Shown here: piece by piece, positions 1 through 64,000 of the stretch
Position numbering within the stretch: position 1 is the stretch's first letter
Layout: every line of letters starts with the position of its first letter
Source: Cloeon dipterum
Lineage: Eukaryota; Arthropoda; Insecta; Ephemeroptera; Baetidae
Assembly (NCBI RefSeq): GCF_949628265.1
Contig: NC_088786.1
Span: 37,593,681-37,657,680, forward strand
DNA length: 64,000 nt
Direction: 5' to 3'
The notes under the pieces: model-generated
Told to the model about the DNA's origin: nothing
What the model saw: only the letters and a program-made list of their open reading frames with translations
Database searches by the model: none
Made by a program: the position numbers and the translations under genes

Positions 1-404
1 GACTATAAAGCTGGCGGCGGCCACAAATGCTTTCGCAATAAATGTTGAAGTCTTTTTTCTCTGCGACGCTCACCCTATATTTCTCCTACACTATATTTTC
101 AGCTTACTTCTCCAAAGGCGGACGCCTGCTCTGATGATTGACTGCCTTCCAATTTACTTCCTAATCACAGGGAAAAAAATCTAATGCTCACGTGTGCTTG
201 CTTTTGTCTTTGAAGTGATCTCAGGGGTGTTTTACTTAATTTAGGACTGTATTTGGCTATCGATATCTTCGTTCAGAGTTAATAACTGCCACAAAAAATT
301 AAAGGCCTTTAAAGCTGGGAACAGTGGCCAATTATCGCAGTATAATTGCAGTTTGAAGTAATAGGATAGCAGCACTATATATTTCTGATTTCTCCCTCAT
401 TCAG

Positions 405-540
405 CGCGCTCGCCCGCATCAAGCGGCGTCAAGTGACACTTTGCGCTAAAAGTGGGAGCGACCAGCAACCAATTGAACCAATCAGCGCACTCGCTCGTGT
501 CACGTGACCAGATCTTCTCGCTGGAAAGAGCATGAAATGT
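405..540. repeat. Dispersed GC-rich CCAAT/E-box repeat, copy 1 (family G)
   Basis: The first 1.1 kb holds no gene I can support. This block has motifs seen again near 26.5 kb and 39.8-40.2 kb: AACCAATCAGCGC, CTCGCCCGC, TCACGTGA and GCGAGAGCATG (the last in variant form here). It is AT-poor against AT-rich flanks. It could be a promoter-derived or non-autonomous repeat; I see no coding potential. Confidence 0.45.
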
Positions 541-1119
541 ACTCGCTTATTTCTCTAACCCCTTTTCGTATTTGGTTCTGACTTAATGTTAAAGTTCAGA
601 TCTTCGGCTTCCCATTGGTACCGGCAAAATCTTTTAATTGCCCAGCGAGAGCTTTTCGAGGAGCGATCACGCGGGGACATTTAACATGGCGAGCATAGGA
701 GAAAAAAAGCAGCGCAGTTCTACAGCCCAGCCCAATGCCTACTGCGTCACTTTATTTTTACACTTTAGTTTTAATTTTGCTTACTTGCTGTTTACATGTA
801 TATCTATTGCTGGGGACGATGTTTTAAAACAATCAAAATCGCATGATTTATATGACACAAATTTTTGTATTTTGCCTGACAATGTTCTTAGGGGGTGGGA
901 CTGCTTTCTTATCTAACTAGTATACACTTTTACCATGAACTCCTTCCACTTAATACTAATAAAATCGTCTGAATCGAGAGCTAGTGGCAATGCTTCCGCT
1001 CTATACCTTTATTTCGAATCATGTGATACAAATTTTAATCTCGATAATTGCCGAGTGCCTGATTTAATATAAAATATCGAAAAATATTGGCTCACCACCA
1101 GAATTGAATGGATTTACAA

Positions 1120-3992
1120 CTAGTTAGGACGAATCACGGATGAAATAGCTTTCTGCAATTCAATTAAGGAAGTCACAGTCATCGTTTCTCTTTCTTCTCT
1201 GAGTCTCAACAATAGGAATGTCTTGAGGTTCTGCAGGATCTTGCGATTATTAATTGAGCGTATGACATCATTGTTGTCATGCAAATCAAAGTTGTTGGCT
1301 TGAATGAAGAGTTTTTCCAGCAGCGGCGCACGCAAAATTATTGAGAAAGAGATCGCATCGGAATTACTGCAATTAAAATGTAAATATTTTCAGGCATAGG
1401 CTTATAGGAGAGCTCGTAAAATTTGCGCATTTTTTAGACTGTCCTTTAGACTTAACTGTAGATTTTAATTACGCCTGGCTTCAGCAAAAAATATTAACTG
1501 AACAAAGACAGACACATATTATAGGATGGAGATTGACGAAAATTTTAAGCACACCAATCGATTCTTGAGGGTCAAATTAGATAAGGTGGACATTTTTCCG
1601 ACCAAAAAGCCAAGCGCGCAGTGAGAACTTTTTCCCGCCAAAATAATATCAACGAATATTAGAGAAGTGCGCATGCGTCAGAGCTGGCTGGATGTGACAA
1701 GGAAGTCATTCTGCAAAACAACCTCAAACCTGCTATGACGCATGCGCACTTCTCGTTCATTTTGTTTTGGCGGGAAAAAAGTTCGCACGTCACGCTGCAC
1801 TTTTTGGTCGCACTTTACCTAATTCGACCCTCAAGAATCGATTGGCATGCTCAGAAACTTCGTCAAAGACGGCAATTAAAATAGTTTGTCTAACAAGTCA
1901 CAATTTTGGACAAGTTTCAGCTTCCTAATGAGCTTATATCTATGGCTTTTAGTTTTTCTACATGCACCTGTCCGATTCGGAAAAATCCTTTTGATTTAAT
2001 GAATTTGAACCGTTAATTTTTTCTTTTAAATTTAAAAAGCAGTACAAACTATAAAATCCTATAAATATTTACAGACTTTCCTTATACCTGTGTGAATTAA
2101 TCCACTCGAAGCTTTTCAGTCGTTGCATAACCTCAACAGGCTTAGGTACCTGATTCCAAGGCGAAAATGAGGTGTTAATTAAGGTCAACGCCTCCAGATT
2201 AGAACACCAGGCGAAAACCTTGTCAAAGGACATCTTCTCCTTAATGGCCACTTTTTTTAGCGTCAGATCTTGAAGAGTTTGTCCGTTTCTCTTCAAAAAG
2301 CACTTCAAAACGTGTGCCGATTTTCCATCGCAACAAAAATCGGCGTACTTCACTTCGGGAAAGTGCGGAAACTCGTGCAGTTTTTCTTTTCCCTCAAGAA
2401 AACCCGAATCACACTGAAATTTACCACAATGATAATTTGTATTTTAAGATTAAGCAACTTATTCTTACCTTGATATCCGTAACTTTGGTGAACCCTTGCA
2501 CCAAACTAAAATGAGTATTTTCCCTTGGTTCAAAATCCAACACGACAGTGCATCGCGCAGAATCAGTCGTCTTTTGGGCATCTTTTTCCAACTCCATGCC
2601 CAGTCGCATTTGATGCAACTTAATTGCGTTGATTTTGATGTACTTGAAGCTTTCGCTAAAGGTGTCGCTCATGGACGGCTCGACGTCAATTTTAATCCAA
2701 TTCGCTCTAACGCTCTTCAATTTCTTGCATTTGTACAAGCAATCAGAAAATCCGGATAAGGGGACGATTACGTCTTCGATCACAAGGATGGCCAAGTTCT
2801 TTAGCCGAATAATCGAGTCCGTTTCTCGTTCTCCTAGTAAATGTTCCAGTAAAGGTGGGCTGAAGATTCTTAACTCCGTCAAATTTGGAGTATTTGACCC
2901 AAGACAACCGATCAACTGAAAAATTAGTGATATAATAAATTAATTTGTATATATTAATAAATTTACTTCTCGGAAGCGCGAGCTGGACAGGGTTCCAGTT
3001 GGGCAATAGATGTGCGTCAGGTCAGAGGTGTCCAATTTTGTGTATTTCGTAGAGTTGATTAGAAAAGGAAGAGATGCCCAAAATTTGTCGATGTGATTCT
3101 CTAAAAAGTCGCATGTTAAATGATGATTTGGTGCCATCTTCCAAAATTCTTCAAGTTTTTTCAAGCGAATGGTGGGAACTGAAAAATTAAATAAATAAAT
3201 AAAATCGACCATGATCGACGATCCAGATTTTGAAGTTGATAGATGGGAACATTTTTTTAACGCCAACACCGGGGTCTGGGTGGCGATCTGTGTTCATTCC
3301 CGCCCGGTCAGAAGGAAGTATGGCGTTGAAATTTATAAATGTTTTAATATTCGCCTATTTTGAAGCTGCGCAGTAAACTTGTGCGCATCTGAAGCATGCG
3401 CAGTATGTTTAGATCGCTTTCTAATCTCACAGGAAGACTAAAACTCATTACTGCGCATGCGTGACCTTGATTAGAACCTTCTGCGCAGTCGAAATTCCCA
3501 TCGGGACCAAGGTTGAGATCTGTGTTTGTTCCCGCCAGTTAGATTAAGTCATTATGGCGTGGAAATAATGGAGACCAATGAGGAGACAGTTTAGCGGCCA
3601 ATCAGAAGCGTCGAAAAAGAGGCGCGCCGACCTAAGAATTACATTCCCGCGTATTTTGTTGCATTTCTAATAGCCTGACGTGCCATCTAACGGTCGATTT
3701 GCTAATTACTGGGCCAATCAGCTGTTAGTAAATAAATAAAAACAAAAAGATTTAAATTTCCCGCCGTACTCTTCCGGACGCCATGTTTGCGCGTCGCGTT
3801 AATCCGGCCCCCCGGTGTGTTGAACGCATTTTAAAGTAAGCCCAACGCGCAAAAGACATATGATTTCGATATCTCAGCAAAACTTTGTAAATTACCAATA
3901 GCGCGTCTCGCAGAATTCTTGTCGTATCTGTCGATGTTTTCAAACACAACTTCGGTGGCCAGGTCCACTAAGCTGAGCGCCATCTCATCTAT
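1120..3992 (-). CDS. LRR-like family protein, member 1 (LRR1), about 439 aa
   Basis: Five coding exons read on the minus strand: 3992-3896, 3178-2967, 2915-2469, 2413-2088 and 1366-1120 (stop). All splice phases agree. If translation starts at the ATG of MALSLVDLATEVV in the first listed exon, the total is 440 codons. The product has a short helical N-terminus (FENIDRYDKN), a conserved block (HHLTCDFLENHIDKFWASLP), then repeated leucine-rich strand/helix segments such as NTPNLTELRIFSPPLLEHL. This pattern is typical of LRR (ribonuclease-inhibitor-like) solenoids, as in F-box/LRR proteins, but no certain F-box is visible. Paralogues lie at 5.6-8.4, 12.0-16.1 and 59.0-62.1 kb. Unlike LRR2-4, its exon-2 donor is a normal GT, and the ATG-only first exon is not preserved: the matching site near 4168 reads AACAAAAGGTAAT without ATG. 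Function unknown; probably cytosolic, as no signal peptide is seen. Confidence 0.7.
1535..1864. mobile_element. Fold-back MITE, family E copy 1
   Basis: The terminal inverted repeats begin GACGAA and contain CAATCGATTCTTGAGGG at the left end, mirrored as CCCTCAAGAATCGATTG at the right. Inside, TGCGCATGCGTC and TTTTGGCGGGAAAAAAG also occur in inverted pairs. There is no ORF. It sits in the last intron of LRR1. A second copy lies at 48980-49331 in a lectin-gene intron. Non-autonomous DNA element by structure; superfamily not determined. Confidence 0.7.
3255..3830 (+). repeat. Family B dispersed repeat, copy 1 (partial plus full monomer)
   Basis: Contains the family B motifs GCTGCGCAGTAAACTTGTGC, ACTGCGCATGCGTGAC, CTTCTGCGCAGTCGAAATT, GGCCAATCAGAAGCGTCG and GTGCCATCTAACGGTCGATT in that order. 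A truncated monomer precedes it at 3255-3330. The end, about 3772-3830, carries a different short motif (GGACGCCATGTTTGCGCGTC) that reappears in the terminal repeats of the 54.3-56.3 kb element. No coding content. Located just upstream of LRR1 exon 3, within its long intron. Confidence 0.65.
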
Positions 3993-4782
3993 CTGCAAGA
4001 AAATATCACAAATCAAGTTTGTGTTTTGACCTTGGAGCGAAAATCACGGGCAGCAGGATCATTCTAAATAAAATATTTAATTAGATTTATATTAAATGGT
4101 CGAGAGAAAAATAGCCATAACAACAGTTAAAAATGTTAAATTTCAATGGAGCCCACGTTTTTATTACCTTTTGTTCTGTTCTTTATGAAGAGATCAGCTT
4201 GTGCTGGATAGAGAACGTCATACGTCATACAAGAAGCGAGTGAGAAGAAGAAATAGGAGAAATAGCAACATCGACAGTCACGCTACTTTGGAATGCACAG
4301 TGAAATCACTCACACCAGCCAACAACATATAGCGATAAGAGAACCAGGTGGATAATACCTTAAACTCGGGCTTTTTATTATAAAATTTAATCAGGATTAA
4401 TTTTTTGTGGCGAAATAGCCCTAAAAACGCTGTTAAATAAAACTAAGTTCCTTTTGGCTTTGGTGAAATACTGAAAATTTATTTAAAAAAACACAGTCAG
4501 GGTTGAGAGTTGGCAACCATACACGACAGGCATCAGCTGAAAATATTACTAAAATTTATTCTTCATCATACGCTCAGCTGTAAATTCGTTCCATCAAAGA
4601 ATTAAGCCATACAGACACAAAAAATTAACTTTCTTTTTAAGAAACCTATTATGCTATTATTTAACTCCCTCAGTCTGAAAATTACTAACGCTGTTTTGCC
4701 CCGAAAATAAATCCGTCTAGCTGATGTGAGCGCCATGCAGTTTCCGCTGCTGCTTGCATTCTTTCGTTTGTACCGTTTCCGC

Positions 4783-5270
4783 CGGTCAGAAGTCAATATG
4801 GCGTCTAAATCATGGAGGCCAATCAGGAGACAGTCCGCAGCGGCCAATCAGAATAAGCGTCGAAATATAGATGTGCGGAGCTAATAATTTCATTCTCGCG
4901 TATTTTGTTACATTTCCATTAGCCTGGTGTGCCATCTAATGGTCGATTCACCAATTAACAGAGGCTAAACAGCTGTTTGTAAAGAAATTACATTGGAATT
5001 TTACATTGAGCCCATTTTGGAGCTGCGCAGTAAACTTGTGCGCATCTTAAGCATGCGCAGAATATTCAGATCGCTTCTAAATCTAACAGGGACGCTGAAA
5101 CTTATCACTGCGCATGCGTGACCCAAATGAAAACCTTCTGCGCAGTCGCAATTTACACCGAGGGTCAGGCGACGTTCTGTGTTGGTTCTTTGTCGGTCAG
5201 AATTCAATATGGTGGCGAAATAATGGCGGCCAATCAGGAAAAAGTCCAGCGGCCAAGAGTTGCATGCCTA
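4783..5270 (+). repeat. Family B dispersed repeat, copy 2 (one and a half monomers)
   Basis: The same ordered motifs as copy 1 (CCGCCGGTCAGAAGTCAATA, CAATCAGGAGACAGTCC, GCGCAGTAAACTTGTGCGCA, GCATGCGTGACC). The 4.2-5.6 kb gap between LRR1 and LRR2 holds no other recognisable feature. ORFs here are short and run through the repeat. Confidence 0.6.
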
Positions 5271-5604
5271 AAAAGATTATCTGCATGCTTTTGGCCAATG
5301 CATGAGATGGTGGGATTGAGTCACGTGACTGCTGGAACTGCCTGTGCTTCACTGCTCTTGCTGAATATGCGCAGATGTCTCTACTATCGCCACTCTCACC
5401 TGATCCAGTTGTTGCTTTCTTCCCAGACAAAAAGGGGAATTTTCGTACTTAATAGACTAACGTACGTTTGTAGGTCAACTCGTGCACTTTCATTTGACAC
5501 CAATCTGGGCGTGGGTGCGTGGGTGGTATCAATAATTTGACACAGAGTATTCTCGTTTATAATTTTGCAATACTCAGAGATTTTATTGAAAAAAAACTTG
5601 GTGA

Positions 5605-8381
5605 TTATACAGAAATCACGGAATCAATTGCGTTTTTCAAATCCTTTAAAGGATCATAGGAAAATGATACTCTTCTTTTCTTTTTATAGTCTGTGTTCCG
5701 TCGCTGATCAACCATCTCAAATTTCTTGAGATTCCGCAAGATTTCACATCTCTTAATCCGAGCAATGACGGTGGCGTTGTCGCTGAAGTCAATTTTGGGT
5801 AGGTTAATGTAGATCTCTTCCAGGAGTGGTGCTGACAAAATGCTCGAAAAAGCGACTGGATCAGTAGAACCACTGCAATGGTTAATAATTAATAACGTTC
5901 ATTTAAACGAAAAATTGAGTTGGGATAAAAAACTCTCCTTGGAAAATAAAATCTGCACATTTCCTTGATTAAATTACTTCATTCATTGAGTAAACTTATA
6001 TCCTGCCTTCATCAATTAAAGCAGGAATACAGAAAAATCTTTGTTTTATTAAAAAGCTAGACCTTTGCTCAGTGAAATTTAAAAATAGGGCCATGAATTT
6101 AATTTTTAGAGTGTTTGAGAATTAATCGAATTAATAGTATTCTTGCCTATATAAATGTCTCCATTCAAATCGTTTCAGTCTGCGCATCGCTTCAACAGGT
6201 GCGTCGTTTCCAGTCAAATTGGAACGACACAGTTCCAACGACTCCAGGTTAGGGCATGACCTAAAAATCTCGTTAAAAGTCACGTTCTCCTTGGCGTCGA
6301 TGCCATCAAGAACCAGTTTTTGAAGGGTCTTCCCGTTTCTCTTCAAGAAACACCTTGCGTGTGCTGATGTCCCTGGGCAAGATAGCGTGGCAAATTTCAC
6401 TTCCGGAAAATGCGGAAACTCGTCCAATCTTTCAACGTTCTCCAGTTCCGTGGACGAAAACTGAAAGGATAAATATTGTTTTGAGATGTTACAATATTTA
6501 ATCAATATATATTCACCATAATTTCCGTGAGTTTAGTAAAACCTCGCACCAAATTTATCTGGGCAACTTTCTTTGGTGCAAGAATCAATTTAATATATCG
6601 CCCGACACCTTGAAATACTGGGAACGTTGGCAATGTAGATTCCAATCTCAGGTTTAGTTGCCTTTCGTGCAAATCTAACGCATAAATTACGATGAACATA
6701 AAGGTGTCTTTGAAGGCGTCGCATGATGGTTCAACGTCAATTACAACTTGAGAAACATTGATTTTCTCTAATTTTTCGCATTGGTGCGTCAATTCCGATA
6801 ATCCTGAGAGCTGCACGCAAATATTCTCAATAATCAGCGTTTTTAAGTTCTTCAGCTGAGCAATCGAGGCTAATTCTCTTTCCGCCAGTGAATGTTTCAG
6901 GTCGCGTGGACTGTAGATTATTAATTCCTTCAGATTAGGTGTGTTCGAGGCCAAACACCTAATTAACTGAAAATATTTGTTTGCAATTAGATCAATTAAT
7001 TAAAAATTGCACACATTATGTATTTTTTTATCACCTCTTGAAAGCGGGAATTTGACAAGGTAGAGGATTTGCAACGCATTCCTGTTAAATCGGAGGTGTC
7101 AAAATTTATGTATAACAGCGAGTTGATCAGGCAAGGCAGAGTTGCCCAAAGTTTGTCGATGTGATCATTCCCCTTGCCGTCACAATGCAAATGGTGGTTC
7201 TTTGCCTCATTCCACATAGCATCTAATTTATTCGATCTTATAGTTCCTGAAAATTTAAATAAATTTTGCAATTAGATTCTATTCTGAAGAGTAGAATATA
7301 TTTTTGGCAATGAAGTAGAGAGTTGCGTATCATTAATTATTGACCATTCACCAGTTGCATAAACCCTAAGTGTTCGAAGCCGCCAACAGATGGCGTTACC
7401 GTAGACTTTCGATTCTATGGCACTTTCGCTGCGATTTCAGACTCAATCTAGCTACTGTGCATTCCTCAATTAATTTGCTATTTTTTGACGTGCTGAAAAC
7501 CAAAATCGGTTCAGCCAATCGCCGTAGAATCGTGAAAAACTATTTTTTGAAATAAAAAAAATCTTTTCCAACGTTTCTACGGCGAATGGCTGAACCGATT
7601 TTGGTTTCCAGCACGTCAAAAAAAGCAAATTAATTTAAAGAAACAAAATAGCAAGATTGAGTCTGAAATCGCAGCGGAAATGCCTTAAAACCGCTTAAAA
7701 CAAATTTTTTAAGAAAGTCTGTGGTTGCGCCATCTGTTGGCGGCTTTAATTAATAACTAAGGGTTTATGCAATTAGTCAATTGACTGAGATTTTGAAACT
7801 ATGCTTCATTATTTAGTTTTCATTCTTTGTTTTTTATAGAACACAATAATATGAAATGGTCAAAATATTATTAACTTAAACATCGAATCCGATATGACTG
7901 TGAGTTTTCTATTGAGAGAAATCAAAAGAGATAAATTTATTGGATAGAAATACTTGCCTAAAAACAGTTTAACACAGTTCTTGTCGTAGCAATCGATGTT
8001 GTCCAACACGGCGTCAACGGATATTTGATATAGGCTGCGTATCACCGTCTGTAATTTAATAGTAATTAATAATTTAATTGTTTTCGGCCTTCAGGGTATA
8101 ACGTTTTGCCTGCGGCACCCACAACGAAATTCCCTGTTCACATAAGCAGCACATATACGTGGCAAGAGTTTTAGTGTTTTTATCCTCATTTTTTTTTGTA
8201 ATTAATTGATCTCTCCAACAGGTGTGCATTTTACGATGAAAATTCGGTCTATTTAATTGTTTTCCGCTGCTTTGTTTCCTTTTAATTAACAATACATAAT
8301 ATTTTGGACTAAAATGAGAATAAACAATTAATAATAATAATATCAAACTCAAGTGCGAGTGCTAAAAACTCTTCTTACCAT
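5605..8381 (-). CDS. LRR-like family protein, member 2 (LRR2), 445 aa
   Basis: Six exons on the minus strand: 8381-8379 (ATG only), 8048-7958, 7246-7035, 6966-6517, 6460-6147 and 5872-5605. They sum to 446 codons with every phase consistent. Exon 1 contributes only the start codon: the ATG is followed directly by the donor GTAAGA, as in LRR4. The product has an N-terminal helix (LYQISVDAVLDNIDCYDKN), the family block HIDKLWATLPCLINS, leucine-rich segments (NTPNLKELIIYSPRDLKHSL, ELASIAQLKNLKTLIIENI), a DEFPHFPEV motif, and a closing SSILSAPLLEEIYINLPK segment. Exon lengths match the paralogues (212 nt exon 3, 450 nt exon 4). Donors of exon 2 (GCAAGT) and exon 5 (GCAAGA) are GC rather than GT. 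A fold-back element occupies intron 2. Function unknown; LRR solenoid, probably protein-binding. Confidence 0.75.
7345..7780. mobile_element. Fold-back MITE, family A copy 1
   Basis: Outer arms read CCAGTTGCATAAACCCTAAG and, inverted at the other end, CTAAGGGTTTATGCAA. The next segment, GCCGCCAACAGATGG, is mirrored as CCATCTGTTGGCGG. The centre also pairs: CCAAAATCGGTTCAGCCAAT with its complement. The whole 430 bp can fold into one long hairpin. It lies in LRR2 intron 2. Four further copies are in the window. Confidence 0.8.
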
Positions 8382-8465
8382 TTTTGTTACTTGTGCAGGG
8401 CAGCGAGACACACATGTAGAGATGGAGCGAGGGCGAACACACGACTGCGATACTCCTTGCTTTTA
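8382..8465 (-). promoter_or_regulatory. Conserved promoter/5'UTR block of LRR2
   Basis: Upstream of the LRR2 ATG, read on the minus strand, GCAGTCGTGTG is followed by a pyrimidine-rich CCTCGCTCC stretch and then CAAGTAACAAAA directly before ATG. The same order appears before LRR3 (16092-16165) and LRR4 (58930-59005), so the core promoter and leader were duplicated with the genes. CAGT near the start resembles an arthropod initiator; the start site itself is inferred. The remaining sequence up to 9.46 kb shows no gene. Confidence 0.45.
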
Positions 8466-9461
8466 GGGGCTTATTATCTGTGTGCGTGAATCATCATGTT
8501 GGCTTGTGGTAATCCTGGCAGCGGCCTCAAACCTCAAACGCAATGAATGGTGACATCTCTACTACTTCTCTCCTCTTTCTGTGCGACGCTCCCCCTTATT
8601 CTCCTCCCACGCTGCTTCTCTACCTGCATTCCGACGTGTCTTTGTGATTTATTCAATGACAAACGCTCGCTCAAATTCTTTCCTCTTAAAGTCGCATATA
8701 GTCTGCTTCACGCATTTAACCATCCACAAATATCTGTGTAGCATTTTTCGATCCATCAACTGATATTCTTGTTCCTGCATCAACCTTCCTTTTGGCCTAC
8801 ATAAAAAAGTTTTTCAAAAGCAGGAAAATGTTTTCAAAAAAGGAAGAGAATGGATATAATTAATTGGTCACGTGACCAACCCCGCAATCTCATTGGCCAC
8901 AAGAGCATGCACGCGTAGGGGGCGTAACCGAAGGAATACAATAATTATGGTTGCGTGGATTGAATGAGCCAGGCAAGAGTGCACTGCTCGCCGTTCATAG
9001 GGTGGTTCCGATCTTTTCCCATGTTAAATTGTAAGTATTTCTAGCTGATTTTTTTTTTTTTTGTCAGAATCACTGAAACTATCCGGCGCTCACCCGCACC
9101 TAGATTGGTTTAGAGAGCTTTTAGCAGAGAGAGGCGGACATGGGATCTGCTCCTGCTGCACTCCCAGCCTCGCCTCTCTCTGGTAATAAGCTCTTGGCAG
9201 CCTTTCGGTGAGAGAGACACCCGGTTAGCTAGGGCCTAGGAGATAATCTGGTTTATTTTAATAATGTTTTCTCTCGTGACTTGAAAAGCATGGCCAATCC
9301 TGAAAGCGCATTTGTTGTAATTCGATTGCTGCCCGTTAACAAGAATAAAATAACTTTGCGATTAATTAACGTCACTTTTTCTTTCTCATGTGTTTGAAAG
9401 GTTAATTAGTACGAAATTCTCCAATTCAGAGCTTTATTGCTATATATTTTACGAACGAGAT

Positions 9462-11442
9462 TTATTCATGGTCACCTTCGGCTACCGTTTTTTGCTGCTG
9501 CCGCTTCTTCTTTTTGAACCAACTACTCATCTTGCCCTTCTTAAACTGCTTTCGCACTGGCAGAGGAGCTCTCTTCAGACTGGAGTAGATGTTCTCCTCT
9601 GGAGGCAAATGCAGATTCAGATTTTCCCTGATCATCTCCAATTGAGCCTTTCTTTCCTGCTGAATGTTCACATCGCCCGCCATCTGCTCAATTTCAGCTT
9701 TTCCATCAGTCATCAGCTGGGAGAGTTCTTGCATCCGTTGCACCACCTTGCTGTGTTCTGCCTGCAGTTGTGCCTCGGCTTCTTTCATTTTATTCAATTC
9801 ACTCTCCAGACGATCAAGATTGCTCTGCATTGTTTTATTTTCCGCGATGCTTGCAGCTTCTTTATTGCGGAGCCTGTTCGTCTCCTGCATCAGTTGTTTT
9901 ATGTCGGTCATGAGCTGAGTCCTGTTTGCCTTTTTCTCTTGATCCCTGCGTTTGATTTCCTCGATTTCAGTCAGAGTGGATTTTTCCTCTTCTTTCCATG
10001 CGTTTCGCTCCCTGATTACTTCATTCAGTCGAACTTGCAGCTTTTTGCGATCTTCGTTTCTCCTGGTCAGCATTGCTCGCAAGTCGGTCATCTTAAATAA
10101 AAAAAACATTTCAAATTATTCATACTATCTTGGTAAATAAATAACACGGCTGAATAAATTTTTGAATTTAAGAAACAACGGGAAAAATTATGTCCTGCTT
10201 TAGGTGTTTTGCTTTAAACGAGAATACATACTTTTCCGTGTACGATGTTTTAGAACATGAGTTTTCAGAGGTTACCTCCAGTAGAGTTTTTTAAAGAGAA
10301 ATAAAACCAAAGAAATAAAACTTCACCTTTCTCTCTGAATCTCTACGCTCAGCATCCAAACTTTCGCATATTTTCTTTGCCTCGTCTCTGTTTTTGCGCT
10401 TCTCCGCCAGGGTCTTTTCCATATTTTTCAGCCCCTCCTTCGCCTCCTTCATATTTTTCTGCAGCTTTGTGTACTGTGCCTCCAAGATGGTGGCATCTTC
10501 TGAAATAATTTTATGATTTTCTTCCAACGCCCTCTTTTTGGCAGCAGCTTTCTCAACGCTGTGTTCCAAGGCTGAATTTTTTTCGTTGTATTCCTTCTCC
10601 AACAAACGCTTCTCAGCCAATGCCTTTTCGATGAGCATGATTCGTGAATTTGCTTTGTCCAGTTCGAGTTGCTTCTCTTCTAATTGCTTTTTACTCAAGT
10701 TCGCCTGCTTCTCGCACGACTTCATTTCAAATTCGTATCCAACTCTGCGTTTCTTCTGCTGCTCAATGTGGGTGGTCAGCTTCAATGATTCCTCTTTCAC
10801 TGATTCCAACTGCTGCTTGCTAGCTTCCACCTCCTTCTCGAATTTGGCAAGCTCATTCTGCTGCTTCGCAAGACTGGTCTGGAGTTCACTTTTCACTTTC
10901 AATTTCTCGTCCATTTTTGCTTCAGCTTTTTTCAGCTCGGTCAGATTGGTCCGCTTTTCCCTCAGGGCGTCTTTTGACTCCTTGATGCTTTCGTTCACAC
11001 TCTCCTTGGCGCTCTGAAGCTCCAGGCTGTGCTCCTCAAGCGCTCTGAGCTGCTTTTGGCTGGCTGTGACCTCTTGGTTCAGCTTCACGCTGCTCTCCTT
11101 AAGTTTGGCGATCTCGGCTTTCATTTGCTTAGCGAAGCCCTCCATGCTGTACTTCTCGTTTGCCAAAGCTGTCTTCTTGGAGCGGATCATGTTGATCTCA
11201 GCCTCGATCAAATTCAAGTAGGTCGCAACGTCTGCCGACTTGCCAAGTGTCCCCTGCTTCAGGTCTTTATTCTTGCTCGTTTTCGGAACTGCCGCTAGAG
11301 ATGCGTTTTCCCTCGGCCCTGTTTGTGTAGAGAGCAACTCGTTCCGACTACCTGCGAACTTCATGTCTGGCAGCTTCGAAACGCGTTCCAACACTACCTT
11401 ATCATTGACTTTGATTACCTTTTTGTGAATCAAACCGTCCAT
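9462..11442 (-). CDS. Long coiled-coil protein, 581 aa, function unknown
   Basis: Two coding exons on the minus strand, 11442-10327 and 10091-9462, joined in phase 0 (donor GTGAAG, acceptor TTTAAG). The ATG (MDGLIHKKVIKVNDKVV) follows an intron acceptor (GTTCAG) by one base, so a non-coding first exon probably lies upstream. After about 85 residues of Ser/Lys-rich head, the protein is almost continuous heptad coiled coil (for example LEKEYNEKNSALEHSVEKAA and QLQAEHSKVVQRMQELSQLM). A short loop with PPEENIYSSLKRAPLPVRK follows, then a very basic end (SSWFKKKKRQQQK). No enzymatic or membrane segment is seen. The design suits a structural or scaffold protein of cytoskeleton, centrosome or chromosome, but I do not recognise the family. 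The 560 bp between it and LRR3 holds no gene. Confidence 0.7.
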
Positions 11443-13623
11443 TCTGAACACCAGATAAATTGTAAGAACTATTCAAAAAAGTGCATTCTTGAGCAATATT
11501 ATTTTCGCTATTGTTACGTTTTTACTGTTACATTTTAGTCTTCAGAATTGTTAACAATCTGCAATTAATTAATATTTTACTGTGTTGGTTCGACCATTGT
11601 TGTTCTAATAATTTCTGGTTCCATCAGTATATCGGAGAGTGTGATAGATTAATTTGACCATTAAAGATTCCGGCGGTTAAAGTTCCATTTTTAAACAATG
11701 AAGGGAAAACGTCATATCTTAATTGTAAAATTTATTGATCTTTTGAAGCAGTTAAAAAACAACCAATACGAGGAAAATACTTTAAAATTATAATCAATTG
11801 GTATAAAAGCATCTCAAAATTCTTAATCTTGAATAAAATTACCATCGTAAGAAAGACTGCATAAAATAACAAAAAGCTGAATTTTTTATTTGCTCTTTTT
11901 ATCCCTTTCCGAGGACCGGTAAGGAAAAATGTATGTATCATATATATTTATGAAATACACAGAGCTTTATATGGTTAAAACCGCACAAAGTGTAGGAAGA
12001 AAAGATTATTGATTATAAGAAGTCAAGGAGTCAAAAGCGTTTTTCAATGCATTGTATGCATCATAGAAGTTCCGTCGCGGGGGAACCATCGTAATTGTCT
12101 TGATATTTCGCAAGATTTCACGTCTATTAATCCGATCAATGACGGTGGCGCTGTCGCTAAGGTCGATTTTGTTCATCGGAAGATGGATGTAAACTTCTTC
12201 CAGAAGTGGCGCTGACAGAATGCTTGAAAAACCAACTCGAGCACAATATTCGCTGCAATGGTAAAAAATTAATAACAGACATAAGACATAACAACGAAAT
12301 ATTGCACATATGTTTATGTTGGAAGCTACCAATTAGTTTAAACTGCCTTTGATATTAAAATTTATGCAAGGTGGATTTAATTTAACCCTCTTTGAAAATA
12401 GAAAAGCTGAAAAAATGTAATAATTTTTGTTTCTGAACCATTTTTTCTACATGAAATTATAAACTAAAAATTCATGAAAATAATTTTAAAATATTTGGTG
12501 AAAATTTATAATTTTGCTTGTACCTTTGTAAATTTCGCCATTCAAAACGTTTCAATTGGCGCAACGCTTCAACAGGTGCGTCATTTTCTGACAAGGATGA
12601 ACAACTCATTTCGAACGAATTCAGGTTATTGCTGAAGCAAAAAACTTCAGCAAAGGTCATGTTCTCCCTGACGTGGATATCTTGAAGTGTCAACTTTTGT
12701 AGAGTCTGTCCATTTCTCTTCAAAAAACATCTTAGAGCATGAGCTGACAATAAAGATAGGCGATCTTCACTTCCGGAAAATGCGGAAACTCGTCCATTTT
12801 TTCAACATCCTATAGTACTCCGGACGAAAACTGAAAGTAGAATTATTGTTTTGAGTCGTTAATACAATACAGCAGGAAATCAATATTCACCAGAATTTCC
12901 GTGACTTTGGTAAAGCCTCGCATCAAATTTATCTGGGCAATGTTCTTTGGTTCAAGAGTCAATTTTATATATTGCTTGAAACCTTTAAGTTCAAGTAAGT
13001 CTGGCAATGTAGATTCCAATCTTAGGCCCAGTCGATTTTGTTTCCACCGAAACGCACTCATTGTGATGTACAGAAAGGTGTCACTGAAGACGTCGCCTGA
13101 TGGTTCAACATCAATTTCAACGTCAGTCGCATTGATTTTCTTCAACTTTTTGCATCGGTGAGTCAATTCCGAAAATCCAGACAGAGGCACGCAAACGTTT
13201 TCAATTTTGAGTGTTTGTAAGTTCTTCAGCTGCAAAATCGAGGCCAATTCTCGTTCCGCCAGCGAATATTCCTGGGCGCTTGGACTGTTGATTGTTAATT
13301 CCTTCAGATTAGGTGTGTTCGAGCCCAAACACCTGATGAACTGTAATATTTTCAATGTAATTAGTTTGATGAAAGAGTGGAAACATCATTTCTTATGACC
13401 TCTTGAAAACGCGCATTTGACAATTTAGAAGATTTGCAACGCATTTGCGAAAAATGGGTGGTGTCAAATTTTATGTATTGCAGCGAGTTGATCAGGCAAG
13501 GCAGAGTAGCCCATAGTTTGTCGATATGATTGCCCTTGCCGTTGCAACGTTGATGGTGGTGTTTTGCTTCTTCCCACACTTCATCTAGCTTCTCCTTTCT
13601 GACGATTATACTGAAACACAATT

Positions 13624-14035
13624 CACCGGTTAAACCCTAAGTGTTCGAAGCCGCCAACAGATGGCACCACCGTAGACTTTCGATTTTAAGGCACTTCCGC
13701 TGCGATCTCAGACTCAATCCTGCCACTGTGCTTTCTTCACTTAATACGCTTTCTTTTGACGTGCTGAAAACCAAAATCAGTCCAGCCAAATCGCCGTAGA
13801 ATCGTGAAAAATAACTATTTTAAATGAAAAATCCTTTCCAATGTTTCTACGGTGATTAGCAGAACCGAGTTTGGTTTTCAGCACGTCCAAAGAAAGCATA
13901 TTAAGTGAAGAATGCATAGTAGCAGGATTGAGTCGGAAATTGCAGCGGAAGTGCCTCAAAACTAAATTTTTAAGAAAGTCTATGGTTGCGCCATCTATTG
14001 GTGGCTTCGAACACATAGGGTTTCTACAACTGATT
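13624..14035. mobile_element. Fold-back MITE, family A copy 2
   Basis: Arms GGTTAAACCCTAAGTGTTCG and CGAACACATAGGGTTT, with GCCGCCAACAGATGGC against GCGCCATCTATTGG. The centre contains both halves of the GAAAACCAAAATC inverted pair. More diverged than the other copies. It lies in intron 2 of LRR3, immediately upstream of exon 3. Confidence 0.75.
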
Positions 14036-14168
14036 TGATGCAATACCTATGTTTCCAGGATTTTTTTGTCTGTTAATAAGAGAGGAAAATAATTGCTCTC
14101 GCCATTAACTAAACCATGAAATACCCTGAATATCGTTTGATTGTGAAAGACACATCTAAAGAAATATG

Positions 14169-14732
14169 TACACTGTATTTAAAATGTCTTAAATTGACAT
14201 GGATAAAACTATAGTCAACAACCTGGTGACAAGATTTACCCTTTTCATGACAAGGCAAGTGGGGGCGGCAGGCCAGCAAGTGACGCTTCTCAATTTAACA
14301 AGATTTTTCCTTGTTCAAATTGACACATTTTAAATGCATGGATTGCGGCCACCGTACGGCAGCGGCGGGAAATTACAGGCCAGTGTACGGCCTTGGGGCG
14401 GGACGGCTATAGCCAGCAGTAACGCGGATAAAGCTTGTCAATTTATCTATTAAGCTTGTTCCTAGTCTAATTTACCCATTTTAAATACGCTTAAGGCGTA
14501 AGCGTGCGGTCTGCGGTGGCCAACATGCAACGGCCAGCGTGCAGCGTAGCAGTGACATGGATTAAGCGTGTCAAATTGACAATTAACGGTATTGTCAGCG
14601 ACATGATTCTTTGACAAATCTTAAACTAAACAAGGACCGTCGCTGACAAGCCTTAAGCATGTCAAAAGTGGTAGTTGTCAATTTTAAATGCATTATCCTT
14701 GTCAAATTGAGATTTTTTAGATACAGTGTAGG
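14169..14732. mobile_element. Fold-back MITE with TACACTGTAT ends (family I)
   Basis: Starts TACACTGTATTTAAAATGTC and ends as its imperfect inverse (GATACAGTGTA). Subterminal AATTTGACAAGGATAA-like motifs recur inverted and several times internally (TTGTCAAATTGA, GCTTGTCAATTTA). A TA flank would suit a Tc1/mariner-type target, but this is inferred. No ORF. Only one copy is seen here, in LRR3 intron 2. Confidence 0.55.
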
Positions 14733-15012
14733 GTGTAGGATCAAATATATATACTGTCTGATTTAGCAGGGGAGATTTAAAGAGCTGTAGGTCTCAATAT
14801 TTTTATATCATAGTTTTAACACAAATAATAGACTTGCCTAAAGCTCGTTTAGCATAATCGTTGTTGTATCTATCGATGTTTTCCAAAGCGACGTTAGAGG
14901 CCATTTCCAATAGGCTGCGTGCCATCTGTAAATTAACAAAGGTTGTCATCAATTCCGATGCTAAAGATGATAAATCGTCGCCTATTATCGCCACATGATC
15001 TCGAAATTACTG

Positions 15013-15447
15013 TCAATTCACCAGTTGCATAAACCCTAAGTGTTCGAAGCCGCCAACAGATGGCGCCACCGTAGACTTTTGATTTTAAGGCACTTCCGCT
15101 GCGATTTCAGACTCAATCTAGCTACTGTGCATTCTTCAATTAATTTGCTAATTTTGACGTGCTGAAAACCAAAATCGGTTCAGCCAATCGCCGTAGAATC
15201 GTGAAAAACTATTTTAGAAATAAAAAATATTTTTCCGACGATTCTACGGCGAATGGCAGGACCGATTTTGGTTTTCAGCACGTCAAAAAAAAGCAAATTA
15301 ATTGAAGCATGCAAAATAGATAGATTGAGTCTGAAATCGTAGCGGAAATGCCTTAAAACCGCTTTAAACAAAATTTTTTAAGAATGTCTGTGATTGCACC
15401 ATCTGTTGGCGGCTTCAAACACTAAGGGTTTATTCAACTGGTCAATT
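15013..15447. mobile_element. Fold-back MITE, family A copy 3
   Basis: Intact outer arms (CACCAGTTGCATAAACCC to GGGTTTATTCAACTGGTCAA), the GCCGCCAACAGATGGCGCC block with its mirror, and central CGATTCTACGGCGA pairing. It lies in LRR3 intron 1. Confidence 0.8.
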
Positions 15448-16091
15448 ATTCAATAATTTACCTTTATCTAGAATTATGTTGCAACCTTCGCGCACCCAGG
15501 CATTAATTCGGGCCGCAGGACAGAACTCCCCAGTAGTGACCCTCGCGGTGAAGGGTTTTGATTCAAAAGACATTGAGGACTTTCGAGAATAAATATGTTT
15601 TGTTCCTCAATGTGATTACTTAATATAGAGTTTAATTAGAGTGTTTGGCAATTTAATTGAAACCCCTTGTGGTACCATAAGGAATCAATTATTAACGTTA
15701 AACGAACTACATACTATTATTGCCAATAAAGTGTTTTTAAATTTACACTGTTGTTAATTGATACCATAAGAGATAAACATATCACTAAACAATGCAAAAA
15801 ATCCGCTTTGGGTGTGGGGCTCAGGTCAAGGCACCCTGAAAAAGGTAATCATAGGGTACCCAAGATCCAGACCAGGACTGGCGCCAAACTTTTTAACAGA
15901 GACTGTTCATTTTTGGTTGATATTAAAGGCAACTTCCTCAGTTGAGGACGTGCGGCTATAGCTATAAATTTGAGCGAATCAGCGCGGCTCGTTCACCTGA
16001 CCTCTTGACCTTCGCTTCATTATTTTAGCAGAAAGATATTAAGGAAATGATCTCCATACGAGTTTTAGAAACTATAATTAATTTATACCAT

Positions 16092-16165
16092 TTTGTTGCT
16101 TGCAGAGGAGCGAGAAGAACACGTAGAGAGCGAGCGAAGGTAAAAATACGACTGCCAGTCTCCTT
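16092..16165 (-). promoter_or_regulatory. Promoter/5'UTR block of LRR3
   Basis: Read on the minus strand it has GCAGTCGTATTTT, a CTTCGCTCGCTC stretch and GCAAGCAACAAA before the ATG, matching the LRR2 and LRR4 leaders. The broader 16.09-16.7 kb region also resembles the LRR2 upstream region around 8.4-8.7 kb, so the duplication included upstream DNA. Confidence 0.45.
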
Positions 16166-16349
16166 TGCTTTGATGGGAGAATCAGTGAGGCCTCTCTTTT
16201 CAATGGCCATTGTGAGTGAGAAGGTTGCTTTTGTTATTACACCTGGCAGCACCCTTATACACGCTCTGGCAATACGTTGTGAAATCTTCCCTTTATCTCT
16301 GCAAGACCATTAAAATACCTTTTACGTAATTTTAACTATTATTTCATCT

Positions 16350-16450
16350 TTTTTTGCTCTTTTTATCCCTGTCCTCGGAGCGGGAAGGGCGCACACTGCA
16401 CTGGCACGAATGCTGAAACCCGGGTGCCAATAGCACCGCTCTCGAAATGA
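16350..16450. repeat. Family F dispersed repeat, copy 1
   Basis: Contains TTTGCTCTTTTTATCCCTGT, CCTCGGA and CACTGGCACGAATGCTGAA. An inverted relative is at 56810-56915, and a short piece (GCTCTTTTTATCCCTTTCCG) is at 11890-11910. No coding content. The 16.45-16.99 kb stretch that follows shows nothing else recognisable. Confidence 0.5.
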
Positions 16451-16989
16451 ATTGTGAGATCGTCCCTCCTATTTTTATCTGCACTACTGTGTCTCTTCCT
16501 GCATTCCACAGTATTTTTTTTGTGATTTCCCAAGAGAAACAACAAAGACCCTTCACACAATGCGCCTTACACTTCAGCCAAGCCGCGTATCTCCGCAGCA
16601 GCGCGGGTGGCATAAAAGGTGGCCCGAATTCTCTCCCAATATATTCGCAGACGGGAAAGAAATCTTTTAGGCGATGCTGGGCGGCTTCCAGGTGGCAGGG
16701 ATTTTTTCCGTTTTAACCAGGCTAAGAAACCCAATATATTTTACCCAAGGCTCCAATATTTTCAGCATCGTAAATAAAAGAAATGCAGAAAAACAAAATA
16801 ACTGTTTTTAAGCCGTTTTTACGCTTAAAAAGAATTTTTGCGTTGCAAAATTGACAAGCCCCTGGGGTATGGGGATCATATTTATTTATAAATTCTTTTC
16901 TGAACCGTGTGCAGATATGGTGTCTGGTAGAATAAGGCGGGAGAGTTACAAACGTTTGAAATTAAACGAATATACAATCAGCACAATTA

Positions 16990-18860
16990 ATTATTATTGT
17001 TAGGCATATCAGGCCGATGGAAATGTAACAAAATGCGTGGGAATGAAATTATTAGGTTGGCGCACGCCCCTTTTTTGACTCTTCTGATTGGCCGTTGGAC
17101 TGTCTCTCCTGATTGGTAGCCACTTTTTTTTACTTCTAACCGGCGGGAATAAACACAGATCGCAACCTAGGTCCTGATGGGAATTTCGACTGCGCAGAAG
17201 GTTTTTATTTGGGTCACGCATGCGCAGTAGTGAGTTTTAGTCTCCCCGTGAGATTAAGAAGCGATTCGAACATACTGCGCATGCTTAAGATGCGCATACG
17301 TTTATTGCGCAGCTTCAAAATGAGCGTATATTCCAACAACTGCAAAAATGTTAATTTTAGCACATTTATCATGAAAATACTTTCAGAAAAATTAATAGTT
17401 TTGTTGTTATTTATATTTATTAACAGCTAATTAGCCCGGTAATTGGCGAATCGACCGTTAGATGGCACGTCAGGCTAATGGAATTGTAACAAAATACGCG
17501 GGAGTGAAATTATTGGGTCCGCACGCCCCTTTTTCGACGCTTCTGATTGGCCGCTGGACTGTCTCCTGATTGGCCTCGATTATTTCGACGCCAATAATCG
17601 ACTTCTGACCGGTGGGAACCAAAACAGATCGCAACCCAGGCTCAGATGAGAATTTCGACTGCGCAGAAGGTTTTTATTTGGTTCAAGCATGCGCAGTAAT
17701 GAGTTTTAGTCTCCCCGTGAGATCAATAAGCGATCTGAACATACTGCGCATGCTTAAGATATGCGCAAGTTTACTGCGCAGCTTCAAAATGGGCGTGTAT
17801 TCAAACAAATATGTAAATTCCTAGCCCACCGGGGTCCGGGTTGCGATCTGTGTTTGTTCCCGCCTGTAAGAAGTTAAGATGGCGTCGAAATATTGGAGGC
17901 CAATCAGGACACAGTCCAGTGCGTGGCCAATCAGAAGCGTCGAAAAAGAGGCGTACTGACCTTATAATATCATTGCGGTGTATTCTATTACATTTAATCA
18001 TCCTAACGTGCCATGTAACGGTTGATTCGCCAATTAACGGGCTAATTAGCTGTTCGTAAAGAAATTACAACAAAATTATTCATTTTGTTGAAGCTTGAAG
18101 CTATTTTCATGATAAATTAATGAATTAAATGGATGCTCTCAAGGTGCTCTAATTAATTTTTTATAGTTGTTTGAATAAACGCCCATTTTGAAGCTGCGCA
18201 GTAAACTTGTGCGCATCTTAAGCATGCGCAGTATGTTCAGATCGTTTCCTAATCTCACAGGGAGATTAAAACTCATTACTGCGCATTCGTGACCTTGATT
18301 AGAACCTTCTGCGCAGTCGAAATTCCCATCTGGGCCGGGTAGCGATCTGTGTTGGTTCCCGCCAGTAATAAGAAGCCAGATGGCGTCGGAATATTGGAGG
18401 CCAATCAGGAGTCAGCCCAGCGGACATTCAGAAGCATCAAAAAGGGGCGTGCCGACCCAATAATTTCCTTCCCGCGTATTTTGTTACATTTCCATTAGCC
18501 TCATCTAACGGCGCCGGAAAAACCGGCTTAAGTGGCCCCGGCGGGACCGATCTCAGGGTGGGTTACCCAGAGAAAGGTCGTCATGATACCTCAGATGGTA
18601 GGGCTTGGCGTGACCTTTCGATCGAGACTTCACGAGTTGAAATCCCTCAACCCGTTGAATTTTAACATCAATCAATTTCGACTTTTCCAAAATTCACACA
18701 TTCAAAAATTCGTAGCAATTAAATAAACATTCCAATGTTCCAAAACCGGAGACGATGGGACGCGCCCCGCCGAGGCGCGTCGAACGGTCCCCATCTAACC
18801 ATCTTTGCGCCTCCCAGCGCCGATTTCTTTAATTGAAATGCCAGTAATTGGTCCCTGAAG
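16990..18860. repeat. Compound inverted repeat, arm A (families B and C)
   Basis: Two minus-oriented B monomers (about 16990-17430 and 17430-17825) face two plus-oriented ones (17825-18080 and 18180-18500), so the block is itself a large palindrome. A distinct 330-bp module (family C, 18505-18860) follows, with GCGCCGGAAAAACCGGCTTA at its start and GGTTACCC, TGGTAGGGCTTGGCG and CCCTCAACCCGTTG inside. The segment 17786-18860 is matched in reverse complement by 62951 to the window end. Module C has A-box-like and B-box-like words and could be tRNA-derived, but this is weak. No gene is supported. Confidence 0.75.
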
Positions 18861-19577
18861 CATGTTTTTTATCTTTGTCGCTTTTCTTGAATGATTTTTC
18901 AAGCTTGCAATGCAAGTAAAAGTAAACTGTGCATGCGTGCGTATGCGTCAATTCGTGTTTAGTAGTAAAGCAGCGCGGCGACCAATCAGATGCGCCAGCT
19001 CTCCTCGCCAACCAGCGTCCATCATTTAAAGCGAGCCGCCAAGTACATAGTGCTCTAAGTGCTTTTTGCCCGCGACGACCGCTCTGACACCACTGTGTAA
19101 GGAAAGGAGAGTAGATACTAGCAGGCGGCAATGGCATTAGAGCTGATACTCTACTACTCCTTAACGTACACTCCTTACCAGAGTGACCGTCGCCGGCAAA
19201 GAGCACCACTGACCGCTTTTTAGAGTGATGGACGCCGAGTGGCACGAAGGTTAGTTTAGCCTAAATTATCCGTAACTTTCGCATGATATCAGAAAAATAA
19301 GGGGTCTTATTTCCACCACTTTTAAAGAAAATGTTGCGCAGGTTGCCTGTCTCATCAATTCTGCAGGCGGTCAGCTGGTGAATAGCAGAAATTCTTTCCA
19401 TCAATCCAGCCTCTTGAGGAATTCAACAAATCCGTCAATAGAATGCGAAAATTCCGTCTCCTGTCGTTGGAGTGCCTCCGCAGGAATCGCAGCCAGCAAC
19501 TCATTTATCAGTTGACTCTGGCCCTGGTTGCTGCAGGCTGACATTCCGAGAAAATTCTTCCGTGAAGAATAATCAAA

Positions 19578-20804
19578 ATGAACAAGTGCCACGGGGACAA
19601 CATGGACTTTTTCTGCACCACCCTGGACAGCAACGGGCTCATTCTCGACATTAACAGCAGCCCTGAGGTCAAGAGCCGCTACCCCGAGCTCACAAGGGTG
19701 AGAAAATCTTGAAATTCTTTAATAAGAATTCCAACAAATAATTCTTTGCCTCCATTTTTATTGAATTATCGGGGAAAACTTGCTGATTGGCTGAGATTTG
19801 ACCAATTTTGTAATGTTTTTGTTAACGAATTAAATTAAAAAATATTCAAATTCAAGTGGCGCCACTGTAGCAGCAAACAGCCAATCAGAGTTTTCCCGCG
19901 AATTTTCTTTCAATCGTTCATATTCTCCCGTCAGGAGAACCTGCTGGGCAAGAGTTTGGACCAGGTGGTGGTCGACGAGGATGCCCTGCTGCTGTCCATG
20001 CACCTGGACATCGTGCGTCGCTTCGGCTGCGCGCAGAGCCCCGTCTACCAGCTGGGCGTGGACATCACATCCGGCACGCTCATCTCCGTGTCCTCGAGGA
20101 GCCAGCTGGTCAGGGTCAGGAACGGGCCGAGAACGGAGCTCAGCGAAATGGGCAAGGATGACCTCATCTTCTGCGACAACGCCATCTTGAGTCCCCCGTG
20201 AGAATCAATTATTTTTTCCAGAAGAATTTTATTTTTTTTAAACCGCCCACTTTTAGAAATCCCTCTGCAGTCACAGCTGATCGGAGTGAATGAGTTGGCT
20301 CCAGTTGGTAGACCTGACTCTAGGGACACAAAAGTGGGCGGGGCGAGAGATAGGCCATTTTTCCGCGGCACGAATATATTCGGATTGATGTTTTCCAATT
20401 TTTATTTTAATTAAAATCATTCACAATCGAAAACAAAAAGAACTCTTTAGTTTATTAGGTCATTTATTTATGAAATTTTGATGAAAATAAAATTTAAGTG
20501 ATTTTAACCCATTTTACGATGGATTTCAATGTAATTTTATTTTTTCAGGACTGCGAAGGTGGAGGAGAAGGAGGAAAAAGCTGCCGAGCCGGCAAAGGTG
20601 AGCAAGGTGCTGCCGTGGACGTTCGTGTTCAGTCGCGAATGCATGACGCCGACGCCCAAATATTACGTGTTTCCGCACCAGCTGCCAACTACCGAATACA
20701 AGAGCTGTTTCTTCGCCAACTCTGCTTGGCAGCCGCAGCCCTGGACAGACATCAACGTGTCCACCTGGGACAAAACCCAGTCTGCGCCCAAAATCGTTTC
20801 TTAA
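19578..20804 (+). CDS. Small PAS-like domain protein, 212 aa
   Basis: Three exons, 19578-19697, 19935-20197 and 20549-20804, give 213 codons with phases 0 and 2 closing exactly. An in-frame stop (TGA at 19563) lies upstream of the ATG. Residues about 8-115 look like a single PAS fold: FFCTTLDSNGLILDIN, then GKSLDQVVVDEDALLLSMH, then YQLGVDITSGTLISVSSRSQ. PAS domains sense ligands or mediate dimerisation in bHLH-PAS factors, but no bHLH, kinase or second PAS is present. An EEKEEKAAEP linker leads to a C-terminal 65-residue region rich in Tyr, Trp and Pro (YYVFPHQLPTTEYKSCFF) that I do not recognise. GC-rich third positions contrast with the AT-rich flanks, supporting a real gene. The 18.86-19.58 kb stretch upstream holds no gene I can support. 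Confidence 0.6.
20240..20382. repeat. Palindromic family D element, copy 1
   Basis: CCGCCCACTTTT and CCTCTGCAGTCACAGCTGAT on the left pair with AAAGTGGGCGGGGCGAGAGA on the right, around a GTTGGTAGACCT centre. It lies in intron 2 of the PAS-like gene. Five further copies lie at 23.4, 29.6, 30.0, 30.5 and 33.6 kb. Confidence 0.6.
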
Positions 20805-21635
20805 TCACAATTTTAGTACCTGAAAAAAGCGAAATTTGAATTTTAAAACTGATGAAATTTGAAAAACTACGAAGATGAATGTCGATTTTAAAAATTTGGA
20901 TTTTAAGCGAATTGGAGTTACTGTTAAATCAATTTTTGGTGTCCTGAGACGCCATTTTGGAAGCTGATGAAAAATCAAGTTATAGTTAGTTATTAGTTGT
21001 AAGGCTGATTGAAGAACGCCTGCAAAGGTATGCAACCTGCGTGACTTGTTTCTCAAATTATGTTTGTATCGATCCCCCAGTTGAATTTAGCTTTAAGATT
21101 TAGACTAATTAGAAATATAATTACTACTGATTCTTAAAGACCATGATTTTGATTTTGTAACAATGAAAGACCAATTCGAAACGGAAAGAAAACGCTAAAA
21201 AAATTGTCTATACAATAAGAAGTGTTTTATTAATTTATTATAATTTATAATCTATAATTTATCGGTAATTTGCAACAGCTTTAATCATTATAAATCTATA
21301 TAAATAAAATAAAACAGCTAAAATTCTAGTTACCATTATTTAAATTTTGAAAAATGAAATAACTTTTGCCGCTACTCGAACATCACCTAAGAGAATTTTT
21401 TGGAGAAAATTTCGAAAAATTCTTCGAGATAATATCGCGGGAAGAATTCAATCGGGAAAAGCACGCTGAGTTATAATGTGTAATTATGGTTTTTGTGCTC
21501 AAATGGTTTGCCACTGAAACGGCCAACAGCTGCCACAAGATCGCAAGAAACTCGAAATTCAAACTCGATCGCCATTTCATCATCATTATCTTCGATTCAG
21601 AATTTAAAAGTAATTTTCGCAATTCGCAGCTGTAA

Positions 21636-21740
21636 AAAGGGGGCGTGGTAGATAAACATCGCGGTTGGGAGAGGCCTGGCCGCTGGTGCTGCCATCTTTG
21701 GGTGACACCGAGCGAGAGCGAAGAATGAAAAAGTAGGGCG
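21636..21740 (-). pseudogene. Stray fragment of the RPB1 3' end
   Basis: GGCCTGGCCGCTGGTGCTGC followed by CATCTTTGGGTGACACCGAG matches the RPB1 last exon at about 28668-28705, where it encodes the [11 protein letters not shown] stretch. The preceding AAAGGGGGCGTGGT resembles the RPB1 3' flank. Similarity ends on both sides and no useful frame remains. It belongs with the array at 27.2-28.5 kb but is 6 kb away. A weaker piece (AAAAAGGGGGCGTGGTATTT) is at 22083-22102. Confidence 0.5.
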
Positions 21741-22267
21741 TTTGGCCGGTCTTCGGTTTCGGTCTCTCTCTCGTCGGCTTGGTTCGGCCATTATTAGACA
21801 TTATTGCTGCTGCCCAGAGAGGTCAAAAGTTCATCCAGGTGAGATTTCGACTTGAAAAATGTGGAAATTCTTCATAAAAGTCTCCATGAATTTGCCAGAA
21901 AACTGAAATGTTAACGTACGCTCTGATTGGCCGAGATTTAAACAAACGCTCATGGAGTCTTATTTTAATTTTTTAATAATTCGGTGTTCAAATAGTGCCG
22001 TTGCAGCAGCCAGAACGCGAACGCAAGAAACTCGCCATTCTCGCCATTTCATCATTCTTTTGTTTCAGATCGAGTATTTTTGTAATTCTGAAAAAGGGGG
22101 CGTGGTATTTACATGCCCTGGATCGTCCTGGATATTTGTTTCCTACGCCAGCAGCTTGCAAAATTTTTCAATAATTAGAATTCCTTCCGCGACACTATTC
22201 ACATTATTTAATTATTCGCGATCTAGCAATTAAAATGGAAAATCATTAATTTATCGCCGATTTTTCT

Positions 22268-22477
22268 CAGATCTCCGGATTCCATCGATGATCATGAGGA
22301 AAATCTTCTTCAGTGGCGGGGGTTGCGCATCACCCGCATGCTCCTCTCCACTGCAAATACCCTGAATACCTTGGACAGGGCTACGAGGCCTTGCAGACAA
22401 ACCCTCTGGACCAGGGTGCAGCACCATTTGGGCCACGCCCACCTGTGCCCTGCCGTATCGGTCTTCGTTTCGCTTAT
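22268..22477 (+). other. Possible orphan exon
   Basis: Bounded by an acceptor-like TTTTTCTCAG and a later GTATCG. It is GC-richer than its surroundings and open in two frames; one reads KYPEYLGQGYEALQTNP. I cannot connect it to other exons or to a family. The rest of 20.8-24.5 kb shows only fold-back repeats and AT-rich DNA. Confidence 0.2.
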
Positions 22478-23387
22478 TCAGGATATATGGACCACTGAGG
22501 ACGACGTAATGTACAGTTTTTCTGGAAAAAGTATATAATATCATGATATTGTGCTCCTGATGATTAGGAAACCGATTTATATAATCCAATTTGTCAATTT
22601 GCAGCTTCAGAGTTGGTCTTGCGATTTGTTATAGCAGAAAAAGGATCAAAACCGATCTAATTTTGAATAGAAATTCACAATTCGGATTCGGAGGAAATAG
22701 CTTCTTCTTTCTTTGTTCGAAGAATCCTAGACGGTGATTGGCTGGACGCAACGAATGACAGCAGCTACCGCGTATGCGAAATTTAAATGCGAGCAACAGT
22801 GTTGTCGAATCATTCCCGAGGCGTTCAACAAATCAACGTTGTGGATAGTCTTGGGAAAAAGAATTAATTCTTGCTGCTTTATTTGATTTTCTTGTTTTTA
22901 TTCGCAAATAAATCAACGTGTATACATTTATTTGCAAATTGATTAACGAATTCTTTAGATGAAAATATACATTTGTGTGTTATTTTCATTTCATTTCTCA
23001 GTTATTTAACTGTAAATATTCGCAGTTTTAATTGTGGCCTAGAAAAAGAATAAAAAATAATTATACCGTTATTATTACTATCCATTTTTTGATGTACATA
23101 TTTCGTGATTTACAGGAGAAATTGTTATTAATTGGTGCTGTTTAATGTCCAGCGCCGCGGGTGCGCTGATCCTGGCGCCGTAGCTGATTGGACACGTAGC
23201 CAGACTGGACTGGACGTGAAATTGCGCTGCTCTTGCTCGCCGGCCTGCTGCTATGGCGGCGTAAACGGGCGCTGCTCCTCCGCAGGTCCGCCGTCGCCTC
23301 ACCCCTGAAGCCCATATAATATTATATTCACCTCGTATGCGGCTCCGGAAACGGCTTACAGAAGTTTTTTCAGAGAAATTGTCTTTC

Positions 23388-23590
23388 GTGCCGCGTCAAA
23401 CTGTCCAATCGCTCACCCCGCCCACTTTAAAGAGTTTTCTGCATCGCGCGCAGGAGGTTCGAAGTGAAGTTAGCTCGAGTTGGTAGCCCTGTCTGAGTAC
23501 TGAGACTTCACTCCGATCATCTAACCCATTTTATATAAGTGGACAGGGTGAGAGATGGGCCAATTTTGCCGCGGCATGAACGATATATTT
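23388..23590. repeat. Palindromic family D element, copy 2
   Basis: CCCCGCCCACTTTAAAG, CTGCATCGCGCGCA and GAAGTTAGCTC on the left, and GTGAGAGATGGGCCAATTTT followed by GCCGCGGCATGAACGA on the right, in family order and inverted about the centre. Intergenic. Confidence 0.6.
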
Positions 23591-23815
23591 GATTTAGTCT
23601 TTGCTAGATGGCGCCGCAGGAGTTTTGGTTGGGACTGACCTTGTGTGATTTTTATTTCAATTAAATCTTAATAAACTATTATTTGGAATAAAAACTGGCA
23701 TTTTATTTTTCCGTTCAGAGGAGTATCACCAAATATATAACTATAGATACCTCCTGTGATCGTGTGTGAGCCTGGCATTTAGCATCAAAAGTTGTCGGGT
23801 CCGCACGTGACGAAA

Positions 23816-24002
23816 GGAGGTACAAAGAATTCTCCTTTTCATACCTTCTACCATCTCCTCCTGGCTGGATACAAAAAGAGCACAATTTTTAACTTGAGGC
23901 AGGCAGCAAGCAAGCGAGCAAAATAACCGTCAAAATCGAGCTTTTGTACGCGGTCAGCATACAGGAGTAGGGGGTATCGAAAGGAGAATTCTGTGTACCT
24001 CC
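23816..24002. repeat. Inverted repeat with 30-bp arms
   Basis: GGAGGTACAAAGAATTCTCC at 23816 is mirrored as GGAGAATTCTGTGTACCTCC, which ends at 24002. The arms continue to about 30 bp with two or three mismatches. The loop is about 127 bp. Further GGAGGTAC words at about 24102 suggest a larger decayed element. No ORF. Confidence 0.55.
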
Positions 24003-24530
24003 TTCTGATGCCTGCCAACCTGGCACAAACGAGCCGTTTTTACGCTATATTCGCTGCTTCGCCTCCCACACAACCTCTTGGTATTAGGAGAGCAGGCTTT
24101 AGAAGGAGGTACCGCTCACGTGATACCTTCTGTTTACGCCTTGTCACCTGTTACCAAAGAGCTGGATGCTGCTTGGAATTAGGCACTTTAGGAGATAATA
24201 TTCCTCCCACTCTGTTTGGCCGAGAACAGCTGTTTTGGTCAGTTAAAACTGAAAGCAGGGAATAAAATAAAACGAATAATCTACCATCAGCTTGAAATAG
24301 CCATAAATTTTATTTGAAAAGAAGATTTTACATCTCAAGAGTAATCTTGGCGCCATCGCTTGGTGGTAAATAATTTAATTTAATATTTAATTGAGAGGAA
24401 CAGGGAAAATACACACATAATCCAACTTACCGCGAAATTTCGTTGGAATAAAAAAATAAATAGAAAATCTGTGCCATTTACCGCGACACCAGTGCCACAT
24501 TTTTTCTCAATCGCACTTTGTCCTTTCCAG

Positions 24531-24759
24531 GTTGACCTCAATGGACCCTGCGGCCGAGCAGACGCGTCCCAAGGCTGGAGAGCGGCGATAGGGGCTGAAG
24601 AGGGGTGGCTAGGGCAACCTATGGAGAGCGGTCGCGGACTCATCTTCGAGCTGACTGCGCACCTTGACCCCCACACTGAGGGCCCAAAGGCTCAGGTCGT
24701 CAACATGAACGTGCTAAGCGACCCCGCACACTCCACCTACCACAGCTGCCATTTTTAAT
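24531..24759 (+). CDS. Possible terminal exon of an unidentified gene
   Basis: An acceptor (CTTTCCAG) is followed by an open frame of about 75 codons (VDLNGPCGRADASQGW ... VVNMNVLSDPAHSTYHSCHF) ending at TAA. An AATAAA signal lies about 20 bp after the stop, near 24778. The upstream exon is not found and the protein is not recognised. Base composition is clearly higher in GC than in the flanks. The 24.8-26.4 kb DNA beyond it has GC-rich islands but no frame I can defend. Confidence 0.3.
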
Positions 24760-26469
24760 ATGAAAATAATCTTTTCAATAAATAACAGAGATTCAAAATT
24801 ACATTATCATCGCACTTTTTCTTCACTGTTGAATTATTTGTTTGAGTGGACTTCACGAGATTTCAGGCCGCAGTTCGGACCCTCACCTTCGACCATCCGA
24901 GTACAATAGAGAATCAGACACGATGTGGCGGGAAATTTTCAATTTTAAATTATTTTAAAGCATTTAGGTTTAATTAAAGTGTAATTCAGGGTCTCCACGT
25001 TGAACTGTTCTCAGTTTTTCTCATCTTGTTGAGCCCATCCGTGTCGAATCGCTTTTGTCGGTGGCTTCTTATCGGCAGCATCGGCGCCGGGCGATGACAG
25101 AAAACATGGCGGCGGCTTGCAGGAAGTGCTGTGTGCGTCCTGATCCGCTTTCTCCAAAGCTCGCCTTTGATGTCAATCCTCGCAGGTACAGCTGCAGCTG
25201 AAATTAAAGACAAAGGTCAATTATAACGATTTTTATTAAAAACGTACTCGTATGCGCTTGCGCAGAAAGCCAGGAACTCTACCACGCTTGCGCAATTGTA
25301 ACTTTCAACTTAGGAAAGCTTTGAGGATGCGTGAAAAACATTTTGCGCATGTCCAACGTTCTCTCTCAGCTACTGCGCATGCGTAAAAAGTTGCCATTTA
25401 TCAGCTAAAAAGCCAAGCGCAGGACAGAAACAACTCTCACCGTGGTTGAGCTTGGCGGCCAGGGTGAAGGCCTCCCGTTTCTGGTTGGGCCGGCATGTAG
25501 CCAATGAGGAACTCGGTAGGTCTCAAACAGTTTTGGCGCCACCGGCAGCACGCAATGGCGGCGTCGAGTCTCTTCAACGCTCGAGTCTCGGAGGCACTGC
25601 TTAACTAGATAGGATGAAGAGAAAATATTGAGATGACAAAAGTAACAGCAGAAATTAAAAAAGAAAATAATGTGTATTTTACCTATTACGTTTATTCACC
25701 CTGAAAAACTCGTCGGCAGCGGCGGTTCCATTGGTGTTGTTGATGGACTCGAGGCTGGAGTGCATGATGAGCAGACAATGCGACGCTCTCACTGGCTCTC
25801 TCGCTGCCGCTCATGCTCGGGTACGTGGACGTGCGTGCTGTATCAAGTCAGCTGCCCGATGACCATAGTCGAATGTCCTCCAGGCCAGGAATCTTGTAAA
25901 TGTTCTCTTTGAGTAGGACATCACACTCGCTGAGTCAGAATCAATGAGCTAGGCACTGTCCCCTTTTAATACAAAAACAATGTTAATTTATTTCCAGATG
26001 GAGCTAGTTGTTAACCAAAATTAAGGAAGAAAATTAATTATTAATTTGTGAGTCAATGCTGAGAGCGAAATTCTCTCGTCAAGCTCAGCGCTCAGCTCTT
26101 ATTATAATTTCCTATCACCTTTTGTTTGTCGAAAAGCCACTCCAGAAGGAATTAATGGGCCTGGCCGGATAATCTGGCATCACATAAATATTTTGCACTG
26201 GTAAGTGGTGCGAAAATCGATTTGAAAAGCCCGTTCACTGGTGCGGAAAATCCTAAGCATGCTAGAAAATGTTCGTAATTCACACGTACAAAGTCAACAA
26301 AGCACAAATCAGAGAAACAAAAGAGCAGAGCCAAAATGGGCAAAATGCATGGATGCATGGAGACGGGTGACGGCAGCGGAGCGCGGCGGTGCCTTGCCTT
26401 GCCCGCTTGCCGGCCGGAGGAGAGGAGAGGGAGACTGGGAGCTGGGAGGGAAGCGAAAGAGCGTTCATT

Positions 26470-26620
26470 TTAGTTAGCCTGGCAGGCACAAGGAATCAGT
26501 TCAAGCGCTACTACCTACTTCATGGCTCAGCAACCAATCAGCGCGCTCGCCCGCGTCACGTGATTTAGTCTGGCGCGAGAGCATGTATTTGAGATGCATT
26601 CGCCGATTCCTCAAAATCTT
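26470..26620. repeat. Dispersed CCAAT/E-box repeat, copy 2 (family G)
   Basis: CAGCAACCAATCAGCGCGCT, CGCCCGCGTCACGTGA and CGCGAGAGCATGTATTTGAG correspond to the block at 405-540 and to both arms of the structure at 39.78-40.20 kb. No ORF. Confidence 0.5.
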
Positions 26621-27189
26621 TTTATCATTTTCCCGCGTGCAAATCCCGTGATTCTTCAAGAATTTCAATGAATTCTCCGGCAAAGCGGGTAAAAACGCTC
26701 TGATTAGCTGAGATTCAAACGTTCTTGCAGTATTATTAGTAAATTGATGTTCAAAAGCGCCTCTGCAGCAATTAAAAGTTATGATCAGACCGCGCTCTTA
26801 CCGCTCGCATGTCCTGATTTTCCCGCGAATTTTATTTTTCCTCTACACAATTGACTTATTTATGGCAAAAATTCAGGAATTTAATCTATTTACATAACAT
26901 AAAATTTATGTGGGTGTCTTAGATCTGAAATAAAAAATGCAATTTATATTTACATCTTTATTAAATTAAAATAGAGCGTTGATAACATTCAGTTTTCAAG
27001 ATGAAGAATTACAAATGCAAAATTTAAGCAGCGAGAAGAAAAATGCAGGAGACGACAAACGGCAACGCTGCCGATGCGTCGTAACGAACCAATATGCTAG
27101 TGTCACTAAAGTAAAAACGATCGATAGTTCCTCGTCGTTCACTCCCGTTCCTGACTAAATCAGACTAATCAGAGTTCAATGTCCTTTTT

Positions 27190-28510
27190 ATCGAGTGTTT
27201 GCAAGTCGTCTAGCCTGGCCACTGGTGCTGCCGTCTTTAGGGCTCAAAAGCGAATATAGCGGCCCGAGCAGGACTGAGCAGGACGGTGCTGCGGCGAGGA
27301 GAAAAACACAAGAGAGGGCAAGGTTGCCGATGTGTCGCAACGAGTCTAGATGCAAGTGTCACACAACAATAAAAAGATTCATGCCTCGTCGTTCACTCCC
27401 GTTATTGACTCAGTCTTTGTATTTACACTGTTGAAAAGGGGGCGTGGTGTTTACATGTCCTCTGGCCTGGCCGCTGGTGCTGCCGTCTTTGGGCTCAAGG
27501 GCGAGGAGAGTCACAATTTACAGTAAAAACAATTTACATGCCTTGTCCTTCACTCCCATTATTGATTCACAGTCTTTTTAAATACACATTTTCATTGTAG
27601 AAAAGGGGGGCGGGGGGCGTGGTATTTACATGTCGTCAGGGTCGTAGGCGCGTAGGCGGGCGACGTGGGGCTGTAGCTGGAAAGGTGGGCGAGTAGCTGG
27701 CCTGGCCGCTGGTGCTGCTGCCCTTGGGCTTGGGCTCGAGGGCAAGTATCGGCCCGAACGGGGTGGTGCTGCGGCGAGGAGTCACAATTTACAGTAAAAA
27801 CAATTTACACGCCTCGTCGTTCACTCCCGTTAATGCATGAGTTTGTATTTACACTGCTGAAAAGGGGGCGTGGTGTTTACATGTCCTCTGGCCTGGCCTG
27901 GGCCTGGCCGCTGGTGCTGCAGACTTTGGGCTCAAGCGAGAGTAGCGGCGAGGAGAGTCACAATTTACATGCCCCGTCGTTCACTCCCATTTTTGATTCA
28001 CAGTCTTTTTATTTACACATTTTCATTGTGGAAAGGGGGGGGTGGTATTTACATGTCCTCTGGCCTGGCCGCTGGTGCTGCCGTCCTTCGGCTCAAGGGC
28101 GAGTAACGGCCCGAGCGGGACGGTGCTGCGTGGTGGAGAGTCACAATTTACACGTCTCGTCGTTCACTCCCATTAATGATTGTCTTTGTATTTACACTGT
28201 TGAAAAGGGGGCGTGGTGTTTACATGTAGCCTGGCCGCTGGTGCTGCCGTCTTTTGAACTCAAGGGCGAATAGCAGCCCGAGCAGGACTGAGCAGGACGG
28301 TGCTGCGGCGAGGAGAGTCACAATTTACAGTAGAAACAATTTACATGCCTCGTCGTTCACTCCCATTATTGATTCAGTCTTTGTATTTACACTGTTGAAC
28401 AGGGGGCGTGGTATTTACATGTCGTCTGGCCTGGCCGATGGTGCTGCCGTCCTTGGGCTCAAGGGCGAGTAGCGGCCCGAGCAGGACAGTGCTGCGGCGA
28501 GGAGAGTCAC
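27190..28510 (-). repeat. Tandem array of rearranged RPB1 3'-end fragments
   Basis: Seven irregular units of about 160-250 bp lie directly downstream of the RPB1 stop. Each carries the same mosaic: GTCGTTCACTCCCATT and AAAAGGGGGCGTGGTGTTTA from the RPB1 3' flank, then CTGGCCGCTGGTGCTGCCGT from the codons near its end, then a jump to AGTAGCGGCCCGAGCAGGAC and GTGCTGCGGCGA, which correspond to about 28.82-28.86 kb of the last exon. Landmark starts are near 27213, 27465, 27700, 27902, 28065, 28222 and 28425, with the parent at 28671. The unit at about 27.6-27.75 kb keeps the most coding sequence, including the stop region. These are DNA copies with shared internal deletions, not functional exons. 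Confidence 0.75.
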
Positions 28511-28596
28511 AATTTACACGCCTCGTCGTTCACTCCCATTTTTGATTCAGTCTTTTTAAATACATATTTTCATTGTTGAAGAGGGGGGCGTGGTGT

Positions 28597-41820
<13,224 letters not shown>

Positions 41821-42564
41821 TTTGATCTTTAGGATGCACCAGCTCGGTCATCATCTCATGCCTGGCACTGAAGCCAGCGTCGAGAACAGCGTTTCGGAAA
41901 CCAAAACTGATTTTCTCCCTACTACTTTCTCCGCAACGTAATTCTTTTCTACCATCCATCAATATTGACGTCATTGTTGATATTTTTACATCTTATAATT
42001 TAATTTTTATGGTTTTTATATGGAAAATAAATTTATTTAAGCGAATAGTTTGAAATTATGCGGTAAAACTTTAAGCACTTTTGTTTTGAAAATATTATTC
42101 GGTTGGTATAACAGCAGTGGTAAGAGCAAGAGATGAGGGGTAATTGAGGGAGAGCCGCTTGAGTCGGTAGTGAAAAAGTTTCTTTACTGCTCAATAGAGG
42201 GCCCTACTGTTGCTTGTTAGACGCCTCTCACAGACACAGACACGTCAATTTCACCAGCGCAGGACTTGCTGCCAACTAGACAAAATTCTTCACTTTAATT
42301 CTTTTCATTCGGAATAAAACTAAAAGCCATTGAAAATTATTTAATTTAAAACAGATAACAACAAAAATTATACATCCATCCTAATATTACCACAGAAAGA
42401 TTAAAAGCAATTATTTAATCATGCAGAACTATTATTCTACAGTTGGCAACAGTGATGTTACGTGGGGCACGTAAACAGCAGCCGGCCGTCTGAACCAAAT
42501 TTATCGAAAAAACGTAGTGTTTTTATATTTTCCTAAGCCTCCTGAGCCTGAATTTGGTGCGAAA
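41821..42564. promoter_or_regulatory. Shared upstream region of divergent RPB1 and SPCS3
   Basis: The two start codons are 744 bp apart and point away from each other, so both promoters must lie here or in upstream non-coding exons. No TATA box is obvious next to either ATG. The region has no ORF or repeat match. The exact start sites cannot be read from sequence. Confidence 0.5.
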
Positions 42565-43344
42565 ATGCACACAGTACTGACGAGAGGGAATGCGATTTTG
42601 GCGTACACGCTCAGCGTGCTCGCTGGATTGACCTTCTGCTGTTTTCTCTCCACTTTGTTCGTCGAGTACAGAACGGAGGCGCACATGAACACCGTCAAAG
42701 TCGTGGTGTAAGCGCCTTATTGGTCTACTTTTTTCAACAACAATCAAATAATTCTGAATTGTAGCAAAAACGTGCCCGACTACAGTGCTTCTAGGGAGGA
42801 GAACGACCTTGGATTCCTCACATTCGATCTCCAAACCGGTGGGAATTTTTTTAAAACATTTTAAAATGTGTTGGTGTTTATTTTTGTTTTGTTTTATGCA
42901 GATTTGACCCACCTGTTCAACTGGAATGTGAAGCAGTTGTTCCTCTACCTCACGGCGGAGTACAAGACGTCCAACAACGTGCTGAACCAGGTGGAATTTA
43001 ACCGAAATAAATACAAATATTTATTTTTAATAAATGGTTTCAATATTTTTAGGTCGTGCTGTGGGACAAAATAATTCAGAGAGGCGAGAATGCAATTCTC
43101 GACTTCAAAAACGTCAACACCAAATACTACTTCTGGGATGACGGAGAAGGACTCAAGTATTTGATTATTTTTAATTTTAAAATGATGATTATTGTTATTT
43201 TATTTAAATTTTAGGGGCCACAAGAACGTGACGCTGACTCTGTCGTGGAATGTGATTCCGAACGCTGGACTGCTGCCCAACATTTTCGCCATTGGCCAGC
43301 ACTCGTTCCAGTTTCCCAGCGAGTACGCCAAGACTCGGATGTGA
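42565..43344 (+). CDS. SPCS3: Signal peptidase complex subunit 3 (22/23 kDa subunit), 179 aa
   Basis: Non-catalytic but essential subunit of the ER signal peptidase complex, which cleaves signal peptides from secretory proteins. Five exons, 42565-42707, 42765-42838, 42902-42990, 43053-43156 and 43215-43344, give 180 codons with all phases closing. Residues about 11-33 form the single membrane segment ([20 protein letters not shown]), giving a short cytosolic N-terminus and a lumenal body. Family landmarks are [38 protein letters not shown] and [18 protein letters not shown]. The length nearly equals the usual 180 residues. A weak ATTAAA lies about 25 bp after the stop. Divergent from RPB1. 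Identification is firm. Confidence 0.95.
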
Positions 43345-43519
43345 TTGCGTGAATGATTGCGATTTCTCAAATATTAAAAGTCTGTTTCTGTTCATAAACG
43401 GAAATTTTCATTTGTGCTACACTCGAGACCAAGTTGGAAGACTTAAAAATAGTAAATTTAAACAATTAAATCTTTTAGTGAGTAATTTTCTATAAAACTG
43501 GCTGATAAAAAATTATATT

Positions 43520-44900
43520 TCGGCTTCTACCCCCTTTTGCACCTCAGTTTTCAATTATTTCCTCATTATTTTGCTGATGAAATTGTTCAAGAGAATTTTA
43601 AGGCAGAAAATGGCAATTCTAAGAAGAAATTATGACCAGTTTGACCGTAATTTTTTTTATTTTCACCTTAATAAAATGGATAAAATTATTTTTTGCACAG
43701 GAAATTGGAAAAAAATTGAGTGTTAAAACACCAGGTGGTAAGAAAATGCAACCCTGACTACCCTGAGTCCAGAATTGAGTTTCCCAAGGCGAAAAGGAAA
43801 TTGAAACAGCATCAAAAATGCTCAGCTCGGAACAAGACTCCTAAATTCCAGCTCCAGAAGGGCAGGGGGTTGGTCTCAGCCCCCAAACATGGCCTTGAAT
43901 AGAGAAAATTCATTGTTTTCAATCGAATTTGGGTACAAATTACCCTTTTAAACAAAAATCTCATTTTTTCCAGGGTTCTCAACCTGTTTTTAATTTAACT
44001 TTGACTTCGAATTTCTTAAAGGTTTATAAAAAGGTAATCAAAAAATGTTAGTCATGTTTTTCTACTTGTATGCGCAAAATTTTAGCTATTTCCGACTTTC
44101 AAAATTTTTATTATGTAATAGGGTTGCCAGATTTTTTTAAAATATTTAACCTGATTTATCGTAGCCTCACGAAGTTCTTCACCATGGGCAACTTGTTGAT
44201 TCCAGGTAAAATTTATTATTATCTGAAAAATCGCAAACTTTTAGCATCTGTGAAGTAGGCATATTTTTAATTTTGGCTCAATATTTTAGAATGCGAGGAA
44301 AAACTTCTTAATTCCGTATGTAAATGTCATTCACTGCAATTTTTTCCAGGGCACCTCCGTTATCAATAATTTTCTAATTAATCTCTTCACATTGACTTGA
44401 GAAATTTTAGGGGAAAGTGAGGCAGAAATTAAAAATTTTAGGAGGAAATATTGACCAGTCTGGCAGCAAATTTTCGATTTTCACGTGGGAAAAATGGAAA
44501 AAACTATTTTCATGCATTATCTGTGCAAGAAATTGGTAAATTAGAGTCCAAAATTGTGTCTCCTAGCGAAAAAAAAATTAGAAACGACACCAAGACTCTA
44601 AATGTCCATTCTTTCGGAGCACGGGGTTGGTCTCAGTCTCTCAGTCCTCAACCCATGGCCCAGAAAAATCAAAATAAATTATTTTCAATCAAGTTTTGGC
44701 CAACAGTCGCTTGAAATCAACACTAAAATTGAACCTTTTTAACAAAAATCACATTTTTCAGGGTTTTAAAGAACAGAACCGAGTTTTTTATTATTTCTCA
44801 GACACTTAAAAACCAAAAATTTTTTTGTTTCTTCCAGGTGTATGGGAAACATTTAAGCTTTATAGGATTTTCAGAATTTTGTGTAATACGGTTTCCAGAT
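43520..44900. repeat. Diverged direct repeats downstream of SPCS3
   Basis: Two long blocks with the same order of words lie about 760-820 bp apart: GACCAGT(T/C)TG with an ATTTTCAC word at about 43634 and 44453, then GGGGTTGGTCTCAG at about 43866 and 44624. Identity is low and no frame is shared, so this is decayed non-coding DNA. The gap 43.35-48.62 kb contains no gene I can support. Confidence 0.4.
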
Positions 44901-46879
44901 TTTTTGAAAATTCAAACAGATTTTTTTCAGCCAAACCTTGAATTAAGAGTTGAATTATTCAGCAGAGACAATTTATTTAAAATCAAATTTTTACCAAGGT
45001 CGCGAAACCAGGAAAATATTTTCTGAGCAAATTAAGAGGACATAATACAACTTTAACTATCCTATCTCAATAATTTTGTGTTTAATTTGGCATTTTATAT
45101 CCGGGAAAAATCTGGGTCACATTGTGAAACAATTTTCATAAAAATTTTACTTTCCAAATATTGCAGTAATTCAAAAAATGGAAAACCTCACATGGGTGGA
45201 CGTGTCTCGCCAAGGGGCATCGACTGGCGAGGGCCTCCAACCCAAAGGGCTCCCACTGGGCCCCTAAAACCAAAGTCTTGTAATGTCACATGACAATTTT
45301 AATTTTTTTTAAATGTATAACTCCGCTCCTATTGTTTGTAGGATCAAAAAACAATTTTTGTTAGATTCGCCGTAAATTTCTACGTCAAATGGACTCCAGG
45401 GTGGCCCTCTAGTTGCGGTGTCTCTCAAAAAGGCCATCAAGGAGGACGAGTAGAGCCAATCCGGCCGATACCTTTGAGGCCGTCCAGTGTCAACAGCTGG
45501 AAAGAGCACAATTTTTACTCAAGGAATGGATGAGAAAATAGAATCAATGTATTAGAGTCATTAATTAATTTTTGTTGCATGTTCTGAATTTATAATAACA
45601 AAATTAGAGAATTAATTAAGCTTCCTCGCCCATCCAGCGCTAAATAAAATCTCTAAATTGGAGGAATGATACTGGAAAAGCCTGGAAAATGCTCTTTGCC
45701 AATGTATAAACTCATCCTTTAGGATTCAGTTAAAGCCTAAATTGACCTAAGAAGCTCTGTAATTTTTTGAGAAAATTGTCTGGAAAATTACCGTGCCTTT
45801 CAAATGGTAATGGCTGTCTCCATACTTGAAATCCGATTTTATTTCAAAACCAAGAGTTTCCCCAATAAGTGGCATACACCGTTGGACAGATCTCGACGAG
45901 AGGAATCAGAATGTGCCAAGAAAATATGTTCAAGCACTGTAAATTTTGGAGAAAATTGGCAAAATTTAAATTTTTACTGTAGGAAGGTCCTTTTTTATAA
46001 TTGCAAATTGATGAACAAATTGTTTATCGGTCAATTGTTTAAGACATCCAACAATTTAAATAATTTTCAATTGTTGCCCAGTATCATTCCACTTTAATGG
46101 CACTTAACTAATAAAAATAATATCTCTGTAGTTTAAAGGACATGTCAACCAATTTTTTTTTAATTTTCTATTTGAAGCTAAACGATTGGAAAATCAGAAT
46201 GCCGTTGGAATTTTTTTAATCGGATCAAAATTTCTAGATAAAGGGAGCGGCCATGATTTTCAGACACCATTTTTTTCAGGGTGTGTCGATTTTTGGGTTG
46301 TAATTTTATTCTGAACCCTCCATTTTGTTTTACGGACAATTATCAAGCCAATTAAGAATTTAAAAATGGCGTCTCAATCGATCCTTTAAAGGACCTCTTC
46401 ATCCAAAATGGCGGAAAAATGCCTTAATTACTCTCTTTATATGAAATTCAGAAAAATTCCAGAATTTTCAGCTCCATTTGAAAAATAAAAATTTCCAACA
46501 TGCATGTGTCCTTTAATATTTAGAGTTTTGCGCAGTATACTGCGAGAGTAGATTCAGTAGAGATATCACATCAGCCAGTGATAATGACAATAATATAAAA
46601 ATCCGTTCAATCCGACCTGCAGGTCAATCAGAGTGAAATGCATGACAGATATTGTGCCTTTATCGTAAATTGAGAGGTGCTGGACAAATTGGCCCTTGGA
46701 CAAGATAAAAATGCTTCTCCGCAGCGGTGAAAAGGATCTGTGGATATTGTGCTTTCCTTACTCTCAAAAGATAATTTAAGAAATCCGCTCGAGTAAGAAG
46801 GTTGCTTGTTATTGACGTCAAATATTGCCCCCGCCACCTTAATTAAGGAAGGGACCTCTTAGATCAATAAATCACCTGA

Positions 46880-47575
46880 GCTAGGAGCTAGGGGAAGGTC
46901 GCTTCGGAGCTGGATCCACCCTCCATCCACCTCCACCAGTGATGTGAGTGAAAGGGCCGCCGACGCGCGCCTCTGGGTTCGTCACCACCTAGAGAGGACC
47001 ACTCGATTAGCCGCTTCTTGACTGTTACTCTACGAGAGAGGAATACCAGAGCTCTCCAAGAACCAAGGGAGAACCCCCGTAGATCTCAGGTACGGCCAAT
47101 AACTGACAATGAGGTAGCTGAATGAGCTTCTCACACTCACTCTTCTATCTGTCGCTGGGGATTCTTCCAGCAACGAGCCCACCTTCGCAGAGGACGGAGA
47201 GAGGCCGAGCCCAGGGCACCGCAGGACCTGGAAGAAACTAGCATATTAGAGGAGGAGGGAACAACTACTGCGTCTGCCCTTACCTGTGCGTGACATCCTT
47301 TCCCGGGAATAATCGATCAGACCGATCACCTGATTTTTTTTATTTTCGCAGTGAGTGCTCACTGCTCAGGCAGGGCTAACTCGGATGCAGCCGACCGACG
47401 TCCTGAGGAGAAGAAGACATTAAGATCTGAGAACCATAATCACAGGTGGGCTTATGTATCATATTTAATATTTATTCAAGGTCTGAACCTAAATAAATTG
47501 TCGACAATTACTTACATACTTCCGCTCATCACGGCGTAATGTGTGTTGCAGGACAGGAGCGCGCCTTTTGTAGCA
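46880..47575 (+). other. Splice-signal-rich GC-rich region, possible non-coding leader exons
   Basis: Acceptor-like GGATTCTTCCAG (near 47160-47171) and TTTTCGCAG (near 47343-47351) and donor-like CAG|GTACGG (near 47090) and CAG|GTGGGC (near 47445) frame GC-richer segments of about 100 bp. Frames inside are short. This could be the 5' end of a gene beyond the recognised ones, or chance. The rest of the 45.5-48.6 kb DNA is AT-rich and shows nothing. Confidence 0.2.
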
Positions 47576-48623
47576 GGTTAGCTGTGAGTAGCCGCCATCC
47601 ATTTCCAGCACGGTATTACATAATCCCAGCGTTGAGATGACTGCAGTTATCTAAAAGTTCATATTTCTGTCAGATGGTTAACAATAAACGGCCGGACGGC
47701 TCGAGCAGAAGTTTAGTCATTTTTGTTTAGTACCTACCTACCTCTCAAAACTCGTCTTAAAATGGAAACTAACCTCAGGAGAAGACCTTTGAGTACCCTT
47801 GCTGTGATTTCTTTCTAATTCTTGTTATTGTTTGACGCCCACCAAGTACCCATTGACGGTGTGCGGAAGAGAGCTAAGGAACTTGGCTTGCCGTTCGCTT
47901 GCCAAGTACCTCACTCAAGTTCTATTCAGCTCCGTATCTGCACGCTTCTCCGCACTCGTCATGGCCGGCTGCGGGGCCCGCTATGATTGGCTGTAACGTC
48001 ACGGCTGGCACCTACCACGCATTTTCTCCAGCAAACAGCGCGAAAGCCAGCAAAATCTCCAAACACAACACGAAATGTCCCCTTTTCTTCTTATTTTTTT
48101 GTTTTCAACTTCACCTAGGGTTATTGTGACTTTATTTTCCTTCGTTTCGCAAAGAAAGGCGTCGATTGACCGGGTTAGCGCCGAAATTCGCGTACTTACT
48201 ATGTGGGGTGGGCAGCTGATATGCTTTTCTTAACTCGAAAAAAATCCAAAAAATCACCAAAGGCGCTTGTATAATTTTAGGGCATAGTGAACCTTTTTTC
48301 AGGGTGCAAAAAACACAAAAATTTTATGTTTGACTTAAATTTTCTCAAAAAGGGCGCCAATTTTTTATATTATTTTCCCTATTTTGAATTTTCAAATTTT
48401 TTGTAATGGCGAATGCAAGATTATTTTGAAAATTTTAACATGATTTTTTAACCGTGATGAAATCGGCAACCTTGCTGACGTCAAATTTGAAAAAAAAACA
48501 GCAAAATTTGAGCACCCGGGCAATTTTTGGAATTTTTAGCCCAATATTTTACGGTGCGAAGAAGGACTACTAAATTCCGTCAAACCGCCGACAGTATTTA
48601 TTTAAAAAATACAAATTTTCATC

Positions 48624-50158
48624 TTAATTTCCAACAACTTCGGCTGATCCCTGAAAAAATAAACAAATTAATCAAAAATAAATAAAAATTATCACAAATT
48701 ACCAAGCACATGAAGTTGATTTCCGTGGTGCAATTAAAGTTGAAAAGTCCGTTTTCCTCTTGTTTGCCGACGCCGGTTTGAATGGCAACGCAGTCTCCGA
48801 AATCCCGATTCGGAAAGCCCTGTCTCCACTTTAATTGCGGGCCGACCAATTCTTTTTCTGGGCACCAAACGTACGAGTCACACTCCTGGGCGTACATTGC
48901 ACTCGTCCAGAAAATCGTGGGAAGATTCCCCTTTTCTATATAAAATAAATTAATATTGGAATGATTAAAGACCGTTTTTGACGAAGTTTCTGAGCTTGCC
49001 AAACGATTCTTGAGGGTCGAAATAGGTTGAGTGGATCATTTTTCCGACCAAAAAGGTGCAGCCCGACGTGCGAATTTTTTTCCCGCCAAAAAGTTTGAAT
49101 GCGAGAGGTGCGCATGCGTCAGAGCTGGTTTGAGCACTTCCAGAGGGACTGCCTCTACGAAAGAGTTATTTGTCAGATCCAGTCAGCTCTGACGCATGCG
49201 CAGTTCTCACATTCATTTTGTTTTGGCGGGAAAAAAGTTCGCACGTCGCGCTGCACTTTATTGTCCGAGAAAATTTCCACTTTACGTAATTCGACCCTCG
49301 AGAATCGATTGGTGAGCTCAGAAACTTCGTCAAAAACACGCTGAATAGAATTGGTACTTTTTTCCATTTTCAACAAGACTTGGAAGCTCGACCACACTTC
49401 ATCCGTGGTAAAAGAGAACAGGGTTGAATTGTATTTGCAGCAACTTTCGAAGGATCGATAGTAGCCATGCTGGAATTCAATATTTAATATTGGAAGGAAA
49501 ATAAAATTAAAATTAATTCTAAACCTTTTTAGTAGAGATGTACATTTTGGTGCTGTTGGATAAGCGGTAGATTTGCGGATTTGGAACTGAATAGTTGTTT
49601 GAATGTTTAAAAATATAAAAGATGAGAGTTTTAAATAAAAAATTACAAGATTTCCTTAAGGACCCGAGTGCAATTATATCCTGACAAAAATGAATTTTAA
49701 TCATTTGAATTTAATCCAAAATTAAAGTTTACCGATAGCTTGCAAGTGATTTCAGGGCAAAGAGCCTCGTTGCAGTAGGTTCTGTTCCGTTCAGCATCTG
49801 GGAAAATTGAACAATTTAATGATTTTAATTTTGTTTCTGTTCCGCGGAAACCTTTTCCAGAATATTTAACTGCTTTGTTGAAATTAACCCTGGGAGGCGT
49901 GGGTCGTGTAGGCAAATTAGAAGTTTTCGCCGTCGTGGAAAAAGAAGCAATTATTATATCTTCAGAGTCGGCGAATTTAATTTTTTCGCCCAAATCCTGA
50001 AGTGTTTTGAGCAGCTGTAGGAATTTTTCTCTCTTTGAAGAGCCAGCAGATGCAAAAAAGCTCTAAAAAAATTATCCCGTCAGTTGTAATTTTAAAAAAG
50101 CAGTAAATTTACTCACCAGCAAGCTCATAGACATTAAAATCCACACTGTATTTGTCAT
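48624..50158 (-). CDS. Secreted C-type-lectin-like protein A, 279 aa
   Basis: Seven exons on the minus strand: 50158-50117, 50062-49733, 49680-49647 (34 nt), 49586-49525, 49469-49358, 48935-48703 and 48650-48624. They total 280 codons. The 34-nt exon is required to keep frame, and the same exon exists in paralogue B. Exon 1 encodes most of a signal peptide (MTNTVWILMSMSLL). A linker with TTAKTSNLPTRPTPP and a Cys-rich stretch (RNRTYCNEALCPEITCKL) precede a C-type lectin fold: SNSTKMYISTKK, SFESCCKYNSTLFSFTTDE, then IFWTSAMYAQECDSYVWC, QLKWRQGFPNRDFGDCVAI and LFNFNCTTEINFMC. The usual sugar/calcium signature (EPN or QPD, and WND) is not seen, so it may be a lectin-like fold without calcium-dependent sugar binding. 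Probably extracellular, possibly in immunity or haemolymph. Confidence 0.75.
48980..49331. mobile_element. Fold-back MITE, family E copy 2
   Basis: Begins GACGAAGTTTCTGAGC with AACGATTCTTGAGGGTCGAA and ends CGACCCTCGAGAATCGATTG ... GAAACTTCGTC. Internal GTGCGCATGCGTCAGAGCTG is mirrored as CAGCTCTGACGCATGCGCAG. It lies in intron 5 of lectin gene A and is absent from gene B, so it inserted after the duplication. Confidence 0.75.
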
Positions 50159-50440
50159 TTTTCGGCGTCGTTTTCGTTCAGACCAGTTCAGATCATCATC
50201 ACCAATTGAATGACGAATGTTGCAACTGATGTGGATGTGCTATATTATTTCCTGTTGCTAACGAACGTCACATCCGCACACACCAAGAGCTGCGCGCAGC
50301 ACAAATTTTCAGCTTTATTTCTCAGTATCTAAAAAACCCTTTTTAAAAAGACGGAAGCAATTTAGGGTGCTATAAGAAGGAATACTAAATTTGGTCAAAT
50401 TTCCGACAAACATTTATTTAAAAAATATCAAATTTTCTTC

Positions 50441-52055
50441 TTAATTTCCTACAACTTCGGCTGAACCCTAAAAAATTCGACAGTTTATTAAATTAAAAAA
50501 AATTATAATAAATCCTTAAAATTACCTTGCACATGAAGTTGATTTCCGTGGTGCAATTAAAATTAAAGAGTCCATTATTTTCCTCTTGTTTTCCGACGCC
50601 GGTGTGAATTGCAACGCAGTCTCCGAAATCCCGATTCGGAAAGCCGTGTCTCCACTTTAATTGCGGGCCGAACAATTCTTTCTCCGGGCACCAAACGTAC
50701 GAGTCACACTCCTTGGCGTAGATTCCACTCGTCCAGAAGATCGTGGGAATATTCCCTTTTTCTACGTATAAAATTAATTAATATTGGAATGTATTTGCGA
50801 TTATAACAAAGCAGAATAAAAACACGGTACTTTTTTCTATTTTCATCAAGCTTTGGAAGCACGCCGTCACTTCATCGGAGGTGAAAGAGGTCAGGGTTGA
50901 ATTGTACAAGCAGCAACTTTCGAACGATTGATTGTAGCCGAACTGTGCAATTTGGGATTTTTATTGAAAGGAAAATTAAAATTAATTAATTCACCAGTTG
51001 CATAAACCCTAAGTGTTCGAAGCCGCCAACAGATGGCGCCACCGTAGACTTTCGCTTTTAAGGCACTTCCGCTGCGATTTCAGACTCAATCTAGCTACTG
51101 TGCATTATTCAATTAATTTGCTATTTTTTGACGTGCTGAAAACCAAAATCGGTTCAGCCAATCGCCGTAGAATCGTGAAAAACTATTTTTTGATATACAA
51201 AAATCTTTTCCAACGTTTCTACGGCGAATTGCTGAACCGATTTTGGTTTTTAGCACGTCAAAAAATTAGCAAATTAATTTAAAAAAAAGCAAAATAGCTA
51301 GATTGAGTCTGAAATCACAAAGGAAATGCCTTAAAACCGCTTAAAACAAATTTTTTTAAGAAAGCCTGTGGTTGCGCCATCTGTCGGCGGCTTCAAACAC
51401 TAAGGGTTTATGCAACTGGTCAATTCCAAACCTTTTTAGTAGAGATGTACATTTTGGTGCTATTGGATAGCCGGTAGATATGCGGAGTTGGAACTAAATT
51501 GTTTCAAATAATTAAAAAGAGGTCGCAGTTTTAAATTAAAAATTACAAGATTTCCTGAGGGACCCCAAAAAAATTATATCCTGAAAAATGATCGAATAAT
51601 TTTTTGAATTTATTCAAAATTTTATAATTTACCGATAGCTTGCAAGTAATTTCAGGGCAAACAGCCTCATTGCAGTAAGTTCTGTTCCTCTCAGCATCTG
51701 GGAAATTTAGACAATTTATTGATTTTATTGTTGTTTTTTTTCGCAAACCTTTTCCAGAAACTCTGACGGCTTTGTTGAAATTAACTCCGGGAGGCGCCGT
51801 GGGTCGTGCAGGCAAATTTGATGCTTTCGTCGTCGTGGAAGAAGCAATAATTACATCTTCAGAGTCGGCAAATTTAATTTTTTCCCCTAAATCCTGAAGT
51901 GTTTTGAGCAGTTGTAGGAATTTTTCTCTCTTTGAAGAGCCAGCAGATGCACAAAAGCTCTAAAAAAATTATCCCGTCAGTTCTAATTAAAAAAAAACAG
52001 TAAATTTACTCACCAGTAAGCTCATATAAATTAAAATCCACACTGCATTTGTCAT
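50441..52055 (-). CDS. Secreted C-type-lectin-like protein B, 279 aa
   Basis: Tandem paralogue of gene A, with the same seven exons: 52055-52014, 51959-51633, 51580-51547 (34 nt), 51493-51432, 50942-50831, 50761-50526 and 50467-50441; 280 codons. Signal peptide MTNAVWILIYMSLL; linker TTTKASNLPARPTAPPG; YCNEAVCPEITCKL; lectin-like region with SFESCCLYNSTLTSFTSDE, QLKWRHGFPNRDFGDCVAI and LFNFNCTTEINFMC. Differences from A are spread over the protein, most in the linker. The final exon adds only GSAEVVGN. The upstream 60 bp (containing TTCAGACCAGTTCAG on the plus strand) is shared with A, so the promoter was duplicated too. A family A fold-back element lies in the intron between the 62-nt and 112-nt exons. 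Confidence 0.75.
50989..51425. mobile_element. Fold-back MITE, family A copy 4
   Basis: Complete arms CACCAGTTGCATAAACCCTA and GGGTTTATGCAACTGGTCAA, with the GCCGCCAACAGATGGCGCCA block and its mirror. Its right end comes within 7 bp of the 62-nt exon of lectin gene B. Gene A lacks it. Confidence 0.8.
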
Positions 52056-52560
52056 TTTTCGCCGTCGTTTGCGTTCAGACCAGTTCAGAACACCATCACC
52101 AATTTAATGACGAATGGTCCTGCTGTCGCAATAATATTTTTCACCTTTTTATTTTTCTGCTGCTGCTAATGGACGTCACATCCGCACACCAGCAGGAGCT
52201 GCGAGGCACAAATTTTCAGCAATTATTGCGCAAGATTTTTGTTTATACATGCAGCTGTTCAAAAACCAAATGACTCTTTTAATGGCATTTTTATTTGAAT
52301 AGAAAAAAATATTTTTATTAAAAGGAATAAAAATTGAGAGTGTATTTGTCGATAGTTAATTTTAAAATTAAATAAGAGAACAAGAAGTGTTCAAACCATT
52401 TTTAAAACTTTAATAATTGTAAAAATCATTTTTTTTTTAATTAAAAAATTATCTCCCATGTACTATTAAATCTCGTCTTGAAACTTTCAACTTGACTTAT
52501 GATCTATACAGAAAAGCGTAGGCTGTCGATTATTGGAACTGGTGAATACTAATTATTATA

Positions 52561-52992
52561 ATTGACCAGTTGCATAAACCCTTAGTGTTCGAAGCCGCCA
52601 ACAGATGGCGCAACCACAGACTTTCTTAAAAATTTTGTTCAAAGCAGTTTTAAGGCATTTTCGCAGCGATTTCAAACTCAATCTAGCTTTTTTGCTTTTT
52701 TTAATTAATTTTCTAATTTTTGACGTGCTAAAAACCAAAATCGGTTCAGCTATTCGCTGTAGAAACGTTGGAAAAGTTTTTTTTTATTTCAAAAAATAGT
52801 TTTTCACGATTCTACGGCGATTGGCTGAACCGATTTTGGTTTTCAGCACGTCAAAAATTAGCAAATTAATTGAAGAATGCACAGTAGCTAGATTGAGTCT
52901 GAAATCGCAGCGGAAGTGCCTTAACATCGAAAGTCTACGGTGGCGCCATCTGTTGGCGGCTTCAAACACTAAGGGTTTCTGCAACTGCTGAA
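52561..52992. mobile_element. Fold-back MITE, family A copy 5
   Basis: Arms TTGACCAGTTGCATAAACCC and GGGTTTCTGCAACTG, in the opposite internal orientation to copy 4 (the shorter AAGTCTACGGTGGCGCC side is at the right). It is intergenic, upstream of lectin gene B. Confidence 0.8.
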
Positions 52993-53002
52993 TTTATATT
53001 AA

Positions 53003-53406
53003 TTTAAAGACCGACTGAAACTATATTTTCTTTATATTCCAATCGATGCCTGAGGGTGGAAATAAACGGGGAAATTATTATTTTGATCGAACATTGCTTT
53101 GTGACGAGCGCCAAGCAGAGAATCTTCTGGTCGTTAAACTGCGCATGCGTTGCCCCTGTGACGTTACAGCTATAATCTCAGCTGCCAATGTCAAGCACGA
53201 AACATGACGGTGACGTCAGTGGAAGGACGCGTGCGCAGTAGTGATACAAAGATTCAAACGTTTTTGTGCGCCAACGCAACGTACGTTTTGGTTTGCGTCT
53301 TTGCGCGCACGTCAAAAAACAATTTTATATTAATAAATAAATATTTATCCCACCTCAGGGATCGATAGGAACATATACGAAAATGTGGCTTCAGTTGGTC
53401 TTTAAA
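53003..53406. mobile_element. Fold-back MITE with TTTAAAGACC ends (family K)
   Basis: Left end TTTAAAGACCGACTGAAACT; the right end, read inverted, is TTTAAAGACCAACTGAAGCC. A second pair is AATCGATGCCTGAGGGTGG against the complement of CCACCTCAGGGATCGAT. The centre has GCGCATGCGT and TGCGCGC words. It is 404 bp with no ORF, and single-copy in this window. The flanks 53.4-54.3 kb show no gene. Confidence 0.65.
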
Positions 53407-54297
53407 AATATTAAACTAAATACACGACCAGTTTTTTTTAATTTTTTTTTTTAATTTAAAAATCTTTGTTAACATAAAAAATTAAAAACAAATTAGGCAA
53501 ATTATTTGATGCATAGAAATACAACACGCAGAGAGCTTTCTGTTCGAAATTAACATCTACTGGCGCTCGCACTTCCCCTGCAAACTTTTTAAAAAATATG
53601 TTTCCGTTCCTGGAAAAATGACGGGAAATTGGAGCGAAAGTTGTGCTCGAATAGAGGGTGAGTTGAATGAAGGAGACGATCAAAGAAAAATAAATAAAAG
53701 TCTGACTGAGTGAGGCATTCCGCCCGCTCGAAATGCTGCGCGGATAGTCTAACCGCATCTTCCGCAGGCGCTAAATAAATAAGCAAATATTCGCAGCATT
53801 AATGATGTTTAAAAAGGAGATTATTCATGAAATTAATGGTGTTAAATATACAGTTCACATATTTAAATAATTTTCTCTGTAAGCAGCAGCACATAACACC
53901 CTAAAAATATGTAATTTCAGATTTGTGAGCTACGCGTAAAATTTCTAGAATTTTTTCTTTTATTCTTTTGAGGCCACAGCTAAAAATTGGAAAATCCTAA
54001 ATAGATCAAACCCCACTGATTGTTAGTCCTGTGTGTGTGTAAACAAAATTCTAAAGTCATACGATCATTGCTTTCACAGATAAATAAGTCAGAAGATCCA
54101 CTAATATCCTATCCAACACAGGTAAATATATTTTTTTCAATTGCAAGTTTTTTCTAGGCGTGCTGAAAACCCATTCAGATTTTATCGCCTTAAAATCTAA
54201 GCTCTTCCTAATATAAATTATAGTTTCAATAAATTAATAAAATAAAGTAATATCCAAGACAAATAAATGTTGAAACAACATAATTAAATCGTCCATA

Positions 54298-56300
54298 AAA
54301 TTGTCACAATATTGACCAAAACTTGGTTCTTTTCATGCATTTTCGCACGTGACACCGTTTTTTTCGCACCAAACTCCACCGGACGCCATATCTGCGCGTC
54401 GCTAGAATCTGGCCCCCGCTGGTATTTCTACGAAAAATACAATTGTTGTAATTTTGAATGCAGAAAAGTGTAAAATATCCCTCCCCTCTGATTTTATTTA
54501 TTCAACAAAAAAAAACATCGTTGCATGTTTGCCTTCTAATACAAACAAATAAGCGGTCAAAGTACTTTCTTCGCGATACACACAAGAAGTTAAGCGAAGT
54601 TCCTTCTCCTTCAGTTAAGAGTGAGCCCTCGTTTGCAAGAGACGCAACTCTTAATTTCCAACCAAAGTCTTCCTCTGTAGTCAGAAATAATGGACCTGAT
54701 CAGCAACATGGACATCGAGTTAGCGGGTAATATTTTTACTCATATTTCTGATGGCATTTCTAGGCATTTTATAGAATATAAACTTAAAAAACAGCTGAAA
54801 GAGTCCCATCAGTTTTAGGCCATAATTTCTGAGATGATTATCTAATAAATTAAATTGATTTTGGCTATTTTAATTTTTCTCAAAATAATTTTAAAGGTTT
54901 TCAAACGGCCAGTTGAAATTTTCAGACAAAAAATAATTAATTTTTTAAAAATTACGCCTATGAGGAAAGAACTAGAAATTTATTCAGCTTTCTGAATATC
55001 GGCGTTTTTACGCTACAATCGCATATTGTGAATTTTAAATGAGGCCAAACACAGACTCCCTTTCGAATATCTGCAATTTTTTTTTTAAAAATAACTTTCA
55101 AAATTCAAAAGTACAATTGTTTTTATATTGTTCTATAGAAACGCCCAGAAAATTAGACAACAGGCGAGAAGCGCGAGATGAGAGAGAAAAGAAGCGAACG
55201 CGGCGCACCAAACGCGGCACGCAACAAGGACGCTGAAATTTATTCCGACGAGCTGTTAGATGAGTGTGATTCGTGTTTCGAAAACATCAAATCACACTCA
55301 CCAAAAGCTCAGCACCAAAAAGACGCGTGCCTGAACAAATTAGTGAAGGATTTGAAGAAGTTTGAAATATCTCTAAAGTAGGTACAAAATACGGCCATAA
55401 TTTTCTTTTTATCCAAAATTAATTTAACAGTCAATTTAATGAACAATTAAATTTTACAGTCCCAGAGAAAGGCATATTATAATAATAGATTCTTTAATTT
55501 TAAAGGTAAAACGATGATTTTGACGGAGTGTTACGGCGGCTACATCTTGAAGGTTCCATTTGAGAAGATATTTATATTAAAGGAGTCCGTACACCAGCGA
55601 TTAAAAAATTGTTACTGTAAAAATGTTGCTTGATTTTGATGATTGTTTTTTCAAATTCAATAAATGTTAAATACTGTTGAGAAATTTTTATTAATTTAAT
55701 AAAGTAAAAAGTTAAAACATTTATTTTTCGGTTAAAAAGAATTGAAATATACGCATTATTTTTTAAAGTTCGTGATTAATCATTCCTAATATTTGGTTTT
55801 TTTCTAATACAATTTTGATAATAATTGAAAATTGTCATAAAGGGAATTGAGGAGCTTGAGAAGCTTGAGAAGCTTTCGCATTTAAATTTTTGAAAAACGG
55901 GAATAATATAGCTCTGAGTGATACAGCGGCTTCTATTCTTAGTCGAGAGATTATTTTTGTTATACAAAATAATATCAGCTTTTAGGCTGTGGAGTTTTAT
56001 AGTTGCTGCGATGTCTTTTCTCAGATTCTCTCTGCTCCTGAATTGTTACTTAATTTAAAAATCGCTATTTGTCCTGTTCAAAATTTTTTGTCGAATGATT
56101 TAAGTCCCACTGATATTAATTAAACTATAATAAAATTGTTTTCACTGCAGCTTTACCCTATGACAAATTTATCCTCAAAAACATATACGCAAACAGTGGG
56201 GACGCGCAGATATGGCGTCGGGTGGAGTATGGCGCGAAAACACGGTCACGTGAAAATTCGGGAAAAGAAGCAAGCTTTGCTCAATATTGTGACACAATTT
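54298..56300. mobile_element. 2-kb element with about 100-bp terminal inverted repeats
   Basis: Left terminus (plus strand) runs from TTGTCACAATATTGACCAAA to GGACGCCATATCTGCGCGTC (54298-54401). The right terminus, read as reverse complement from 56300 to 56201, gives TGTCACAATATTGAGCAAAG to GACGCCATATCTGCGCGTCC. The two match at about 80 percent over about 100 bp by eye, including GTGAC and ACTCCACC words. A small spliced gene lies inside. No transposase is recognised, so it may be a non-autonomous DNA transposon carrying a host-derived gene, or an unfamiliar autonomous one. A short relative of the inner terminus is at about 3776-3820. Confidence 0.55.
54690..55633 (+). CDS. Small spliced gene inside the 54-56 kb element, about 129 aa, unknown
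   Basis: Exon 1 (54690-54726) encodes MDLISNMDIELA and ends in phase 1 at a GTAATA donor. Exon 2 starts at 55164 after ACAACAG and reads GEKREMREKRSERGAPNAAR, then AEIYSDELLDECDSCFENIK. Two ends are possible. With donor GTGAAG (exon end 55342) it joins exon 3 (55460-55633) in phase 0 and gives 129 residues ending YGGYILKVPFEKIFILKESV ... CYCKNVA. With donor GTAGGT (exon end 55377) it joins in phase 2 and stops early at 55517. The protein is charged, with acidic and Cys residues in the middle; no known domain is recognised. Its upstream 180 bp and first exon resemble those at 57430-57737. Confidence 0.45.
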
Positions 56301-56809
56301 GCATTAATTGAGTCTTTTGGATCGTTTAAACAAACTCTTGACACTCGTACGGAAATCCAAAGAGAGCTTTTTGTTTCCCACCTTCAGACACAATCTTGGA
56401 TCTGCGCGGTGCGAACTAATTTAATCGCACATCTGGACCCCGCTGTGACAAAATAAGCAGGGAACGTATGACGAAACACTTTGTGCGCTTAATTTGCACT
56501 ATCAGAAATTTTAACCAGCCCGTTGGCTCGCATTGTTCAGCGGCTTTCTCAGGAGTGTGAAAGCAGTGGGAGGTATTTGAGAAGTTGGGAGATCTAATAC
56601 TGGCTTCCCAATGTCAGAGATGGCAAAAAGTGGTTAGTTTAGTGACTCGAAATGCTCGAATTGCTCAACGGGCTGGTTTGCACCTTTCCAGCATGCGTGA
56701 TTTGGCTTCACGGGACGAATGTCCAGCGTTTCAATGCAGTCCTCGGTGCGGAGGCAAGTGGCCCTTGAGTGGGCTGCGTCCCTGTGCGGCCTGGTGCGCC
56801 CATTCAATC

Positions 56810-56915
56810 CGTTCGCGGTGTTATTGGCACACGGAATTCAGCATTCGTGCCAGTGCAGTGCGCGCCCTTCCCGTCCTCCGGTCCTCGGACAGGGATAAAA
56901 CGAGCAAAAAATACA
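56810..56915. repeat. Family F dispersed repeat, copy 2 (inverted)
   Basis: CAGCATTCGTGCCAGTGCA and CTCGGACAGGGATAAAACGA are the reverse complement of the 16350-16450 block. The surrounding 56.3-57.4 kb has no gene; ORFs there are short. Confidence 0.5.
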
Positions 56916-57429
56916 AACATTAAATATGCGCAGTCAAAGTAGAGAGGGGACCAAAGGGATTACGAGATTCCCGTCCCTGAGGGATTCAAATAGACGGTCT
57001 TTATTATTTTTAAAGTGCATCAAATTTAAGTTTTTTTTTATTAAACAAAATTTTGCTTAAAATAAATGATTTTAATTAATAAATAATTGATTGGCAAAGC
57101 TGATTTCCCTTATTTAGTACGCTTTTCAGGGCTGGGTATCTCCGGGGAGACTCCTATACTTGCAATTTACTGTTTGTTTGCCGTATTTACCATGCAGCTT
57201 ATTTGTGCGGTTTCTTGCACCTTATTTATGGTTATATAATGAACAAATACCCTATATGGGGAGGGAATGTTTTTTTAACATTTTCACGAGCACCAAAAAT
57301 GTGGGAGAAAGTACTATATCTACAAAAAACCCACTTTATAACCATGCCCAAGACCAGGAAAATTCTCCAAGCTATTCATTAAATTTTTGTTAGTATATTT
57401 TTACAGGAAAATATTATAAAATTATAATT

Positions 57430-57737
57430 TTATAATTTTGAATAAAGAAAAAGTGTAAAGTATCACTCCCCTCTGATTTTGTTTGATCAACAAAGCATTA
57501 GGCCGACTTGTTTGCTTTCCAATATGTACAAACAAATATGCGGTCAAAGTTCTTGCGTTCCATATTCATTCTCGGCGATACAAATAAGTTTATTTAGAGC
57601 TCCTTCTGCCTTCAGTCAGTTCACAGCCAGCACACGCTTTGAAAAGACATTCTCCTTATACGTATAACCCAAGTTTGCGAGACTCACAATGTCGTCAGAG
57701 ATGGAACCGAAGAACATGGAAATGGAAATCGAGTCGG
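57430..57737 (+). other. Promoter plus first coding exon paralogous to the 54.7-kb gene
   Basis: AAAAGTGTAAAGTATCACTC, TCTGATTTTGTTTGATCAAC and AAACAAATATGCGGTCAAAG parallel 54466-54560. The exon at 57689-57737 encodes MSSEMEPKNMEMEIESG and ends in phase 1 at a GTAAAA donor, the same phase as the paralogue. No convincing downstream exon is found in 57.74-58.9 kb, so this may be a truncated duplicate or the start of a gene I cannot complete. Confidence 0.4.
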
Positions 57738-58929
57738 GTAAAATATATAGTTACTTATTTTAAGTTTCCGCTTGCATAAAATCCAAGCCATCCTAAAAAA
57801 GAGGGCGTAACCAGTAAAATTTCGGAAAATTAGATTTCGGGGCAACAAAAATTGGTCGGTTAGGCTTTTTATGTAAAATCATTATTTAAATAAAAAAATC
57901 ACGATCATTCAAATTTAAATGCTCTCTCAAAATGCTGTCGCCGGGAAAAATTTAATAAAGCATCCTCAATTCCTATTAATTATGGTACACCGTGGAAATT
58001 TTAGAAGTTAGAAGTGGTATTTTAAATTCCTCTTTTCTCCATAGAAATATCATCGAATTTTTACTAGCACTTTTTGCGACGGTCAAGGTTTTTTTAAAGG
58101 GATATTTATGCACAACCAGCGTAAGAAAAAGTAGTAAAGCCCCAATTTTAGAGATAGAAAAGTGTCACCTAGGAGGAACGTAAAACGTTAACCCTGGATG
58201 CTAAGCGGCTCCGGCTTCTTCAGGGCTACATGTTGGGGTTAAGATCGCGCCAAGCAAGATGTCCCGTTCCTTTTGCCAAAGACTTTCCTGAAAATGGCCA
58301 AAAAGTGAGAAGTGCTCCAAAGAGAGGGCAGCGCTGCTAGGCTGCTACCGCCGAGAATGCAGCAGAGTACCGTCGTATCGAGTCGCAAACAGCCTCCTGT
58401 CCAAAGGAGAATTAATAAAAAAATGAAAAAAATAAAACGAGAAAAACAAGTCACGTGAAACTTCAAAAATTTGGTTTTTGAGCCACACCTCGGGCCCTAA
58501 TCCCATCATTTTCTCTTATTGTAAATAAACCATAAATATATAGTTGGATCCAAGGTTGACAGGTGGTTTTAAGACGGAGACAGATTGTTTATGGATGGGA
58601 AAATTCGTGAAGCAAACAAAAAAATACGAGCCACTTTATCCGCGCTGCTGGAGGGAGCGATGCGATGCGGCTCAGCGAGGGATCAGGCAGTCGCATTGTG
58701 TGAATAGGGTCTTTTGTTGTTCGCTGCCAAGCGTTATTGTGAAATCACGAAAAATACGCTTGAAGGCAAGAAGAAAAACAGCGTTGGAGGATAAATAGGG
58801 TGCGAGCGCGTCGCTGAGAAAAAGAGGGAAGATTTCACCGATTTCACCATTCGTTTGCGACACCTGGCAACTATGTATATCGTTCGTCATGCGTATACTG
58901 CACAGAGACCCCAAGTCTCTCCCCTAAAC

Positions 58930-59005
58930 CCAACAGTCGTGTTTCAACCTCCGATCGCTCGCTACGTGTGTTTCTGTTCTCTCACGCTCTGTACAAGCAA
59001 CAAAA
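58930..59005 (+). promoter_or_regulatory. Promoter/5'UTR block of LRR4
   Basis: ACAGTCGTGTTTC, CGATCGCTCGCTACGTGTG and ACAAGCAACAAAA precede the ATG at 59006, matching the order in LRR2 and LRR3. CAGT could be the initiator. Upstream, 57.8-58.9 kb shows no supported gene. Confidence 0.45.
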
Positions 59006-62000
59006 ATGGTAAGAACGCTGTTTTTTAGAACTGGCACGGAGATAAAGCCATAGAGACAAGGTTCCGAATTTTCCCCACCCGGATTAAACCCGAACGGGTT
59101 TGTTCAGTTTTAAAACCAGGCTAAAAGCCAATGAAACCCACTATTTTACCCAAGGCTCCCTGGGGTAAAATAGGATTAGAGGGATTATTTGTAAGAGAGA
59201 CACAGCCCTTGTGCGCTCCTTTTACTCCATCTTTATTTTAACTGCTTGTAGCAACAATAATGCTCATTAGGTGGCATATTTATGACAGTCTCTATATCTC
59301 TGGGAAGTGGCAGCTTGCATCTACCCCGAGTAGTGCGTCGGTCGGCCGCACTTTTATACCCTTTACCCCTCTGTCGCTGCTGGAGGGAGGAGTCTGAAGG
59401 TGGCTCTCCTGCCTCAGGCGCTCAGGCGTGACAATCCCCTGGCTTAGTGTGTGTGAGAATTAAGGGGGTTGCCTCCTCTTTTACTTTTTGGGCTGTGACA
59501 CTTGAATATATATTTTACTTATTGGCTTTGGGAATAAATAATTAAAATTTTAAAGGGCACGGATTTGACTTGACTTTACACTCTAATATTAATATCCATC
59601 CAGATAAACATTTTTCTCATTGCTGAATCTACAGACGTTCTGGACGATCGGAATAAGTGCGAATACACGCCATGCTTGGCGGACTTTTATTGGGAAAAAT
59701 CGGCTAATTAATGCGTCCCGCCAGCAGTCTGAGGGTATTTTTGACTGCCGGACACTTCGTATTTGGCACCAAGAGGCGTCGATTGGCCGGATTTGAAGTA
59801 AAATTTGAGATTTTTTTTTGTGTTTTTTACCTATGAAAAAAGGAAATTGTTTGGTCGCACAGCCCTTAATTTGGGCCCATTTGCAAAAAAATGTAGGTCT
59901 CGGGATAACTTTCGGAGGTTTGATGTGAACAAAACCTGCACATAAGTTATTTGTAGAATAGAATATTAGGATTTGGTTGTAGCCAGCATTGAAAAGTTTT
60001 GGACAAATATCAGAAAATTTTTGATCTGGACAGTTTTACTATCAAATTACAGACGACACGCAGCCTGTTGGACATGGCCTATAAAACCGTTTTGGAAAAC
60101 ATCGATACTTATGACAAGGACTATGCTAAACAAATTATTGGCAAGTTAATTTTGTTACTACTTACAGCTCTATAAATCTATACCTTACTAATTATTCAGA
60201 CAGTAAATATGTTTGATAAAACACTTGACAATATTTAATTATTATAGGAATTGAACCTAAATTTCGTTTTAATTTTTAGGGGTTGTCAGAGACGAGCGAG
60301 TTAATGAAATGTGGCATGAGGTCGAGAACCACCATCGACATTGCGACGGCAACGGCAATCACATGGACAAGCTTTGGGCAACTCTGCCTTGCCTGATCAA
60401 CTCTCGGAAGTATATAAAATTTGACACCGCCGTTTTAACAAGAATGCGTTGCGAATCGTCAACCATATCAAATTCTCGCTTTCAAGAGGTGAATGTTTTT
60501 TATGTTTGCAATTTTTCACTCTACTAATTTGATTGAATGAAATATTTTCAGTTCATCAGGTGTTTGGGCTCGAACACACCCAATCTGGTGGAGTTAAATA
60601 TCGACAGCCCAGGCGGCGACCAGAAATATTCACTGGAGGAAAGAGAACTGGCCTCCATTGCCAAGCTCAAGCACTTAAAAACGCTCAATATTGAATATCA
60701 AGTTTGCGTGCACCTATCAGGATTTCATGACTTGACGCACCAATGCGAAAAATTAGAGAGCATCGACGTGGAACAAGTTTTCATAGACATCGAACCATCA
60801 CGCGACACCTTCTGTGACAAGTTTGTGTACATCGATATTGATGCGTCACGTTATTTAGAGGAAAGGCAAGTGGTACTGTCTTTGAAATCTTCAATGCCAG
60901 AAGATGGCCCTGATTGTGCAGATACTACGCAATATATGAGAATTTTTCTGGCTCCAATGAAAGTTGCCCAAATAAGTTTATTGCGAGGATTTACTAAACT
61001 TACGGAGATTCAGGTGAAAATTGCTTTCCTGCTATTAATATTATAACTTTCTAAAATAAATCAAATATCGTTTCAGCTTGAGTGCACTCCAACGAAAGAG
61101 ATTGAAACATTGGACGAGTTTCCGCATTTCCCGGAGGTGAAATTCGCCGAGCTTTCTTGTTTGTGGAGATCGGCGCACGCTGTAAGGTGTTTCATGAAGA
61201 GAAATGGGCTGACTCTTCAAAAACTGGCTCTTGAAGGCATCAGCGCCAAGGAGAACATGACTTTTTACGAAATCTTCAGCACATGCCCAAACCTGGAGTC
61301 GTTGCAATTATGTCTTTGCAATTTGACTGGAAACGACGCACCTGTTGAAGCGATGCGCCGACTGAAAAAATTCAGATGGTGCCATTTAAACGAGTAAGCA
61401 AAAATATATATATTCATATAAGGGGCTATATTCACTTCAACTTTTACATTATTTTGTTTGCCACATGGTTTAGAATTTCTTGTAGACAATGGTCAAGAAA
61501 CAAATTGGTTAGTGACAATGATTATATCTTTTGCCTCTTTTCGAGATGAGCAGGATTAATGCATAAATTTACCTAACAAAGGAATTATATATAATTCAAT
61601 CTGCCGTGGTTAGATTTTATAATATCCAAGGGCATTTAATTTTTATTAGCTCTCAGCTTAAAATTGTTCGTTGTTATGCCCGTTATTAATTTAAATCATT
61701 GCAGAAATTCCCATGGTCGAGTCGCATTTTCAAGCATTCTGTCTGCGCCGCTCCTGGAAGATCTCGACATTGAATTACCCAAAATAATCGACTTCAGCGA
61801 CAACGCCACCGTTATTGCTCGGATTAACGGACACGAAATCTTGCGGAATCTCAAGAAATGTAGGATGGTTGAGATGCGACGGAAAACCTACCAAGAACGC
61901 AAAAAATCTTCCGTCGCTTTCAAAGAATTGAAAAGCGCTATTTTGTCCGTAATATATCTTCATAATCACCTGCTAATTTGGTTTCCTTCACTTTTTAGTT

Positions 62001-62095
62001 TTTCTAAAGAGCTCTGTGTGTATCATAAATGTTTAATAAAAATACTTTCTTTATATCTCACTTGTTTTACGAAGTCCTCCACATATACATATTAA
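59006..62095 (+). CDS. LRR-like family protein, member 4 (LRR4), 489 aa
   Basis: Six exons: 59006-59008 (ATG only, followed by GTAAGA), 60053-60140, 60280-60488, 60552-61013, 61077-61393 and 61705-62095; 490 codons with consistent phases. Exon 2 ends at a GC donor (GCAAGT). The product reads MTTRSLLDMAYKTVLENIDT, then HMDKLWATLPCLINSRKYIK, leucine-rich segments (NTPNLVELNIDSPGG, ELASIAKLKHLKTLNIE), LDEFPHFPEVKFAELS and SSILSAPLLEDLDIELPK. Where LRR1, LRR2 and LRR3 stop soon after the ILSVI/IDSVI motif, LRR4 reads on for about 33 unrelated residues (LHNHLLIWFPSLFSFSKE ...), so the ancestral stop appears lost. Intron 1 (1044 bp) contains an LTR-like block. It is the only family member here on the plus strand. 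Function unknown. Confidence 0.72.
59190..59500 (-). mobile_element. Probable solo LTR in LRR4 intron 1
   Basis: Read on the minus strand it begins TGTCACAGCCC and ends GGGCTGTGTCTCTCTTACA, i.e. TG...CA with short inverted CAGCCC/GGGCTG ends. A TATAAAAG promoter-like word lies in the middle and an AATAAAGATGG polyadenylation-like word about 55 bp before the end, in the order expected of U3-R-U5. It is 311 bp. I see no clear target-site duplication and no internal retroelement genes, so the call is provisional. Confidence 0.45.
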
Positions 62096-62311
62096 TTATT
62101 TTGATTCGAGATAAAGATTGTTACTTGGATTAACTATATAATTGAAATAATCCTAGTATTTATTACCAGTTTTGTGCGGTTATTGACACGTTTTATGATA
62201 TTATATAATGAACAAAAAGAAGCTACAAAAGAGACGCGAAATAGCTGCTATAGCCTCCACAGTCGGTCTTGCAACTCAACTTTTGCTCAAAACTGTACTC
62301 CTTATGTTCCA

Positions 62312-62559
<248 letters not shown>

Positions 62560-62564
62560 TTGCG

Positions 62565-62950
62565 TTACGCTTTTCTGTTACGCGTAACATCCAGACGCGT
62601 CACGGGTAGGGCGTTACGCGTCACGGGTAGGGCGTTACGCGTGATGGGTAGGATGTTACGCGTAACGGGTAGGGCGTTACGCGTAACGGGTAGGGCGTTA
62701 CGACGCGTAACGGGTAGGGCGTTACGCGTAACGGGTGGGGCGTTACGCGTGACGGGTGGGGCGTTACGCGTAACGGGTGGGGCGTTACGCGTAACGGGTG
62801 GGGCGTTACGCGTGACGGGTGGGGCGTTACGCGTAACGGGTGGGGCGTTACGCATGACGGGTGGGGCGTTACGCGTAACGGGTAGGGCGTTACGACGCGT
62901 GACGGGTAGGGCGTTACGCATAACGGGTAGGGCGTTACGCGTCACGGGTG
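62565..62950. repeat. 21-bp GC-rich minisatellite
   Basis: About 18 units of GGGTAGGGCGTTACGCGTAAC with variants GGGTGGGGC, CGTGACGGG and a few 3-bp insertions (TTACGACGCGT). Each unit holds the palindrome GTTACGCGTAAC. Since 21 is a multiple of three, both strands show long open frames (RVTGRAL and TRNALPV repeats); these are by-products. It lies exactly between the RPB1 pseudo-exon and the inverted repeat arm B. Confidence 0.9.
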
Positions 62951-64000
62951 TCTTCAGGAACCAATTTCTGGCATTTCAATTATAGAAATCGGTGCTGGGA
63001 GGCGCAAAGATGGTTAGATGGGGATGGGGACGTCCCATCGTTTCCGGTTTTGGAACATTGGGACGTTTTTTGAATTATTACGAATTTTTGAATGTGTGAA
63101 TTTTGGAAAAGTTGAAATTGATTGATGTTAAAATTCAACGGGTTGAGGGATTTCAACTCGTGAAGTCTTGATCGAAATGTCACGCCAAGCTCTACCATCT
63201 GACCTTTCTATGGGTTACCCACCCTGAGATCGATCCCACCGGGGCCGCTTAAGCCTGTTTTTCCGGCGCCGTTAGATGGCACATGAGGCTAATGGATATG
63301 TAACAAAATACGCGGGAAGGAAATTATTAGGTCGGCACGCCCCTTTTTGACGCTTCTGATTGGCCGCTGGATTGACTCCTGATTGGCCTCCATTATTTCG
63401 ACACCATATTCACTTCTGACCGGCGGGAACCAACACAGATCGCTACTCGGTCCCGATGGGAATTTCGACTGCGCAGAAGGTTCTAATCAAGGTCACGAAT
63501 GCGCAGTAATGAGTTTTAATCTCCCTGTGAGATTAGGAAACGATCTGATCATACTGCGCATGCTTAAGATGCGCACAAGTTTACTGCGCAGCTTCAAAAT
63601 GGGCGTTTATTCAAACCGCTATAGAAAATTAATTAGAGCACCTTGAGAGTATCCATTTAATTCATTAATTTATCATGAAAATAGCTTCAAGCTTCAACAA
63701 AATGAATAATTTTGTTGTAATTTCTTTACGAACAGCTGATTAGCCCGTTAATTGGCGAATCAACCGTTAGATGGCACGTTAGGATGATGAAATGTAATAG
63801 AATACACCGCAATGATATTATAAGGTCAGTACGCCTCTTTTTCGACGCTTCTGATTGGCCACGCACTGGACTGTGTCCTGATTGGCCTCCATTATTTCGA
63901 CTCCATCTTAACTTCTCACAGGCAAGAACCAACACAGATTCTAACCCGGACCCCGCTGGGCTAGGAATTTGTATATTTGATTGGATACACGCCCATTTTG
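62951..64000. repeat. Compound inverted repeat, arm B (runs off the window)
   Basis: Reverse complement of 17786-18860: module C (62951-63275) first, then minus-oriented B monomers with TTCGACTGCGCAGAAGG, TGCGCATGCTTAAGATGCGC and GCGCAGCTTCAAAATGGGCG, ending in a second monomer of opposite sense. Arm B lacks about 25 bp present in arm A's module C (around GCCCCGCCGAGGCGCG). The match is still continuing at base 64000. Confidence 0.8.

Follow-up and report, generated by a model that had tools for sequence, protein, structure and literature searches.

A tandem array of internally deleted RPB1 gene-end copies directly downstream of RPB1 in Cloeon dipterum

Minisatellite and satellite repeats are made of head-to-tail copies which are altered by unequal exchange. 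The Sdic cluster of Drosophila melanogaster is described as a partial or chimeric duplicate with about 10 copies arrayed in tandem (PMC3449122), and a table entry of the same source gives AFPIII as a partial duplicate in a tandem array (PMC3449122). NORAD is presented as a separate lncRNA that is conserved in mammals, is supported by PAR-CLIP and contains 12 units of about 300 nt (PMC4947167), its motif being given as UGURUAUA (PMC4947167).

Here we analyse a 64-kb stretch of the Cloeon dipterum genome (hereafter the window; contig NC_088786.1, positions 37,593,681 to 37,657,680), in which copies of the end of the RPB1 gene lie directly behind that gene. This array resembles Sdic in the sequence of an incomplete duplication, internal deletions and tandem amplification of the rearranged unit, and AFPIII in a partial gene duplication followed by a tandem array. 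Titles and abstract beginnings from the literature on RPB1 or UTR tandem copies, arrays of partial duplicates and Pumilio/NORAD gave no array of RPB1 gene ends. Our preferred reading, held with good confidence, is that the array consists of tandem, partial and internally deleted duplicates of the RPB1 3' end, which are decaying and probably lie within the RPB1 3'UTR.

Parent gene and anatomy of the units

RPB1 domains were recognised by Pfam in all five exon frames tried, and a further exon had its best PDB matches in RPB1 of Pol II. Translation of the last exon placed the stop codon at 28599-28597 of the minus strand. Right downstream of it, seven head-to-tail units of 176-271 bp occupy 27037-28505 of the minus strand and, according to the alignment, all seven are contiguous and keep the orientation of the RPB1 gene. 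The features are the following:

28597-29301, minus strand: last exon of RPB1 (end of the CTD), parent of the copies (translation; Pfam PF05001)
28506-28596, minus strand: U0 flank, the proximal 3' flank of RPB1 itself (alignment; ungapped identity)
28317-28505, minus strand: unit U1 (alignment; nhmmer)
28140-28316, minus strand: unit U2 (alignment; nhmmer)
27957-28139, minus strand: unit U3 (alignment; nhmmer)
27781-27956, minus strand: unit U4 (alignment; nhmmer)
27510-27780, minus strand: unit U5 (alignment; nhmmer)
27302-27509, minus strand: unit U6 (alignment; nhmmer)
27037-27301, minus strand: unit U7, the distal one (alignment; nhmmer)

The initial annotation had proposed an array of RPB1 gene-end copies downstream of the gene at 27190-28510. 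The array is real, as attested by its seven units and by the best match of the parent tail (28506-28700) to it, which reached 225 bits, whereas none of 60 dinucleotide shuffles of the array exceeded 24.7. The start of the proposed range had been set about 150 bp too late, since homology runs to about 27028, where that of U7 ends. An nhmmer profile of U0-U7 recovered all eight with E-values from 1e-50 to 5e-66, a result that indicates coherence and not independent proof, as the profile was built from the same eight units (the U0 parent tail plus U1-U7). The array was absent from the TRF listing of tandem repeats.

The first 91 nt past the RPB1 stop codon, the U0 flank, are themselves array-like (ungapped identity of 0.83-0.91 to the flanks of U1-U6) and abut the CTD piece of U1 directly. 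Read in gene direction, a full unit comprises a CTD island with an 11-residue linker, a YSPSS-like bit, a 10-residue PKDG piece, the last codons and a 3' flank that measures 85-167 nt depending on the unit. The island around the CTD linker is kept in five of the seven units; the first CTD island is truncated in U4 and gone in U6. Last codons with ATGTAA are present in 6/7 units, the exception being U7, which has no stop word and whose flank has diverged to an ungapped identity of 0.62-0.69 to the other units. In addition, U6 and U7 carry a longer 3' flank extension, and U2 and U7 have in common 10 bp inserted within the CTD piece. The CTD sequence retained in the units is mainly its non-heptad part and the flanks of U0-U6 show an ungapped identity of 0.81-0.93 among them, so that the similarity cannot be reduced to the low-complexity composition of the CTD.

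Units also share deletions with respect to the parent. The one immediately ahead of the PKDG piece is found in 7/7 units. Another, after GSGRY, is clear in five of the seven, with U4 ambiguous (its island being truncated) and U6 lacking that side. In the tail, a deletion before DDM* removes a stretch coding for 19 residues in 6/7 units (56 bp, or 61 bp in U2), and U5 alone retains this stretch, with small indels (104 bp, 89%). The deleted order previously attributed to all units in common holds therefore in full ahead of PKDG, but it is clear in only 5/7 after GSGRY and, with U5 keeping the tail, in 6/7 before the last codons. The proposal that an already rearranged copy was amplified is supported by these data, as the deletion before PKDG is common to all seven units and that after GSGRY to five.

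Tandem arrays are generally prone to assembly errors, and an artefact of this kind was considered. It is extremely improbable: ungapped columns show differences of 9-29% between units, which also have private indels and so do not represent a single sequence repeated by the assembly, and the contig is 43 Mb long.

Other repeats were observed in and around the gene. Between the last two RPB1 exons, a 440-bp unit is repeated about 2.9 times in tandem (window 29478-30743), and parts of this array are also present elsewhere in the window. One of the RPB1 introns holds a dispersed repeat (about 37244-37893), which has at least 39 other places with 75-80% identity among the 40 scored of 1153 candidates. 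Finally, an inverted pair (18000-18860 and 62952-63785), 89% identical, spans at least 0.85 kb, a minimum because the query started at 18000, and more partial copies of it occur near 3.3-5.3 kb and 17-18 kb.

Locality, relics and history of the array

A search of the 190-Mb genome with the PKDG piece, allowing up to three mismatches, gave nine matches, all at the array locus and on the minus strand, which correspond to the parent, U1-U7 and a relic, RB; the reversed pattern, used as control, gave none. The flank word, again with up to three mismatches, matched 20 times in the genome, 8 at the array locus and 12 elsewhere. All five matches with 0-1 mismatch were at the locus. The 15 with 2-3 mismatches comprised three at the locus (U0, U3 and RB) and the 12 located elsewhere (one with two mismatches and eleven with three), the control giving 5. 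When the array DNA was the query, only the array locus was matched, in at least four places in one search and at least nine in another. Dispersed genome copies, as would characterise a transposable element, were thus not found, the matches of both the array and the PKDG piece being confined to the array locus (counts with the array query are lower bounds); the short flank word did have the 12 weaker matches elsewhere, versus 5 in its control. A self-BLAST rule for local arrays returned no interval in five stretches taken as samples (42 kb), including one picked around the RPB1 fragment at 36.56 Mb described below, versus 12 in the 64-kb window, the RPB1 array included; this baseline is too small, and the window too rich in repeats, to rate the rarity of the array.

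Two relics of the gene end were identified further downstream:

22031-22119, minus strand: relic RA, last-codon/stop word and start of the 3' flank, degenerate (nhmmer E 2.8e-7)
21529-21720, minus strand: relic RB, PKDG piece with upstream bases and a degenerate flank (nhmmer E 5.4e-11)

RA has the flank word without mismatches. In RB, whose PKDG piece is at 21.67 kb, the nine bases upstream of the piece match the parent and are deleted in every array unit. Its match to the parent covers exon positions 597-636 (90%), and a 30-bp block keeps 28 of 30 parent bases inside otherwise heavily decayed sequence. Because RB holds bases absent from all units, undeleted gene-end copies existed, and these may either predate the deletion of the array or have arisen by separate copying.

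The genome has other RPB1 fragments. One is a 230-bp piece of exon and adjoining intron at 62330-62559 of the window, on the opposite strand and 96% identical to its source at 32459-32686. It is found about 21 kb past the 5'-most recognised RPB1 exon (near 41.4 kb) and adjoins a 21-bp tandem array (62595-62949). Another is a degenerate multi-exon fragment at C1:36.56 Mb, about 1.06 Mb from the gene (about 4510-6049 of stretch L059), with matches that extend into intron sequence, stops in the three frames read and weaker matches to the RPB1 last exon up to 6221. This fragment was tried as a guide to the end of the RPB1 mRNA and rejected because its matches enter intron sequence; it gave no match to 27037-28900 at E up to 1.

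The existence of such fragments would fit a history in which RPB1 mRNA ends were reverse-transcribed and inserted repeatedly, giving the units as retrocopies. Nevertheless, 7/7 units are in tandem, in gene orientation and with common internal deletions, and A-tails are absent from the unit junctions in the alignment. Moreover, the fragment at 62.3 kb includes intron sequence and that at 36.56 Mb has, by coordinates, matches into an intron, so both are DNA copies. We consider that the units have hardly any chance of being retrocopies.

The relationships among the units were also studied. None of the five inner branches of a maximum-likelihood tree of U0-U7 was supported, and 67 of the 105 pairs formed by the 15 informative sites were incompatible. 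Compatibility was higher for near sites when 2, 3 or 5 neighbours were taken (permutation values of 0.016, 0.006 and 0.0048, respectively) and was not significant for nearest neighbours alone (0.19). Such a conflict of site pairs with a single tree points to unequal crossing-over or conversion between units, and the data modestly suggest that the units have recombined or been converted. In addition, similar words were identified in the distal flank (CTCGCTGC), in the CTD (GTCGCCGC) and at the unit junction (CTCGCCGC), and this short word may mark the site of the first junction.

Under our preferred reading of local duplication and decay, the first event would have been a tandem duplication reaching from the CTD linker past the stop codon into the 3' flank, and short words that match between the CTD and the flank may have mediated it. 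The duplicated copy would then have shed heptad-coding DNA, and the shortened unit would have multiplied through unequal crossing-over. Recombination would have partly homogenised the units and may also have pulled in the parent's own 3' flank. The relics, 6-7 kb away and one of them without the internal deletion, would represent an older generation of copies or separate copying. The array would now decay without detectable constraint, and at least some of it is probably transcribed within the RPB1 3'UTR in the manner of passive cargo.

Several results count against this reading: RB keeps its 30-bp block, compatibility is not significant for nearest neighbours alone, the flank word matches elsewhere more often than its control (12 versus 5), and certain sense-strand words far exceed shuffles, as described below. 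In addition, in the PKDG piece, 12 of the 18 differences between copies (U1-U7 plus RB) and parent are at third codon positions (p 0.004, counted per cell); the share is 7/13 (p 0.10) when distinct changes are counted. An excess of this type is not predicted by the pure decay of copies, and could be explained if these recorded earlier synonymous states of a changing parent.

Transcription and possible functions

Neither AATAAA nor ATTAAA was found between the RPB1 stop codon and 28013, where the only AATAAA inside the array is placed, in U3, and this single hexamer equals the shuffle expectation (mean 0.86). A candidate signal was detected past the array:

26957-26962, minus strand: AATAAA with a T-rich stretch after it, a candidate for the poly(A) signal (motif scan)

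The positions of these hexamers make it likely that the array is included in the RPB1 3'UTR; since the hexamer count of the array is at the shuffle level, we go no further than likely.

A coding role of the units was rejected, as no ORF is kept in the sense units and stops occur in all three sense frames. An antisense frame of 198 aa (27677-28273) was likewise discarded because it had no Pfam match at E 0.1. The initial annotation had also contemplated that transcribed segments pair or compete with the parent. Pairing is not supported: the copies are direct repeats, so that RNA copies from one strand lack complementarity to each other. Folding of the first 700 nt was no better than that of shuffled sequences (z 0.57), 14 of 20 being equally stable or more so. 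Among U1-U6 (6/7 units), 1 of 25 consensus pairs was changed on both sides. RNA structure in the array was rejected given the lack of any fold or covariation signal over these ranges, and scanning the window against Rfam with gathering thresholds gave no matches. The copies may, however, compete for a binding protein that they share.

The words to which such a protein could bind were examined. UGUANAUA appears 8 times on the sense strand of 27037-28599, always as UGUAAAUA, and UGUAAA 20 times, both being absent from the antisense strand, with shuffle means of 0.03 and 0.45, respectively; the unit copies are, however, not independent, and copying multiplies any word. From U0 to U7, the units contain 0, 2, 1, 2, 1, 1, 1 and 0 UGUAAAUA, the nearest to the RPB1 stop codon being at 28419, and 8 of the 12 minus-strand UGUAAAUA in the 64-kb window are inside the array. 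Three flank segments with UGUAAAUA, placed on U1, were compared with random flank segments over the 86 gap-free flank columns of U0-U6 (U7 left out), giving a conservation of 0.75 versus 0.70 (p 0.35). In the same columns, the longest invariant run was 9, versus a permuted mean of 9.6. Selection on the UGUAAAUA segments or on invariant runs was rejected, as neither showed excess conservation.

These words could make the array a functional 3'UTR element, in which UGUAAAUA would bind Pumilio and either tune the RPB1 mRNA or soak up Pumilio. The sense-strand excess of UGUAAAUA and UGUAAA over shuffles fits this idea, the genome has PUF repeats (7 matches on C5), and NORAD likewise consists of an array in which Pumilio sites were duplicated in tandem (PMC4947167). 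On the contrary, UGUAAAUA segments are no better conserved than the neighbouring flank, the U0 parent flank and U7 are devoid of any UGUAAAUA, and the word copies are not independent. A Pumilio function appears thus very unlikely. Equally hard to credit is that the gene-end copies were retained for the UGUAAAUA they added to the 3'UTR, so that the RPB1 mRNA, by copying its own coding sequence and flank, would have become a transcript that binds Pumilio as NORAD does.

The array might instead act as DNA, with GGGCGTGG and TRTTTAC, which we take to be a KLF/Sp-like and a forkhead-like word, respectively, acting on RPB1 from its 3' side as an enhancer or an insulator. In fact, the parent flank, units U1-U6 and relic RA all have TGTAAAYACCAC followed by a C run. 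However, neither the runs nor the segments with the forkhead-like word show extra conservation and the word is lost in U7, so we give a DNA element very little credence. Most likely, the array is mostly ordinary genome turnover, an unremarkable remnant of DNA duplicated locally.

Comparison with known systems

The interest of the locus lies in the steps of partial gene duplication that are preserved behind an essential gene, namely the shared deletions, the U5 exception, the signs of recombination and the relics. It also illustrates coding sequence becoming likely 3'UTR and a regulatory word being enriched by copying alone, and this enrichment is a caution against taking clusters of motifs as a sign of selection.

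Sdic units have an ORF and come from two source genes and AFPIII units encode a new protein, whereas RPB1 units, of about 0.2 kb, have no ORF and are in a likely 3'UTR. Like minisatellites and satellites, the array is composed of head-to-tail copies probably altered by unequal exchange, but its source is the adjoining gene end and TRF did not report it. Finally, NORAD, a separate and conserved lncRNA with PAR-CLIP support, is the closest functional analogue for a putative Pumilio role of the RPB1 array, both having tandem-duplicated units rich in Pumilio-type words.
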